From a virus: a stretch of 52,107 nucleotides of DNA. The stretch lies in the IMG/VR virus record IMGVR_UViG_3300029448_000059, positions 1 to 52,107 of that record; one strand, given 5' to 3'. The notes under the pieces were generated by a model. It searched no databases. It was not told the DNA's origin and was given only the letters and a program-made list of their open reading frames with translations. This document shows positions 1-52,107 of this stretch, piece after piece. The translations under genes and the position numbers were made by a program. Numbering within the stretch: position 1 is the stretch's first letter; the number at the start of each line of letters is the position of its first letter.

Positions 1-2
1 CT

Positions 3-719
3 AATAATACATTAACTTCTCAAGCGGCAGATCTTACTACTCAAGTTAGTACTCTTGAAGCAGAAGTATCTACCCTGACCACGTCAAACTCGACGTTATC
101 GTCTAATACCACAGTAAATTTAAATACTATTGCTGGTCTTAACAGTGACGTTTCAAGTTTAACGACCCAAGTAGCTAGCCTAACAGCTGAAATTGCTACA
201 TTGGATGCTGAAATCGTAACTTTAAATACTGCGATAACAAATTCAGCTAGCTTAACTAGTCAAGTTGCATCACTTACTTCAAGTGTAGCTTCATTAACTA
301 CTCAGGTTGCTACGTTAGAAGCACAAGCAAATGCATTAGAGGCAGAAATTTTGATCTTTAAAGACTTTAAAACTTTAAGAGATAAATTAAATTTTATGGT
401 AGCAGCAACAATTACAGATGCTAACCTTAATACTGCGGTTGATAATGTATCAGTAGGTTTAACTACTTCTAGTCTTACGTCTACTACACTGAAAGGATTG
501 ATAACAGATGAATCAAATTGGATTTTTAATAATGCAATTAAGTCAGGTACTGTATCAATGACTGCATCAGCTACTACGTTTTATGATAACTCTACTGATA
601 CTAACGTAGTAAACTTCAGAAACTTAGTTACTGAAATGACAACAGCTTGGAATGCATTAAAAGAGACTCAGTTTATTTTATGGTGGATCGAATTCATTAA
701 GGAGTACGAAAACCTGTAA
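3..719 (+). CDS. Tail-fibre-like coiled-coil protein, 5' incomplete
   Basis: The frame is open from the first bases, so the N terminus lies outside the window; 238 residues are visible. Roughly the first half is a Ser/Thr/Ala-rich heptad array in which units such as SLTSQVA, SLTSSVA and SLTTQVATLEA recur every seven residues with V or L at the core positions, as in long coiled coils of phage fibres and needles. The last ~115 residues look globular and end in an aromatic helix (WWIEFIKEYENL). The gene is followed by an intrinsic terminator. Tail fibre or whisker is inferred from architecture only; no receptor-binding domain is recognised. Confidence 0.6.
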   Translation, partial: NNTLTSQAADLTTQVSTLEAEVSTLTTSNSTLSSNTTVNLNTIAGLNSDVSSLTTQVASLTAEIATLDAEIVTLNTAITNSASLTSQVASLTSSVASLTTQVATLEAQANALEAEILIFKDFKTLRDKLNFMVAATITDANLNTAVDNVSVGLTTSSLTSTTLKGLITDESNWIFNNAIKSGTVSMTASATTFYDNSTDTNVVNFRNLVTEMTTAWNALKETQFILWWIEFIKEYENL

Positions 720-734
720 AAAAGGAATTGGGGG

Positions 735-769
735 GTGAGCTCTCATCGACGAAGTCGCCACGCGCGAAT
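735..769. repeat. GC-rich dispersed repeat, copy 1
   Basis: This contains GTGAGC, a spacer, then ACGAAGTCGCCACGCGC. A second copy at 43562-43602 has GTGAGC, a longer spacer, then ACGAAGTTGCCACGCGC. The 17-nt core differs at one base. Such GC-rich sequence is rare in this AT-rich genome. This copy lies in the 3' untranslated region between the fibre gene stop and the terminator. Function unknown. Confidence 0.5.
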
Positions 770-775
770 TGAATT

Positions 776-805
776 AACCCTTCCGGAAACGGTGGGGTTT
801 TTTTA
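776..805 (+). terminator. Intrinsic terminator after fibre-like gene
   Basis: AACCC..CCG pairs with CGG..GGGTT around a GAAA tetraloop, followed by a run of T. It sits 57 bp after the fibre gene stop and insulates it from the lipoprotein gene at 910. Confidence 0.8.
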
Positions 806-868
806 TTGGGAAATAGTTCGTATATTAAATTAATATTAAGGGAAGTTCAAGAGAACATTAAGAACTAC

Positions 869-878
869 CTATTTATTA
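869..878 (+). promoter_or_regulatory. Candidate late-type promoter box CTATTTATTA
   Basis: The box lies 31 bp upstream of the lipoprotein start at 910. The same decamer or a one-base variant recurs upstream of other late-looking genes. It resembles the T4 late box in length and A/T pattern but is not identical to TATAAATA. A TATATTAA element at 821-828 is also present further upstream. Confidence 0.45.
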
Positions 879-909
879 ATATAAAGGATAACTTAAAAAC
901 CCAAAAGAT

Positions 910-1122
910 ATGAAAAAACTAATGATTTCATTGGGTGTCCTAGCATTTACTGCATGTGCACCCACGGCACAACTCGTCTACGAAAAAGGTAATACCACAA
1001 GAGAGGCGCTAATCTACGAAGACCGTGTAGTAGTAGTAACAAAAACTACAGTTACTAAAGAACAATTTGAAGAGGCAATGGAAAAGCGTAAGTCCGTTGC
1101 AACAAATAACAAACTTAATTAA
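910..1122 (+). CDS. Small putative lipoprotein
   Basis: This is a 70-residue protein with a short charged N terminus (MKKLM), a hydrophobic stretch and Cys16 in the context LAFTAC, a weak lipobox that suggests signal peptidase II processing and periplasmic or outer-membrane anchoring. The mature part is charged and probably helical. A candidate late-type box precedes it and an intrinsic terminator follows, so it is likely monocistronic. It may be an envelope or lysis accessory protein; no family is recognised. Confidence 0.65.
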   Translation: MKKLMISLGVLAFTACAPTAQLVYEKGNTTREALIYEDRVVVVTKTTVTKEQFEEAMEKRKSVATNNKLN

Positions 1123-1128
1123 ATAAAG

Positions 1129-1155
1129 AAGAGGGTGGATAACCCTCTTTTTTTT
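1129..1155 (+). terminator. Intrinsic terminator after small lipoprotein
   Basis: AAGAGGG pairs with CCCTCTT across a 7-nt loop, then a T-run. The T-run merges directly into the promoter-like element of the next gene. Confidence 0.85.
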
Positions 1156-1157
1156 CT

Positions 1158-1165
1158 TATATTTA
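1158..1165 (+). promoter_or_regulatory. Promoter -7-like element TATATTTA
   Basis: TATATTTA lies 18 bp before the start at 1184, in the CTTATATTTA context shared by other promoters here. No TTG is present 20 bp upstream (GTG instead), so it is a weaker member of the family. Confidence 0.5.
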
Positions 1166-1183
1166 TAGTAAATAAGATATAAT

Positions 1184-1726
1184 ATGGTTATAGAAGAAGT
1201 AGATCCATCTTCGGGTCGTCATGAAATCACGCTTTCAAACAGTTCATTTAATCCATTTCCATTTGATGAATCGTTTCATACTGAGATTGTAGATAAGTTT
1301 GAAGATGGGGAGGAACACTTTAAAGAAATCGTACAGTCGATAGATACTGTATTAGATGACTGGCCTGAGAGACCTAATATAGGTGATGTAAAAAAAAGAT
1401 ACGAAACAGTATCTAAATGTAATTTATTTTTTCATAAAGATTTTGATCAAGTAATAGGTTGGGGTTGGTTTTCAACCGTATTTACTTACGATTGGGTAAA
1501 TGAATCAAATCCTCTGCCTACAGATAATTCAGTATATTGGGGAGGAACTTATATACGTAAAGAGTTAGGTATACCAAAAACTACAGGGCTACAAATGTAT
1601 AATCACGGTTTTAGAAAGTTTCTCAGTTTATATGAAACTATGTACGGGTATACTGATGATTGGAATAAAGCTCCTATAAAAATATGCGATAAGTTAGGAT
1701 GTATTCCATTTAAATTTATTAAATAA
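1184..1726 (+). CDS. Hypothetical protein, possibly acyltransferase-like
   Basis: This 180-residue protein has no signal peptide or membrane segment. The C-terminal half has a faint GNAT-like layout: a YWGGTYIRKELG segment, then a helix, then DKLGCIPF near the end, which resembles the terminal 'klGF' of N-acetyltransferases. That reading is weak. It starts 18 bp after a promoter-like element and is followed after 4 bp by the next gene, so the two are probably co-transcribed. Confidence 0.6.
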   Translation: MVIEEVDPSSGRHEITLSNSSFNPFPFDESFHTEIVDKFEDGEEHFKEIVQSIDTVLDDWPERPNIGDVKKRYETVSKCNLFFHKDFDQVIGWGWFSTVFTYDWVNESNPLPTDNSVYWGGTYIRKELGIPKTTGLQMYNHGFRKFLSLYETMYGYTDDWNKAPIKICDKLGCIPFKFIK

Positions 1727-1730
1727 TAAG

Positions 1731-2399
1731 GTGGTATTTACTTTCTACTACAAAGAACAGCAAAGTGTGATAAGTTGGCATAAAGAAAAGTTGACTGAAA
1801 AACAATTTACTTTTGATCATATACCTACTCTGTATAAAAAATCTCACGAGTCATTCGAAAAGTACCATGAAATTAATGTTCTAGAAAATTTAGATGTAGA
1901 TTTTACTTATCAAGATGATTATAAGTTAAAAATGATCGAAATGCATCCTGACAGTATAATAACTGATTCAGATATCGTTTTACATAGGAAGCTTTATATT
2001 CCTTCTGGCTATGATGTTTATGTAGATAGAAACCATTTTCAGGTTAAAGTTAAACCTTTCTATAAAACTCTACTTAAAAGATATAAAAATATTCCCGTAA
2101 AGAATTTTTTACAGACCAATCATCATCCCAATATAGGCTTTTTATATTTTACAAACATAGAACTTAAAGAAAGATTTATAGAGTTATATGAAGAGATTAA
2201 ACAATGGACTACTAATAATTTAAAATTTGATCCTTCAAATTCAACTATAATAGCTCAGCAAAATTTAGGATACCTTATTAATGAGTATAACTATAAGCCC
2301 TGCTATCTTAATAACATTAACGGTAACAGTTATACCCATTACATTGGGGATATAAAATATAAAAAGAATTTTAAACCTTTAGAAAAAACTATACTATAA
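1731..2399 (+). CDS. Putative GT-A-fold (nucleotide-sugar transferase-like) protein
   Basis: This is a 222-residue protein with a GTG start 4 bp after the previous stop. The middle carries a DSD triplet in ITDSDIVL after a strand, as expected for the metal-binding DXD of GT-A enzymes. A later IGFLYFTN segment followed by IIAQQNLGYLI resembles the acceptor-side part of sugar transferases. The same order (DGD, then LGLMYFND) is seen in the protein at 31661, suggesting a shared fold. Substrate unknown. Confidence 0.55.
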   Translation: MVFTFYYKEQQSVISWHKEKLTEKQFTFDHIPTLYKKSHESFEKYHEINVLENLDVDFTYQDDYKLKMIEMHPDSIITDSDIVLHRKLYIPSGYDVYVDRNHFQVKVKPFYKTLLKRYKNIPVKNFLQTNHHPNIGFLYFTNIELKERFIELYEEIKQWTTNNLKFDPSNSTIIAQQNLGYLINEYNYKPCYLNNINGNSYTHYIGDIKYKKNFKPLEKTIL

Positions 2400-2401
2400 G
2401 T

Positions 2402-2431
2402 TTGTAAGTATAGAATATTTTCTTATATTTA
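2402..2431 (+). promoter_or_regulatory. Bacteroidetes-type promoter, spacing 19
   Basis: TTG at 2402-2404 and TATATTTA at 2424-2431 are separated by 19 bp. The ATG of the oxygenase begins only 3 bp after the -7-like box, predicting a leaderless or nearly leaderless mRNA. Confidence 0.7.
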
Positions 2432-2434
2432 CTT

Positions 2435-2998
2435 ATGGATGTAATTCAATACGGTGGTCTTCTTAACGAGTCATTTTGTAATCTTATAATTGAAAAAGGA
2501 AAATCTAAATTAGAAAAAGCTTCTGTAGTAGGAGATGATAAAGGAAATAGAATTGCAGAAAATTGCTGGTTAACAGTAGAAGAAGTACCAGAACTAAAAA
2601 TGTTAAAGAAATGGATTGCCGGGACTACTAATACTCCTATTGAAAATCAGGAAAATGGTAATGTAGTTAAGTATGAAGTAGGAGGAAAGTATGAACTTCA
2701 TTTTGACTATTTTGATAGTAATGTTCCTATTCAACTTGAAGAATTTAAAAATGGTGGTAATAGAGTATGGTCATTTTTAGTTTATTTAAATGAAGGTTAT
2801 AAAGGAGGTGAAACTTACTTTCCTGAGCATGATTTAAATGTTAAACCTGAGGTAGGTAAAGGAGTATTATGGAGAAATACTATCGATGGTAAACCTATAA
2901 AAGAGGCTATTCATGCTGGTAATCCTGTTATTGAAGGGACTAAATGGATTTATATTACATGGATAAGAGAAACTAAGTATATTAATTTAAATTTTTAA
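2435..2998 (+). CDS. Fe(II)/2-oxoglutarate dioxygenase, prolyl 4-hydroxylase-like
   Basis: This 187-residue protein matches the P4H catalytic domain along most of its length. The HxD iron ligands are H89 and D91 (HFDYF), the distal ligand is H160 in IHAGNPVIEGTK, and K170 is placed to bind the 2-oxoglutarate carboxylate; WIRE closes the domain. FLVYLNEGYKGGETYFP is the typical jelly-roll strand pair. Such enzymes hydroxylate prolyl or other side chains; the phage substrate is unknown. It is one of four 2OG-oxygenase-like genes in the window. Confidence 0.88.
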   Translation: MDVIQYGGLLNESFCNLIIEKGKSKLEKASVVGDDKGNRIAENCWLTVEEVPELKMLKKWIAGTTNTPIENQENGNVVKYEVGGKYELHFDYFDSNVPIQLEEFKNGGNRVWSFLVYLNEGYKGGETYFPEHDLNVKPEVGKGVLWRNTIDGKPIKEAIHAGNPVIEGTKWIYITWIRETKYINLNF

Positions 2999-3004
2999 AA
3001 GGTT

Positions 3005-3214
3005 ATGAGTGATTCAGTAAAAAAATATTTTGAGTTAGTAGAAGAAGGTAAAATAAAAGATGCTTTACGCCCTAATGATTATTTATCATGGAAATTAGAT
3101 TCTCTTATGGATAACGATAAAGTAACTAAAGAAGCATATACGATTCTTACAAAGTATAATGAGGCAGCAATTTTAAAAGCAGCTGACATACTAAAAAAAC
3201 CCAAAAAAGATTAG
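3005..3214 (+). CDS. Small hypothetical protein
   Basis: This 69-residue, highly charged and mostly helical protein lies 6 bp after the oxygenase stop. Its start is chosen from the AAAAGGTTATG context, a conserved start signal in this genome. No family recognised. Confidence 0.7.
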   Translation: MSDSVKKYFELVEEGKIKDALRPNDYLSWKLDSLMDNDKVTKEAYTILTKYNEAAILKAADILKKPKKD

Positions 3215-3246
3215 GATAACTTAATATTAATTCATATATTAATAAT

Positions 3247-3756
3247 ATGCATACACCCTATAACCCTATTCATTCAGTTAAATGGTTGGAGAAATATCTT
3301 AAAACCAATTACTATAAAAAGAAGTACGATAGATTTATGTGGTGGAGATCTTTTACTCCTAAAAGCCCACCTTTAGGTAAAAATCATTCTTTACGTGATA
3401 AAATAGCTAATGGTGATTTTGATATAGGTCCTTTCGTATATGAAATAGAATTAGTAGAGCATAAACTTAACGAAAGGTATATAAGATTATTTGACGACCC
3501 TGGAAGATTGAGAGCAGAAGAACAAATGGATAAAGCTCGTCATAAACGTCTTCAACAGGATAGAGATAAAGATGAAGCAAGAAAATTGCAAGAGCTTAGA
3601 AAAGCATTTCAGAATGAATTTCGAATGACTGGAGAGCAATATGATAAAGAAGTAGTAAAGTATACAGGTCCTGACCTTTTAAACTTTTATTTTAGGATGG
3701 AAGACAAATATAATCAAGGATCTGTTAGGCTAAGACCGGTGCCTAAATTCCGGTGA
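3247..3756 (+). CDS. Hypothetical basic helical protein
   Basis: This 169-residue protein has a basic, aromatic N-terminal half and a strongly charged helix around residues 95-125 (repeated K/R/D/E with RLQQDRDKDEARKLQEL). TATATTAA ends 4 bp upstream of the ATG, so the transcript may be leaderless. No signal peptide. Function unknown. Confidence 0.7.
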   Translation: MHTPYNPIHSVKWLEKYLKTNYYKKKYDRFMWWRSFTPKSPPLGKNHSLRDKIANGDFDIGPFVYEIELVEHKLNERYIRLFDDPGRLRAEEQMDKARHKRLQQDRDKDEARKLQELRKAFQNEFRMTGEQYDKEVVKYTGPDLLNFYFRMEDKYNQGSVRLRPVPKFR

Positions 3757-3765
3757 TATTTATTT
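3756..3765 (+). promoter_or_regulatory. Candidate late-type box ATATTTATTT
   Basis: A variant of the CTATTTATTA box, 33 bp upstream of the membrane protein start at 3799 and overlapping the previous stop region. Confidence 0.35.
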
Positions 3766-3798
3766 AATATAGATTAACGTTAATTAAACAAATTTTAC

Positions 3799-4089
3799 AT
3801 GAAAACAATTTTAATTATTGTACTGGTTTTAGCATTAGTTGCAGGAGCAGTATATGTAGGTACTAAGTTTTTTGGACTTACTAAAGATGAAGACAAGGAT
3901 GGTATTCCCGACGTTGTTGAGGACACTGCCAAAGAAGTCAAACGAAGAGCTAAAAGAGTAAAAGAAGAGCTCGGAGATATCGCAGATGCTGCTAAAGATG
4001 TTATAGATCAAGCAGGTGATTTAGGAGAAGCTGTTAAAGGTAAACCCAGAAAAGGCAGAAAACCAAGAGCCAAAAAGGCTTCTAAGTAA
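3799..4089 (+). CDS. Membrane-anchored protein with EF-hand-like calcium loop
   Basis: This 96-residue protein has an N-terminal transmembrane or signal-anchor helix (residues 4-22). A DEDKDGIPDVVED loop follows, with the D-x-D-x-D-G spacing of thrombospondin-type-3/EF-hand calcium loops. Then come an amphipathic charged helix and a Lys/Arg-rich tail (GRKPRAKKASK). It overlaps the next ATG by one base. A similar DVDGDGKPDF loop with one membrane helix occurs in the protein at 6796. A virion or membrane-tether role is possible but not shown. Confidence 0.7.
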   Translation: MKTILIIVLVLALVAGAVYVGTKFFGLTKDEDKDGIPDVVEDTAKEVKRRAKRVKEELGDIADAAKDVIDQAGDLGEAVKGKPRKGRKPRAKKASK

Positions 4090-4310
4090 TGCAGGGAAAC
4101 CCAAATGTCGACTTATCTCAAACAACTTCAGTCGTATGTGAAGAATGTAAAGGAACATACTTTGAACAAGCCCTCGTACTTAGGAGAGTCTCGTCCATTC
4201 TTACCGGAACAGGTAAGCCAGGGTTTGTTCCCATCCCAGTCTTTAAATGTGTTGCCTGCGGGCACGTCAACGGAGAATTTATCCCAAAGGAACTTCAATC
4301 TCTTGACTGA
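4089..4310 (+). CDS. Zinc-ribbon protein
   Basis: This 73-residue protein has two cysteine pairs, CEEC near residue 17 and CVAC near residue 54, separated by a basic stretch: a classical zinc ribbon likely to bind nucleic acid or protein. Its ATG overlaps the stop of the upstream gene (TAATG). A 78-residue open frame overlaps it in another phase, but only this frame carries a recognisable motif. An intrinsic terminator follows. Small zinc ribbons are common in T4-like phages; the exact role is unknown. Confidence 0.75.
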   Translation: MQGNPNVDLSQTTSVVCEECKGTYFEQALVLRRVSSILTGTGKPGFVPIPVFKCVACGHVNGEFIPKELQSLD

Positions 4311-4341
4311 TACCTACTCCGGAACACACGATTACGAATAG

Positions 4342-4368
4342 CGGGGTCCAAGTGACCCCGTTTTTTTT
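4342..4368 (+). terminator. Intrinsic terminator after zinc-ribbon gene
   Basis: CGGGGTC and GACCCCG form a perfect 7-bp stem with a 5-nt loop (CAAGT), followed by eight T. Confidence 0.93.
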
Positions 4369-4370
4369 GA

Positions 4371-4380
4371 CTATTTATTA
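4371..4380 (+). promoter_or_regulatory. Candidate late-type promoter box CTATTTATTA
   Basis: An exact copy of the decamer directly after a terminator and 55 bp before the ATG at 4436. Its position between a terminator and a gene supports a promoter role. Confidence 0.5.
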
Positions 4381-4435
4381 AATGCAATTGCCAAAGTTCG
4401 GACAGTTTTCTTATGTCTAATTAAACTTAAAACAC

Positions 4436-4678
4436 ATGAACATTTTGGAAACCGTTAGCTCTTGGGCTAACAAACTCACGGAGGTGGGAGTAAGTATCGT
4501 TGCATTAGGAGTAGTATTAGAAGTATTATTCAAAGGAGCAACAATACCATTCTGGCCTGAAGTTTCAGTCATTGACAACGTTATGGGAATAATTAGTTCC
4601 CTTAGTAATGAAGGCCTTTTAGGGCTGGTCGGTGCCTTTGTACTTTATCATATTTTAAAGAATAAAGCCATCAATTAA
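4436..4678 (+). CDS. Small two-helix membrane protein
   Basis: This 80-residue protein has two hydrophobic helices, about residues 15-35 and 58-76, joined by a loop with PFWPE. Size and topology fit a holin-like or virion-associated membrane protein. The gene is flanked by terminators on both sides and preceded by a late-type box, so it is its own transcription unit. A better holin candidate sits next to the endolysin at 8290, so no function is assigned. Confidence 0.75.
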   Translation: MNILETVSSWANKLTEVGVSIVALGVVLEVLFKGATIPFWPEVSVIDNVMGIISSLSNEGLLGLVGAFVLYHILKNKAIN

Positions 4679-4680
4679 TC

Positions 4681-4706
4681 AAAGGGGCCTTCGGGCCCTT
4701 TTTTTT
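4681..4706 (+). terminator. Intrinsic terminator, UUCG loop
   Basis: AAAGGGGCC and GGCCCTTT pair around a TTCG tetraloop with one bulge, ending in a T-run, 3 bp after the stop of the two-helix membrane protein. Confidence 0.92.
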
Positions 4707-4819
4707 CGAAGATAATCAATATTTATTAGTATATGAAAGCGTTACTATTCTGTTTAAGTTTTTTATTAACCTACGTAATACTGGGGTAGCTCTTACTATC
4801 TTTTCTGCTAGAATTTAAG

Positions 4820-4829
4820 CTATTTATAA
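4820..4829 (+). promoter_or_regulatory. Candidate late-type promoter box CTATTTATAA
   Basis: One-base variant of the decamer, 14 bp upstream of the ATG of the outer-membrane-like protein at 4844. Confidence 0.45.
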
Positions 4830-4843
4830 TAAACTATTACCCT

Positions 4844-6055
4844 ATGAAAAAATTAATAATATTAGTTGTACTTTTTATAACAAGCTCTGCAAATGCACAG
4901 TTTTTTGAAAACTTCTATAAAGACTTTTTAAAGTATAGTACTTTTTATGTTGCAGGAGATATAACTAACGCATACGAGAATACTAGAAAAGACTACTTCG
5001 TAGCAAGACCAGACGATGGTGACATATATGCTATACCAAGAGTAATCGATGTAACTGAATATTATGACTATGATTATAGAATAGGATTTGGTATTAGAAA
5101 GTTAGGTAGATACGATTACGAAATTAAACCAGGAAACTTCTGGACTGGTAATAATCAAATAGAAAAACAAACAGCTTTAATAGGACCTGAATCAGCTGTA
5201 AAAGGATTCGAGTATTTAATACATTGGGAAAAACAAAGACTAAGAGATGAAGTATTTACTAATCATAGATACTTTTTAAGACACACAGGTAAATATCATA
5301 TTGCTAAAATAGAATCAAGAGAACAAGGTAATGTAGGATTTGAATACCAATCAGCTGAATTAAGAGGTAGAATAGGTATAGGAAAAAAATTCTCTTTATC
5401 AGCAGGAGTAATAGCTAGAACACATCAAACAGCTTATGGATATAATCCTATAGAGATTTTCTTAAATGAAACTGAAATGATAGAGGATGAGCAAGGCGGT
5501 CTAATGGAAGTCCCAGCAAATCCGTGGTACACGCTAGGATATGAATATGGTTATACTGACCATGCTACAACTTATACAGATGTAGAAACTGAAGAAGAGA
5601 GATTTGATTGGATTTGGAAAGATGAAGACGGAACAGTAGTTGCATATTCAGACGTAGACTTTAGAAATGGAGTATTTGGAGAGTTAATGAATAGATATAA
5701 TAATGAGATATGGGATGAAATACCAGGCTTTAACGTTATATCCCCGATAATAGGATTTGATTTTTACCATTATAAAAGTAACTTCTGGTTTCATGCTTAT
5801 GGAAATTACCTACCAGGGTTCCATAAATACGTTGGAGGGGATGAAGACTTTAGTTATTTAAATAGAGATAATTGGGGCAAGGGTGGATTGAGACAAGATT
5901 CTGAACCACTACAGTGGGAGGATTATCAATTTGGAGCTAATATTGGTTGGAAAATAGGTAAAAGTTTAGGAATATTTGCTGAAGGAGAATATACTAAGTT
6001 TTGGGATACTAAAATATTTAATACTTCCTTCGGAATAAACTATACATTTAGATAA
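4844..6055 (+). CDS. Putative outer-membrane beta-barrel protein
   Basis: This 403-residue protein has a clear Sec signal peptide (MKKLIILVVLFITSSANAQ, cleavage after NA or NAQ). The mature part is rich in aromatic, Gly-spaced alternating strands (YRIGFGIRKLGRYDY, GKKFSLSAGVIAR, GANIGWKIGKSLGIFAEGEY), and the chain ends in FGINYTFR, resembling a BAM-recognised terminal strand. It probably inserts in the host outer membrane. It overlaps the next gene, a surface lipoprotein, by one base. Possible roles are receptor masking, superinfection exclusion or nutrient uptake. Family not identified. Confidence 0.7.
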   Translation: MKKLIILVVLFITSSANAQFFENFYKDFLKYSTFYVAGDITNAYENTRKDYFVARPDDGDIYAIPRVIDVTEYYDYDYRIGFGIRKLGRYDYEIKPGNFWTGNNQIEKQTALIGPESAVKGFEYLIHWEKQRLRDEVFTNHRYFLRHTGKYHIAKIESREQGNVGFEYQSAELRGRIGIGKKFSLSAGVIARTHQTAYGYNPIEIFLNETEMIEDEQGGLMEVPANPWYTLGYEYGYTDHATTYTDVETEEERFDWIWKDEDGTVVAYSDVDFRNGVFGELMNRYNNEIWDEIPGFNVISPIIGFDFYHYKSNFWFHAYGNYLPGFHKYVGGDEDFSYLNRDNWGKGGLRQDSEPLQWEDYQFGANIGWKIGKSLGIFAEGEYTKFWDTKIFNTSFGINYTFR

Positions 6056-6621
6056 TGAAAAATATACTTTTAACAATAAGTTGTATTATATTAATTTTAA
6101 GTTGTAGTAAAGACGAACAGGTTGAGACTTTAGTACCGGTATTTGAAATTGCTTTAGATGGAGAATCTTTTGATCCTTATGAAAGGTATTCTGTAATTAG
6201 CACATTCGGTGGTACAAAAGAAGAAAATGGTACAATAAAAAAAATATTTATACTTTACTTACAGATTGATGACGGTAATCCAAGATTAGACCGACAACAT
6301 TTCGCAATGTACTTATTAGATACAGATGCTAATGATGATGAATTTTTATTAGATACTGGAGTTTATACTTGGCAAAATCCTGACAATAAGTATGCTGGAG
6401 TAGAAATACCTGGTCCTGACGATTATATTATATGGAATGAAATACATGTCCAAGATGCTGGACAATTAGGAGGAGTACATTCAGGACTTATATGTTTAAC
6501 AGCTGTAGGAGAATTTTATAATCCATATATACAGAGGACTATGACTGTAGACCTTAAATTAGAAAATATAGAAATAGGATTAGATATTAATGCTACTCCT
6601 TATGGCTACTTATTAGATTAA
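6055..6621 (+). CDS. Lipoprotein with Bacteroidetes surface-export signal
   Basis: This 188-residue protein has a type II signal peptide ending in LILSC. The residues right after the cysteine, SKDEQ, match the acidic lipoprotein export signal used by Bacteroidetes to place lipoproteins on the cell surface. The rest is acidic and beta-rich with no recognised domain. It starts on the stop codon of the barrel-like gene (TAATGA), so a barrel-lipoprotein pair acting at the host surface is a reasonable inference. Confidence 0.72.
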   Translation: MKNILLTISCIILILSCSKDEQVETLVPVFEIALDGESFDPYERYSVISTFGGTKEENGTIKKIFILYLQIDDGNPRLDRQHFAMYLLDTDANDDEFLLDTGVYTWQNPDNKYAGVEIPGPDDYIIWNEIHVQDAGQLGGVHSGLICLTAVGEFYNPYIQRTMTVDLKLENIEIGLDINATPYGYLLD

Positions 6622-6647
6622 TAAAAAACACTAACAAATAATAAAAA

Positions 6648-6785
6648 ATGGCAAACACTGATCAAACTATAGAAAACCTAACAGCACAAATTCAATCTTT
6701 ACAGAACGAATTAAAAGAGGTAAAAAGATGCCAGTGCAGTTCTGAATCAACTAATTTGCAAGAAAATAAATCATCAGATTGTTAA
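6648..6785 (+). CDS. Small coiled-coil protein
   Basis: This 45-residue protein starts in an A-rich context (AATAAAAAATGG). It has a short coiled-coil segment (IENLTAQIQSLQNELKEV) followed by CQC and ending in a final Cys. It lies between the surface lipoprotein and the membrane protein at 6796. Short but protein-like. Confidence 0.55.
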   Translation: MANTDQTIENLTAQIQSLQNELKEVKRCQCSSESTNLQENKSSDC

Positions 6786-6795
6786 ATAACCAGTA

Positions 6796-7119
6796 ATGGC
6801 AAAAAAAATAAACGCAGAAAAGGTAGCAGTAGGAGTAGATGTAGATGGTGACGGAAAACCAGACTTTTCATTAGATTTAAAAACTATAGGAATGTTTGTT
6901 GTTGGAATTTCTACTGTGATTGGTATGTGGTTTACTTTGAAAGCTGATATACAAGAAGCCAAAGAATTACCAATACCCCCTATTGAAAGGGTTGAGTTCG
7001 ATATGAAAGACGAGCTTATAAGGCAAACTATAATGGATACCCAAGATGATGTTGATAAGATATTAGAAGAGCTAGAGAAGATTGATGAAAGGTTATACGA
7101 GCTTCAAAAAAATCAATAA
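6796..7119 (+). CDS. Membrane protein with calcium-loop motif and coiled coil
   Basis: This 107-residue protein has an N-terminal DVDGDGKPDF loop (EF-hand/thrombospondin-3 spacing), one transmembrane helix at about residues 32-50, then an acidic C-terminal coiled coil (DDVDKILEELEKIDERLYELQ). It overlaps the following gene by one base. The order of loop, helix and coil suggests a membrane tether. It shares the loop feature with the protein at 3799. Function unknown. Confidence 0.7.
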   Translation: MAKKINAEKVAVGVDVDGDGKPDFSLDLKTIGMFVVGISTVIGMWFTLKADIQEAKELPIPPIERVEFDMKDELIRQTIMDTQDDVDKILEELEKIDERLYELQKNQ

Positions 7120-7520
7120 TGAAAAATTTTATATTAGTTTTATTATTACTATTTAGTACAAATGTTTTTACACAAGAGTTTATTAATGATGATAACTTCG
7201 AATCAAAAATAAATCAAAAACATGCATTCGGTGATGATCAATTTAATATTGTAGTAGTAGAATTTTGGGTAAAGTTTAATGAACAAAACGCTTTTCAAGA
7301 TTGGGAAAAAATTTCCGGAATAAAATATTTTAGAGCTGATATTCAACATGTCCCAACAATGAAGAAAAAATTTAGAGTAAGAATGGCTCCTACTATAATT
7401 ATTTTTAATCAAGGTATAAAAGAACAGGTCTTCAAAGCAGGATTAGATTTACTAGTTCCTGTAACTTTAGAAGAATTAATGGAAAGTATAGAAGAACTTA
7501 AAACTGCAAATAAGTTCTAA
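7119..7520 (+). CDS. Exported thioredoxin-like protein lacking CXXC
   Basis: This 133-residue protein has a Sec signal peptide (to about residue 18). VVVEFWVKFNEQNAF occupies the position of the thioredoxin active-site strand and helix, but both catalytic cysteines are absent. The cis-proline region is kept (RMAPTIIIFNQG), as are the flanking strands. It is therefore a redox-inactive thioredoxin fold, probably periplasmic. It overlaps the upstream gene by one base. It could bind a host envelope protein; that is inference. Confidence 0.65.
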   Translation: MKNFILVLLLLFSTNVFTQEFINDDNFESKINQKHAFGDDQFNIVVVEFWVKFNEQNAFQDWEKISGIKYFRADIQHVPTMKKKFRVRMAPTIIIFNQGIKEQVFKAGLDLLVPVTLEELMESIEELKTANKF

Positions 7521-7538
7521 TAATAGCAATATTCCCCC

Positions 7539-7548
7539 CTATTTATCA
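7539..7548 (+). promoter_or_regulatory. Candidate late-type promoter box CTATTTATCA
   Basis: One-base variant of the decamer, 53 bp upstream of the ATG at 7602 in an otherwise gene-free gap. Confidence 0.4.
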
Positions 7549-7601
7549 ATATAATTTTAAAAAATTAGGTTACATAGTTAGAACATTTAATCTTATTTTT
7601 T

Positions 7602-7973
7602 ATGCAGAAATTACCTACAATAGATATTTCTGACTTCTACACAGATTTTATAGCATATGCACTGTCTATTTTAATTATGCTATGGATTAAAGATGTAATA
7701 GCAGCATTTGTGGAAGGAATGAAATTCAGAAACAATAAACATTTTAAAGAAGGAGATAAAGTATTACTTGAAGGCCAACAAGCTATGATTATAAAAATAG
7801 GTTGGAGACAAAGTGTATTTGGTGTATACGGCAAAGATGGGTATACATGGAGATTTATTCCTAACAAAAGAATAGAGTTCCTCAAGCTAGAAAAAATAGT
7901 AGATCCAGATCTACACCCAGATACAGCTGAGGAAAAGAAAGAGAAATTGCAAGAACTATTAAAAACTAAATAG
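7602..7973 (+). CDS. MscS-like mini-protein
   Basis: This 123-residue protein has one transmembrane helix (about residues 13-35). A segment matching the MscS pore-proximal beta domain follows: HFKEGDKVLLEGQQAMIIKIGW, then RFIPNKRIEF, equivalent to the F..GD.V...G..G.V..I and IPN motifs of the family. Full MscS proteins are over 250 residues with three helices, so this is a minimal version. A charged tail follows. It may modulate host osmotic channels or assemble into an oligomeric membrane ring; neither is shown. Confidence 0.58.
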   Translation: MQKLPTIDISDFYTDFIAYALSILIMLWIKDVIAAFVEGMKFRNNKHFKEGDKVLLEGQQAMIIKIGWRQSVFGVYGKDGYTWRFIPNKRIEFLKLEKIVDPDLHPDTAEEKKEKLQELLKTK

Positions 7974-7980
7974 TCGTATA

Positions 7981-8115
7981 ATGCTTTATTGTATCAAAAC
8001 TAAACTTAATAAACTTTTTTACCCGCACTGGAAAACACTGAATCAGGAACTAGAGGAATATAAAAATGAACGATCAGAAGAAAAAGCTAACAAGAAGTCA
8101 AAAAAGAAGAGTTAA
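7981..8115 (+). CDS. Small basic protein
   Basis: This 44-residue protein, 7 bp after the previous stop, has an N terminus of mixed aromatic and basic residues (MLYCIKTKLNKLFYPHW) and a helical Lys-rich C terminus (EEKANKKSKKKS). It overlaps the next open frame by 50 bp in another phase. The aromatic N terminus argues for a real peptide, but evidence is limited. Confidence 0.4.
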   Translation: MLYCIKTKLNKLFYPHWKTLNQELEEYKNERSEEKANKKSKKKS

Positions 8116-8269
8116 AAAGAATATAAAAAAAAGAAACCTTAAAAAAGAAACTTTACTCCAATTAAGGAGAAAAACAATAAAAAGAAAACAAACTACTAAA
8201 GTAAAGAGAAAGCAGTTAAGAATTGAAAGAAAGAAAGAACTGCTATTTATTATTATAGAAAAGTTATAA
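8066..8269 (+). CDS. Very basic small protein (doubtful)
   Basis: This 67-residue frame is dominated by Lys and Arg (MNDQKKKLTRSQKRRVKKN...). It could be a nucleic-acid-binding peptide or a by-product of A-rich sequence. It fills the gap between the small gene at 7981 and the holin candidate, which is the main argument in its favour. Confidence 0.35.
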   Translation: MNDQKKKLTRSQKRRVKKNIKKRNLKKETLLQLRRKTIKRKQTTKVKRKQLRIERKKELLFIIIEKL

Positions 8270-8289
8270 ACCAAGTAAAAAAAGAATAC

Positions 8290-8526
8290 ATGGCATTTAA
8301 AGATTTATTTAAAGACAAAAACGATATCAACGAAAAATCAATCGTTGGTTTTGCTGCATTTGTGATAATGGTATTATTTGCAATTGCAGATTTAGCTCTA
8401 GGTCTAGCAGGAAAAGACTTTGTAGTTAATGAAACTATTTACAACTCATTTGTATGGGTAGTATTAGGAGCATTTGGAATCGCTGAGGCAGGAAAAGCAT
8501 TTGGCCAAAGAAACTCAGGGAGCTAA
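8290..8526 (+). CDS. Putative holin
   Basis: This 78-residue protein has a short charged N terminus (MAFKDLFKDKNDINEK), two hydrophobic helices (about 18-38 and 50-66) and a polar tail. It sits immediately upstream of the peptidoglycan hydrolase candidate, overlapping its start by one base (TAATG). Size, topology and position fit a class II holin that would release the endolysin. The assignment rests on context, not on a sequence family. Confidence 0.6.
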   Translation: MAFKDLFKDKNDINEKSIVGFAAFVIMVLFAIADLALGLAGKDFVVNETIYNSFVWVVLGAFGIAEAGKAFGQRNSGS

Positions 8527-9167
8527 TGAAATATACTAGAAGACAAATACAAGAGGCAGTACAAGATAAAGGATATGTATATTTTCAATCACCTAAAGGG
8601 TACGATGTAAATATAATTGGAATAAGAAATTCTTCAACAGACGGCAGAGTAACAAATGCATTTGATGATTTGATTACTTTATCTTATCTTGAACCTAAAG
8701 AAGAATTAGAAGAAGATGGGACTGAAACTATGGTCTGGAAGTATCATGAATTTCCTTGTACAACCGATCCGGGTACTCATTGGGTAAAAAATATCTTAAG
8801 CGAAAGCGGAGTTGCAATTTTAAAACCTAATCAATATAGAGGTTCTCATAAGATAGGATTACATCAAGGTAAGTATGAAGCTTTAAAACAGAAAAAGCCT
8901 TTGCAGGTATATAGAGATTCTAATAAAGATAATCATTATGATCTAATAGAAGAGAATATACAAAAAGGTATATTTGGTATCAATATTCATAGAGCAACTG
9001 CTAAGCCTAATAGTAAATCTACTAGAGTAGATAGGTGGTCAGCCGGATGCCAGGTAATAGCATCAAGTGCTGATTTTAACACATTTATGCAAATCTGTAA
9101 TAAAGCAAGAGGTAGATGGGGTAATTCTTTTACCTACACGTTGATTAATTCATCAGATATAGTATAA
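8526..9167 (+). CDS. Putative endolysin, YkuD/L,D-transpeptidase-like
   Basis: This 213-residue protein carries, near its C-terminal end, an H155...C175 pair in INIHRATA...RWSAGCQVI. This matches the His and SxGC catalytic motif of the YkuD (L,D-transpeptidase) fold, here probably cutting rather than making peptide cross-links. There is no signal peptide, as expected for a holin-dependent lysin. Upstream is the holin candidate and downstream are spanin-like genes. A classical amidase or muramidase motif is not seen. The peptidase reading is inferred from the motif and cassette. Confidence 0.65.
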   Translation: MKYTRRQIQEAVQDKGYVYFQSPKGYDVNIIGIRNSSTDGRVTNAFDDLITLSYLEPKEELEEDGTETMVWKYHEFPCTTDPGTHWVKNILSESGVAILKPNQYRGSHKIGLHQGKYEALKQKKPLQVYRDSNKDNHYDLIEENIQKGIFGINIHRATAKPNSKSTRVDRWSAGCQVIASSADFNTFMQICNKARGRWGNSFTYTLINSSDIV

Positions 9168-9205
9168 TAGTTGTATAGTTTAAATAATATTACTATATTA
9201 GAGTA

Positions 9206-9556
9206 ATGGACCGAATAACAGTTATACTTTTATGTATTACTACGTTATGTATCTTTTGGATAATAAATAAAAAGGAAGATACAGTTGACGTTAGTTCTTA
9301 TCTTAAAAAGATAGAGCTATTAGAGAAGAAAGTAGATTCTTTACATACTAAGAACACACTTTTAGATCTACAAGCTGACACTTTGCAAATAAGAATAGTA
9401 GAATATGATAAAAAGATAAACGATTTAACAAGAAGTATAACCGTTATCAAAAAAGAAACGAATGAAAAACTCAATAGTGTTAACATTCTTAATGATGCTG
9501 AGCTGGAGCGTTTCTTCGCAGAACGTTATAGACAGTACAAGGATTCGATTAACTAA
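9206..9556 (+). CDS. Rz-like inner-membrane spanin candidate
   Basis: This 116-residue protein has one N-terminal transmembrane helix (residues 4-20) and a long periplasmic coiled coil (YLKKIELLEKKVDSLHTK onward) ending in a charged tail with ELERFFAERYRQYKD. This is the layout of i-spanins (Rz). An ACTATATTAG element sits 9 bp upstream of the ATG. Its last 95 bp overlap, in another frame, the start of the next gene, which encodes an exported protein, as in Rz/Rz1 pairs. Confidence 0.6.
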   Translation: MDRITVILLCITTLCIFWIINKKEDTVDVSSYLKKIELLEKKVDSLHTKNTLLDLQADTLQIRIVEYDKKINDLTRSITVIKKETNEKLNSVNILNDAELERFFAERYRQYKDSIN

Positions 9557-9869
9557 ACCAGTTGCTAAACTTGTAGTTAAAGATCTCATTATAGGTGATG
9601 GTCTAAAGCTAGAAGTTCAAACTCTAAATGAACTCTTAGCTGAAACTAATAGTAAGTTAGATGTTACGAAAAATTTAGTTACAAATCTTGAAACCCAAGT
9701 AAACAATTACCAAAAGATCATTGATAATAAAGATCTGCAGTTAGGTACTAGTTCTGAGTTGTCTGAAAAATTAAAGAAACAACTAGAGAAAGAGCAACGT
9801 GCCAAGAAACTATATAAAATAGGATCAACTGTTGGAGCCGCTGCAGTCTTGTTACTGTTGATACAATGA
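9462..9869 (+). CDS. Exported coiled-coil protein overlapping the Rz-like gene
   Basis: This 135-residue protein has a Sec signal peptide (MKNSIVLTFLMMLSWSVSSQ), a conserved-looking PVAKLVVKDLI segment, a coiled coil (LNELLAETNSKLDVTKNL onward) and a C-terminal hydrophobic helix (GSTVGAAAVLLLLIQ). The first 95 bp lie inside the upstream gene in another reading phase. Both frames look protein-like there, so the overlap is truly dual coding. There is no lipobox, so it is not a standard Rz1 o-spanin, but position suggests a role in outer-membrane disruption. Confidence 0.6.
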   Translation: MKNSIVLTFLMMLSWSVSSQNVIDSTRIRLTKPVAKLVVKDLIIGDGLKLEVQTLNELLAETNSKLDVTKNLVTNLETQVNNYQKIIDNKDLQLGTSSELSEKLKKQLEKEQRAKKLYKIGSTVGAAAVLLLLIQ

Positions 9870-11032
9870 TTAAAAAGATAAAAAGAAATTTATTTCCATT
9901 TATTATAGCACTTTCAGCATTATCTGTTAGTGCTTCTGCTGCTTTCTATTCAGTTAGTGGTTTATCTAAATTATTTGCTGGAGCACAATTTGAGGTTATT
10001 ATAATGGCTGGTTCGTTAGAAGTAGCTAAACTTGTAATAGCTTCATTACTATATCAGTACTGGGACACGATAAATAAGTTTCTTAGAACGTATCTAGCTG
10101 TCGCTGCTATAGTATTAGTATTAATTACTAGTATGGGTATATATGGATTTTTAAGTGCAGCTTATCAACAAACCTACCAAAAATTAATAGTTAATCAGAA
10201 CCAAATAGAGTTCTTAGAAAATAAAGCAAAATTTTATGAAGATGACGTTATACGTTATGAAGCAGACCTTGAAAGAATATCTAGTAACATTAGTACTTTA
10301 TCTAATGCGAAAGCGTCCTCGATTCAAGTACGAGACACGGCATCATCTACAGGCTTTCGACAAACAATTAGTACTACCGAACTTAGATTATCCCAAAAGC
10401 GTATTGATGTTGAAGAAATTAATAAAAAATCTATACAAGCGAAGAGAGAAGTAGCAGCAGATAGCTTACAGAATATTAGACTTGAAGTATTAGCCTTACA
10501 GAACAGTTCTGATACAGTAGGAGAATTAGGTCCCTTACAGTATTTATCTGGTCTTACCCAGACTCCTATGGATAAAATTATTAATATATTACTTTTAGTT
10601 ATTATATTTGTATTTGATCCTTTAGCAATATCATTAGTAGTTGCAGCTAACTTTGCATTTGATATAGCAAACAGAAGAAACTTATATGGAGAATTAGAAG
10701 ACGATACTGTAAATTTAACTAACCAAGAAAAATTTGATAGAGATTTTGGGCTAGAAGATTATGATGAGGAAGACGAAAAAAGAATGGATATAATTGGTAG
10801 AAATGGTAATGATGGGGAACATTATGGTGATTGGACAGATGAAGAAGACCTAAAAAATATAGAAGTAGATTATGAACATCTTCATGAAGAAGACTGGAGG
10901 GTAGTAGATAGTGAAGTTGAACCTAAACCAGTAAAGATAGTACAAAAAGGTCCTAGCAGCCACAGTGTTTTATTCGATGATGGTGAAAGAAGAAAGATAG
11001 ATAAAGACGATAATATACTAAAGTACCTCTAA
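9866..11032 (+). CDS. Conserved phage-type multi-helix membrane protein
   Basis: This 388-residue protein has three N-terminal transmembrane helices (about residues 10-30, 40-64 and 73-97), a long coiled coil (about 105-205), a further hydrophobic segment (about 235-265, LLLVIIFVFDPLAISLVVAAN) and an acidic cytoplasmic tail. Proteins with this layout recur in marine T4-like phages and prophages without known function. It overlaps the upstream stop by four bases (ATGA) and so closes the lysis-region operon. Confidence 0.7.
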   Translation: MIKKIKRNLFPFIIALSALSVSASAAFYSVSGLSKLFAGAQFEVIIMAGSLEVAKLVIASLLYQYWDTINKFLRTYLAVAAIVLVLITSMGIYGFLSAAYQQTYQKLIVNQNQIEFLENKAKFYEDDVIRYEADLERISSNISTLSNAKASSIQVRDTASSTGFRQTISTTELRLSQKRIDVEEINKKSIQAKREVAADSLQNIRLEVLALQNSSDTVGELGPLQYLSGLTQTPMDKIINILLLVIIFVFDPLAISLVVAANFAFDIANRRNLYGELEDDTVNLTNQEKFDRDFGLEDYDEEDEKRMDIIGRNGNDGEHYGDWTDEEDLKNIEVDYEHLHEEDWRVVDSEVEPKPVKIVQKGPSSHSVLFDDGERRKIDKDDNILKYL

Positions 11033-11060
11033 ATTAGTTTTTTATTCAAAGAATTTTTCG

Positions 11061-11068
11061 TATCTTTA
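11061..11068 (+). promoter_or_regulatory. Promoter -7-like element TATCTTTA
   Basis: TATCTTTA fits the Bacteroidetes TAnnTTTG pattern except for the last base and ends 3 bp before the ATG at 11072. The -33 region is T-rich (TTT instead of TTG). Confidence 0.5.
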
Positions 11069-11071
11069 TAT

Positions 11072-11200
11072 ATGAAGAATAAAGCTCCTAAATTAAGTAA
11101 TAGTGTGCTAAAGGCTATTTGGGATGCCTCCAGGCATTTAATTGTGCCAAGTAAAAAAAAATATAAACGTAAAAATAAACATAAGAAAGGTTATGAGTGA
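11072..11200 (+). CDS. Small basic protein
   Basis: This 42-residue protein begins 3 bp after a promoter -7-like box. Its first half is mixed (MKNKAPKLSNSVLKAIWDA) and its end is Lys-rich. It overlaps the next gene start by 8 bp. The promoter immediately in front is the main support for translation. Confidence 0.45.
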   Translation: MKNKAPKLSNSVLKAIWDASRHLIVPSKKKYKRKNKHKKGYE

Positions 11201-11564
11201 TAGAGAAATCATGAATGCTAAGAACCCTCCTTCGGCAAGAGAAATTCTAAAGAGAGAATATCCAACTATTTACAAAGCATATAAAAATATAGCAGATGAG
11301 CAGTTTGAACTCTTTGCTAAAAAGCATCTTGATTACGGTATGGGAAATGTATCGGCTGGTACACAATTGGTAAATGAAGAAGAAACTGAATTTGCTATGA
11401 CTGGTCTATGGTACAGATTATCTGATAAAATTAACAGATGGAAAAATATGATACTTACTGGTCGTAAAGCTCAAAACGAAACCCTTATTGATACTTTCCA
11501 AGATATAACTAATTATGGTATTATTAGTCAAATAGTTTTTAAAGGCCTTTGGAAAGATAAATAA
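11193..11564 (+). CDS. Nucleotide modification associated domain 1 (DUF1599-like) protein
   Basis: This 123-residue protein matches the Nmad1/DUF1599 family: AKKHLDYGMGN, then a WYRLSDKINRWKNMI helix and DTFQDITNYGIISQIVFKG, corresponding to the conserved K.hDYG, D.i..K..R and D..nYa.i motifs. The family is associated with nucleotide metabolism and base modification in phages. The start is set by the AGAAAGGTTATG context; an in-frame ATG 51 bp upstream lies inside the preceding small gene and is less likely. A nuclease gene follows after 3 bp. Confidence 0.75.
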   Translation: MSDREIMNAKNPPSAREILKREYPTIYKAYKNIADEQFELFAKKHLDYGMGNVSAGTQLVNEEETEFAMTGLWYRLSDKINRWKNMILTGRKAQNETLIDTFQDITNYGIISQIVFKGLWKDK

Positions 11565-11567
11565 TTT

Positions 11568-12506
11568 ATGCCTAAAAAAATATATCCGGAATCGGAAAAG
11601 AAGATTAAGAACCCTTTAGTAAAGAAGGTTTGGGAGAGTAAGATTAAACAATCTCCTTCTAAGTATAAACATATATCTTATAGTTCTATAAGTACATATA
11701 ATAAATGTCCTAAACTATGGGAACTACAATATCTTAGAAAGCAAATACCTTTTACTCAGAATATCTATACTACTTTTGGTACTGCTATGCATGAGACTAT
11801 GCAAACATGGTTAGAGACTATGTACCATGATAAAGTAAAGAATGCTAATGAAATGGATAAGCATCAGTTATTATATGAAAATATGATAAAAGCTTATAAG
11901 CAAGGTAAAGCTCAAATGAATCATCAGCATTTTACTACTCAAGAAGAGCTCACTCAATTCTGGATTGAAGGTAAACATATTTTAGACTTTTTAGATAAAA
12001 AAAGAGCTGCTTACTTTAGTACTAAGACTAGCAAGTTGGCCGGCATAGAGACGCTCTTATACCAGGAGATAAAACCTGGCGTAGTATTTAAAGGATTAGT
12101 TGATCTTGTATTTTATCATCCGAATACTGATAGATGGACGATAGTCGATATAAAGACTTCTACATCAGGATGGAGAGATAATCAAAAAAAGAATCCTAAC
12201 CTTACTGCTCAGGTTATATTGTATAGAGAGTTTTTTGCTAAGCAGTATGGAATAGATAAAGATAAAATAGATGTTGAATTTTTTATAGTTAAAAGAAGAG
12301 TTCCAAAGGATGCTGAGTTTGCTTCTATGCAAAAAAGAGTACAGCAGTTTACTCCTTCATCAGGTCCAAGAAAGACTAAACAAGTAATTGATTCTATGAA
12401 TAAGTTTATTGCTGATGTTATAGATGTAAACGGTGAATATATAGACAAAGATTATAAATGTTCTAATCCTTTTGGGAAATGTGAACATTGTAGGTCTTTT
12501 TTATAA
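11568..12506 (+). CDS. PD-(D/E)XK nuclease, RecB/Cas4-like
   Basis: This 312-residue protein has the motifs of the PDDEXK_1 family: SSISTYNKCPKLWEL near residue 40, GTAMHE, D179 in GLVDLVF, D194 and K196 in VDIKTS, and a QVILYREF helix. An early cysteine (NKCPKLWE) plus a C-terminal CSNPFGKCEHC cluster gives four cysteines in the Cas4/AddB pattern, suggesting an iron-sulfur cluster. Likely a 5'-3' exonuclease or recombination nuclease for phage DNA processing. It shares an operon with the Nmad1-like gene. Confidence 0.85.
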   Translation: MPKKIYPESEKKIKNPLVKKVWESKIKQSPSKYKHISYSSISTYNKCPKLWELQYLRKQIPFTQNIYTTFGTAMHETMQTWLETMYHDKVKNANEMDKHQLLYENMIKAYKQGKAQMNHQHFTTQEELTQFWIEGKHILDFLDKKRAAYFSTKTSKLAGIETLLYQEIKPGVVFKGLVDLVFYHPNTDRWTIVDIKTSTSGWRDNQKKNPNLTAQVILYREFFAKQYGIDKDKIDVEFFIVKRRVPKDAEFASMQKRVQQFTPSSGPRKTKQVIDSMNKFIADVIDVNGEYIDKDYKCSNPFGKCEHCRSFL

Positions 12507-12543
12507 ACAATATATATTTATATATATAAAAGAAACAAAAGTT

Positions 12544-12735
12544 ATGATAGTAAAAGAAGAAAAACTTACTTCGGTTAAAATTACTCAACCTCTTTTTGAT
12601 AAATTTAAAATGGCAGCTCTAGAAGATAACTTTTCTTTTAAAAAGCTTGCAGACCGTGCTATTTTTCTTTATCTTACAGATATAGATTTTAGACAAAGAA
12701 TACACAACCAAAGTAATATCAAAATTAGAAAATGA
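12544..12735 (+). CDS. Small regulator-like protein
   Basis: This 63-residue protein starts in the context AAAAGTTATG, close to the genome's usual start signal, after a TATATATTTATATA-rich upstream region. The sequence (a strand LTSVKITQPLFDKF followed by two helices) resembles ribbon-helix-helix or other small DNA-binding proteins, but no diagnostic motif is present. It overlaps the first glycosyltransferase gene by four bases (ATGA), so it may head the glycan operon and could regulate it. Confidence 0.55.
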   Translation: MIVKEEKLTSVKITQPLFDKFKMAALEDNFSFKKLADRAIFLYLTDIDFRQRIHNQSNIKIRK

Positions 12736-14171
12736 CGAAAGTAAAAGGTTACATCAAAAAAGAAGATAGAAAACGTATACTACTTCTTAGTGATGATATT
12801 AGAGTCCATTCTGGTATAGCTACTATGGCAAGAGAGATAGTAGTTAACTCTTCACAAAAGTTTAACTGGTTTAATGTAGGAGCTGCTATTAAACATCCTG
12901 ATATAGGAAAACTTATCGATATATCAGATGATATGAATAAGAGACACGGTATAGATGATGCTGAAGTCACAATACTTCCTTTTAATGGATATGGAGATGC
13001 TGCTACTGTACGTAATATTTTACGTGATAAGAGTATAGACGCTATAATGATATTTACAGATCCTAGATATTGGACTTGGTTATTTGAAATAGAAAGAGAA
13101 GTAAGAAGTCAAGTACCTATTATATGGTATAATATTTGGGATGATTATCCTGCACCTCTTTACAATAAAGATTATTATAGATCAGTAGATTCTTTATTAG
13201 CTATTTCTAAACAAACTAAAAATATTAATGAATTAGTATTAGGTGAATATGCTAAAGATAAACTTATAAAGTTCGTTCCTCATGGAATCGATCAAAAGAT
13301 ATATTATCCTATTAATCCTGATGATAAAGATTTTTTAAAGTTTAAAAAAGAAACCTTACAAGGTAGGGATTTAGATTTTATAGCATTTTTTAATTCTCGA
13401 AATATACATAGAAAACACCCTCATGACTTAATATTAGGTTATAGAATGTTTTGTGATATGATTGGAAAAGATAAAGCTAAGAAATGTGGATTAATAATGC
13501 ATACTCAAGTAGTTGATCAACACGGAACAGATTTAAAAGCTCTTAAAGAAGCTCTTTGTGATAGTAGTTATGTTAATCTAATGTTTTCTAGTAATAGACT
13601 TACCGCTCCTCAGTTAAACTGTTTATATAATATGGCAGATATTACTGTTCTTCCTTCTTCTAATGAAGGATGGGGGCTATCCTTAACTGAATCTATGATG
13701 GCAGGTACTATGATAGCAGCTAACGTAACAGGAGGTATGCAAGATCAAATGAGATTTGAAAATGATAAAGGAGAATGGATAGACTTTGATGCTGATTTTC
13801 CTTCTAATCATAGAGGTACCTATAAGAAGCACGGAGACTGGGCGATACCAATTTTTCCTTCTAATATAAGCTTACAAGGTTCTCCTTCTACTCCTTACAT
13901 ATTCGATGATAGAGCTACTCCAGAATCTATTGCTAATAGTATATTAGAATGTTATAATCTAAGTAAAGAGGAGAGAAATAAAAAAGGTATGAAAGGAAGA
14001 GAGTGGGCACTGTCAGAAGAAGCAAAATTTACTTCTGAGAGTATGACTGATGGGATTGTAGAGGGTATAAATACCACTATAGAAAACTTTACTCCTAGAA
14101 AAGCTTTTGATTTATTAGAAGTTAAACCAAGAGAGCCAAGATACGTTACACATAAATTAACAGGTTATTAA
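12732..14171 (+). CDS. GT-B glycosyltransferase, family 4-like
   Basis: This 479-residue protein has an N-terminal Rossmann half starting ILLLSDDIRVHSGIATMARE and a C-terminal half with ADITVLPSSNEGWGLSLTES, the EX7E-type nucleotide-sugar site of GT4 enzymes, followed by GTMIAANVTGG. PHGIDQKIYYP links the domains as in mannosyl/glucosyl transferases. It is the first of a run of carbohydrate genes that mostly overlap by 1-20 bp, so all are probably one operon. Donor and acceptor unknown. Confidence 0.85.
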   Translation: MTKVKGYIKKEDRKRILLLSDDIRVHSGIATMAREIVVNSSQKFNWFNVGAAIKHPDIGKLIDISDDMNKRHGIDDAEVTILPFNGYGDAATVRNILRDKSIDAIMIFTDPRYWTWLFEIEREVRSQVPIIWYNIWDDYPAPLYNKDYYRSVDSLLAISKQTKNINELVLGEYAKDKLIKFVPHGIDQKIYYPINPDDKDFLKFKKETLQGRDLDFIAFFNSRNIHRKHPHDLILGYRMFCDMIGKDKAKKCGLIMHTQVVDQHGTDLKALKEALCDSSYVNLMFSSNRLTAPQLNCLYNMADITVLPSSNEGWGLSLTESMMAGTMIAANVTGGMQDQMRFENDKGEWIDFDADFPSNHRGTYKKHGDWAIPIFPSNISLQGSPSTPYIFDDRATPESIANSILECYNLSKEERNKKGMKGREWALSEEAKFTSESMTDGIVEGINTTIENFTPRKAFDLLEVKPREPRYVTHKLTGY

Positions 14172-15461
14172 ATGAATAAGAATACATTTGTAATAAGCGC
14201 ACCTGCTGATACTTATTCAGGTTATGGTGCAAGATCTAGAGATTTAATTAGAGCTATAATTAATCTAGGTAAGTATGATGTCAAGATATTATCTCAACGT
14301 TGGGGGAATACTAGGTTTGGTTATTTAAAAGATCATAATGATAAAGAAATAAGCTCAAGAATAATTTCCAGAGTACAAAGTCAACCTGATGTATGGATGC
14401 AAATAACTGTACCCAACGAATTTCAACCAATGGGTAAGTACAATATAGGAGTTACTGCAGGTATAGAAACTACTCTCTGTCATGGTAGTTGGTTAGAAGG
14501 ATGTAACAGAATGAACGTAGTTCTTACTTCATCTAACCATAGTAAAGAAGTATTTACTAAAACTATATTTGAAAAAATTAATAACAGAACTAAAAAAAAT
14601 GAAGGTGAGTTAAAACTAACTACTCCCGTTGAAGTATTATTAGAAGGAGCAGACCTATCTAAATACTTTCCAACTAAAATAGATTCAAATATAGAAATAG
14701 TAAAATCAATAAATTCTATCAAGGAAACCTTTTGTTTTTTATCTGTAGGACATTGGATGCAAGGTAATTTTGGGGAAGATAGAAAAAATATAGGGTACCT
14801 GGTTAAAGCATTTTCTGAGGTATTTAAGAATAAGTTAAAAAGACCTGCTTTGATTTTAAAGACCCAAAGAACTGGTAGTTCAATTATGGATCAAGAAGGA
14901 ATTATTAAGTTAATAGACCAGGTAAGAAAAGAGACAAAAGGTTCATTACCTAAAATATATCTTCTTCACGGAGAAATATCAGATAACGATATGAATCAAT
15001 TATATAATCACCCTAAAGTTAAAGCAATGGTAAGCTTTACAAAAGGAGAAGGATTCGGAAGACCTTTATTAGAGTTTAGTTTAACCGGTAAGCCTGTTAT
15101 TACCTCAGGTTGGTCTGGACAAATCGATTTTTTAGATAAAGCCAGAGCTATATTAATTGGTGGTACTTTAGAAAACGTTCACGAATCAGCTAGCTTAAAA
15201 GATATGCTTTTAACTGATGCTAAATGGTTTAAGCCAGACGATAATCAGGTTGGACATTCGCTTAAAGATGTTTATAAAAATTACAAAAAATATTTACAAC
15301 CTGCTAAGTCATTAGCTAATAAAAATAAAAAAGAATTTAGCTTTGAAGCTATGGAAGTAGTATTGAAGGAATTATTAGATAAATATATTCCTGAGTTTCC
15401 TAAGCAAGTTGAATTAAAATTACCTTCACTTAAATTACCAAAATTAGTAAAGAATGGATAA
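14172..15461 (+). CDS. GT-B glycosyltransferase, family 4-like
   Basis: This 429-residue protein directly abuts the previous gene. The N terminus has SAPADTYSGYGARSRDLIRA; the C-terminal donor domain has FTKGEGFGRPLLEFSLTGKPVITSGWSG, the GT4 E-containing donor motif. An EGADLSKYFP linker precedes the second domain. It resembles its neighbour in order of motifs but not closely in sequence, suggesting an old duplication or separate recruitment. Confidence 0.83.
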   Translation: MNKNTFVISAPADTYSGYGARSRDLIRAIINLGKYDVKILSQRWGNTRFGYLKDHNDKEISSRIISRVQSQPDVWMQITVPNEFQPMGKYNIGVTAGIETTLCHGSWLEGCNRMNVVLTSSNHSKEVFTKTIFEKINNRTKKNEGELKLTTPVEVLLEGADLSKYFPTKIDSNIEIVKSINSIKETFCFLSVGHWMQGNFGEDRKNIGYLVKAFSEVFKNKLKRPALILKTQRTGSSIMDQEGIIKLIDQVRKETKGSLPKIYLLHGEISDNDMNQLYNHPKVKAMVSFTKGEGFGRPLLEFSLTGKPVITSGWSGQIDFLDKARAILIGGTLENVHESASLKDMLLTDAKWFKPDDNQVGHSLKDVYKNYKKYLQPAKSLANKNKKEFSFEAMEVVLKELLDKYIPEFPKQVELKLPSLKLPKLVKNG

Positions 15462-15930
15462 AGATAATTTGATACAGAGTCCGATAAGCGATAGTAACGC
15501 TTGTTATGTAACTAAGATAAATGAAGAAGTAACTTCTTATTTAGATTTCGGTAGTGGTTTTACTACTACTTCTCTTATGGTAGGAGAATCAGAACAAGTA
15601 GTTGCTGCTATTGAAACTTCACCTGAGCTATTTAAAGATATTAGAATAGTAGATGATGAAGGAAGAACTTGGTTTCCTGCTACTATAACAGTTCCTAATG
15701 TTGGAATGGTATTTGCAGATGGAACCTCTAAAGATAACTGGAAGTGGTCAGCCGTTAAAACTATTCCTCTTACAGAAGAGGAAATTAAATCAGGTAGATA
15801 TCCTGCAGGTCAAACTACAAAAATGCAAATGGATGGTGCCAAGCAGTTTCCTAAAGAAAAAGGATTTATAGATGCTTTAGACGAAATAGGATTTTTCGGA
15901 ATCGATTTTACTAAACCAGTTACTAAGTGA
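15454..15930 (+). CDS. Hypothetical protein in glycan operon
   Basis: This 158-residue soluble, beta-rich protein overlaps the upstream gene by 8 bp and the downstream gene by 4 bp. Segments such as VDDEGRTWFPATITVPNVG do not match a family I can name. Placement between glycosyltransferases suggests a role in the same pathway, possibly as an acceptor or scaffold. Confidence 0.65.
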   Translation: MDKDNLIQSPISDSNACYVTKINEEVTSYLDFGSGFTTTSLMVGESEQVVAAIETSPELFKDIRIVDDEGRTWFPATITVPNVGMVFADGTSKDNWKWSAVKTIPLTEEEIKSGRYPAGQTTKMQMDGAKQFPKEKGFIDALDEIGFFGIDFTKPVTK

Positions 15931-16559
15931 AAATAAGTTATGCTATTACAGTATGTAATGAGGCTAAAGAAATAAAATCTTTAGTTGATATACTTATGGT
16001 CGGTAAAAGAAAACAAGATGAAGTTATAGTTTTATTCGATCAAAAGAATGGTGATGAAAAAATAGCAAAGTATTTAACCACCTTCAGTAAGTTCCCAAAT
16101 TTTCATTTCTATAGAGGATTAGAATTTAACGGAAACTTTTCTGAATGGAAAAATTTACTTACAACATACTGTACTGGAGATTATATATTTCAAATAGATG
16201 CAGATGAGTATCCTCATGAATCAGTCTTTTCTCATATACCTGCAATATTAGAATCTAATCCTGATAATGAAGTTTACCTAGTTCCTAGAGTAAATACAGT
16301 AGAAGGTTTAACATTGGATCATCAACTGAAATGGGGTTGGAATGTTAATGAAAAAGGATGGGTAAATTGGCCTGATTATCAATGGAGGATATGGAAGAAG
16401 AAACCAGAGATTAGATGGAAGAATAAAGTACATGAAGTGTTAGACGGATATAAAACTTACGCTGCATTACCTGCTATGGAAGCATTATCATTGTACCACC
16501 CTAAAACTATTGAACGCCAAGAAAAACAGAATAAGTATTATGAATCTCTCTCTAATTAA
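15927..16559 (+). CDS. GT2-family glycosyltransferase
   Basis: This 210-residue protein has a GTG start overlapping the previous stop (GTGA). The N terminus YAITVCNEAKEIKSLVD is the GT2 first strand and loop, and QIDADEYP supplies the DXD metal site. A C-terminal WRIWKKKPEIRWKNKVHEVLDGY segment is typical of TPR-free WaaE/KdtX-like GT2 enzymes. Likely uses a UDP- or ADP-sugar donor; acceptor unknown. Confidence 0.82.
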   Translation: MKISYAITVCNEAKEIKSLVDILMVGKRKQDEVIVLFDQKNGDEKIAKYLTTFSKFPNFHFYRGLEFNGNFSEWKNLLTTYCTGDYIFQIDADEYPHESVFSHIPAILESNPDNEVYLVPRVNTVEGLTLDHQLKWGWNVNEKGWVNWPDYQWRIWKKKPEIRWKNKVHEVLDGYKTYAALPAMEALSLYHPKTIERQEKQNKYYESLSN

Positions 16560-17142
16560 TAATTTTTTTTATCCTTATAGAGTATTAGATATAGGGGCAA
16601 ACGTAGGGCAGTTTAGAACTCAAGCATCAAGTACTTGGCCAAACAGTTATATTTTTTCAATAGAAGCTTCAGAGGCTTGTGAACCTTTTTTAAATAAAAT
16701 AACTGAAGATTACCTTATATGTCTATTGGCTAAGGACGATTCTAAATACGATTTCTTTAGTCGTAAAAATGATCCTACTTCAACAGGTAATTCGGTTTAT
16801 AGAGAGTTAACTCGATTCTTTTCAGATGATCAATTAGATATTATTAAAAAAGATGGAATTAAGTTAGATGATCTTTTTACTAAAGAATCTTTATTTGACC
16901 TTATAAAAATTGACACTCAAGGTTCAGAATTAGATATAATTGAAGGTGGAAAAGAAATATGTAAAAAAGCTAAGGCTATGTTAATTGAAGTTTCATATAA
17001 TGAATACAATAAAGATGCTCCTTTATCTGAAGAAGTTATTAAGTATATGAAAGATTTTAAATTTAAACCTGCTGCAGTACTAGGAGTACAAACGAATCAT
17101 GGATCTCATCAAGAAGATATATTATTTTTAAATGAAAGATAA
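16540..17142 (+). CDS. FkbM-family methyltransferase
   Basis: This 200-residue protein has VLDIGANVGQFRTQ (SAM-binding glycine loop), FSIEASEACEPFL (acidic end of strand 2) and DLIKIDTQGSELDIIEGG, the FkbM signature. It would methylate a sugar hydroxyl in the glycan made by the operon. I chose ATG at 16540, which overlaps the upstream gene by 20 bp; an in-frame TTG at 16510 would add ten residues with no homology value. Confidence 0.87.
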   Translation: MNLSLINNFFYPYRVLDIGANVGQFRTQASSTWPNSYIFSIEASEACEPFLNKITEDYLICLLAKDDSKYDFFSRKNDPTSTGNSVYRELTRFFSDDQLDIIKKDGIKLDDLFTKESLFDLIKIDTQGSELDIIEGGKEICKKAKAMLIEVSYNEYNKDAPLSEEVIKYMKDFKFKPAAVLGVQTNHGSHQEDILFLNER

Positions 17143-17893
17143 TTTACTTATAGGAGCAATTAGTGGTAACTATACTATTGAAGATATCCAAACATGGGTT
17201 AATACTTCAGAATATGGATTTAGTAGAACATTAATAGTATTTAATGCTAAAGATAATAATGAGTTAATACCTTATTTAGAATCTAAAAATATAAAATACA
17301 TACTTCCTACTTTCGATTTTTGGGGTAATGAAAAAGATTTCTTCGAGCATCATACTGGGAGAATGAACTTAGAGAATAGTTTTGACCTTATACATAATAT
17401 GAGATTTATGTATATTCATAGGTATCTTCAAGAAGAAAAATATAATAAAGTATTAGTAACTGACGTAAAAGATGTTAAGTTTAATACTGATCCTTTCACT
17501 ATGCTTCCTAGTGACAAGCTAGTAGCTACAGGAGAAGTTATTAAATATAAAGATCATGATTGGAATATGCAGCATTTAATATATAATTTAGGTATATTCG
17601 GTCACGATTTTAAAGATTATGAAGTATTAAATGTAGGAGTATTCGGAGGTTCAGCTGAACTAGTTAAAGAAATTAGCAGAGATATATTTTTATTATCAGC
17701 AGGAAAACCTAAAGTTGCAGATCAAACCTCTTTTAATTATTTAGCTAGGACATTATATAAAGATAAATTTATTTTTACTTCTATAGACGATTTAGTAGCA
17801 GTTCATTGCCATGTTATTAAAGAAGGACATGTTAAATTTAATTTAGATAGATTAAAAATGTATCCAATAGTACATCAATATGACAGGTTATAG
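17132..17893 (+). CDS. Putative GT-A-fold glycosyltransferase
   Basis: This 253-residue protein contains KVLVTDVKDVKFNTDPF, with a DVKD in place of the DXD, and LNVGVFGGSAELVKE followed by ADQTSFNYL, the acceptor-side motif order of several nucleotide-diphospho-sugar transferases. It overlaps the FkbM gene by 11 bp and the next gene by 14 bp. Substrate not predictable. Confidence 0.65.
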   Translation: MKDNLLIGAISGNYTIEDIQTWVNTSEYGFSRTLIVFNAKDNNELIPYLESKNIKYILPTFDFWGNEKDFFEHHTGRMNLENSFDLIHNMRFMYIHRYLQEEKYNKVLVTDVKDVKFNTDPFTMLPSDKLVATGEVIKYKDHDWNMQHLIYNLGIFGHDFKDYEVLNVGVFGGSAELVKEISRDIFLLSAGKPKVADQTSFNYLARTLYKDKFIFTSIDDLVAVHCHVIKEGHVKFNLDRLKMYPIVHQYDRL

Positions 17894-18623
17894 TATTATT
17901 ATTCCATATAGAGATAGAGAAAAGCACTTAGAAATTATTCTTCCAGTTTTAAGAGAAAGATTTAAAGGAGAACAGTATGAAATAATAGTATCTGAACAAA
18001 ATAATAAAGATAACTTTCAAATAGCCTGTGTAGAAAACGTAGGCTTTAAACATGCTAAATACGATACTATAATTTTACAACAAGTTGATTATGTTCCTAC
18101 TGAAAATGTTTCTTATGAAGTTAAAGATCAACCTATACTTCCTGCTCGTATAGCAACTTTTGTTAAAGATGATCTAACTGAAAGAGATTACTATGATATC
18201 CCAGCAGGGTATAGAATGTTTGGTGAAGAAGTTGAAAAGAACTTTTATGGAGGAGTTATAAGTCTTAGTAGAGAGATGTTTATAAAGATTAATGGATTAA
18301 ATCCACTTTATAAAGGATGGGGTAATGAAGATGAAGATTTAAGGGAAAGATTAAAATGGGCAGGTTTTAAACCTATAAGAAATAAAGTAGGTAACTTTAT
18401 ATGTTTATATCATGAAGATAATGGAGATATGCATAATAAATCTTCTGATAAACAAAAAGACTTTTATGATGGTAAAGAAATATATATGAAAGCTTTTGAG
18501 TATAAAGATATAGGGTATACTAATATGACTTGGGATGAAGAAGTATTTGATTTAGAAGGTATGAAAAATGTTAAATGGGTCAAAAGTACAAATTATAAAG
18601 TAGATGGTAAAAGTCTGGGTTAA
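17880..18623 (+). CDS. Beta-1,4-galactosyltransferase-like (GT7-type) enzyme
   Basis: This 247-residue protein starts SIIIPYRDREKHLEIILP, like the FRNRxxHL motif of beta-4-galactosyltransferases. It later has NFYGGVISLSREMFIKINGL and GWGNEDEDLRERLKWAG, closely following the GGV..l....F..iNG and WGWGgEDdDl..R motifs of the GT7 C-terminal domain. It probably transfers Gal or GalNAc in the glycan operon. This family is better known from animals than from phages. Confidence 0.8.
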   Translation: MTGYSIIIPYRDREKHLEIILPVLRERFKGEQYEIIVSEQNNKDNFQIACVENVGFKHAKYDTIILQQVDYVPTENVSYEVKDQPILPARIATFVKDDLTERDYYDIPAGYRMFGEEVEKNFYGGVISLSREMFIKINGLNPLYKGWGNEDEDLRERLKWAGFKPIRNKVGNFICLYHEDNGDMHNKSSDKQKDFYDGKEIYMKAFEYKDIGYTNMTWDEEVFDLEGMKNVKWVKSTNYKVDGKSLG

Positions 18624-18999
18624 TGGATGTTTTGATATACTTCATAGAGGTCACTATGAATTATTTAACTATGCTAAGTCCTTAGGAGATATACTAACTG
18701 TAGGTATTGATACTGATGAGAAAGTAGCTAACGATAAAGGTTCTGATAGACCGTATAATAAAATAGGAGATAGGTTATATGCTTTAAATAGCTTAAAAGC
18801 AATTGATAAAACATATGTATTTAACTCAAGAAAGGAATTAGAAGATTTAATTGAAAACTATAAACCAGATTACTTAATAGTAGGTAGTGACTGGGAAAAT
18901 AAAGATGTAGTTGGTGGCAATTTTGCAAAAGAAATCGTATATTTTAATAGAATAAAAGGTTATTCAACTACTAATATTTTAGAGAATGCAAGAAAGTAA
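18604..18999 (+). CDS. rfaE2: HldE C-terminal-type (RfaE domain II) nucleotidyltransferase
   Basis: This 131-residue protein aligns by eye over its full length with the ADP-heptose synthase (adenylyltransferase) domain of E. coli HldE: VNGCFDILHRGHYELFNYAKSLGD, SDRPYN..GDR, a LIVGSDW segment and YSTTNIL at the C terminus. HRGH is the HxGH nucleotide-binding motif. It would join heptose-1-phosphate to ATP to give ADP-heptose. The matching kinase domain is a separate gene at 19689, so HldE is split and reordered here. Confidence 0.82.
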   Translation: MVKVWVNGCFDILHRGHYELFNYAKSLGDILTVGIDTDEKVANDKGSDRPYNKIGDRLYALNSLKAIDKTYVFNSRKELEDLIENYKPDYLIVGSDWENKDVVGGNFAKEIVYFNRIKGYSTTNILENARK

Positions 19000-19336
19000 A
19001 ATATATCCTGACAGACAAAAAAGAGCTTTAGTAGATATAGATGAAACTATATGCTTTTATGAAGATAAAAGAATTTACGAAAAAGCTATTCCTAATAAGA
19101 ATAATATAGGTAAAATAAATAAATTAAAAGAAGAAGGATGGCATATAACCTATTGGACTGCAAGAGGAGGATTTACTGAAAGATCTTTATACAAATTTAC
19201 TAAAGACCAGTTAGAAAGCTGGGGGTGCAAGTTTGACGATTTAATAGTAGGTTATACAACTATATATGGTTCAGCAGTTAAACCACAAGTTGATTTAATT
19301 ATAGACGATAAAGCTAAACGTATAGAAGAATTATGA
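18986..19336 (+). CDS. HAD-superfamily phosphatase, possible GmhB substitute
   Basis: This 116-residue protein has the HAD motifs VDIDETI (D17 nucleophile, D19 acid/base), YWTARG (motif II Thr and following Arg) and KPQVDLIIDDKA (motif III/IV Lys and Asp pair). There is no cap domain or zinc-binding cysteine loop as in classical GmhB, but position between the HldE-like genes suggests it dephosphorylates heptose-1,7-bisphosphate. It overlaps both neighbours (14 and 4 bp). The substrate is inferred from context alone. Confidence 0.72.
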   Translation: MQESKIYPDRQKRALVDIDETICFYEDKRIYEKAIPNKNNIGKINKLKEEGWHITYWTARGGFTERSLYKFTKDQLESWGCKFDDLIVGYTTIYGSAVKPQVDLIIDDKAKRIEEL

Positions 19337-19692
19337 TAGTAAAGCCTAAGGTAATCCCTAAAGCTTGGGGGGAGGAAGTATGGATTCATAATGATGAAGA
19401 ATACTGTGGTAAGATATTAAGATTCTTTAAAGCAGGTAATAAGTTTTCGTTACATTATCATATACTTAAAAAAGAGAGTTGGTATGTAGCTAAAGGTAGC
19501 TTTGAATATATTTGGATAGATACTAAAGAAGGAAAAGAGAAACTGACAGTTATTGCTCCTGGTGAATGCATTACTATCGATAGAGGAGAACCTCATCAAT
19601 TAATAGCATTACAAGATAACTCAGAAATATTTGAAGTATCTACTCAGCATTTTGATGAAGATAGTTATAGAATTAGAAAAGGAGATATATGA
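19333..19692 (+). CDS. Cupin, mannose-6-phosphate isomerase type II-like
   Basis: This 119-residue protein is a single cupin barrel: KAWGEEVWIHNDEEYCGKIL, LHYHILKKESWYV (metal His pair and Glu) and GEPHQLIALQDNSEIFEVST (second metal His), ending DEDSYRIRKGDI. This is the pattern of the C-terminal cupin of ManC/PMI-II proteins. Embedded in the heptose genes, it may be a sugar-phosphate isomerase or epimerase for the same pathway. It overlaps both neighbours by four bases. Confidence 0.78.
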   Translation: MIVKPKVIPKAWGEEVWIHNDEEYCGKILRFFKAGNKFSLHYHILKKESWYVAKGSFEYIWIDTKEGKEKLTVIAPGECITIDRGEPHQLIALQDNSEIFEVSTQHFDEDSYRIRKGDI

Positions 19693-20423
19693 ACATATTA
19701 GTTATAGGAGATAGTTGTCACGATGTATTCGTATACGGTAAATGCGATAGGATATGCCCAGAGGCTCCTGTACCTGTATTTACTCCTATGGAAACAAAAA
19801 CTAATGGAGGAATGGCTAGAAATGTTTACTATAATATTAAAAGCTTGGTTAAAGAAGATATAGAAGTATCTATAGTTACTAATACTAATCTTATAACTAA
19901 AACTAGATATGTTGATTATAAAACTAATCAAATGCTTTTAAGGGTAGATGATAATGATAAAGCTGATTCTATAGGTGTTGATTTATATAATTTACAAGAT
20001 TATGATGCAGCAGTTATTAGTGATTATGATAAAGGTTTTTTATCTGAAGAAGATATTGAATTTATAATTGAAAAATATCCTTTAACTTTTATTGATACTA
20101 AAAAACAGATTGGGGATTGGATAAAGGGAGCATCTTTTATTAAAATAAACGAAACTGAATATAAAAAAAATTCTATATATTTAGACTCTTTACTTAAATC
20201 TCAGTTAATAGTTACTTTAGGAGAAAGAGGAGTTAAGCATGATGGTATAATTTATAGCCCTAATGAAGTAGTAGATGCTTTAGATCTTTCCGGTGCAGGA
20301 GATACGTTTTTAGCAGGCTTAGTTACAAGCTATATAGACAATTTAGATACTATTAAAGCTATATTATTTGCTCAAGAATGTGCAGGTAAAGCTATAGTTA
20401 AAAAAGGAGTAGCAGTAATATGA
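19689..20423 (+). CDS. rfaE1: HldE N-terminal-type (RfaE domain I) PfkB sugar kinase
   Basis: This 244-residue protein has VIGDSCHDVFVYGKCDRICPEAPVPVF, nearly colinear with the HldE kinase start, a GG..RNV loop, AVISDYDKGFLS and the catalytic DLSGAGDTFLAGL near residue 205. It is shorter than the E. coli kinase domain (about 318 residues), mainly through loss of a segment after the GGMARNV helix, but the ATP and active-site motifs are intact. Expected reaction: heptose-7-phosphate to heptose-1,7-bisphosphate. Confidence 0.82.
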   Translation: MNILVIGDSCHDVFVYGKCDRICPEAPVPVFTPMETKTNGGMARNVYYNIKSLVKEDIEVSIVTNTNLITKTRYVDYKTNQMLLRVDDNDKADSIGVDLYNLQDYDAAVISDYDKGFLSEEDIEFIIEKYPLTFIDTKKQIGDWIKGASFIKINETEYKKNSIYLDSLLKSQLIVTLGERGVKHDGIIYSPNEVVDALDLSGAGDTFLAGLVTSYIDNLDTIKAILFAQECAGKAIVKKGVAVI

Positions 20424-21238
20424 AAACAATTTTATTAACTGGTCATTTAGGATTTATTGGTAAGAACTTATATACTACTCTTACTCAAACCGGATATAAA
20501 GTTATAGGTATAGAGAAAAGTTTTTATACCATAAAAAATTGGAAAGCTCATCTTTATAATATGGTTAAGCAATCAGACTATATTATTCATGTAGGAGCAA
20601 TATCTGATACTACTCTACAAGATAGTAAAGAAATGTTTTTTTACAACTATACTACAACTAAACTAATAGTTGACTATGCATCTACTCTAGGTATAAGAGT
20701 TATTTATTCTAGCTCTGCTGCTAACTACGGATTAGGAGATGGAGTTCCTAATAATATATACGGATGGTCTAAATTAGCTGCGGAAGATTACGGATTAAAG
20801 TCTGACTGTGATTTTATAGCTCTTAGATACTTTAATGTTTACGGTCCAGGAGAAGAGGATAAAGGTAAAATGTCTTCTATAGGTTATCAATGTTACGGTA
20901 AAAAAGATTTTAAATTATTTCCTACTAAAAAAAGAAGTATAAGAAGAGATTTTATATATGTTGATGACATAGTATCTGCTAATATAAGAGCGATCGATAA
21001 AGATATAGTTTCTGGAGTTTACGATGTAGGAACAGCACGTTCTGAAACTTTCGAAAACTTTGTTTCCGGAATGGAAGTTAATTATAGCTACTATCCTGCT
21101 TCAAAGATACCTGATTGGTATCAATATTATACTTGTGCTGATGATAATAAATGGTTACCTGGATGGATTCCGAATTATGATATAAAAAGTGGAACAGCAA
21201 AATATAAAAAATATTTAGATGGAAAAGATTCTAGTTAA
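20420..21238 (+). CDS. hldD: ADP-glycero-manno-heptose 6-epimerase
   Basis: This 272-residue SDR enzyme has GHLGFIG (Rossmann loop), HVGAISDTT, IYSSSAANYG (catalytic Ser), NIYGWSKLAAEDYG (Tyr-x-x-x-Lys), LRYFNVYGPGEEDKGKMSS, RRDFIYVDD and VGTARSETF. The GA.SDTT, FNVYGP.E..KG.M and GT.R.ESF motifs are the specific signature of HldD rather than of GalE. Its location directly after the kinase, nucleotidyltransferase and phosphatase genes supports ADP-L-glycero-D-manno-heptose synthesis. It overlaps the kinase by four bases. Confidence 0.88.
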   Translation: MKTILLTGHLGFIGKNLYTTLTQTGYKVIGIEKSFYTIKNWKAHLYNMVKQSDYIIHVGAISDTTLQDSKEMFFYNYTTTKLIVDYASTLGIRVIYSSSAANYGLGDGVPNNIYGWSKLAAEDYGLKSDCDFIALRYFNVYGPGEEDKGKMSSIGYQCYGKKDFKLFPTKKRSIRRDFIYVDDIVSANIRAIDKDIVSGVYDVGTARSETFENFVSGMEVNYSYYPASKIPDWYQYYTCADDNKWLPGWIPNYDIKSGTAKYKKYLDGKDSS

Positions 21239-22073
21239 ATGTACTGGATTTATAGGCGATATTCTTTTTGCTTCATCTATAGCTAGAAAGCTTAAAGAAC
21301 AAACTAATAATATTACTATAGATTATTCTATACCAGTAGCTCAACCTCTAGAACTTTTGTTTAATAATCCTTATATTGATAATGTTCTTTTAGATAGTAA
21401 TGTTACTGAATCTAATTATGATAGAGTTATTGTAACTCCTGTAGTTGATCAATCTATAACTCCTCCAAGGCAGTTTCAACAATCAGCTGGGATAAAAGAT
21501 TTAGATGATAAGTTTAAAGTGTATACTAATACTTCATACGATTATTTAGCAGAGCAAACGTTTAGCGATGCAAAAAATAAAGGAGTTAAAGTAATAACTT
21601 GGCTAAGTAATTGGGAAGAAAGATCTTATCTTTATACTGAACAACAGTATAAGGATGGAATAGACGTTCCTAATTTAGGTTATGGAGGAAGTCATAGAGA
21701 TATAAACTATATTATAAGTAATTTAAATAGTAATTATGCTATGTTAGAAGTTGGGTTTACTAATGGTGTAAACCAATTTTCTACTGGATTAAATACTGCT
21801 GCTACTTATAGTTTTACAGCATCTTTAATAAAAGCATCCGATTACTTTATAGGTGCTGAAGGTGGATTAGCTAATTTAGCTGCTGGAGTAGGTACTAAAA
21901 CTATTATTACCGGTGACTTCGTTCACCAGCTATATGGTTGGAATGGAGTTATTAAAAAAATAAAGGAACCTAAACTAGGTCCTAAATTTTATTTTGGAGA
22001 AAATAATCATACTACGTTAGATCCTTACTTAACTGATAGTGAAGTAGTAGAAAAAATAAAAGAATTAGTATGA
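21219..22073 (+). CDS. GT9 heptosyltransferase-like protein
   Basis: This 284-residue protein starts ILVKCTGFIGDILFASSIARKLKEQ, the GT9 N-terminal motif (G.iGD.l..tP....L), and ends with IKASDYFIGAEGGLANLAAGVGTKTIIT, equivalent to the D.G..HlA.a...p.v.l donor site of ADP-heptose:LPS heptosyltransferases. It directly follows hldD with a 20-bp overlap. It would consume the ADP-heptose made upstream. Acceptor unknown. Confidence 0.8.
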   Translation: MEKILVKCTGFIGDILFASSIARKLKEQTNNITIDYSIPVAQPLELLFNNPYIDNVLLDSNVTESNYDRVIVTPVVDQSITPPRQFQQSAGIKDLDDKFKVYTNTSYDYLAEQTFSDAKNKGVKVITWLSNWEERSYLYTEQQYKDGIDVPNLGYGGSHRDINYIISNLNSNYAMLEVGFTNGVNQFSTGLNTAATYSFTASLIKASDYFIGAEGGLANLAAGVGTKTIITGDFVHQLYGWNGVIKKIKEPKLGPKFYFGENNHTTLDPYLTDSEVVEKIKELV

Positions 22074-22765
22074 AACTAATATATAGAATATCTGACTCTG
22101 GTTATAATAAAGTCAAACCTGATTATATTACTAATGAAATATGCTTAAGGAATTTTGTAGATGTATTTCTTCCTAACGATTTTATTATTATAGCTGATAA
22201 TATATCTGAAGATACTAAAAAAATGATACTTGAGTATATTCCTGAAGATTGCATTCAATATGTAAAAGTAGGTCATGGAGCTGGTACTTTTAATTTAGCA
22301 TTAGATTTAGCATTAACCTATGATGATAACGAAATAGTTTATTTTATAGAAAACGATTACTTACATACCTTAGATGCTAAAAAAATATTAAAAGAAGGTT
22401 TCGATATTGGAGCTTCTTTCGTATCTTTATATGATCACCCAGATAAGTATCTAGCTCCTGATAGAGGAGGTAATCCTTATTGTGATGGAGGAGCAGAAGA
22501 TACTAGAGTATATTTAACTAGTAACTCTCATTGGAAAATAACTAATAGTACTACTATGACTTTTGCCGCTAAGGTTAAAACTTTGAAAGAGACTGAAAAA
22601 ACTTTAAGAGAATTTACTAATGGAACTCACCCTCATGATTTTCAAATGTTTCTTAAGTTAAGAGAAGATAATCAATTATTAATAACCCCTATACCAGGTA
22701 GATCAACTCATGGAGAGACTGCTTGGTTGTCACCCTTAATAAAATGGAATAAATATGCACAATAA
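22070..22765 (+). CDS. Putative GT-A glycosyltransferase
   Basis: This 231-residue protein has VYFIENDYLH at the end of the nucleotide-binding half (END in place of DXD), a GHGAGTFNLALDLAL helix before it and HDFQMFLKL in the acceptor half. It overlaps neighbours by 4 and 11 bp. Family not certain; the fold and operon context favour sugar transfer. Confidence 0.62.
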   Translation: MKLIYRISDSGYNKVKPDYITNEICLRNFVDVFLPNDFIIIADNISEDTKKMILEYIPEDCIQYVKVGHGAGTFNLALDLALTYDDNEIVYFIENDYLHTLDAKKILKEGFDIGASFVSLYDHPDKYLAPDRGGNPYCDGGAEDTRVYLTSNSHWKITNSTTMTFAAKVKTLKETEKTLREFTNGTHPHDFQMFLKLREDNQLLITPIPGRSTHGETAWLSPLIKWNKYAQ

Positions 22766-23834
22766 GAAAATTTTAATAACCGGTATAGCAGGTTTACTTG
22801 GTAGCCGTTTAGCAGAGTATATTATAGAAAAGAAACCTGGTAATACTGTTATCGGAGTAGACGATCTATCAGGAGGATATGAAAGTAATATACCAAAAGA
22901 AGTTAAGTTTTATAATGCTAATACTTTTGATGAAAAAATTAAAGATATATTCGAACTGGAAAAACCTGATATAGTTTACCACTTTGCTGCTTATGCTGCA
23001 GAAGGATTATCTCCTTTCGTTCGTACTTTTAATTACGATAATAATTTAAAAAGTACTGCTTTTATAGTTAATGAATGTATTAAACATAATGTAGAGAGAT
23101 TAGTATTTACTTCTACGATGGCTGTTTACGGTCATGGATGGGAAGGTAAAAGACCTTTCGATGAAAGTCATACTCCTCAACCTATAGATCCATACGGTAT
23201 TGCTAAGTATGCTTGCGAAATGGATATACAATGTGCCGGAGTACAGCATGGACTAGATTGGTGTATACTCAGACCTCATAACGTATATGGACGTAATCAA
23301 AATATATGGGATAAGTATAGAAATGTATTAGGGATATGGATGTATCAATATATGAATAATATGCCTTTAACTATATTTGGCGATGGTAATCAAAAAAGAG
23401 CTTGGAGCTGTATTGATGATTGTTTAGAACCTATGTGGAAATCAGCATTCATACCTAAAGCATCTAAAGAGATTATTAATTTAGGAGGTATAGAGTTTAC
23501 TACTATTAATCAAGCTTGTAAAGAAGTAAGAGAGGTTATAGGAGGAGGAGATATAGAGAAAATGCCTCCAATTGCTTTTGAAGAAGCTAGACATGAAGTT
23601 AAAAATGCTTACCCTACATGGAGAAAATCTGAAAGGATATTAGGATTTGAACATACTACTTCACTTAAGGATGGTCTGACCGAAATGTGGGCTTGGGCTC
23701 AAACACAACCTAATCGAAAAAGATTCGTTTGGGAGAATTACGAATTAGAAAAAGGAATATATAGTTTTTGGAAAAATGATAAGTCTAATAATACCAACTT
23801 ACCGAAACCCGAAGTATCTGGATACTTGTCTTAA
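22755..23834 (+). CDS. NAD-dependent nucleotide-sugar epimerase/dehydratase
   Basis: This 359-residue extended SDR has ILITGIAGLLGSRLAEY (Rossmann GxxGxxG), VYHFAAYAAEG, FTSTMAVYG (catalytic Ser/Thr), DPYGIAKYACEM (Tyr-x-x-x-Lys), LRPHNVYGRNQ and IFGDGNQKRAWSCIDD. This fits UDP-glucose/UDP-GlcNAc 4-epimerase relatives. It overlaps the following GT2 gene by 59 bp, the longest overlap in the operon. Exact sugar not predictable. Confidence 0.82.
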   Translation: MHNKKILITGIAGLLGSRLAEYIIEKKPGNTVIGVDDLSGGYESNIPKEVKFYNANTFDEKIKDIFELEKPDIVYHFAAYAAEGLSPFVRTFNYDNNLKSTAFIVNECIKHNVERLVFTSTMAVYGHGWEGKRPFDESHTPQPIDPYGIAKYACEMDIQCAGVQHGLDWCILRPHNVYGRNQNIWDKYRNVLGIWMYQYMNNMPLTIFGDGNQKRAWSCIDDCLEPMWKSAFIPKASKEIINLGGIEFTTINQACKEVREVIGGGDIEKMPPIAFEEARHEVKNAYPTWRKSERILGFEHTTSLKDGLTEMWAWAQTQPNRKRFVWENYELEKGIYSFWKNDKSNNTNLPKPEVSGYLS

Positions 23835-24570
23835 ATCTGCCGTAGCAGGTCAGATTAATAAGGATAAGAATGAGATAATAGTAGTTGTTGACGGCTTTGT
23901 AGAAGAAAGCAAAGAAGTTCTAGAGAAATATAAAGGAGAAATCCAAGTACTTCCTTTAGAGCATAATCAAGGAATGCAAATGGCTCTTAATTTAGGAGTT
24001 ATGAATGCTACTAATGAACGTATAATGATTATTAATGATGATAATGTTCTGTGTGTAGGTTGGGATTCTATATGGGCAGATATGTCTGAAGGACAGGTAA
24101 TAACTATTAATCAAATTGAACCTACAGGACCAGGTATATTTAATTTTCATGTAAAAGACCTTGGAAAAACTCCAGAAGAGTTTAACTATGATGATTTTGT
24201 TCTTTATGAAACTGGTATAAGTGGTAACGAAGTATCAGATGATGGAGGAATATTTCCTTTCGTTATGTTTAAGAAAAACTATATGATGGTAGGAGGATTT
24301 GATACTATGTACCAATCTCCTTTTATATGTGATTGGGATTTCTTCCTTAAGCTTGAATTAGCTGGTTGTACTTTTACTAGAACTCATAGTCAACATTTTT
24401 ATCACTTTGGTTCTACTGCTACTAAGAACGGCAAAGAGGGAGAAGCTTTTAGAGCTACTGAAGCTCCTGCTGCAGAAACTTATATTTATAAATGGGGTAC
24501 GCCTCCTGGTATATATGAAAATAATTCTCATGTACCTAAAGGTAAATTAATCAAAGGAATACAATTTTAA
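23776..24570 (+). CDS. GT2-family glycosyltransferase
   Basis: This 264-residue protein has SLIIPTYRNPKYLDTCLKSA at the N terminus, VVVDGF, EHNQGMQMALNLGV and MIINDDN supplying the metal-binding acidic motif, all in GT2 order. FVMFKKNYMMVGGFD is the acceptor-side loop. The first 59 bp are shared, in another frame, with the epimerase C terminus. Donor and acceptor unknown. Confidence 0.85.
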   Translation: MISLIIPTYRNPKYLDTCLKSAVAGQINKDKNEIIVVVDGFVEESKEVLEKYKGEIQVLPLEHNQGMQMALNLGVMNATNERIMIINDDNVLCVGWDSIWADMSEGQVITINQIEPTGPGIFNFHVKDLGKTPEEFNYDDFVLYETGISGNEVSDDGGIFPFVMFKKNYMMVGGFDTMYQSPFICDWDFFLKLELAGCTFTRTHSQHFYHFGSTATKNGKEGEAFRATEAPAAETYIYKWGTPPGIYENNSHVPKGKLIKGIQF

Positions 24571-24571
24571 A

Positions 24572-24748
24572 ATGGAAAAGAAATACTTAATTGAATTTAC
24601 TCACGCTGATGGAACTAAAGAAGAAGTAGAATTAGTTACTGATAGATTAAAATGGTCAATAGATCAGTGGAGTAGAAATAGAGCTGTTGTAGCGCATAAA
24701 ATATTAGAAGAAGGTAAGTCAAACGCTAAAAATATGTTACTTGGATGA
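24572..24748 (+). CDS. Small hypothetical protein in glycan operon
   Basis: This 58-residue protein begins with a strand (EKKYLIEFTHADGTKEEVEL) and continues as a basic helix. It starts 1 bp after the GT2 stop and overlaps the dehydrogenase by four bases (ATGA), so translational coupling is likely. No family recognised. Confidence 0.68.
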   Translation: MEKKYLIEFTHADGTKEEVELVTDRLKWSIDQWSRNRAVVAHKILEEGKSNAKNMLLG

Positions 24749-25578
24749 TAGGAATAATAGGTCAAGGTTTTGTTGGTAATGCAGTATATCAAAAGTTTAA
24801 AAATTTCTACGATGTTTTAACTTACGATTTAGATAAAGAAAAATGCAATTCTACTTTAGATGATTTAATATTTAAGAGTGAAACTATATTTGTTTGTCTT
24901 CCTACACCTATGAATAAGGATGGGTCTTGTGATACTTCTATATTAAATCAGTCATTATCTAATATAGATCTAATTGCCGACAATTTAGAAACTAGAAGAA
25001 CTATTATAATTAAATCTACTATTCCTCCAGGAACTACAGATAAATTTAATAAACAATATTCAACCTTAAATATAGTATTTAACCCTGAATTTTTAACAGA
25101 AAGGAATGCTATAAAAGATTTTGAAAACCAAAACAGAATTATAATTGGAGGACCAAGACCAATAACTACTGAGGTTAAAACTATTTTTAGTAAAGTATTT
25201 CCTAAATCTCATATTATTAAGACTGATTCTTCTCATGCAGAAATGATAAAGTATATGACTAATACATTCTTAGCAACTAAAATATCTTTTGCTAACGAAA
25301 TATATGAACTCTGCAATAAATTAAATATAGATTACGATAAGGTAGTAGAGTACGCAACTTTAGACGATAGATTAGGAGAATCACATTGGGGAGTTCCGGG
25401 TCATGATGGAGACTTGGGATTCGGTGGCCATTGTTTCCCTAAGGATTTGGCAGCGTTACTCTACTTATCTTATCAATATAATACTACTAACAGAGTACTT
25501 AAAGCTACACAAGAAACAAACGATAAAGTAAGGAGTAACAGAGATTGGGAAAAGATGAAAGGAAGAGCTGTCTCCTAG
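24745..25578 (+). CDS. ugd: Short UDP-glucose/GDP-mannose dehydrogenase
   Basis: This 277-residue protein has the NAD domain (IGIIGQGFVGNAVYQKF, FVCLPTPMNKDGSCD, IIKSTIPPGTTD) and the central domain (FNPEFLTERNA, EMIKYMTNTFLATKISFANE) with the catalytic Cys230 in GFGGHCFPKD. Typical enzymes are about 400 or more residues; the C-terminal UDP-binding domain is largely missing here. It may be a naturally short enzyme or use a partner. Expected product is a uronic-acid nucleotide sugar. It closes the glycan operon. Confidence 0.83.
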   Translation: MIGIIGQGFVGNAVYQKFKNFYDVLTYDLDKEKCNSTLDDLIFKSETIFVCLPTPMNKDGSCDTSILNQSLSNIDLIADNLETRRTIIIKSTIPPGTTDKFNKQYSTLNIVFNPEFLTERNAIKDFENQNRIIIGGPRPITTEVKTIFSKVFPKSHIIKTDSSHAEMIKYMTNTFLATKISFANEIYELCNKLNIDYDKVVEYATLDDRLGESHWGVPGHDGDLGFGGHCFPKDLAALLYLSYQYNTTNRVLKATQETNDKVRSNRDWEKMKGRAVS

Positions 25579-25588
25579 CTATTTATAA
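25579..25588 (+). promoter_or_regulatory. Candidate late-type promoter box CTATTTATAA
   Basis: Overlaps the end of the dehydrogenase gene region and lies 29 bp upstream of the ATG at 25618. Confidence 0.4.
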
Positions 25589-25617
25589 TGTAGTACCTCT
25601 ATACTAATAAAACTATT

Positions 25618-26007
25618 ATGAGTGAAAAACTAAAAAAATACGTTAAAGAAATTTTAAGTGAAGCAGCGAAAATTAAATTTGCAGGACATACCTTTATACT
25701 TAAAGTAGACACCAATGAAGATCCTCAGAAAAAAGGAGTTAAGGTTCAATTCTTACCTACTAAGTTTGGTACTATTACTTCTACTGAGCAGAATGATATA
25801 GCTATTGAATTAGAAAAAAGATTATCTTCTGGATTAGAGCAGTTCGATATGAAAGTTGAGAGAGATAGAAACCTTAAAGACAAAACTATTATAGGGTTCT
25901 TTATTTATATAGAATACTTTGATAGAATAATTAGGAAAGCTTTATCAGGTCAAAATCCTTCAGCTGAATATTCTCCTAATGATGGTAACGATAATGAAGA
26001 AATATAG
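25618..26007 (+). CDS. Hypothetical protein
   Basis: This 129-residue protein has an alpha N terminus (MSEKLKKYVKEILSEAAKI), then beta strands (HTFILKVDTNED, VKVQFLPTKFGT), a helix and an acidic tail. A late-type box precedes it, and it is followed after 3 bp by a gene for a repetitive-tailed protein, so a virion role for the pair is possible. No family recognised. Confidence 0.7.
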   Translation: MSEKLKKYVKEILSEAAKIKFAGHTFILKVDTNEDPQKKGVKVQFLPTKFGTITSTEQNDIAIELEKRLSSGLEQFDMKVERDRNLKDKTIIGFFIYIEYFDRIIRKALSGQNPSAEYSPNDGNDNEEI

Positions 26008-26010
26008 TGA

Positions 26011-26862
26011 ATGGTATTATATGGACTTTATCACAAAGAAACTAGTGAACGAGTATTTAAAGTAGATAACTTTGTTCCTGACGATCCTGTAGACAAAATA
26101 GAAGCAGGGAATCCTGTAGTAGCCAGAATAAATTTCGTACGTAAATTAAAACTTCCCTTTAAAGAATTTCAACAATTATATTCAGTTAGAAGAATAGCAA
26201 ACTTTGATTCATTAGATGTAAAACAAAGAGAGAACTTTTTACTTGCAGCTGCTATAGAAGAGTCTACGGTAGTAGCTTCTTACGAAGATAGAAGTAAAGT
26301 AAGAACTGAAGAGGCTTTTAAACGTAATCAAGGTTTAGCTACTGAAATGATTGTTAAAGATTTTAATCCTCACATGATGTATGATCCTAATACTGAAGAG
26401 GGAACAATGGCTAATACATATGAAGAACATTTAAAATTAACTGCTTTAGGGTATACTCATGATAAGCCAGTAGTAAAAAGAATTCCTAAAGAAACTACAA
26501 CTTTAGAAGTTACCCCTAACAAAGTATCTGACCCAACTAGGAACGATTTATTAGAAGTAAAAAGAGAAAGAAATAGAAATACTAACGTTGCTAGATATAG
26601 AACACAAGAAGATAATAGAAAAAGAGTAGAAGAAAAAGTTGATCCGTTTTCTAAAGGAGTTAAATTTGGTCCTAAAAAAAGGATAAACTATTCTCCACAA
26701 GGTCCTTCAACTAATAAATCAGTAATAGCTAAAGAAGACACAGTTGTAGAAGATATAACTGAAGAAACTATAGTAGAAGATCCAGGTACTATTTCTTATC
26801 CTACTTCCGGAAGAGGTAGTTTTAGTGGAGGTTCTTCTGGTGGAGGAGGCGGTGGTTATTAG
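26011..26862 (+). CDS. Hypothetical protein with glycine-rich tail
   Basis: This 283-residue protein has a mixed alpha/beta N-terminal half without a recognised family, a charged middle and a low-complexity C terminus (GRGSFSGGSSGGGGGGY). Glycine-rich tails of this kind occur in phage structural proteins and flexible linkers. It lies 3 bp after the upstream gene. Function unknown. Confidence 0.7.
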   Translation: MVLYGLYHKETSERVFKVDNFVPDDPVDKIEAGNPVVARINFVRKLKLPFKEFQQLYSVRRIANFDSLDVKQRENFLLAAAIEESTVVASYEDRSKVRTEEAFKRNQGLATEMIVKDFNPHMMYDPNTEEGTMANTYEEHLKLTALGYTHDKPVVKRIPKETTTLEVTPNKVSDPTRNDLLEVKRERNRNTNVARYRTQEDNRKRVEEKVDPFSKGVKFGPKKRINYSPQGPSTNKSVIAKEDTVVEDITEETIVEDPGTISYPTSGRGSFSGGSSGGGGGGY

Positions 26863-26885
26863 TTTTTATTCTGAAGAATTTTTCT

Positions 26886-26893
26886 TATATTTA
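26886..26893 (+). promoter_or_regulatory. Promoter -7 element TATATTTA
   Basis: TATATTTA in the context CTGAAGAATTTTTCTTATATTTA, with the CTGA element seen in other members. It ends 4 bp before the ATG at 26898; the -33 triplet is TTT, not TTG. Confidence 0.65.
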
Positions 26894-26897
26894 TTAT

Positions 26898-27305
26898 ATG
26901 GAGTATAAAAATAGAGTTAGACGAACATTTAATACTTACTACGATTTAAGAGTTAGAATTGTAACTAAAGAGATTGACCAATCAGTTATGAATAAAAGCT
27001 TATTTATTAATATAATCAAAAATCTTAAGGAGATTGAAGACAGAAGAGATTTCATGCAAGATGAAATTGGTATGGATATGACTTCTTATGAAGATAAATT
27101 TTTTGTAGTTATAGAAGATTTATTTAAATATAGCTTTAATAAGCCTTCCATAGGTATTATACAAGCTTTTCTATATGAAACTACTAGACCTGAAGAGTGG
27201 GACGGTACTGTTACTTTAGAAGTAGGAAAAAAAGGTACTAAAACTTATGACCTTAAAACTCCTGAACATCTATGGAATATAGTACAAATTCTTTCTAAGG
27301 ATTAG
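26898..27305 (+). CDS. Hypothetical protein
   Basis: This 135-residue soluble, alpha/beta protein starts 4 bp after a promoter box, predicting a leaderless early-type transcript. Segments LKEIEDRRDFMQDEIGMDM and FVVIEDLFKYSF are helical. No family recognised. Confidence 0.7.
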   Translation: MEYKNRVRRTFNTYYDLRVRIVTKEIDQSVMNKSLFINIIKNLKEIEDRRDFMQDEIGMDMTSYEDKFFVVIEDLFKYSFNKPSIGIIQAFLYETTRPEEWDGTVTLEVGKKGTKTYDLKTPEHLWNIVQILSKD

Positions 27306-27336
27306 TTGCCTCCCTGAATATTTATTCCTATATTTA
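27306..27336 (+). promoter_or_regulatory. Bacteroidetes-type promoter, spacing 20
   Basis: AGTTG at -33 (TTG 27306-27308), CTGA midway, TATATTTA at 27329-27336, 20 bp apart. It drives the zinc-ribbon gene at 27359. Confidence 0.82.
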
Positions 27337-27358
27337 TATTTAATTTAAAAACGGTTAT

Positions 27359-27757
27359 ATGAATACATCAGTTCAAAGAATTCAAATGCTTAAATGCCCG
27401 GCTTGTGGACAAATGACTTTACATCCTAAAAGAAAAGAGATGGGATATCATGTATGTGTTAATTGCTCAACAGCTAAACCTGTAGTTGGTATAACTACTG
27501 TAGAAGGTACCGGTGATCATACTTTCAACGATATTATTATTATGGATCAAGACAGAGCTAGAAGTATAGCTATTAAAGAAGCTGAATTAAAAGGAGGACC
27601 AGTTCATTTAGAAGTATTAGATTTCGATACAGACGACTCTGCTGTATCACAATCTGTTAAAGAAGCAGTTAATAATGTTCTTGAAGATGAAGAAAGTCCT
27701 TATAATACTTTTGACCCTAACGAGGAGAAACAAGGTATCGAGGGTATAGATTACTAA
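27359..27757 (+). CDS. Zinc-ribbon protein
   Basis: This 132-residue protein has CPAC near residue 13 and CVNC near residue 34, a zinc ribbon, followed by an alpha/beta domain (DQDRARSIAIKEAELKGGP) and an acidic tail. The YHVCVNCS segment is very like KVCVNCS in the protein at 38358, and both contain a 'D-x-x-x-A-R-x-I-A' helix after it, so they are probably paralogs. A DNA- or RNA-polymerase-binding role is possible. Its promoter is directly upstream; it overlaps the next ATG by one base. Confidence 0.75.
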   Translation: MNTSVQRIQMLKCPACGQMTLHPKRKEMGYHVCVNCSTAKPVVGITTVEGTGDHTFNDIIIMDQDRARSIAIKEAELKGGPVHLEVLDFDTDDSAVSQSVKEAVNNVLEDEESPYNTFDPNEEKQGIEGIDY

Positions 27758-28386
27758 TGGCTCGTCCTTCTAAAATATTAACTAAAGAAGATATAGTAAG
27801 AGCTCAAACTGTTACTAGATCTAATATGGCAGCTGCTAGATATCTACATGTATCTTATAATCATTATAAGAAATATGCTAAGATGTATAAAAATGATGAA
27901 GGTAAAACTTTGTTAGAAGCACATATGAATCAATCAGGTGAAGGTATACCAAAATTTACTGTAGCAGGTGATAAAGAAATACCTCTTATGGACTTATTAG
28001 AAGGTAAAGTCCCAATAGAACATTTTGATCCCAGAAAGATAAAAGCTCGATTATTAAGTGAAGCTAAGTTAGTAGAAGTATGTGATAAATGTGGCTTTGC
28101 TGAACGTAGATTAGTCGATCAAAAAATACCAGTTATTCTTAATTTCAAAGATGGAAATAAAAAAAATTGGCACTTAGATAATCTAGAGTTCCTATGCTAT
28201 AATTGTTCGTTTCTTTATGCAGCATCACCTATCGAAGAGAAACGTGCAGAGGCAATGGAAGACTACGTCAAAACACGTAGAGATGAACCCGATTGGGAAC
28301 TAGATCAAGCTCATATAGATCATTTAAAAGATTTAGGGCTGTACGATGAAGAAAAACCTGGAGATGAATACATCTCAAGATTATAA
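27757..28386 (+). CDS. HTH protein with degenerate HNH/zinc domain
   Basis: This 209-residue protein has an N-terminal helix-turn-helix-like segment (TRSNMAAARYLHVSYNHYKKY). Around residues 108-150 it has CDKCGF ... HLDNLEFLCYNCS, which keeps the four zinc cysteines and the 'NL.fLC.NC' of HNH nucleases. The first catalytic His is replaced (ILNFKDG instead of L.H.dG), and the final His is replaced by Ser. It is probably a DNA-binding, non-cutting relative, perhaps a regulator. It overlaps the zinc-ribbon gene by one base. Confidence 0.68.
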   Translation: MARPSKILTKEDIVRAQTVTRSNMAAARYLHVSYNHYKKYAKMYKNDEGKTLLEAHMNQSGEGIPKFTVAGDKEIPLMDLLEGKVPIEHFDPRKIKARLLSEAKLVEVCDKCGFAERRLVDQKIPVILNFKDGNKKNWHLDNLEFLCYNCSFLYAASPIEEKRAEAMEDYVKTRRDEPDWELDQAHIDHLKDLGLYDEEKPGDEYISRL

Positions 28387-28400
28387 AACTATTTATTAGC

Positions 28401-28550
28401 ATGGCACAGAAAAAAAATAATAAATTTTCTACCTGGAAAAAACGAAAGCCATTAGAACGAAAAGTTGCAGACGATCTAGTCAAACAATCTGAGAAGAACG
28501 ATAAACTCAGAGAAAAAAACATAGGTAAAGGTTTCCTAGACTTATTTTAA
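28401..28550 (+). CDS. Small basic protein
   Basis: This 49-residue protein (start MAQKKNNKFSTWKKRKPLERK, end GKGFLDLF) has a hydrophobic-acidic C terminus. It starts 14 bp after the previous stop. A CTATTTATTA box at 28389-28398 lies too close to act as its promoter but could serve the next gene at 28564. The LDLF end resembles clamp-binding tails, but this is only suggestive. Confidence 0.6.
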   Translation: MAQKKNNKFSTWKKRKPLERKVADDLVKQSEKNDKLREKNIGKGFLDLF

Positions 28551-28563
28551 CTAAAACTATTTT

Positions 28564-29157
28564 ATGAAAAACTTATCATTAACTGTTATAGTGAGCTTGC
28601 TGTCTACATTTGTGATGGCGTTTACGATGTATAGTCGAGAAGAAGTAGAACCATTAGAAGAACCCCCGTCGAGGCCTTTGGCCTTAGAAAATTTAACCCC
28701 AGTAAAAATAGAAGCTCCAAGATTGGAGATCATAATAAAAGATCATAATAAATTCTTAGAAGATATAGGATTTAGAGAATCATCTAATAACTATCATGCA
28801 GTAAATCAATTTGGGTACTTGGGTAAGTACCAATTTGGTAGAAGGACTCTTGATGGTTTAGGTTACAAAGATGTAACTAATAGAGAGTTTTTAGAGAGTC
28901 ATTCTTTACAAGAAGAAGCTATGTATGCTTTACTTAATCATAACAGAAAAATACTTAGAAGACAGATTAACAAGTATGTTGGGACAACAGTAGCAGGAAT
29001 ATATATTACTGAATCAGGTTTATTAGCAGCAGCTCATTTAGCTGGTCCTGGTAATGTAAGAAAGTTTCTTAGAAAAGGATACGAATTTAAAGACGGAAAT
29101 GGAACTAAAATGACTTCTTATATGGTAAAATTTAGTAACTATAAGTTGGAATTCTGA
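28564..29157 (+). CDS. Lysozyme/transglycosylase-like virion or lysis protein
   Basis: This 197-residue protein has an N-terminal signal-anchor helix (residues 5-22), a proline-rich linker and a lysozyme-fold domain: GFRESSNNYHAVNQFGYLGKYQFG holds the likely catalytic Glu followed by the G.yQF motif of SLT-type enzymes. A later ITESGLLAAAHLAGPGNVRKFL helix is also typical. It may be a tail-associated peptidoglycan hydrolase used during entry, separate from the lysis endolysin at 8526. Confidence 0.75.
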   Translation: MKNLSLTVIVSLLSTFVMAFTMYSREEVEPLEEPPSRPLALENLTPVKIEAPRLEIIIKDHNKFLEDIGFRESSNNYHAVNQFGYLGKYQFGRRTLDGLGYKDVTNREFLESHSLQEEAMYALLNHNRKILRRQINKYVGTTVAGIYITESGLLAAAHLAGPGNVRKFLRKGYEFKDGNGTKMTSYMVKFSNYKLEF

Positions 29158-29176
29158 TTTGAAGTTCTTATATTTA
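29146..29176 (+). promoter_or_regulatory. Bacteroidetes-type promoter, spacing 20
   Basis: AGTTG (TTG 29146-29148), CTGA, and TATATTTA at 29169-29176, 20 bp apart. The -33 region lies within the end of the upstream gene. Confidence 0.82.
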
Positions 29177-29197
29177 TAGTATATAAAAATAAAGGTT

Positions 29198-29389
29198 ATG
29201 ATGAAAATAAAAGATTTAAAAGTAGGTAATCACTTCCAGATGGAAGGGTTAGATGTTGATGGCAAACAAGTATTTGCTAATTGTACTTTAAGATCCTATA
29301 ATGGAATGAATAAATACGTTGTAGAATCGGATGGTATTACTATACTATATGATGGTGATGATGAAGTTGTTAGTGAAGTATATAATTAA
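29198..29389 (+). CDS. Small hypothetical beta protein
   Basis: This 63-residue protein consists mainly of short strands (KVGNHFQMEGLDVDGKQVF), with an SH3-like feel but no firm match. It starts in ATAAAGGTTATGATG; either of the two tandem ATGs could be used. Promoter directly upstream. Confidence 0.7.
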   Translation: MMKIKDLKVGNHFQMEGLDVDGKQVFANCTLRSYNGMNKYVVESDGITILYDGDDEVVSEVYN

Positions 29390-29395
29390 AAGGTT

Positions 29396-29713
29396 ATGGC
29401 AGAGAAAGGTGGATTAGAACAGCAGAATCTTATTAACGAATATAACGTTGCAGGTTCTTTAGAGATTTTTATGAATGACGAATGGCGTAGAGTTACTTCT
29501 AAAGACTTCAGATCTTTTAATGGACCTCGTAAGATAACTGAACCTCAATATACTGAGTTAGGTAACGTAGATGTTCCTATGATGACCTATGAATATTTTG
29601 GCCCAGTTTATGCATGGGGTACTAATAACGTAATAGATTATTCTGATACTGGATCGTTAGAGAAAGGTAAAGTATGGGATAAAGCTAGAAAAATATCAGA
29701 AAGCCGTGGTTAA
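29396..29713 (+). CDS. Hypothetical protein
   Basis: This 105-residue protein starts in TAAAAGGTTATGG, 6 bp after the previous stop. Beta-rich middle (LEIFMNDEWRRVTSKDF) and VDVPMMTYEYFGPVYAWG. No family recognised. It overlaps the next gene by 8 bp. Confidence 0.68.
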   Translation: MAEKGGLEQQNLINEYNVAGSLEIFMNDEWRRVTSKDFRSFNGPRKITEPQYTELGNVDVPMMTYEYFGPVYAWGTNNVIDYSDTGSLEKGKVWDKARKISESRG

Positions 29714-30002
29714 ATTACATTTTAATAGTCCGGAAGAATTTGAAACTCTTTTTAAATCAAGAGATATTAGGGTAGTTAATGCCATTGTAGCTGCAATTAA
29801 AGAAGCGATGTCAAAAAATGCTCGTACTGCTAAAATGTTCGAAGTAAGTTTTGAAGGAGCCGAAGAAGCATACGAAATATGCCTTGCCCAAAAGCAATGG
29901 CAACATGCTCTCAAATCTAGTTTAGATTATTACCATAAACACAACTTAGTGAACGAACAGATCGATACTTGGGAACTATTAGAAATAGTAAAAACTTGGT
30001 AA
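29706..30002 (+). CDS. Hypothetical helical protein
   Basis: This 98-residue protein has a GTG start overlapping the upstream gene by 8 bp. Mostly helical (VVNAIVAAIKEAMSKNART, EEAYEICLAQKQWQHALKS). No family recognised. Confidence 0.68.
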   Translation: MVKLHFNSPEEFETLFKSRDIRVVNAIVAAIKEAMSKNARTAKMFEVSFEGAEEAYEICLAQKQWQHALKSSLDYYHKHNLVNEQIDTWELLEIVKTW

Positions 30003-30019
30003 ATTAACTTAAAAAAAAG

Positions 30020-30050
30020 TTGCGTTACTGAGATAAAGTTCTTATATTTA
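30020..30050 (+). promoter_or_regulatory. Bacteroidetes-type promoter, spacing 20
   Basis: AGTTG (TTG 30020-30022), CTGA, TATATTTA at 30043-30050, followed by the AAAAGGTTAT leader of the DUF932 gene. Confidence 0.84.
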
Positions 30051-30079
30051 TACTATATAAAAATTAAAAGGTTATAATT

Positions 30080-30907
30080 ATGAAAGACGTTATGTTAAGT
30101 TTCGGTAAAGGTTTAGATGGATACCTTACCAAAGATCAAATTAGAAATTCCTCTCCATTAGTATTTGCAGATGCGCCTACTAACCCTGATGTTAGTAAAA
30201 GGTATCTTTTTGTTAATACTGAAACTATTATAGATGACCTAGAAAAGCTAGGTTGGTTACCAGTTCAAGCTGCTCAAAGAAAGAGTAGAAAAGAAGGTAG
30301 TACTATATTTAGTAAGCACATGGTTGCTTTTCAGAATCCTAATATTAAAATTACCTCTGAAGATGGTGATGATGCTTATCCTAGAATTTTATTGACTAAT
30401 AGTCATGACGGTATGCAGGCATTTAAGTTTAGTGTTGGTATATTTAGATTGGTATGTAGTAATGGTTTAGTAGTTGCTGATGAAAAGTTCAGTGAATTTA
30501 AAATCAAACATAAGGGATATTCTTTCGCTGAGTTAAGAAATGTAGTTAAGCAAGCTGTAAAAGATCTTCCTAATAGAGTTCAGGTAATGAATGATATGAA
30601 AAATAGAATCTTAACTGAAGATGAGAAAAGAAAAATGGCTTTAGATGCTATGTTAATTAGAGCTGGAGTAAAAGAGCTTCAATATGATGAAGAAACTTTA
30701 ACTGATATTTTAGAACCTAAGAGAGAAGCTGATAAAGGAAATGATCTATGGAGAGTGTTTAATGTAGTTCAAGAGAAGATAACTCAGGGAGACTTTCATG
30801 CTGCTTTAACTGGAGCTAAAGTTAGAAAGGTTAGAAAGATTAAGTCTTTTGAGAAAGATCTTAAAGTTAATAAAGAATTATTTAAGTTAGCTACCGCCCT
30901 AGTTTAG
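30080..30907 (+). CDS. DUF932-family phage/plasmid protein
   Basis: This 275-residue protein has the DUF932 landmarks in order: LLTNSHDGMQAFKFSVGIFRLVCSNGLVV in the middle, preceded by a conserved N-terminal alpha/beta region and followed by helices. Family members occur widely on phages and plasmids, usually without known role; some neighbour replication or recombination genes. It has its own strong promoter. A leader variant, AAAGGTTATAATTATG, moves the usual start signal 6 bp upstream. Confidence 0.8.
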   Translation: MKDVMLSFGKGLDGYLTKDQIRNSSPLVFADAPTNPDVSKRYLFVNTETIIDDLEKLGWLPVQAAQRKSRKEGSTIFSKHMVAFQNPNIKITSEDGDDAYPRILLTNSHDGMQAFKFSVGIFRLVCSNGLVVADEKFSEFKIKHKGYSFAELRNVVKQAVKDLPNRVQVMNDMKNRILTEDEKRKMALDAMLIRAGVKELQYDEETLTDILEPKREADKGNDLWRVFNVVQEKITQGDFHAALTGAKVRKVRKIKSFEKDLKVNKELFKLATALV

Positions 30908-30916
30908 GGTTGGTAG

Positions 30917-30947
30917 TTGATTAACTGAGATATTTTTGTTATATTAT
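30917..30947 (+). promoter_or_regulatory. Bacteroidetes-type promoter, spacing 20
   Basis: AGTTG (TTG 30917-30919), CTGA, TATATTAT at 30940-30947; drives the HNH endonuclease gene. Confidence 0.78.
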
Positions 30948-30968
30948 TAATTAAATAAATGTTATATT

Positions 30969-31385
30969 ATGTATTCAAGTGCAAAAAAATTACCTAGTGT
31001 AGAAATTTTAAATGAGTTATTAAAAGTAGACCCTTCTTCTTTTTCAGGTCTAACCTGGAAAGTAGATAGAAGAGGAACAGCTAAAGCTGGAACTAAAGCA
31101 GGTTCCAAAGGATTTACAGGTACTGGAATTCCTTTCTGGCGAGTTAGAGTTAACGGTGTTGAATATCTGACCTCCAGAGTTATATGGAAAATGGTTACTG
31201 GTAAAGATCCAGATCAGGTTATAGATCATATCGATAACAACCCTTTAAATAATGATATTTCTAATCTTAGAGATGTTACTCAAACAGAGAATTTATTAAA
31301 CCGTAGAGATTTTAAATTAAGAAATACAAATGATAGAAGTTTTAAAACATATTTTAGGAATCTGTGGGGAGCATTGGCATCCTAA
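30969..31385 (+). CDS. HNH homing-type endonuclease
   Basis: This 138-residue protein has VIDHIDNNPLNNDISNLRDVTQTEN, the HNH_3 core with His, Asn and the second Asn. An N-terminal strand region (FWRVRVNGVEYLTSRVIWKMVTG) is typical of phage free-standing HNH enzymes of the T7 gp3.8 kind. Such genes are selfish elements that spread between related phages. It has its own promoter and sits between the DUF932 gene and small genes. Confidence 0.87.
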   Translation: MYSSAKKLPSVEILNELLKVDPSSFSGLTWKVDRRGTAKAGTKAGSKGFTGTGIPFWRVRVNGVEYLTSRVIWKMVTGKDPDQVIDHIDNNPLNNDISNLRDVTQTENLLNRRDFKLRNTNDRSFKTYFRNLWGALAS

Positions 31386-31491
31386 TTTCATAACCTTAAC
31401 CGCCGGCTCTCCAGTTTTCCTAGCAACTATCCACTATGTTAAATGTAAATGTGGTGGATGGTTTAATCATAAAAAAAATTGTAAAAAATGA
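31330..31491 (+). CDS. Small Cys/His-rich protein
   Basis: This 53-residue protein overlaps the end of the HNH gene by 56 bp in another frame. ICGEHWHPNFITL at the N terminus and VKCKCGGWFNHKKNCKK at the C terminus give four cysteines and several histidines, plausible metal ligands. It overlaps the next gene by four bases. The long overlap could mean the HNH gene invaded here. Confidence 0.55.
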   Translation: MIEVLKHILGICGEHWHPNFITLTAGSPVFLATIHYVKCKCGGWFNHKKNCKK

Positions 31492-31664
31492 ACTTAAAAG
31501 AATTTTTACTTAAATGGAATGCTATTATTATAGCGTTGATTTGTCTTCTTTATTCGGTAGGCTTAGGTCTTTCCGGAAACACCGAAGAAGCTCAGTACTC
31601 TGCTCATTGGCCTGGTACTATTTTATTATTTAGTATTGCTATTAATCAAGCATTACGAAGGTGA
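31488..31664 (+). CDS. Small membrane protein
   Basis: This 58-residue protein has two hydrophobic helices (IIIALICLLYSVGLGL and GTILLFSIAINQAL). It overlaps both neighbours by four bases (ATGA and GTGA), indicating translational coupling. Function unknown. Confidence 0.65.
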   Translation: MNLKEFLLKWNAIIIALICLLYSVGLGLSGNTEEAQYSAHWPGTILLFSIAINQALRR

Positions 31665-32395
31665 GAATAATATGGGCTTATAGTAAAGATTATAAAAAAG
31701 GCAATAAGAATAATAGATTGCCTCATGAATATATTCAATACCTATTTAGAAAAGCTATAAAAATAGCTCCAGATTCGTATGAAAAGATAGTATACACTGA
31801 AGAAGAAAACTTTCCTATATTTTCAGATTTAGGAGTTAGTTTTATACCTCTTAAGAAGAAACCTTTTACATTTTTAGCTGACTTAAAATTTGATATAGCA
31901 GATCAGCTATCTGGAGAATTTTTAATATCAGATGGAGATTTATTTATTGAAAAAGAACTTGAATTAAAAGTTAAGCCTAAGATTGCATTTGAAGCAATAG
32001 TAGAAAAAGATCACCCTAATGTTCTTAAATTTAAACAAATATTAATTGATAAAGGAATAACCAAAATACAACCTTACTGGAATATAGAGAATAATTCATC
32101 AATAAATTTAGGATTAATGTACTTTAACGATGATAAAATTAAGGATGATTATATAAAAGAATTTAGAAAAGTACAAATTTTCTATAATCATTATATAGAA
32201 CCTGAATATAAATTTAATGAGAAAGGTATTCAATTTTCTACTTGTGGTTCACAGATGTTTTCTATGCAATATTTTTTAGGAAAAGATATAACACCTCATT
32301 ACTTTATCCCAGAAGCAAATATTACACATTTAGCAGCAGAAAGAAAAGATAGACTCTTATCAGAGTTTAGTAAAAATACTAAAACAATAATTTAA
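31661..32395 (+). CDS. Putative GT-A-fold sugar transferase-like protein
   Basis: This 244-residue protein has a GTG start overlapping the upstream stop. It has MRIIWAYSKDYKKGNK at the N terminus, LISDGDLFI as a DXD-type site and LGLMYFNDDKIKDDYIKEF, parallel to IGFLYFTNIELKERFIELY in the protein at 1731. It is probably a nucleotide-diphospho-sugar transferase fold with unknown substrate. It lies outside the main glycan operon. Confidence 0.6.
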   Translation: MRIIWAYSKDYKKGNKNNRLPHEYIQYLFRKAIKIAPDSYEKIVYTEEENFPIFSDLGVSFIPLKKKPFTFLADLKFDIADQLSGEFLISDGDLFIEKELELKVKPKIAFEAIVEKDHPNVLKFKQILIDKGITKIQPYWNIENNSSINLGLMYFNDDKIKDDYIKEFRKVQIFYNHYIEPEYKFNEKGIQFSTCGSQMFSMQYFLGKDITPHYFIPEANITHLAAERKDRLLSEFSKNTKTII

Positions 32396-32399
32396 TAGT

Positions 32400-32672
32400 A
32401 TGAGTTTTTTAACAGGAATTTCTTTTATAATACCTTTAGCTTTGTTTACTTTTATTCTTTTATATATAAGTAAACAAGTACCTAAAGAAGCAATTCAACT
32501 TCCAATATTTTTAATGATTGCAGGTGATGCAATTCTAGTTGGTATATGGTATATGGGATTAAAAGAGGTAGTAGAAATTACAAAAGATTTTAGATTAGGA
32601 ATAGGGTTTTCATTTGCTACAGCAGCATTTGGAAGGTCGATTTACTTCATAATTCAGAATAAGGAAGTATAG
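32400..32672 (+). CDS. Small three-helix membrane protein
   Basis: This 90-residue protein has three hydrophobic segments (residues 4-24, 33-52 and 66-85). It lies 4 bp after the previous stop. No family recognised; possibly a membrane partner of the upstream gene. Confidence 0.65.
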   Translation: MSFLTGISFIIPLALFTFILLYISKQVPKEAIQLPIFLMIAGDAILVGIWYMGLKEVVEITKDFRLGIGFSFATAAFGRSIYFIIQNKEV

Positions 32673-32683
32673 TTTCTAACTAG

Positions 32684-32693
32684 CTATTTATTA
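32684..32693 (+). promoter_or_regulatory. Candidate late-type promoter box CTATTTATTA
   Basis: Exact decamer, 19 bp upstream of the ATG of the large Hint-tailed protein. Confidence 0.5.
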
Positions 32694-32712
32694 TAAAATA
32701 ACAACATAAACA

Positions 32713-34599
32713 ATGAAAGGAACATTATTTTCGGCTGATTTTGTATTCGACTCTTCGAATAATGCGAGGTTATTAGAGATAAACACAGATACAACTTTAG
32801 TAAGATCTGCAATTAAAGACTATTTAGATTTTACCGATTTTGGTACTGTTTTATCTGATAGTGCACTAGATACTCTTCATATTATTTATAAACCTTTTCA
32901 TAATCACATAGTAGAGAAATTAACTACTTTTGTAAATGAAAACGTTCCTAATATTACTCAGATCGATTATCAGGAGGAGGAAAACTGTGCAATTTATTTA
33001 GGAGTAGAAGAAGATGCAGATAATAAGTTTATACTTAGAATGGCTTATGATGAATCAGCTATATTAGATTCAGTATATGCTAAATCAGAAGTAGAGTTAT
33101 ATAGTTTATTTAATACATATAATGACCTAGATTCTATTCCTCCAGCTTACCATTCATCTTCTGCACATGGTATAATTAATACTCTTTCCCAATCTTTTAA
33201 TGATCCTAATCTTCCTGACTTTGCTAAGAAAGTTGAAAACACTAGCGGTGCTACTATACAGTCTATAGGATTATGGAAAGTAGGTCTTCCGGAAACTGGT
33301 TCTGATTATAGATTTAATACTTTTATCGAAGAACAAAAACAAGATGATATAGTATTAACTAATTTTATTCCTAATTTATCTGGTTCTTATTGTACTTCAG
33401 TAAGATCTATGCAAATAGTATATGGGACTAATTTAGACTTATGTTTCTTAGGAGAGCATAAACAAACTGCTTTGTTTGATATACCTACTAATTTAACTAC
33501 TGGTAGTCTTCAAGATGATAAAAAAGTTTCACATATGGTAAATACTTATCATAAGTTTGAATTGACTACAAACTTTCCTAAGGGTAATCAAGGAGTAAGA
33601 AAAGATAGTAATATTATTAGTTCCTCAGGAGATTTAGTTAATATCTATACTGATAATACTGGATCTAATTTTCATTATAAATCATTTTTTATCTCTGGTT
33701 CTCCTGATACTGATGATGTAACTGAACTTAACGATTGGTATCATTCAGGGTCAACTTTTCCTTCTGGTTCATATATTACTTCTTCTAATATAGTTGTAAG
33801 AGATAATTATGATAATGTAAATGCTGATTTATATAAACTAGAATTAGATAATGGTGATATTTTCTACTTAGGAGGTTTATGTTTAGTCCCAACATTAGAT
33901 ACTGGTTCAAATGTAATTAAATGGATAACTACAAATGATATAAGAGTAGGTAATAGAGTATTTGATGATAACAATACTTCTCATTTAGTAGTTTCTAGTT
34001 CATTTCAAGTCTCTGATACATATGGAGATTTTGATACCGGACACCCTAACATGGAAGAAGTCGATACTTATATAGTAAAAGGTTCTAGTAATAGTTTATT
34101 AGTTCACAACCCTTATGGAGCTGGAAGAGGAGCATACTACGGTTTTTGTTTCATTGCAGGTACTGAGGTTGCTTTAGATGGAGGAGATTATAAAAATATT
34201 GAAGATATAGTAGTAGGAGATGTAGTTATTACCTATAACGAAGGTACAGGAAAGCAAGAAGCTAAGAAAGTATATGAGACATTATCACCAATTCATGATG
34301 ATATAGTTACTTACACATTATCAGATGGTAGCTCTGTAACTTCTACTTATGATCATCCTTACTATGTAGAAAGTTTAGAACTTAAATCTTCTAATCCAGA
34401 TAAAACCAACGAACTATACGATATTGACCAAGAAGTTAGTCAAATAGGACTTGGTGATGTTTTTATTAAATTAGATGGTACAAAATCAACTATAACAGGC
34501 ATTAACGCAGAACCATTAGAAGACACACAAACTTACTTATTAAGAGTAGAAGATAATCATAACTTCTATGCTAATAATATATTGGTTCATAATAAATAA
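32713..34599 (+). CDS. Large late-type protein with C-terminal Hint (intein-like) domain
   Basis: This 628-residue protein is probably a structural component. Residues 479-628 form a Hint domain: Cys479 in CFIAGTEVALDGG, VVGDVVITYNE, block B T-x-x-H in STYDHPYYV, and the terminal NFYANNILVHNK, with His626-Asn627 followed by one Lys. The +1 residue is Lys, not Cys/Ser/Thr, so full splicing is not expected; autocleavage at Cys479 or after Asn627 is. Residues 390-466 look like a shorter, degenerate repeat (Cys390, NDIRVGNRVF, DTGHP, LLVHN). The N-terminal part includes RLLEINTDT and FILRMAYDESAIL; its family is not named. Confidence 0.78.
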   Translation: MKGTLFSADFVFDSSNNARLLEINTDTTLVRSAIKDYLDFTDFGTVLSDSALDTLHIIYKPFHNHIVEKLTTFVNENVPNITQIDYQEEENCAIYLGVEEDADNKFILRMAYDESAILDSVYAKSEVELYSLFNTYNDLDSIPPAYHSSSAHGIINTLSQSFNDPNLPDFAKKVENTSGATIQSIGLWKVGLPETGSDYRFNTFIEEQKQDDIVLTNFIPNLSGSYCTSVRSMQIVYGTNLDLCFLGEHKQTALFDIPTNLTTGSLQDDKKVSHMVNTYHKFELTTNFPKGNQGVRKDSNIISSSGDLVNIYTDNTGSNFHYKSFFISGSPDTDDVTELNDWYHSGSTFPSGSYITSSNIVVRDNYDNVNADLYKLELDNGDIFYLGGLCLVPTLDTGSNVIKWITTNDIRVGNRVFDDNNTSHLVVSSSFQVSDTYGDFDTGHPNMEEVDTYIVKGSSNSLLVHNPYGAGRGAYYGFCFIAGTEVALDGGDYKNIEDIVVGDVVITYNEGTGKQEAKKVYETLSPIHDDIVTYTLSDGSSVTSTYDHPYYVESLELKSSNPDKTNELYDIDQEVSQIGLGDVFIKLDGTKSTITGINAEPLEDTQTYLLRVEDNHNFYANNILVHNK

Positions 34600-34602
34600 T
34601 AT

Positions 34603-34737
34603 ATGGCAATTTACAAAGAAAAACCGGCAATAGAAGTACATAACCGACCAATTCATCCTATTACTACAGATGAAAAGACTAAGGTACGTGCTGTAGTTAC
34701 TAGCTTTATTACTCATATGAAAGCTGCTCTTGGATAG
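34603..34737 (+). CDS. Small hypothetical protein
   Basis: This 44-residue protein starts 3 bp after the Hint gene stop. Sequence MAIYKEKPAIEVHNRPIHPI then a basic helix. It may be a virion accessory peptide; no family recognised. Confidence 0.6.
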   Translation: MAIYKEKPAIEVHNRPIHPITTDEKTKVRAVVTSFITHMKAALG

Positions 34738-34742
34738 TAAAT

Positions 34743-35240
34743 ATGGTGAAGGTTGTAGATAATTTTCTTTCTCAAGAAGATTGTAAGATATTAATAGAGT
34801 CTAACTCAACAGATTTAAAACCTCAACCTGAAGCTGCTTACGAAAGACGTTGTGTTTCTAAGTTTATAGAACTTCCTAATATAAAAGAAAGAGTAAGTAA
34901 GTTAGTTAGTGAAGTACGGAATAATCTACTGATAGATAATAAATTTGAATTAATTAAATACGTTCCACAAGATCATTTTCAATGGCATAATGATATTCAA
35001 TTAGGTAACCCTAAAGTTCATAAAATATCTACCGTTATACTTTTAAATAAAGATTTTAAAGGAGGAGAATTATTAATTAGAGAAAATTTAAAAGAATCTA
35101 CTGTTGATATAAAAACTGGTTCTTTAGTAATTTTCCCTTCTAAGTTAAAGCATAAAGTAAATAGAATAACTCAAGGAACGAGATATAGTCTTTGCTGCTG
35201 GTTTTACACAAATTCAGAAAATAAAGTTAACGTAATATGA
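34743..35240 (+). CDS. Fe(II)/2-oxoglutarate oxygenase
   Basis: This 165-residue protein has the HxD ligands in HFQWHNDIQLG, GGELLIRE as a jelly-roll strand pair, and the distal His and 2OG-binding Arg in LKHKVNRITQGTRYSL. It fits P4H/PKHD-type hydroxylases. It is the first of a run of three such genes interrupted by a sulfotransferase. Overlaps the next gene by four bases. Confidence 0.85.
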   Translation: MVKVVDNFLSQEDCKILIESNSTDLKPQPEAAYERRCVSKFIELPNIKERVSKLVSEVRNNLLIDNKFELIKYVPQDHFQWHNDIQLGNPKVHKISTVILLNKDFKGGELLIRENLKESTVDIKTGSLVIFPSKLKHKVNRITQGTRYSLCCWFYTNSENKVNVI

Positions 35241-35764
35241 AAAGCTGTTTGGTTATTGCCTCTCCTAGAAGCGGTAGTTCAAATTTAATGAGAAGTATTG
35301 CTAAGGCTAATAACCTTTTAAAATGTTTTGAACCTTTTGGCGATGTTATAGAGCAGCAACTTAGAATAGATAATTACTGTACTAAGGTTATAGGAAGAAG
35401 AAAACCAGTTGATTTTTGGGTAGAGCTAAGTGGTAAATTTGATAAAGTAGTTTTACAGTCCAGAAGAGATTCAATTAAAGCAGCTGAATCTCTCACTAAG
35501 TTATATTCTTCTAAAACTAGAAATCCTGATTTAAAATGGACTAGCTTAACTGAGGAAGAAAAGCTTAAACTTCCTATTGCTATAGATATTATTAATATAA
35601 GTGAAAAAGTTATAGAAGAACTATCGTTAAGACTTAATATAGATATAGATTACTATGAAGATATCTTTACTAATTATCATTTAAATGATACTAGTATTAA
35701 ATTAGATCTTAGTTTCTTAAATAAGTCTAGAAAATGTAAAATAGAAAAGTTCAATGCTATCTAA
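35237..35764 (+). CDS. Sulfotransferase-like protein
   Basis: This 175-residue protein has IASPRSGSSNLMRSI, the PAPS 5'-phosphosulfate loop, a conserved EPF, and VVLQSRRDSIKAAESL, the 3'-phosphate-binding motif (R......S). These are the hallmarks of Stf0/carbohydrate-type sulfotransferases. It is somewhat short (usual length over 200). It would transfer sulfate from PAPS to a sugar or tyrosine; the target is unknown. Located between two oxygenase genes with overlaps of 4 and 11 bp. Confidence 0.78.
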   Translation: MKSCLVIASPRSGSSNLMRSIAKANNLLKCFEPFGDVIEQQLRIDNYCTKVIGRRKPVDFWVELSGKFDKVVLQSRRDSIKAAESLTKLYSSKTRNPDLKWTSLTEEEKLKLPIAIDIINISEKVIEELSLRLNIDIDYYEDIFTNYHLNDTSIKLDLSFLNKSRKCKIEKFNAI

Positions 35765-36299
35765 AAATTATACTTTACAGGAGTTAGGTGAAATAGATAT
35801 AGCTCCTATGGTTGAAGAATTTAAAATCTTAACTGATAAAGATTGGGATTTTAATACCGAAAGACAGAAAACACCAGACTCAGCTCAGAAAAATACAAAA
35901 TTTATTCCTATAATTTATTACGGTAAAAATTATTATTTAGATAAATTTCAAGAAACTATTTATGTTGCTAAGTCTGCCATACAGGGAGTATTAGGAAAAA
36001 TAGATATAGGAAGAGCTATATTTACTGAACTACCAGCAGGAATGGTTATAGGTGCCCATAAAGATTCAGGAATATTTTTACAAACTCATACTAGAATACA
36101 CATACCTTTAATAAGTAATAATGAAGTAAGCTTTGGGGTCAAAGAAGGAAATGATTGGAGAACTCAATATTTAGAACCAGGTAAGTTTTATGCTCTTAAT
36201 AACTGTAAGACTTTTCATGCAGTACATAATAAATCTAATGTTAGTAGATATCATCTTATTGTAGACGTAAAAAAACAAGAAAATAGAGCTATTATCTGA
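35754..36299 (+). CDS. Aspartyl/asparaginyl beta-hydroxylase-like oxygenase
   Basis: This 181-residue protein has IGAHKDSG (HxD-type ligands), TRIHIPLISNNEVSFGV, GKFYALNNCKTFHAVHNKS and a closing SRYHLIVDV, in the order of the Asp/Asn beta-hydroxylase family. The distal His and Arg (HAVHN..VSRYHL) are present. It may hydroxylate a protein Asp/Asn or a small molecule. Overlaps the sulfotransferase by 11 bp. Confidence 0.82.
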   Translation: MLSKNYTLQELGEIDIAPMVEEFKILTDKDWDFNTERQKTPDSAQKNTKFIPIIYYGKNYYLDKFQETIYVAKSAIQGVLGKIDIGRAIFTELPAGMVIGAHKDSGIFLQTHTRIHIPLISNNEVSFGVKEGNDWRTQYLEPGKFYALNNCKTFHAVHNKSNVSRYHLIVDVKKQENRAII

Positions 36300-36310
36300 A
36301 ATTTTTTTCG

Positions 36311-36318
36311 TATATTAT
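36311..36318 (+). promoter_or_regulatory. Promoter -7 element TATATTAT
   Basis: Part of CTGAAATTTTTTTCGTATATTAT, matching the promoter family at CTGA and at the -7 box, but without TTG 20 bp upstream. It precedes the small gene at 36336. Confidence 0.6.
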
Positions 36319-36335
36319 AGTATAAATAAAATACT

Positions 36336-36524
36336 ATGAACGAACTATATTACATTGCCGAATCAAGAATGAATTCGAGAATAGCGTCTACTCTAGTAGA
36401 TGGTTTTCCTATAACAGTAGAAGGAATAGTCTATGAAAGACTGTTTAAGAGACCTTCTTATCGTAATCAGAAACAAAGATTAGTTAATGCTGATCAAACT
36501 GAAAGAATAATTTTATTTAATTAA
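36336..36524 (+). CDS. Small hypothetical protein
   Basis: This 62-residue protein (MNELYYIAESRMNSRIASTL...) is mixed and basic. It overlaps the next ATG by one base, so it probably heads a two-gene unit with the oxygenase at 36524. No family recognised. Confidence 0.65.
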   Translation: MNELYYIAESRMNSRIASTLVDGFPITVEGIVYERLFKRPSYRNQKQRLVNADQTERIILFN

Positions 36525-37153
36525 TGTTCAAACCTTTAAATCAGATTTGTTATTCTGAGCATCAGTTAGCTTTAGATCACGATAAAATTTTATCTGAAGT
36601 CATGATGGCAAAGATTAAGGATGATGTTCCTGATAGTGAAGAAAATTATTCTAACTATCCTATCAATCATACTTTTTTTAAGGATAGCAATATTTATCCT
36701 GAAACAGCTGATAAAGTATTTAATGCTATTCTCAAAGAATTAAGTATAATATTTGAAGCAGATGATTTATGGGTTATAGATGATAAAGAGATATGGGGAC
36801 ATATAGTAGAACCTGGTCAACAAACTATAGTTCATAATCATGTATGTGGAGCTTTAAAAGAAATTAGTTTATCTTTTGCTTACTATCCTAATCATCCAAC
36901 TGATTCAGGAGGAATAGTATTTCAAACTCAGATTAATACTAATGTATACGAAGCTTCAATACAACCTAGAAAAGGTTTAGCTATTATATTTGATGCTTCA
37001 ATGTTTCATTATACTCCTATTAATAATAGTAAGTATACTAGAGTATCAGTATCAGGTAACTTAGTAGCAACGGATAAAATGCTTAATCTATTAAATGAAG
37101 ATTATGAATGCACTAGTCCTTACTGGAAATATTCGGGAAAAACTAACGTATAA
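36524..37153 (+). CDS. Putative 2OG-Fe(II) oxygenase (2OG-FeII_Oxy_5-like)
   Basis: This 209-residue protein has WGHIVEPGQQTIVHNHVCGALKE..LSFAYYPNHP, GGIVFQ, then GLAIIFDASMFHYTPINNSKYTRVSVSGNL. This follows the H.H......SgvyY, F.p...H and R.s...n layout of the 2OG-FeII_Oxy_5 group. The first pair is HNH rather than HxD, so one iron ligand is uncertain. It is the fourth oxygenase-like gene in the window. Confidence 0.68.
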   Translation: MFKPLNQICYSEHQLALDHDKILSEVMMAKIKDDVPDSEENYSNYPINHTFFKDSNIYPETADKVFNAILKELSIIFEADDLWVIDDKEIWGHIVEPGQQTIVHNHVCGALKEISLSFAYYPNHPTDSGGIVFQTQINTNVYEASIQPRKGLAIIFDASMFHYTPINNSKYTRVSVSGNLVATDKMLNLLNEDYECTSPYWKYSGKTNV

Positions 37154-37155
37154 AG

Positions 37156-37186
37156 TTGGCTAACTGAAATTTTATTCTTATATTTA
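37156..37186 (+). promoter_or_regulatory. Bacteroidetes-type promoter, spacing 20
   Basis: AGTTG (TTG 37156-37158), CTGA, TATATTTA at 37179-37186, then a leader ending in ATAAAGGTTATG. Confidence 0.85.
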
Positions 37187-37215
37187 AGTATAATTAAAAA
37201 GTTAAAATAAAGGTT

Positions 37216-38034
37216 ATGACAAAATTACAAATTATTACTCAAAAAGTTAAACAACTTGAAGATCAATTAAATTCTATTGACTACAGGTATGATAATTTAC
37301 GTTTTAGACGTAAACAAGAAACTATTAGAACTTTTAAAAAGTATATGACTCCTGATGTTGAAGATATTACTGCTAAAAGAATAGATGATAGAAGAATGGA
37401 ATTTAGATTACTTTCAGATGAATATGCGTCTATAACTTTTGAAAGAATTAATGTTGAAGATATAGAAAGATCTTCTTGGGATGATACTTTAGTTGATTTC
37501 AAAGCTTACTCTAATGGACTTTCATTGAAAAATGTAGAAGATCTTAAAAAAAGATCAGAATTGCAAGTTAAATTAGCTGAGCAGTTTGAAGACTTTAAAG
37601 ATGATATGATTGCTGAAGTTAATACTTTGCAAGAGAAATATGATGGATGGAAAAAGTCTGTTAGTGATTCAAGGAAACCTATTAGTGATATACTCAGGCC
37701 TATGCAATCTGAATTGAATGAATTAAAACAAGAGGCTTTAGAAAATGAGTTGTTGAAAGGTATTACTCTTAAGAAAGAAACTTCTAGATGGCATGGAGCT
37801 AAATATCCTAGCGTAAGAGTTAAGTTTGATCATGAGATTAATAACGTAAAGAAAATTAAAGTATTAAGATTTTCTTCTACTAAGAAATCTGCTGACCTTG
37901 AATTAACTCGAGAATGGAAAGGATATGAAGGAGATGTTATGAAAGATGTTCAAACTATCGATAGAGTTAGAGTTGATAACTTTAGATATGATATAAAACG
38001 TAACTTAGAAACGTCTTTCAAGACTACTAAGTAA
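37216..38034 (+). CDS. Hypothetical coiled-coil protein
   Basis: This 272-residue protein has coiled coils at about residues 5-30 (VKQLEDQLNSIDYRYDNL) and 118-185, and a beta-rich charged C-terminal domain (KIKVLRFSSTKKSADLEL). Strong promoter and AAAGGTTATG start. No family recognised. The tRNA gene follows within 6 bp. Confidence 0.72.
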   Translation: MTKLQIITQKVKQLEDQLNSIDYRYDNLRFRRKQETIRTFKKYMTPDVEDITAKRIDDRRMEFRLLSDEYASITFERINVEDIERSSWDDTLVDFKAYSNGLSLKNVEDLKKRSELQVKLAEQFEDFKDDMIAEVNTLQEKYDGWKKSVSDSRKPISDILRPMQSELNELKQEALENELLKGITLKKETSRWHGAKYPSVRVKFDHEINNVKKIKVLRFSSTKKSADLELTREWKGYEGDVMKDVQTIDRVRVDNFRYDIKRNLETSFKTTK

Positions 38035-38039
38035 AGATT

Positions 38040-38111
<72 letters not shown>

Positions 38112-38120
38112 CTAATAAAG

Positions 38121-38151
38121 TTGTAAGTCTGAATATTTTTTCGTATATTTA
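38121..38151 (+). promoter_or_regulatory. Bacteroidetes-type promoter, spacing 20
   Basis: AGTTG (TTG 38121-38123), CTGA, TATATTTA at 38144-38151, directly after the tRNA; leader AATAAAGGTTATG. Confidence 0.85.
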
Positions 38152-38170
38152 GATATAAATAATAAAGGTT

Positions 38171-38365
38171 ATGTGGAATTTTAAAAGTTATATTAAGTCC
38201 GAAGTAGAGAGTTTAGCTAAAGCTAATAATGTATCTCTAGCGGCAGATAGAATTGAAGGTATAGTAGATTCTATTTTATTTGATTGGAATGAGATTGGTG
38301 ATCCTTATGCTGATCTTGAAGATTTGATTACTTGGAATTTAGATAGTAATTTATCTCATGCGTAA
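38171..38365 (+). CDS. Small hypothetical acidic protein
   Basis: This 64-residue helical acidic protein (AKANNVSLAADRIEGIVDSI) begins at the AAAGGTTATG signal and overlaps the zinc-finger gene by 8 bp. No family recognised. Confidence 0.68.
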   Translation: MWNFKSYIKSEVESLAKANNVSLAADRIEGIVDSILFDWNEIGDPYADLEDLITWNLDSNLSHA

Positions 38366-38597
38366 GTGTGTTAAGTGTACCGAAGAGATAAATCCTTTGA
38401 GGGTAAAAGCTTTACCTAATACTAAGGTATGTGTTAATTGCTCAGATACTTCTAAGTGGTATGTTAGGAATATTATTTCCGGAAAGACTACTTACTGTGA
38501 AACTGAAGTAATAAAAGATCCTGAGTCTGCTAGAAATATAGCTGCTATGGATAGAAGAACCGGTTGGGGTAGTAATTTAAATAAAGTTAGAAGATGA
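38358..38597 (+). CDS. DksA/TraR-type zinc-finger protein
   Basis: This 79-residue protein has CVKC near residue 4 and CVNC near residue 25 with a RVKALPNTKVCVNCS segment, matching the C4 zinc finger of DksA/TraR proteins (R.ka.p....C..C). The long coiled-coil N terminus of DksA is absent. It may act on RNA polymerase or serve as a minimal zinc finger. Its C-terminal helix PESARNIAAMD parallels the protein at 27359. Confidence 0.72.
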   Translation: MRKCVKCTEEINPLRVKALPNTKVCVNCSDTSKWYVRNIISGKTTYCETEVIKDPESARNIAAMDRRTGWGSNLNKVRR

Positions 38598-38773
38598 AAA
38601 AAGAAGATATGGGCTCTGCATTTCCAGGACCAGACTATAATAATAAAGGTTACAAAGTAGCTAGAAAGCTTATTGAACAGTTAAGAGCTAATACATTTAG
38701 AAAACTAAATGATGATGAATTATACGAATTCAGAAAAACTATAGCTGATGCTTTTGATATGACATTAAAATGA
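38594..38773 (+). CDS. Small hypothetical protein
   Basis: This 59-residue protein overlaps the zinc-finger gene and the following gene by four bases each (ATGA). MGSAFPGPDYNNKGYKVARK then a charged helix. No family recognised. Confidence 0.65.
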   Translation: MKKEDMGSAFPGPDYNNKGYKVARKLIEQLRANTFRKLNDDELYEFRKTIADAFDMTLK

Positions 38774-39090
38774 AATATACTATACCTCGTTCTAATGTTG
38801 GCTTAGGAGGCTTTTTTACAGCTTTAGATGGTACAAGATATCATGCTCCTTCTTGGACTGTAGTTGAACAAGATACTACATTCGATGATTTAGTATTAGA
38901 AGCTAAACCTTTCGAAGAGTTGTTTGAAGAGAAAGAAGAAGAGCAATGGAAATTTACTTCAGCTAGATCTGGAGAAGAGTATACAGTAAGGTATAATGTT
39001 AGAAAAGAACTTAGTTGTTCTTGCTGGGGTTATATTGCTCATAAAAAATGTAAACATATAAAAGAAGTTAATGAAAAAATGGGTTCCTAA
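38770..39090 (+). CDS. SWIM zinc-finger protein
   Basis: This 106-residue protein has CSCWGYIAHKKCKHI near the C terminus, the CxC...CxH SWIM motif, which binds DNA or proteins. The N-terminal half is beta-rich. SWIM domains occur in recombination and Rad51-associated proteins. It overlaps the next gene by 20 bp. Confidence 0.8.
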   Translation: MKYTIPRSNVGLGGFFTALDGTRYHAPSWTVVEQDTTFDDLVLEAKPFEELFEEKEEEQWKFTSARSGEEYTVRYNVRKELSCSCWGYIAHKKCKHIKEVNEKMGS

Positions 39091-39295
39091 AAACGATTAT
39101 ACTCCTATAGTAGTAGTATATAAAAGGAAATGGACTAATAGTAAACCTCAAATGAAAATATTTACTAACTTTAAAAATCCTGATCCTATCATAGAAGATA
39201 TTAAAGGTAAACATATTCCAGCTGCAGCAGGTATTTTAGAAATAGGAGTTGGTGAAAGCTTTAAAGAGAGTTATAAAAAAAAGTATAAAATATAG
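39071..39295 (+). CDS. Small basic hypothetical protein
   Basis: This 74-residue protein (MKKWVPKNDYTPIVVVYKRK...) has alternating strands and a basic C terminus. Overlaps the SWIM gene by 20 bp. The TTG of the next promoter lies directly after its stop codon. No family recognised. Confidence 0.65.
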   Translation: MKKWVPKNDYTPIVVVYKRKWTNSKPQMKIFTNFKNPDPIIEDIKGKHIPAAAGILEIGVGESFKESYKKKYKI

Positions 39296-39326
39296 TTGCT
39301 TTTCCGGAATATTCTTCTTATATTAA
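39296..39326 (+). promoter_or_regulatory. Bacteroidetes-type promoter, spacing 20
   Basis: AGTTG (TTG 39296-39298), CCGGAA in the CTGAA position, TATATTAA at 39319-39326, leader ending AATAAAGGTTATG. Confidence 0.82.
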
Positions 39327-39354
39327 GGTATATTAATAATTAAAAATAAAGGTT

Positions 39355-39858
39355 ATGTATTTAAAAGTAAACGAAACTTATTCAAATTTTGACGATTCAT
39401 TAGCTAGAAGCGAAAAAAACGACTGTGTTGTTAGATCTTTAGCTTCAGCTTGTAACGTATCTTATCGTACTGCTCATACTTTTTGTAAAGAGAAGCTTAA
39501 TAGAAAAGATAAAAAAGGTACTGATAATATGTATATAGTTACTCAGATGCTTCTTTGGGAAACTATGGGCTTAGAGATGGGTGATAAAAAATTATCTGTT
39601 AGAGTATTAGGTAAAGAAGAAGTTAAAAATAGATATAAACTTCATGGGAATATTATCTGGAGAAAGAAAACTTTAAAGAGCTTTATCCAGAGTCATAAAA
39701 AAGGTTCTTATGTAGTAATGGTTGCTAATCATGCTTTGACTGTTAAAGATGGTGAAGTATTAGATTGGAATAATAATGCTTATCTTCCTACTAGAAAAGT
39801 TCAAGGAGCTTATGAGATAATTGATAATAAAATTAGTACTCAATTGGAATTATTCTAA
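39355..39858 (+). CDS. Papain-like cysteine peptidase candidate
   Basis: This 167-residue protein has NDCVVRSLASACNVSYRTAH near residue 23, a nucleophile Cys at a helix start, and GSYVVMVANHALTVKDGEVLDWNN in the C-terminal half, supplying His and a following Asn/Asp. This is the Cys-His-Asn order of small papain-like (C39/phage) peptidases. A deubiquitinase-like or toxin-like role cannot be excluded. Own promoter and AAAGGTTATG start. Confidence 0.65.
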   Translation: MYLKVNETYSNFDDSLARSEKNDCVVRSLASACNVSYRTAHTFCKEKLNRKDKKGTDNMYIVTQMLLWETMGLEMGDKKLSVRVLGKEEVKNRYKLHGNIIWRKKTLKSFIQSHKKGSYVVMVANHALTVKDGEVLDWNNNAYLPTRKVQGAYEIIDNKISTQLELF

Positions 39859-39869
39859 TATTTATTTAT

Positions 39870-40193
39870 ATGACAGAAAACGATTTAATCGATTTAGGTT
39901 TTAGAAAGGTAGAATATACTAAAGAGGATTTGGAGGAGTTGGGAGACTCCTCTGAGCCTTATCGTTATTATACTTTTGAAGTATATAGAGATGAAGATGA
40001 TAGATCAGATGAGACTCCTTTCGTTTTAGAAAGTCAAGCTACATTTGATATGACTGCCAACGAAATTTTTGGAGATGGTTGGTATGTAGAATTATTTGAT
40101 ACCGGTTTATTTAAATGGTATAAAAAAGAAGATGTTTCACTATTAAAAAAGTTACTTACAGATGGATTATATCCCGATGAGAGCGATACCTAA
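39870..40193 (+). CDS. Hypothetical acidic protein
   Basis: This 107-residue protein has strands (YRYYTFEVYRDED, WYVELFDTGLFKWY) and an acidic character (many Asp/Glu). It begins after TATTTATTTATATG. Overlaps the next gene by 17 bp. No family recognised. Confidence 0.68.
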   Translation: MTENDLIDLGFRKVEYTKEDLEELGDSSEPYRYYTFEVYRDEDDRSDETPFVLESQATFDMTANEIFGDGWYVELFDTGLFKWYKKEDVSLLKKLLTDGLYPDESDT

Positions 40194-40410
40194 AGAAGCT
40201 TTTGATAAAGCTGTAAAGGTTATAAATTCTTGTGAGAATAGTTATCATACTAAAGCAGCAAGAAAATATATAAATTTATTTTTTAATATCTACTGCCCTA
40301 CACCCAAAGTTAAATCAGGGTTTAGAGTATTTAGTCCTCCACAATATATCGCAGACCAATACAATATATTATTACATAATTTAGGAGTTATAGAAAGACA
40401 ATTAGATTAA
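40177..40410 (+). CDS. Hypothetical protein upstream of gcvP
   Basis: This 77-residue basic helical protein (start MRAIPKEAFDKAVKVI) overlaps gcvP by one base (TAATG), so gcvP is probably translationally coupled to it. An in-frame ATG at 40162 would add five residues. No family recognised. Confidence 0.65.
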   Translation: MRAIPKEAFDKAVKVINSCENSYHTKAARKYINLFFNIYCPTPKVKSGFRVFSPPQYIADQYNILLHNLGVIERQLD

Positions 40411-43202
40411 TGCATCAGGAAAATTTTTTAACTCGTCACTTAGGACCAAGGAAAAAAGAAATAAATAAAATGTTAAAAGTTATCGGTGTCTCATCGGTAA
40501 GAGAACTTTTATCAGAAACTATTCCGGAAGAAATTAGATTAAAAAACAAACTTGAATCTAATAATCCATTAAGTGAGTATCAATTCCTTAATCATGTACA
40601 ATCTTTATCTAATAGAAATAAAGTATTTGATACTTATATAGGATTAGGATATCATCCTACAATTACTCCTCCAGTAATTCAAAGAAATATATTAGAGAAC
40701 CCTGGATGGTATACAGCTTATACTCCATATCAGGCAGAGATAGCTCAAGGAAGACTAGAAGCTTTATTTAATTTCCAGACTATGATTACTGATCTAACTG
40801 GGATGGAGTTATCCAATGCTTCTCTTCTCGATGAAAGTACTGCAGCAGCAGAAGCAATGTCGATGATTTTTTCTCTTAGAACTAGAGATCAAAAGAAAGT
40901 TAATGCTAATAAGTTATTTGTTAGTGATCAAATATTTCCTCAAACTTTAGAAGTACTTAATACTAGAGCTGCTCCAATAGGAATAGAATTAGTAATAGGT
41001 AATGAAGATACTATATCTTATGATGATACTTACTTTGGAGCGATATTTCAATACCCTGGTAAGCATGGAAAAGTCAATTTACTTTCAGATCATATATTAA
41101 AAGCTAAACAAAGTAATTTAAAAACTATAGTAGCCGCTGATCTTTTATCTTTAACTATTTTAGAAGCTCCTGGTAAATATGATGTAGATGTAGTAGTTGG
41201 TACAACTCAAAGATTTGGTATCCCATTAGGTTATGGAGGTCCTCATGCAGCCTATTTTGCTACTAAGCAAGATTATAAGAGAAGCATACCCGGTAGAATT
41301 ATAGGTCAGACTATTGACTTAGATGGTAATCCAGCTTTAAGAATGGCATTACAAACAAGAGAGCAACATATTAAGAGAGACAGAGCCACATCAAATATAT
41401 GTACTGCACAAGTTCTTTTAGCCGTAATGGCAGGGATGTATGCAGTTTATCACGGTCCAAAAGGATTACAAAATATAGCATTAAGAATACATAACTATGC
41501 AAACTATATAGAAGGTAGATTATTAAAATTAGGATATGAAAATGTAAATAGATATTATTTTGATACTCTTAAAATAAGATGTAATGCTGAAGAAGTTATT
41601 AGTACAGCTGAAATGATAGGAGTAAATTTACTCTATATTGATAAAGACCATGTAGGAATATCTATAAATGAAACTATAGATGAAGAAGCTGAAGATTTAA
41701 TTATTAAAGCATTCGAAAACTCTCGTCCTGAATATACATTAGATACTAATCATAAAGAATTATTATCAAGGCTTCCTCAATTAGTTAGAGAAACTCCTTT
41801 TATGACTCATAAAGTATTTAACTCTTATCATTCAGAGACAGCTTTGATGAGATATATCAAAAGTTTAGAAAGAAAAGATTTAGCTTTAAATCATTCTATG
41901 ATTAGTTTAGGTTCTTGTACTATGAAGCTAAATGCAGCAGCAGAGATGTTACCTTTAAGCTGGCCTCAATGGAATAGTATTCATCCTTTTGCTCCTAGAT
42001 ACCAAGCATTAGGATACATGCAAATGTTAGAAGAGTTAGAAATAGAACTAAATAAAGTAACTGGCTTTTATGCAACCTCTTTACAACCTAACTCTGGTGC
42101 TCAAGGAGAATATTCCGGTCTAATGGTTATTAGGTCTTATCATAAGTCTAACGATCAAGAACATCGTAACATATGTTTAATCCCTTCCTCTGCTCACGGT
42201 ACTAATCCAGCTTCTGCAGTTATGGCTGGTATGAAAGTAATAGTGGTTAAGACGGATGAATTAGGTAATATAGATATATTAGATTTAACTGATAAAGCAG
42301 AAAAGTATAAAGATAATCTAGCTGCCTTAATGATAACTTATCCATCAACTCATGGAGTATTTGAATCTAATATTAAAACTATTACAGATAAGATTCATGA
42401 ATGTGGAGGTCAAGTATATATGGATGGAGCTAATATGAATGCTCAAGTAGGTTTAACTAGCCCTGCTTCAATAGGAGCAGATGTATGTCACTTAAACCTT
42501 CATAAAACATTTGCTATTCCTCATGGAGGAGGAGGTCCTGGAGTTGGACCAATTTGTGTAGCAGAGCATCTTGCAGAGTTTCTACCTAATTTAAAAGTAT
42601 CAGCAGCACCTTATGGTTCTTCTTTAGCTTGTATTATATCATATGGTTATATAAAGATGCTAGGAGGAGATGGATTAACTACAGCAACAGAGATAGCTAT
42701 TCTAAATGCTAACTATATTAAAAAGAGATTAGAAAATAATTATAGTATTTTATATACTGGAGTCAAAGGAAGATCTGCTCATGAGTTAATTATAGATTGC
42801 AGACCATTTAAAGATAATAATATAGAAGTAGTTGATATAGCTAAACGTCTAATTGATTATGGCTTTCATGCTCCAACAGTATCATTTCCGGTACCAGGTA
42901 CTATGATGATAGAACCAACAGAGAGTGAGAACTTAGAAGAGATAGATAGATTCTGTGATGCTATGATTGGCATTAGAGATGAGATAAGTAATAGTAATAT
43001 AGAGATACTAAAGAATGCTCCTCATACATTAGAAATGGTTACTTCAGATGAATGGTCTTATCCTTATTCAAGACAAGAGGCAGCTTATCCTTTACCGTTT
43101 GTTAAACATAATAAATTATGGCCGTCGGTAAGAAGAGTTGATGAAGCGTACGGAGATAGAAACTTAGTATGCAGCTGCAACCCTATAGAGGATTATAAAT
43201 AA
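40410..43202 (+). CDS. gcvP: Glycine dehydrogenase (decarboxylating), P-protein
   Basis: This 930-residue protein is full length compared with bacterial GcvP (about 950). It starts FLTRHLGPRKKEINKMLKVIG and ends DRNLVCSCNPIEDYK as family members do. Diagnostic motifs: YTPYQAEIAQGRLEALFNFQ, LGSCTMKLNAAAEM, PNSGAQGEYSGL, SSAHGTNPASA and HLNLHKTFAIPHGGGGPGVGP with the PLP lysine at K699. It decarboxylates glycine and passes the aminomethyl group to lipoylated H-protein. No T-, H- or L-protein genes are in the window. Codon use is as AT-rich as its neighbours, so it is well adapted to the phage. Confidence 0.96.
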   Translation: MHQENFLTRHLGPRKKEINKMLKVIGVSSVRELLSETIPEEIRLKNKLESNNPLSEYQFLNHVQSLSNRNKVFDTYIGLGYHPTITPPVIQRNILENPGWYTAYTPYQAEIAQGRLEALFNFQTMITDLTGMELSNASLLDESTAAAEAMSMIFSLRTRDQKKVNANKLFVSDQIFPQTLEVLNTRAAPIGIELVIGNEDTISYDDTYFGAIFQYPGKHGKVNLLSDHILKAKQSNLKTIVAADLLSLTILEAPGKYDVDVVVGTTQRFGIPLGYGGPHAAYFATKQDYKRSIPGRIIGQTIDLDGNPALRMALQTREQHIKRDRATSNICTAQVLLAVMAGMYAVYHGPKGLQNIALRIHNYANYIEGRLLKLGYENVNRYYFDTLKIRCNAEEVISTAEMIGVNLLYIDKDHVGISINETIDEEAEDLIIKAFENSRPEYTLDTNHKELLSRLPQLVRETPFMTHKVFNSYHSETALMRYIKSLERKDLALNHSMISLGSCTMKLNAAAEMLPLSWPQWNSIHPFAPRYQALGYMQMLEELEIELNKVTGFYATSLQPNSGAQGEYSGLMVIRSYHKSNDQEHRNICLIPSSAHGTNPASAVMAGMKVIVVKTDELGNIDILDLTDKAEKYKDNLAALMITYPSTHGVFESNIKTITDKIHECGGQVYMDGANMNAQVGLTSPASIGADVCHLNLHKTFAIPHGGGGPGVGPICVAEHLAEFLPNLKVSAAPYGSSLACIISYGYIKMLGGDGLTTATEIAILNANYIKKRLENNYSILYTGVKGRSAHELIIDCRPFKDNNIEVVDIAKRLIDYGFHAPTVSFPVPGTMMIEPTESENLEEIDRFCDAMIGIRDEISNSNIEILKNAPHTLEMVTSDEWSYPYSRQEAAYPLPFVKHNKLWPSVRRVDEAYGDRNLVCSCNPIEDYK

Positions 43203-43234
43203 TATTCTTATATATTTATATATAAATCAACTGT

Positions 43235-43489
43235 ATGAACTTTGTTATAGAAATACTCGCATTTATTGTAATCATCTTATTACTTAAAAGGATATGGAAC
43301 CATAGAGTCAAAGCTATAATGGGTCAAGTAGTAATAGGCATAAATGTATTTGCTTGCTTTCTATATATGTACGGTGTAGTAAATCAGACCATAGAATATT
43401 CATTAGCCATTCCTAAGATATTCTTACACGGTGTGGTAGCGGTAATCATACATACTTTATTCACCATTGATGATAGAAAGGATGAATGA
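43235..43489 (+). CDS. Small membrane protein
   Basis: This 84-residue protein has three hydrophobic segments (residues 3-20, 30-50 and 60-77). It is preceded by TCTTATATATTTATATATAAATC, a weak promoter-like element. No family recognised. It begins the tiny-membrane-peptide region. Confidence 0.65.
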   Translation: MNFVIEILAFIVIILLLKRIWNHRVKAIMGQVVIGINVFACFLYMYGVVNQTIEYSLAIPKIFLHGVVAVIIHTLFTIDDRKDE

Positions 43490-43565
43490 GCATATAATAA
43501 TATTGTCGCTGGCCGGTGGGTGGATCGCCTTTGTAGCAATAGGGTGGTGGATGGACAGGAAGTGA
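43482..43565 (+). CDS. Tiny membrane peptide
   Basis: This 27-residue peptide is almost entirely one hydrophobic helix (IIILSLAGGWIAFVAIGWWM) with a basic end (DRK). It overlaps the upstream gene by 8 bp. Its last codons overlap the GTGAGC of the repeat. Too short for homology; supported by overlap and by similar peptides nearby. Confidence 0.45.
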   Translation: MNEHIIILSLAGGWIAFVAIGWWMDRK

Positions 43566-43602
43566 GCGGGCGTTTCTCTCTCCCAACGAAGTTGCCACGC
43601 GC
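43562..43602. repeat. GC-rich dispersed repeat, copy 2
   Basis: GTGAGC, an 18-nt spacer, then ACGAAGTTGCCACGCGC, one mismatch to the core at 735-769. It follows a stop codon and precedes the gene at 43620 by 17 bp. Confidence 0.5.
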
Positions 43603-43619
43603 ATTTTCAACTAAACAAT

Positions 43620-43781
43620 ATGGATAATAAATTAAGAAAACAGTTATTTGAAGAGAGGACTAAAGAGTATGATGATTATTATAATAGGTCTTCCATCCAA
43701 TCTTCCTACACCATAGCCGTAATAGGAGCAATAGGGTGTGTTATAGTACTAATCGCTACGCTCATCTCTGAGGTAGTATAG
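43620..43781 (+). CDS. Small single-helix membrane protein
   Basis: This 53-residue protein has a charged N-terminal half (MDNKLRKQLFEERTKEYDD) and one C-terminal transmembrane helix (YTIAVIGAIGCVIVLIATLI). Function unknown. Confidence 0.6.
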   Translation: MDNKLRKQLFEERTKEYDDYYNRSSIQSSYTIAVIGAIGCVIVLIATLISEVV

Positions 43782-44219
43782 GACTTTGACTACATCTATA
43801 TTAACTAAATAATAGAACCTTAAAGAGAGAAAGGCTTAGCTAGCTCATATAGGGTGTTACCCTACCTATATAGTACTTAAGTCTATATATATGAGTTAGT
43901 GTCTTATATATTCATATAAAGCTATATAGATATACTTATATAATCATAGTATTGTATAGAAATAAAGCTAGGTAGCGTGTGAGAGATCTCAATGATAGTA
44001 CAGGTTTGTGTGTGTCCCAATTCTTTTTTCTCTATATACAAGCGTATTTCCAGCCTTACGGATTACATTATTCGGAATTACGGTATATGGCTTTACTTAC
44101 AATGATTGGGGTATTCTCACTAGATTAAGGATAACCTTACATATAATGTAATAATCACCTAATAGTTGTCTATATGAGATAAAGTTCGTATATTAAGGTA
44201 TATTAAAACAATAAAGGTT
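43782..44219. other. 438-bp non-coding region with dense inverted repeats
   Basis: No open frame of useful length exists on either strand. CTCATATA (43844) pairs with TATATGAG (43888), enclosing an AGGGT-GTT-ACCCT hairpin (43851-43863) and the palindromes CTATATAG and ACTTAAGT. Further on are TTACAT-ATA-ATGTAA (44137-44151) and many TATA-type repeats. It ends with the promoter of the gene at 44220. It could be a replication origin, a structured RNA or a recombination site; the sequence alone does not decide. Confidence 0.5.
44166..44196 (+). promoter_or_regulatory. Bacteroidetes-type promoter, spacing 20
   Basis: AGTTG (TTG 44166-44168), ATGA in the CTGA position, TATATTAA at 44189-44196; leader ends ATAAAGGTTATG. 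Confidence 0.82.
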
Positions 44220-44474
44220 ATGAGTAGTTACACAAGGTTTAATAGACATGAGGTCTTTAATTCAGAGGATAGAACGTTAGTATTAGATATGATAGGTATG
44301 CTATCTAAGAGAGAGTACCCTACAGAGGTTAATATGCTGTTTGGTCTATTTGATGGGTATTGGTATGTAAGCCTAGAGGATGAGCTAATGAAGACTAATA
44401 TAGATACATATAAGCTATCTATGCTATCAGGCCTTCTTAATAAGGTAGCCGCCTCTATAGCCGTTAACGTATAA
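44220..44474 (+). CDS. Small hypothetical helical protein
   Basis: This 84-residue acidic protein (SEDRTLVLDMIGMLSKREYP, ...LSMLSGLLNKVAASIAV) starts at the AAAGGTTATG signal. Codon use (more CTA, AGG, GCC) differs a little from the glycan operon, as in the rest of 43-45 kb. No family recognised. Confidence 0.68.
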   Translation: MSSYTRFNRHEVFNSEDRTLVLDMIGMLSKREYPTEVNMLFGLFDGYWYVSLEDELMKTNIDTYKLSMLSGLLNKVAASIAVNV

Positions 44475-44489
44475 TTAAATAATCTACAT

Positions 44490-44588
44490 ATGGATAAGAT
44501 AATAGCATTTACTGAGAGGTATATAGAGAGGCCGTTACTTATAGTGATAGCTCTATGGCTACTAGTACAGCTTATAAGCCTACTCTAG
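44490..44588 (+). CDS. Tiny membrane peptide
   Basis: This 32-residue peptide has a short polar start (MDKIIAFTERYIERP) and one hydrophobic helix (LLIVIALWLLVQLISLL). 15 bp after the upstream stop. One of several such peptides in this region. Confidence 0.45.
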   Translation: MDKIIAFTERYIERPLLIVIALWLLVQLISLL

Positions 44589-44742
44589 ATTTACCGCCAC
44601 ACTTCCGGACTCCGGCAGGCAAGCTGACCTAAGGGTGATATAACAGTGACAGTATAGTTCCCTAAGGGGTTGGTAGTCTGCGTGATTCTGCCATACCTAT
44701 CTTCCTATCGCTCATGATTTTTAGGTATATAGTAATATATAT
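44589..44742. other. Non-coding stretch between convergent units
   Basis: It contains CCGG-ACT-CCGG and two copies of CCTAAGGG (44631 and 44662 regions), 23-24 bp apart, in a sequence richer in G/C than its surroundings. Only a 17-codon minus-strand frame (44662-44715) is present. It lies between plus-strand genes and the end of the minus-strand operon, so it may hold transcription terminators or an RNA. Confidence 0.35.
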
Positions 44743-44814
44743 TTATATATTGTTATAGAGTATTCTTAATATCATCCATGATATAATAAATAAAAAAGGT
44801 ATAAGTAGGTCCAT
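44743..44814 (-). CDS. Tiny membrane peptide, minus strand
   Basis: This 23-residue peptide (MDLLIPFLFIISWMILRIL...) is a single hydrophobic helix with a basic break. It starts 6 bp after the stop of the zinc-finger gene on the same strand, as an operon member would. Weak evidence because of its size. Confidence 0.35.
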   Translation of the reverse strand: MDLLIPFLFIISWMILRILYNNI

Positions 44815-44820
44815 AAGTTA

Positions 44821-45039
44821 TTATATACTATTGGATATCTCTTTAATTAGTCTATCTATGTCTTTCATATACCTTGCATCTTTCTTAGCCCTAACATGGT
44901 CGAATCTATTATTCTTAAGATATGGATAGAAATGCTTCTCCTCCCAGTGCAATCTATATTCATACCCGGATGGGAATTCTTCATAGCATTGGGAACACAT
45001 TATTATGTTCTTTCTATTGTTTATTATAGAAGACATCAA
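44821..45039 (-). CDS. C2H2 zinc-finger protein, minus strand
   Basis: This 72-residue protein has C15, C18, H31 and H36 in CSQCYEEFPSGYEYRLHWEEKH, the classical CX2CX12HX4H spacing, followed by a basic helix. C2H2 fingers are uncommon in bacterial viruses. It overlaps the upstream minus-strand peptide by 26 bp; ATG at 45000 (Met14) is an alternative start. It is likely a DNA-binding protein or nuclease subunit. The plus-strand frames across it lack motifs. Confidence 0.68.
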   Translation of the reverse strand: MMSSIINNRKNIIMCSQCYEEFPSGYEYRLHWEEKHFYPYLKNNRFDHVRAKKDARYMKDIDRLIKEISNSI

Positions 45040-45097
45040 ATATACCTACTACCAGTAACACTATCATTATTGTTATTACTGAAGTATCATTAATCAT
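45014..45097 (-). CDS. Tiny membrane peptide, minus strand
   Basis: This 27-residue peptide has one hydrophobic helix (SVITIMIVLLVVGIFDVFY). It lies between two minus-strand genes, 18 bp after the first and overlapping the second. Supported mainly by its place in the operon. Confidence 0.42.
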   Translation of the reverse strand: MINDTSVITIMIVLLVVGIFDVFYNKQ

Positions 45098-45115
45098 CTT
45101 TGTTAATCTTTGGTG

Positions 45116-45271
45116 CTACCTATCTTTCTTTATATGCTCCCATGCCATTTCATATGACTCCTCGGTGCCCATTCCAGGAGAATATGATCTTAACTCTCTT
45201 GCAGTATCTATCACTTGGCTCCTCTTACCAAACTTCTCAGCCAACATTAGTATATCTTCTAACCTACTCAT
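45116..45271 (-). CDS. Small hypothetical protein, minus strand
   Basis: This 51-residue helical protein (MSRLEDILMLAEKFGKRSQV...) is the first gene of the minus-strand operon. Its ATG lies 3 bp after the -7 box of a well-formed promoter on the same strand, predicting a leaderless mRNA. No family recognised. Confidence 0.62.
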   Translation of the reverse strand: MSRLEDILMLAEKFGKRSQVIDTARELRSYSPGMGTEESYEMAWEHIKKDR

Positions 45272-45274
45272 ACT

Positions 45275-45305
45275 TTAATATAAGAACTTTTTTGGTAGTA
45301 AACAA
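45275..45305 (-). promoter_or_regulatory. Bacteroidetes-type promoter on minus strand, spacing 20
   Basis: Read on the minus strand: TTG (45303-45305), exactly 20 bp, then TATATTAA (45275-45282), with AAAGTTCT before the box as in the promoter at 30020. It shows the minus-strand genes are truly expressed in that direction. Confidence 0.78.
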
Positions 45306-45381
45306 GAAAAACCGGGGGAAAAAATTCGGCAAAATTTTCGGTATATAGGTTTTTAGTTCATATACTATAGTATACTAATAC

Positions 45382-45391
45382 CTATTTATTT
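45382..45391 (+). promoter_or_regulatory. Candidate late-type promoter box CTATTTATTT
   Basis: One-base variant of the decamer, 12 bp upstream of the ATG at 45404, within the divergent intergenic region. Confidence 0.42.
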
Positions 45392-45403
45392 AAAAAACGT
45401 TTT

Positions 45404-46267
45404 ATGGTACATTATTTTGGAGATAGCTATACAGAAGGAGCAGGAATTATTAAGCCGTCAGATCGTTTACTCGGTCCTAGAGTTGATCTAATATCTCCAG
45501 ACATATCAGCATTCTTATTAGAAAATAGTTTAACTAAGTTATTAAAAGATGACTCTCATAATAACTATGCTGTTGGTGGTTCGAGCAATGAAGATATAAT
45601 AAATTGTATATATTCTAACATAAATAATTTTGATACTCATGATCATGTAATCATAGGTACTACTTACCCGGGGAGAAAAACATTTTTCTTTGAAGATGAA
45701 GAATCACTTGATGATGTTTTACGGCTACAGATGCTTCCTACCCATTATGGTGAAGTTGAGAATTATCTTAAAAATACAGGAAATAATTATTTTGATACCT
45801 TTAATAGGGATACTCTTAAATCAGTAAATTCGTATTATAGAGAGTATCTTATGCAAGATAAAGTTATACAGTATGAATATAATACACAAAAGAAATGTAT
45901 AGGTGAATTACAGAAATTTTTATTAAGATGGAACATTAAATCTATAGTGTGGGAGCATGGTATGTGGGGTTGGTTCGAAACTTTAGGTGTTTGGTCAAAT
46001 GGGGATATTGATGACGGTCACTTTTCTCCTAATGGACATGTACAGTTGGCCCATATACTTTATCAGGCTATAGAAGACGGGAAGGGGCATTTAACCAAAA
46101 GATTTCTAGATATTAACATAAACAGAATAAGAGAGAGTTTAGACTATATTCCTTATGATAAGGAGTACTCAAGGGGAAAAGCAATGGAGAACCATATAGA
46201 TAACTTACCTAAGAAGTCAAAACCGGTACCTTTTATGATTAATAGTCCGACTAATCCGATAATATAG
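45404..46267 (+). CDS. SGNH/GDSL-type hydrolase
   Basis: This 287-residue protein has FGDSYTEG (nucleophile Ser), GGSSNEDI (Asn/Gly block), and DDGHFSPNGHVQLA with the catalytic Asp-x-x-His near residue 206. This is the SGNH esterase order. Substrates of the family include acetylated sugars and lipids, so it may trim acetyl groups from a surface glycan. No signal peptide is seen, so it acts in the cytoplasm or on the virion. Late-type box upstream. Confidence 0.8.
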   Translation: MVHYFGDSYTEGAGIIKPSDRLLGPRVDLISPDISAFLLENSLTKLLKDDSHNNYAVGGSSNEDIINCIYSNINNFDTHDHVIIGTTYPGRKTFFFEDEESLDDVLRLQMLPTHYGEVENYLKNTGNNYFDTFNRDTLKSVNSYYREYLMQDKVIQYEYNTQKKCIGELQKFLLRWNIKSIVWEHGMWGWFETLGVWSNGDIDDGHFSPNGHVQLAHILYQAIEDGKGHLTKRFLDININRIRESLDYIPYDKEYSRGKAMENHIDNLPKKSKPVPFMINSPTNPII

Positions 46268-46283
46268 TAATATTTATACGCAG

Positions 46284-46712
46284 ATGCAACCTTTAGACCC
46301 ACATACATTATTTTCTATCTTTGAAAAAGGAGATGAAGAGATATATCAAGAGCACAAAATGGAAGAGCTTTTAGATAATCCTTATGTACTTATGGGTATG
46401 GTGTTAAGAGGTATTGAAAACTACCACACCATGGATATAATGCACCTTAAACATTTTGGTAAAACATATAAAGATGTAAGACATACTGTTAGAAATCAAT
46501 TTTATAATAAGTTATTCGGGTATTTAAATAAAATAGATGATTCTAAGTTTGAGGCTAAGTATACTATCTCACAATCTTTTCAAACAACCGACGTATTCCA
46601 TGGTCTAAACGTATTGTTAATGTACTTTGAAAAAAGAGAAGAATACGAGAAGTGCGTGACTATAAAAAGATACCAAGATTTACTGTTAAAAGAGCATGAA
46701 ATAGTTGCCTAG
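46284..46712 (+). CDS. Hypothetical helical protein
   Basis: This 142-residue, all-helical soluble protein (MHLKHFGKTYKDVRHTVRNQ, FHGLNVLLMYFEKREEYEKC) has an acidic start. An AATATTTATAC element precedes it. It lies between two SGNH genes. No family recognised. Confidence 0.68.
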   Translation: MQPLDPHTLFSIFEKGDEEIYQEHKMEELLDNPYVLMGMVLRGIENYHTMDIMHLKHFGKTYKDVRHTVRNQFYNKLFGYLNKIDDSKFEAKYTISQSFQTTDVFHGLNVLLMYFEKREEYEKCVTIKRYQDLLLKEHEIVA

Positions 46713-46735
46713 GAACTAAATTATTCGTATATTAA
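46705..46735 (+). promoter_or_regulatory. Bacteroidetes-type promoter, spacing 20
   Basis: AGTTG (TTG 46705-46707), TATATTAA at 46728-46735, leader ATAAATAAAGGTTATG. The -33 element overlaps the end of the upstream gene. Confidence 0.82.
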
Positions 46736-46751
46736 GATATAAATAAAGGTT

Positions 46752-47441
46752 ATGGCAAAGTTAATAGTATATGGTTGCTCGTTTTCATGTGCATTCCAAG
46801 ATCTACAACATCTACCCCCTATAGAAGAAAGTCAAGGTTGGCCTAAAATGGTTGCCGATAGTATGGGGTATGAGTATGTAGATAGAGCGGTACCAGGATA
46901 TGGATGGAATCACATAGTTAATAATATAGATGAAGATCAAGCATTTAAAAAATTTACTAAAGAAGATATATTAATTATAAGTCCTTCTTATTTTCAACGT
47001 CTTACCTTTCCTGAAATAGATGACGATCTTGTTAAGTTTAAAAATACAGAGGGAGGTGCGTGGACGGAGTTTGCTGCAAGATATGGAAAGTCTCAAGAAG
47101 ATATAGTAAAGAGTAATGTTATTCGTTTCTATTTAAAGATTAAAACTTTAAGAGAGTTGGGTTATAATGTTTATGGATGGTGCTGGTCGATGGGTATATC
47201 TACTTATGAACCTTGGGTGTTAGAGTTCTTAAAAGAAATAGAAGATTATATAGTACCTGCTCCTGACTCAACGTTACTATGGGAGGATTGGATACTTAAT
47301 AACCCTAACTGTATGTTAATACCTGGAAAACGTCTTCCTAACGGTGATTGGAGTGGTGATACTCATTTTAGTATAGAGGGTCATAGAGTAGCTGCCGAGC
47401 AGTTTATCAAAGTATTATCGATTAAAAAGAAAGCTATATGA
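46752..47441 (+). CDS. SGNH-hydrolase-like protein
   Basis: This 229-residue protein starts LIVYGCSFSCAFQDL, with the Ser of block I in GCS instead of GDS, then VPGYGWNHIVNN and a terminal SGDTHFSIEGHRVAAEQF with the Asp-x-x-His pair. The domain is probably active despite the unusual first block. It differs in length from the SGNH protein at 45404 but likely has a related role. Own early-type promoter, overlapping the next gene by four bases. Confidence 0.74.
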   Translation: MAKLIVYGCSFSCAFQDLQHLPPIEESQGWPKMVADSMGYEYVDRAVPGYGWNHIVNNIDEDQAFKKFTKEDILIISPSYFQRLTFPEIDDDLVKFKNTEGGAWTEFAARYGKSQEDIVKSNVIRFYLKIKTLRELGYNVYGWCWSMGISTYEPWVLEFLKEIEDYIVPAPDSTLLWEDWILNNPNCMLIPGKRLPNGDWSGDTHFSIEGHRVAAEQFIKVLSIKKKAI

Positions 47442-47578
47442 ACATGGAGTTTAGAGTAATAGGACATGGACAGGGTTTACTTCTAGGAGTTCAATACTGG
47501 GAGAAAGAGAATGAAGATGATTGGAATGAGTTAAGTATATATCTTGTTATAATAACTCTTAATTGGAAATGGTTATGA
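47438..47578 (+). CDS. Small hypothetical protein
   Basis: This 46-residue protein overlaps neighbours by four bases on both sides (ATGA). MNMEFRVIGHGQGLLLGVQY then an acidic turn and a hydrophobic strand. No family recognised. Confidence 0.58.
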   Translation: MNMEFRVIGHGQGLLLGVQYWEKENEDDWNELSIYLVIITLNWKWL

Positions 47579-47847
47579 ACATGTATTCAAAGTCATCTGA
47601 TACCTCTCAGACTCGAGCTCTGCTCTTAGAGAGACTAAACTTCAGATACCCAAACAATACCACTGAAGTAGAAGAAGATAGTACTATTATACTTAGACTG
47701 CCCAGTACTACGGTAGATACTGAGTTTATTATATCTCTATATGATGATTATGGTATAGTAGGGTGTAATGGATTAGATAATGAGTCGATGGGTCTGGTAA
47801 GAGAGCTGCAAGTGGAGGTAGATGATATATACTTACATTATGTTTAA
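47575..47847 (+). CDS. Hypothetical protein
   Basis: This 90-residue acidic protein has beta segments (STIILRLPSTTVDTEFIISL). The start is chosen at ATG 47575 in AAATGGTTATG, which fits the genome's start signal; an upstream TTG at 47563 would add four residues. No family recognised. Confidence 0.64.
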   Translation: MNMYSKSSDTSQTRALLLERLNFRYPNNTTEVEEDSTIILRLPSTTVDTEFIISLYDDYGIVGCNGLDNESMGLVRELQVEVDDIYLHYV

Positions 47848-47855
47848 TAAAAAAT

Positions 47856-47887
47856 CTCGGGTCAACTTGCGCGTTTCGCGCGGCGAG
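47856..47887 (+). other. GC-rich hairpin
   Basis: GCGCG-TTT-CGCGC (47869-47881) is a perfect 5-bp stem, flanked by CTCG and CGAG that can extend it. No T-run follows directly, so it is not a standard terminator. It stands out in an AT-rich genome and lies just upstream of the promoter at 47911. Confidence 0.45.
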
Positions 47888-47910
47888 CTAAAGCATTTTT
47901 ATAAAAACCG

Positions 47911-47941
47911 TTGGTAAACTGACTATTTTTTCGTATATTTA
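47911..47941 (+). promoter_or_regulatory. Bacteroidetes-type promoter, spacing 20
   Basis: CGTTG (TTG 47911-47913), CTGA, TATATTTA at 47934-47941, leader TATAAATAAAGGTTATG. Confidence 0.85.
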
Positions 47942-47957
47942 AGTATAAATAAAGGTT

Positions 47958-48560
47958 ATGAAATTAAATTTAATATTAAGTTTTACTGTTTTACTATTAT
48001 TACTAGTAGGATGTCTTCCGGAAGATATATATGTCGAAGAAGAATTCTTATATGAAGGTAGATATCAACCCGAAGCATTAATGGTGTTTCCTACCGGTAA
48101 AGATGATAATGGATTCTATCATGTCGATCTAGATTGGAATAGAGAATATTATCCTTATTTTAATGTAGATGTAGAAGCAGATAAATTAGCTAGAGATGAA
48201 AGTATTATCTCTGCTAGATTTGATACCGATACCTATTGGGTGATTGAAGACTCAATTGCGTTTACTATTCCTCTATATTCTCCTTTTTTAGGGCTACAAA
48301 CTTTTCAAGGTACTCCTATTCCGGTTAGAGATACTATAGTTTACTTAAATCAATTTAAAGGTACTGTTTTACCAGTAGTTCAAAACAATACACGTATTTA
48401 CTTTAAAGAGAATCAAACCAATTATACCTCAAGAAGAGTAGTAGGTCCATTCCCTCCAGAATTAATTGGAGATACTATTACTTTGCATATGAAAGTTACG
48501 TGGGAGTATAGAGATACTTTTATTGATAGAGAATTTGTTGAAAAATTTATAGTAAAATAG
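47958..48560 (+). CDS. Putative lipoprotein
   Basis: This 200-residue protein has a type II signal peptide ending LLVGC at about residue 19, followed by LPEDIYVEEE, an acidic stretch that may help surface export in Bacteroidetes. The mature part is beta-rich (VEADKLARDESIISARFD, YSPFLGLQTFQGTPIPV). It resembles adhesin- or DUF1735-like outer-membrane lipoproteins only loosely. Strong early-type promoter, so it would be made early, perhaps for exclusion of other phages. Confidence 0.7.
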   Translation: MKLNLILSFTVLLLLLVGCLPEDIYVEEEFLYEGRYQPEALMVFPTGKDDNGFYHVDLDWNREYYPYFNVDVEADKLARDESIISARFDTDTYWVIEDSIAFTIPLYSPFLGLQTFQGTPIPVRDTIVYLNQFKGTVLPVVQNNTRIYFKENQTNYTSRRVVGPFPPELIGDTITLHMKVTWEYRDTFIDREFVEKFIVK

Positions 48561-48676
48561 TTGATTCTTTGAAATATTATTATTATCTTATAGATATTAT
48601 ATATAAAGATATATAAATTAATATTAATAATATAGTAATATAAAAATATATATAATTAATAAATAAAATAAGATTT

Positions 48677-49411
48677 ATGTCATTATCGGCGGAACAAATA
48701 CAATCAAATTACAAGAAGCATTTCAAGATTATTGATACTTACTTAGGAGACCGTAAGGACTCCGTCAAAGATATGCTTAAACATATGGAGGAGATCTATA
48801 TTATGGCTCCTGCTAGTGGTAAGACTTGGTTTCATAATGCATTTGCAGGTGGGTATGTCGATCATGTTAATAGAGTTGTGGAATATGCAGTGAAGCAGTC
48901 TAGGTTATACGAAGAGATGGGTGGTTTGATAGACTACACCGAAGAGGAACTTGTCTTTGCTGCATTATTCCATGATTTAGGTAAGTTAGGAGATGGAGAT
49001 TCACCTAATTATATCCCTCAGACTGATAAATGGCGTCAAGATAAGCTTTCAGAGATGTATACTTATAACTCAGAACTAGATTTTATGCTTATTCCAGACC
49101 GTTCTCTATTTATTTTACAGAAATTTGGTATAAAAGTAAGTCAAAAGGAGTTTTTAGCTATAAGATGTCATGATGGAGTGTTTGATAAAGCGAATGAAGC
49201 ATACTTTTTCAGTAACGTTGAGTCTTCTAGACAAAAAACCTCTATTATATCAGTACTACACACTGCTGACTTCCTTGCCTCCAAGGTAGAATACGATATT
49301 TGGAAGAAAAACGGCGGTACTTCCCAACCTAAACGTCCTAAAACCACTTCCTCCACAGGAAAGTCAGTAAAATCTTCAGAAGGGCTATCAAATATACTTA
49401 AAAATCTTTAA
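48677..49411 (+). CDS. HD-domain phosphohydrolase
   Basis: This 244-residue protein has GGYVDHVNRVVEYAV (first His), FAALFHDLGKLGDG (HD pair) near residue 99, and LHTADFLASKVEYD (last Asp): the four HD ligands in order. IRCHDGVFDK adds a His. Substrate could be a nucleotide or cyclic nucleotide. The gene follows an extremely AT-rich 116-bp leader. Immediately upstream of structural and sigma genes. Confidence 0.84.
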   Translation: MSLSAEQIQSNYKKHFKIIDTYLGDRKDSVKDMLKHMEEIYIMAPASGKTWFHNAFAGGYVDHVNRVVEYAVKQSRLYEEMGGLIDYTEEELVFAALFHDLGKLGDGDSPNYIPQTDKWRQDKLSEMYTYNSELDFMLIPDRSLFILQKFGIKVSQKEFLAIRCHDGVFDKANEAYFFSNVESSRQKTSIISVLHTADFLASKVEYDIWKKNGGTSQPKRPKTTSSTGKSVKSSEGLSNILKNL

Positions 49412-49732
49412 ATGACAATAAATCCAGTACTTTTTTCCGGAATAGTTGTAGTTTTAGTTGCTTTATTAATTATTCTAGTTTATATTATAAATAACCTTCT
49501 TAAAAAGGTAGAGTTATACGAAGATATCATAGAAGATCAAACGAAATATCTAAATAAACTATCTACTACAGTTAAAGAAGGTGATAAACACCTTAAAACA
49601 CTTGACGAACGAGGGGTCTTTCAGTCAGACGACGAAATAGGTGAATTTTTTAACCAATTGAAAGAAGTTCAATCAGAGCTTAATAAATTTAAGCTACCCC
49701 TAAACTATGGCAAGGAAGAAATCCAAAGCTAA
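49412..49732 (+). CDS. Membrane-anchored coiled-coil protein
   Basis: This 106-residue protein has one N-terminal transmembrane helix (residues 7-28, SGIVVVLVALLIILVYII) followed by a charged coiled coil. It abuts the HD gene stop and overlaps the sigma gene by 26 bp. It could tether a complex to the membrane; no family recognised. Confidence 0.68.
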   Translation: MTINPVLFSGIVVVLVALLIILVYIINNLLKKVELYEDIIEDQTKYLNKLSTTVKEGDKHLKTLDERGVFQSDDEIGEFFNQLKEVQSELNKFKLPLNYGKEEIQS

Positions 49733-50435
49733 TTACTTTACAGCGGAGACCGAAGAGTACATTAAGAAATACAATATATCAACAGACATAGAATACAGAA
49801 ATAAGATATTTACTGATCATATTTACTATCCTTTCTATAAACTTGTTGAAAATATCATTCACACCTTTAAGTTTTACTACACAGATGTCGAACAAATCGA
49901 AGATCTTAAGCATGAAGTAGTAACTGTTCTATTAGAAGAGAAGATAATGAAGTTTGATCCTACTAATGGAGCAAAAGCATACTCTTACTTCGGCACAATA
50001 GTGAAAAGGTGGTTGATAAACTATAACAACAAGAACTACAAAAAACTTCTACAGAACGAATCTACCCCAGACAGCTTTGCACTAAACGTTCCCTCCTATA
50101 TGATAGTAGGAGATCCAGAATTAGACTATGAAGGAGCTATTTCCCTCGGAACCTATATAGACATATGGGTAAGCCAGACTTATGTTAAACTTGACGAACT
50201 ATTTTTAAAAGATTCCGAAAAGAGAATCGCAGATGCAATATTGACTATCTTTAAAAAAAGAAGTGACTTAGAAATATTTAAGAAAAAAGCACTTTACATT
50301 TACATTAGAGAGATGACGGACTGTGAAACTCCTCAACTTACTAGAGTAATATCAACACTTAAGAAGAATTTTTACGAAGGGTATTTAGAATTATACGATA
50401 GAGGAGTATTAGTGCCTAACTTAAATAATAAGTAA
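49707..50435 (+). CDS. T4 gp55-like late sigma factor
   Basis: This 242-residue protein has EDLKHEVVTVLLEEKIMKFD, AYSYFGTIVKRWLINYNNKNYKK as the sigma region-2-like core (helix with aromatic and basic residues), and a helical C-terminal half. This matches the gp55 family of T4-like phages, which redirects host RNA polymerase to late promoters together with the sliding clamp. It may recognise the CTATTTATTA box found upstream of late-looking genes here. Overlaps the upstream gene by 26 bp. Confidence 0.75.
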   Translation: MARKKSKANYFTAETEEYIKKYNISTDIEYRNKIFTDHIYYPFYKLVENIIHTFKFYYTDVEQIEDLKHEVVTVLLEEKIMKFDPTNGAKAYSYFGTIVKRWLINYNNKNYKKLLQNESTPDSFALNVPSYMIVGDPELDYEGAISLGTYIDIWVSQTYVKLDELFLKDSEKRIADAILTIFKKRSDLEIFKKKALYIYIREMTDCETPQLTRVISTLKKNFYEGYLELYDRGVLVPNLNNK

Positions 50436-50439
50436 GTAA

Positions 50440-50449
50440 CTATTTATTA
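50440..50449 (+). promoter_or_regulatory. Candidate late-type promoter box CTATTTATTA
   Basis: Exact decamer directly after the sigma gene stop and 10 bp upstream of the ATG at 50460, in front of the baseplate genes. Confidence 0.5.
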
Positions 50450-50459
50450 TTAAAATATT

Positions 50460-50816
50460 ATGAGTTTAGATAAAGAAATATTCAATGGTAAGACTCTATC
50501 TGACCTCTTTAGTGAGATTCATGTTAATTCTACTAATACCAGAGTTCAAGTAAAAGGCCTGATTGGTGAGCTTAAACCTCTTATTGAAAACATAGGAGAT
50601 GCTACTCTTATCGTTCCTATGATAAAAGAGTATATGGAGATAGGAGTAAAGAACGATGAAGCTTTAATTAAACTAGCGACGATCATACAACGTATAGAAA
50701 CAGCGCAAACTAAAGATGGAACAGGTGAATTTGATTTTTCTGATTTACAAGACCTGCTAGAAGAGTCAGCTGAATTAGAAAAAGAAGTAAAAGAGGAACC
50801 AAAGGAGGAAGAATAA
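50460..50816 (+). CDS. Hypothetical acidic protein upstream of baseplate gene
   Basis: This 118-residue all-helical protein has a highly acidic tail (LEKEVKEEPKEEE). A late-type box precedes it and the baseplate gene follows after 1 bp. Possibly a chaperone or small structural protein; a gp33-like co-activator is conceivable but no motif supports it. Confidence 0.7.
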   Translation: MSLDKEIFNGKTLSDLFSEIHVNSTNTRVQVKGLIGELKPLIENIGDATLIVPMIKEYMEIGVKNDEALIKLATIIQRIETAQTKDGTGEFDFSDLQDLLEESAELEKEVKEEPKEEE

Positions 50817-50817
50817 T

Positions 50818-51963
50818 ATGTCTGATAATAAGATCTTAGCATCTGTAGCAAGAGTTGTAGATGTAATTATTGATGAAGCTCACCCATTCTTTAGATCATA
50901 CGGTGATATTGGAGCTATCAGATACAGGCTACTAGATTCTTCAGGTAAAGAAAGTGATTTAAAGTCTTTAGATTTAGCTTATCCTATGGACCGTAACATA
51001 TTTAGCTTTCCTTTAGCTGGTGAAGTAGTTCAATTATTTATAGGTCCTAAAGCTCAAGACGTTGTTGATATAGCTGATACCCCTAAAGTATATTACGGAT
51101 CTTCTATAGCTATATGGAACCACCCTCATTACAATGCTCATCCAGACCCTGGACTTAGAGTAGGAAATCCAGACCCAGGACCAGGAGTAGTAGAAAGAGG
51201 TGATATATATCCAATGCTTCCTTTTATGGGAGACGTACTTATAGAAGGTAGACACGGTCAGTCTATAAGAATGACTGGAGTAAGAGCGAATCAACAACCT
51301 TTGGTTAATGATCAAAATAACGGTAAACCTTTGACCATTATAAGAAACGGACAAAAGGAAAGCTCTCAATCCGAACTTGATGCTGATGGGTATACCCCTC
51401 AAGTTGAAGATATAAACAACGATCGTACCTCTATCTATTTAACATCAGATCATGTTATCCCTTTAGTCCCATCAAGTGAAGAAAGAGGATCATTTTTAAA
51501 CTTCGGACCGTTAAACACTGAGATATATAGAGGAGCTCAAGCTATAGTACAATCTGACAGAGTAGTTTTAAACGCACGAGAAGAAAGCATATTGCTTAAC
51601 GCTAAAGAGCATATATCTTTAAGCTCCACCAACACTCATATAGACGGTGAAGAAAGAATAGTTTTTAATGCCCCTAAAATATTCCTCGGTACACAAGCAT
51701 ATAAAATTAGAAACGCCCCAAGAAGAGATGGCCCATCTGAAGACGTTCAGCAACCAGCTGTATTAGGTGGAGTAGCAGAAGCTATACTTTTAGATATGTT
51801 AGAAGCTTTACGTGAACTTATAGAACAGCTTAGTACTCCTGAAGTACCGGATGTATGGATACCTGGAGTAGTAAAAACAGCAGAATCAGTTAAAGAACTT
51901 GTAGAAGGAATTGAAACAAGAGTACTTACTGAGTTAAAATCCAAAAAAGTCTTTATAGAATAA
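50818..51963 (+). CDS. Baseplate hub/spike protein, gp5-like
   Basis: This 381-residue protein has an N-terminal OB-fold-like region (ILASVARVVDVIIDEAHPF, then FSFPLAGEVVQLFIGPK). A C-terminal repeat of short strands (DRVVLNAREESILLNAKEHISLS..., IVFNAPKIFLG) has the eight-residue spacing typical of the triple-stranded beta-helix of T4 gp5/VgrG spikes. A helical tail follows. The lysozyme insert of T4 gp5 is absent, as in many marine relatives. Overlaps the next ATG by one base. Confidence 0.76.
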   Translation: MSDNKILASVARVVDVIIDEAHPFFRSYGDIGAIRYRLLDSSGKESDLKSLDLAYPMDRNIFSFPLAGEVVQLFIGPKAQDVVDIADTPKVYYGSSIAIWNHPHYNAHPDPGLRVGNPDPGPGVVERGDIYPMLPFMGDVLIEGRHGQSIRMTGVRANQQPLVNDQNNGKPLTIIRNGQKESSQSELDADGYTPQVEDINNDRTSIYLTSDHVIPLVPSSEERGSFLNFGPLNTEIYRGAQAIVQSDRVVLNAREESILLNAKEHISLSSTNTHIDGEERIVFNAPKIFLGTQAYKIRNAPRRDGPSEDVQQPAVLGGVAEAILLDMLEALRELIEQLSTPEVPDVWIPGVVKTAESVKELVEGIETRVLTELKSKKVFIE

Positions 51964-52107
51964 TGGGTACATATTTAAAAATACAAGAAGATAAACTCAA
52001 AGAACAGATATCCAAGCAACTTGGTAAGCTTAAAGGGGTGATAAAAAATAAAGCTAAGCTTGCAATGAGAACCCTTATACGTAAGTTTAAACAAAGAGCT
52101 ATTGAAA
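51963..52107 (+). CDS. Probable baseplate/tail protein, 3' incomplete
   Basis: 48 codons are visible before the window ends. The visible part is a basic amphipathic helix (MGTYLKIQEDKLKEQISKQL...). It starts on the stop codon of the hub gene (TAATG), so it belongs to the structural operon. Function cannot be assigned from this fragment. Confidence 0.6.
   Translation, partial: MGTYLKIQEDKLKEQISKQLGKLKGVIKNKAKLAMRTLIRKFKQRAIE

Follow-up and report, generated by a model that had tools for sequence, protein, structure and literature searches.

Most studies of intein-like domains treat them as inserts or as devices for toxin release. BIL domains without a nucleophile at the residue following the terminal Asn (+1) give mostly cleaved products (PMC7664689), and the BIL2 domain attaches its N-terminal partner to the epsilon-amine of a lysine through a K(epsilon-NH2) isopeptide bond (PMC8616854).

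Architecture of the 628-aa phage protein

We analyzed an IMG/VR virus record of 52,107 bases with 31% G+C (hereafter, the window). An ORF at 32713-34599 on the plus strand codes for a protein of 628 aa. The source is an uncultured, T4-like phage. The relatives lie on contigs larger than the window, and 5 of 20 such contigs carry a gp23-type major capsid gene, so at least those relatives are T4-like phages.

Judging from the sequence and from structural models, the protein is probably a self-processing fusion, in which an ATP-grasp ligase-like domain is followed by a degenerate Hint domain (Hint0) and by an exchangeable terminal Hint of BIL type that ends at Lys628. Hint and BIL domains are known; the architecture combining an ATP-grasp-like domain, Hint0, and terminal Hints is new. 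A literature search, covering mostly non-subscription papers, found no description of an ATP-grasp/Hint fusion. The protein was divided into the following parts, all on the plus strand.

32713..33582 (+): N-terminal domain (N-domain), residues 1-290, ATP-grasp ligase-like (AF2 model, PDB fold matches, hhalign)
33592..34110 (+): Hint0, residues 294-466, degenerate Hint with Gly at the Cys1 position and the final His465-Asn466 kept (hhalign, alignment)
34111..34146 (+): linker PYGAGRGAYYGF, residues 467-478, joining Hint0 to the terminal Hint (sequence)
34147..34593 (+): terminal Hint, Cys479-Asn627, catalytic residues intact (Pfam, Foldseek, conservation)
34594..34596 (+): Lys628, the sole residue after the terminal Asn, followed by the stop codon (sequence)

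Relatives carry tandem Hint arrays

A conserved-motif scan of IMG/VR gave 101 N-domain loci, of which 80 were kept. Parsing of these and further loci yielded 56 distinct proteins; all family counts refer to distinct sequences, not to independent events. In the 56 relatives, Hint0 is followed by one to three Cys-bearing Hints in tandem (one in 28 proteins, two in 23, and three in 5; L103, counted as having one, probably has two). These Hints are mostly 134-175 residues long, and the linker between Hint0 and the Hint behind it varies from 0 to about 13 residues. The initial annotation had missed the ATP-grasp-like N-domain, the Cys-less Hint0, and the tandem swappable arrays of the relatives. 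At two loci, L101 and L114, a second, separate Hint-cluster ORF (166 and 161 aa) was observed downstream of the main gene.

A search of 84,980 prokaryotic genomes for the N-domain gave 9 pattern matches and no confirmed relative, and no N-domain match was found among 50,697 phage records with two divergent members as queries. When cultured phages were searched with the window protein, the only matches were those reaching the Hint part. In close pairs without a swap, dN was far below dS in the N-domain, Hint0, and the Hints; all three are under purifying selection.

The terminal Hint keeps its catalytic residues

The initial annotation had placed a Hint domain at the C terminus, and both profile and fold searches agreed. 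In a Pfam search, PT-HINT (PF07591) matched the C-terminal 150 residues above the curated cut-off (E=1.9e-10). In Foldseek, the AlphaFold model of the terminal Hint matched the Hint domain of BIL2 from Tetrahymena BUBL1 (6y75; E=5e-12, target TM 0.85), which was the best solved match, and the C. thermocellum BIL domain 2lwy was also matched. The residues pointed out earlier are all in place: Cys479 forms block A, T545-Y-D-H548 forms the block-B TxxH, and the chain ends in V625-H626-N627-K628-stop, with one residue after Asn. A Pfam AXH match that overlaps with the Hint is probably a cross-match. The Hedgehog Hog domain, which has a sterol-recognition region behind the Hint and no C-terminal Asn cleavage, was rejected: the window protein has Asn627 and stops after a single further residue.

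We compared 89 Cys-bearing Hints of the family, whose mean pairwise identity is 37%. The TxxH block retained its Thr in 81 Hints and its His in 88, and 82 kept HN at the end; Cys1 was present in 89/89, but the Hints had been delimited by a Cys-containing pattern. The conservation of catalytic residues across these Hints is far from chance. The Hints might alternatively be structural or binding modules that are no longer reactive, with the terminal exchange described below reflecting selection on the surface. Cys1 is gone from Hint0 in every member, and HN from one class of Hint, yet these domains are retained, and the cassette exchange of the terminal Hint also agrees with such a role. The maintenance of TxxH and HN in the great majority of Hints at this level of divergence argues against it, and we consider it unlikely.

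The terminal Hint shares these features with A-type BIL domains: the Hint fold, a block A Cys1, a block B TxxH, a C-terminal His-Asn (H626-N627-K628) with no Cys, Ser, or Thr at +1 family-wide, and a position within a variable region of the protein (the terminal cassette swapped between L140 and L150).

Lysine follows the final Asn

The ends of the 56 proteins were HN-K in 40, HN-KV in 3, HN-KK in 2, and HN-R with Lys further on in 3; a divergent Hint without HN (SGLGDN type) terminates the other 8, which means that not every member would undergo C-terminal cleavage at its last Hint. This divergent C-terminal Hint, with HN replaced by SG, was seen in L103, L127, L132, L134, L136, L139, L151, and L153, and the eight C termini bear a conserved tail with an RQ motif. 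The 48 HN-ending proteins have one to seven residues after the terminal Asn. The +1 residue is Lys in 45 of them and Arg in the other three, and all 48 have Lys somewhere in the tail; Lys accounts for 5.3% of residues. At internal Hints, +1 is mostly Arg, with Lys or aromatic residues the next commonest. In two DNA-pattern scans of IMG/VR, Hints with exactly one residue after HN all belonged to this family, and that residue was always Lys (two further stretches were TGG codons taken by the stop pattern). No feature of the family's C termini is more consistent than Lys at +1.

In the proposed mechanism, an N-S acyl shift at Cys479 would convert the Phe478-Cys479 bond into a thioester, and cyclisation of Asn627 would free Lys628. 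Loss of the thioester to water or to an amine would release the ATP-grasp-Hint0 part from the terminal Hint. Classical splicing is not expected because there is no Cys, Ser, or Thr at +1. The most likely reading of the sequence and the model is thus a BIL-type autoprocessing cassette that would cleave at Cys479 and after Asn627 without classical splicing, since BIL domains without a +1 nucleophile mainly cleave (PMC7664689). It had been suggested before that cleavage or attachment, as in BIL-type domains, is likelier than classical splicing, and this view is supported family-wide, as none of the Cys-bearing Hints has Cys, Ser, or Thr at +1.

The main rival is an amine-conjugating version, in which the Cys479 thioester would be passed either to the epsilon-amine of Lys628 itself or to a partner's lysine or other amine. 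With Lys628 as the acceptor, the outcome would be a splicing-like capping of the front part by one Lys. Such a hand-over to an amine is plausible because BIL2, the closest solved domain, makes a Lys isopeptide (PMC8616854). For the same reason, the earlier statement that Lys at +1 cannot act as a splicing nucleophile was too strong. Amine conjugation would also account for the prevalence of Lys at +1 and in the tail over several divergent Hint types, which is otherwise unexplained, and for the invariant Lys in the IMG/VR Hints with a single residue after HN. The acceptor is, however, putative, and internal Hints have mostly Arg, not Lys, at +1. We regard amine conjugation as possible, but tentatively so.

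The short tail also bears on two other readings. PT-HINT is the best Pfam family, and the swapping of the terminal cassette recalls polymorphic systems, as would be expected for a polymorphic-toxin pretoxin Hint releasing a C-terminal toxin, but the few residues after the terminal Asn of HN-ending members leave nothing to release. The stop codon one residue after Asn refutes the toxin-releasing PT-HINT reading for the window protein, and its probability is very small. A degenerate or mobile intein inserted in the gene is also very improbable. The Hint fold is common to inteins, but the Hints of this family are C-terminal and in tandem, with no C-extein, no room for a homing endonuclease, and never Cys, Ser, or Thr at +1. 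None of the 56 relatives combined this N-domain with an intact C-extein behind the Hint. In place of a C-extein with a +1 nucleophile, only Lys628 follows, and the same holds family-wide; in place of an in-frame insert inside a conserved host protein, Hints occupied the terminal position in 56/56 relatives.

Hint0 has lost the N-terminal half of its chemistry

Hint0 aligned with the Hint alignment in hhalign (E=8e-9, probability 96%), with the ends aligned at HN; profile comparison of the N-domain with the Cys-bearing Hints gave no alignment. Across the 56 relatives, mean identity of Hint0 is only 31%. Asn466 was present in all 56 and His465 in 53, and the Cys1 position was Gly in 54, indicating that the N-terminal reaction has been lost. 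The invariance of Asn at this level of identity suggests continued selection, either for its cyclisation at the C-terminal end or for a role in the structure. Hint0 might cut behind Asn466 through the same Asn cyclisation as proposed for the terminal Hint. In some members, HN of Hint0 abuts the next Cys; Asn cleavage by Hint0 and the acyl shift at that Cys would then strike the same bond, so the two may not have separate roles.

The terminal Hint is exchanged as a cassette

L140 and L150 are 98% identical in the N-domain and 100% identical in Hint0, but only 43% identical in the terminal Hint. Their DNA sequences part at the Cys1 codon and match again at TTAGTTCACAATAAATAA (LVHNK-stop), and the flanks are 91-93% identical. 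Near-identical phages thus differ by an exact swap of the last Hint, a cassette that runs from its Cys codon to the stop. The N-domain of the window protein was closest to L042 (73%), while its Hint was closest to one of L043 (58%), indicating that terminal Hint swaps are recurrent. The LVHNK end could instead persist as the homology border of the swap, a point against amine conjugation.

A broader possibility, which we consider rather unlikely, is an ATP-independent phage system for protein conjugation. Hint cassettes would load the front part as a thioester and join it by an isopeptide bond to the tail Lys or to an amine of a partner, and would be swapped to change partner or to evade the host.

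The N-terminal domain resembles ATP-grasp ligases

The AF2 model of residues 1-290, built with 49 relatives, had a pLDDT of 87.6. It gave ten PDB fold matches at E<=1e-3 (E=2e-7 to 4e-4; the next match, 0.18), namely YjfC, YgiC, glutathione, homoglutathione, and trypanothione synthetases, and one glutathione-synthetase-like effector. The TM-scores were modest (0.35-0.44 by query length), indicating that the domain arrangement differs from that of the ATP-grasp matches. The motif SADFVxDxxxxxRLLEINTDT sits at the extreme N terminus. In hhalign with YgiC/YjfC, ADFVxDxxxxxRLLEINTDT was aligned with a 20-residue YgiC segment (E=7e-5, probability 63%). The metal motif is thus aligned with YgiC, and invariant Lys residues are present in the domain. 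By eye, the KPxxSREG loop of YgiC appears to have no clear counterpart, which makes catalysis uncertain.

For Pfam PF03738 (GSP_synth), no match was obtained in the window, and 1 of 49 members matched below the cut-off at E=0.039. The N-domain had no significant match to PDB by sequence, and a fold search of the viral structure library gave no match at E<=1e-3. Residues 1-290, as modeled, look like a ligase of the glutathione-synthetase/YgiC ATP-grasp type, whose ligase activity is uncertain.

Upstream motif and neighbouring genes

The Hint gene is preceded by a promoter-like motif and followed by oxygenase genes.

32685..32691 (+): promoter-like motif TATTTAT, about 28 nt before the start codon (upstream motif count)
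34743..35240 (+): 2OG-Fe(II) oxygenase adjoining the Hint gene (PF13640, E=1e-13)
35754..36299 (+): aspartyl/asparaginyl beta-hydroxylase-like gene (PF05118, E=8e-10)
36524..37153 (+): second 2OG-Fe(II) oxygenase (PF13759, E=1.5e-7; phrog_81, E=2.5e-19)

TATTTAT was found within 70 nt upstream of 52 of 57 Hint genes and of 80 of 906 other ORFs. It also precedes a head-tail adaptor family gene in one relative and an apparent counterpart in another; it does not precede gp23. The motif is a putative promoter, and the Hint gene likely has its own transcription unit. The protein had been called late-type. The sharing of TATTTAT with the head-tail adaptor gene weakly supports this, and late expression is possible. 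The T4 late promoter core TATAAATA was found upstream of none of 55 Hint genes. We observed that TATTTATA, at 32685 and upstream of the relatives, is the reverse complement of TATAAATA; it may serve phages of this group as a promoter element. At 49707-50435 (+), an ORF resembles the T4 gp55-type late sigma factor by eye, with no PHROG match.

The region from 34743 to 37153 (+), directly after the Hint gene, holds three oxygenase-type genes and an ORF that looks sulfotransferase-like by eye. About 6 kb downstream, at 40410-43202 (+), the phage carries what looks like an intact gene for glycine dehydrogenase (the P-protein of glycine cleavage; PF02347, E=2e-178). A gene of the 2OG-Fe(II) oxygenase family is near the Hint gene in 53 of 55 relatives, a raw count in phages where such oxygenases are common, and the next gene is a 2OG oxygenase in 37 of 55. 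Radical SAM and carbamoyltransferase genes also recur near the Hint genes of relatives.

These neighbours bear on the proposal that the protein is a virion protein maturing by self-cleavage, as the initial annotation had assumed. The TATTTAT motif, common to the head-tail adaptor operon, is compatible with late expression of such a protein. However, the N-domain is like ATP-grasp ligases, no match to a structural-protein family or fold was obtained, and the gene heads a run of genes for 2OG-Fe(II) oxygenases and other enzymes; in relatives, radical SAM and carbamoyltransferase genes accompany it. We consider a virion role quite improbable.

Clusters of carbamoyltransferase and 2OG dioxygenase genes in jumbo cyanophages were proposed to serve secondary metabolite synthesis or polysaccharide decoration (PMC7824862). 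The ATP-grasp enzyme of fungal E-64 synthesis, which has YgiC and YjfC among its closest structures, acts together with an Fe(II)/ketoglutarate oxygenase (PMC12568646). For the Hint neighbourhood, both would be analogies only.

Comparison with known systems

The sequence features and models together suggest a protein made to sever its own N-terminal part and perhaps to join that part chemically to another molecule. In these large T4-like phages, the Hints form exchangeable tandem tips on a protein that resembles an enzyme; they stand behind Hint0, which lost only half its chemistry, and a nearly invariant Lys follows the last Asn. Should the Hints prove active, the phage would encode a protein able to activate its own carboxyl terminus. 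With this protein, the question whether Hints carry out conjugation in prokaryotic viruses, as BIL2 does in ciliates, becomes directly testable.

BIL2 of the BUBL1 polyubiquitin-like locus (6y75/6tmm; PMC8616854) is the closest solved fold. Like the terminal Hint, it has Cys1 and HN but no usual +1 nucleophile, and in both a lysine is implicated as the acceptor. BIL2 lies between ubiquitin-like domains, whereas the phage Hint follows an ATP-grasp-like domain and a Cys-less Hint, with only Lys after it. A-type BIL domains (Amitai 2003; Dassa 2004, as cited in PMC7765530) share with the phage Hint a His-Asn end without a +1 nucleophile and a location in hypervariable protein parts. Unlike them, the phage Hints are in tandem at the extreme C terminus, with almost nothing after Asn. 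The PT-HINT (PF07591) pretoxin Hints are likewise exchangeable C-terminal cassettes, but the phage protein has no toxin.

YgiC/YjfC peptide-spermidine ligases and eukaryotic-type glutathione synthetases match the N-domain in fold, and the metal-binding motif of YgiC is on the N-terminal side as in the phage domain; identity is, however, about 10%, and Pfam does not detect the relationship. The jumbo cyanophage clusters of carbamoyltransferase and 2OG-dioxygenase genes contain neighbour enzymes similar to those around many of the Hint-gene relatives, and the accessible part of that report (PMC7824862) does not mention a Hint/ATP-grasp fusion.
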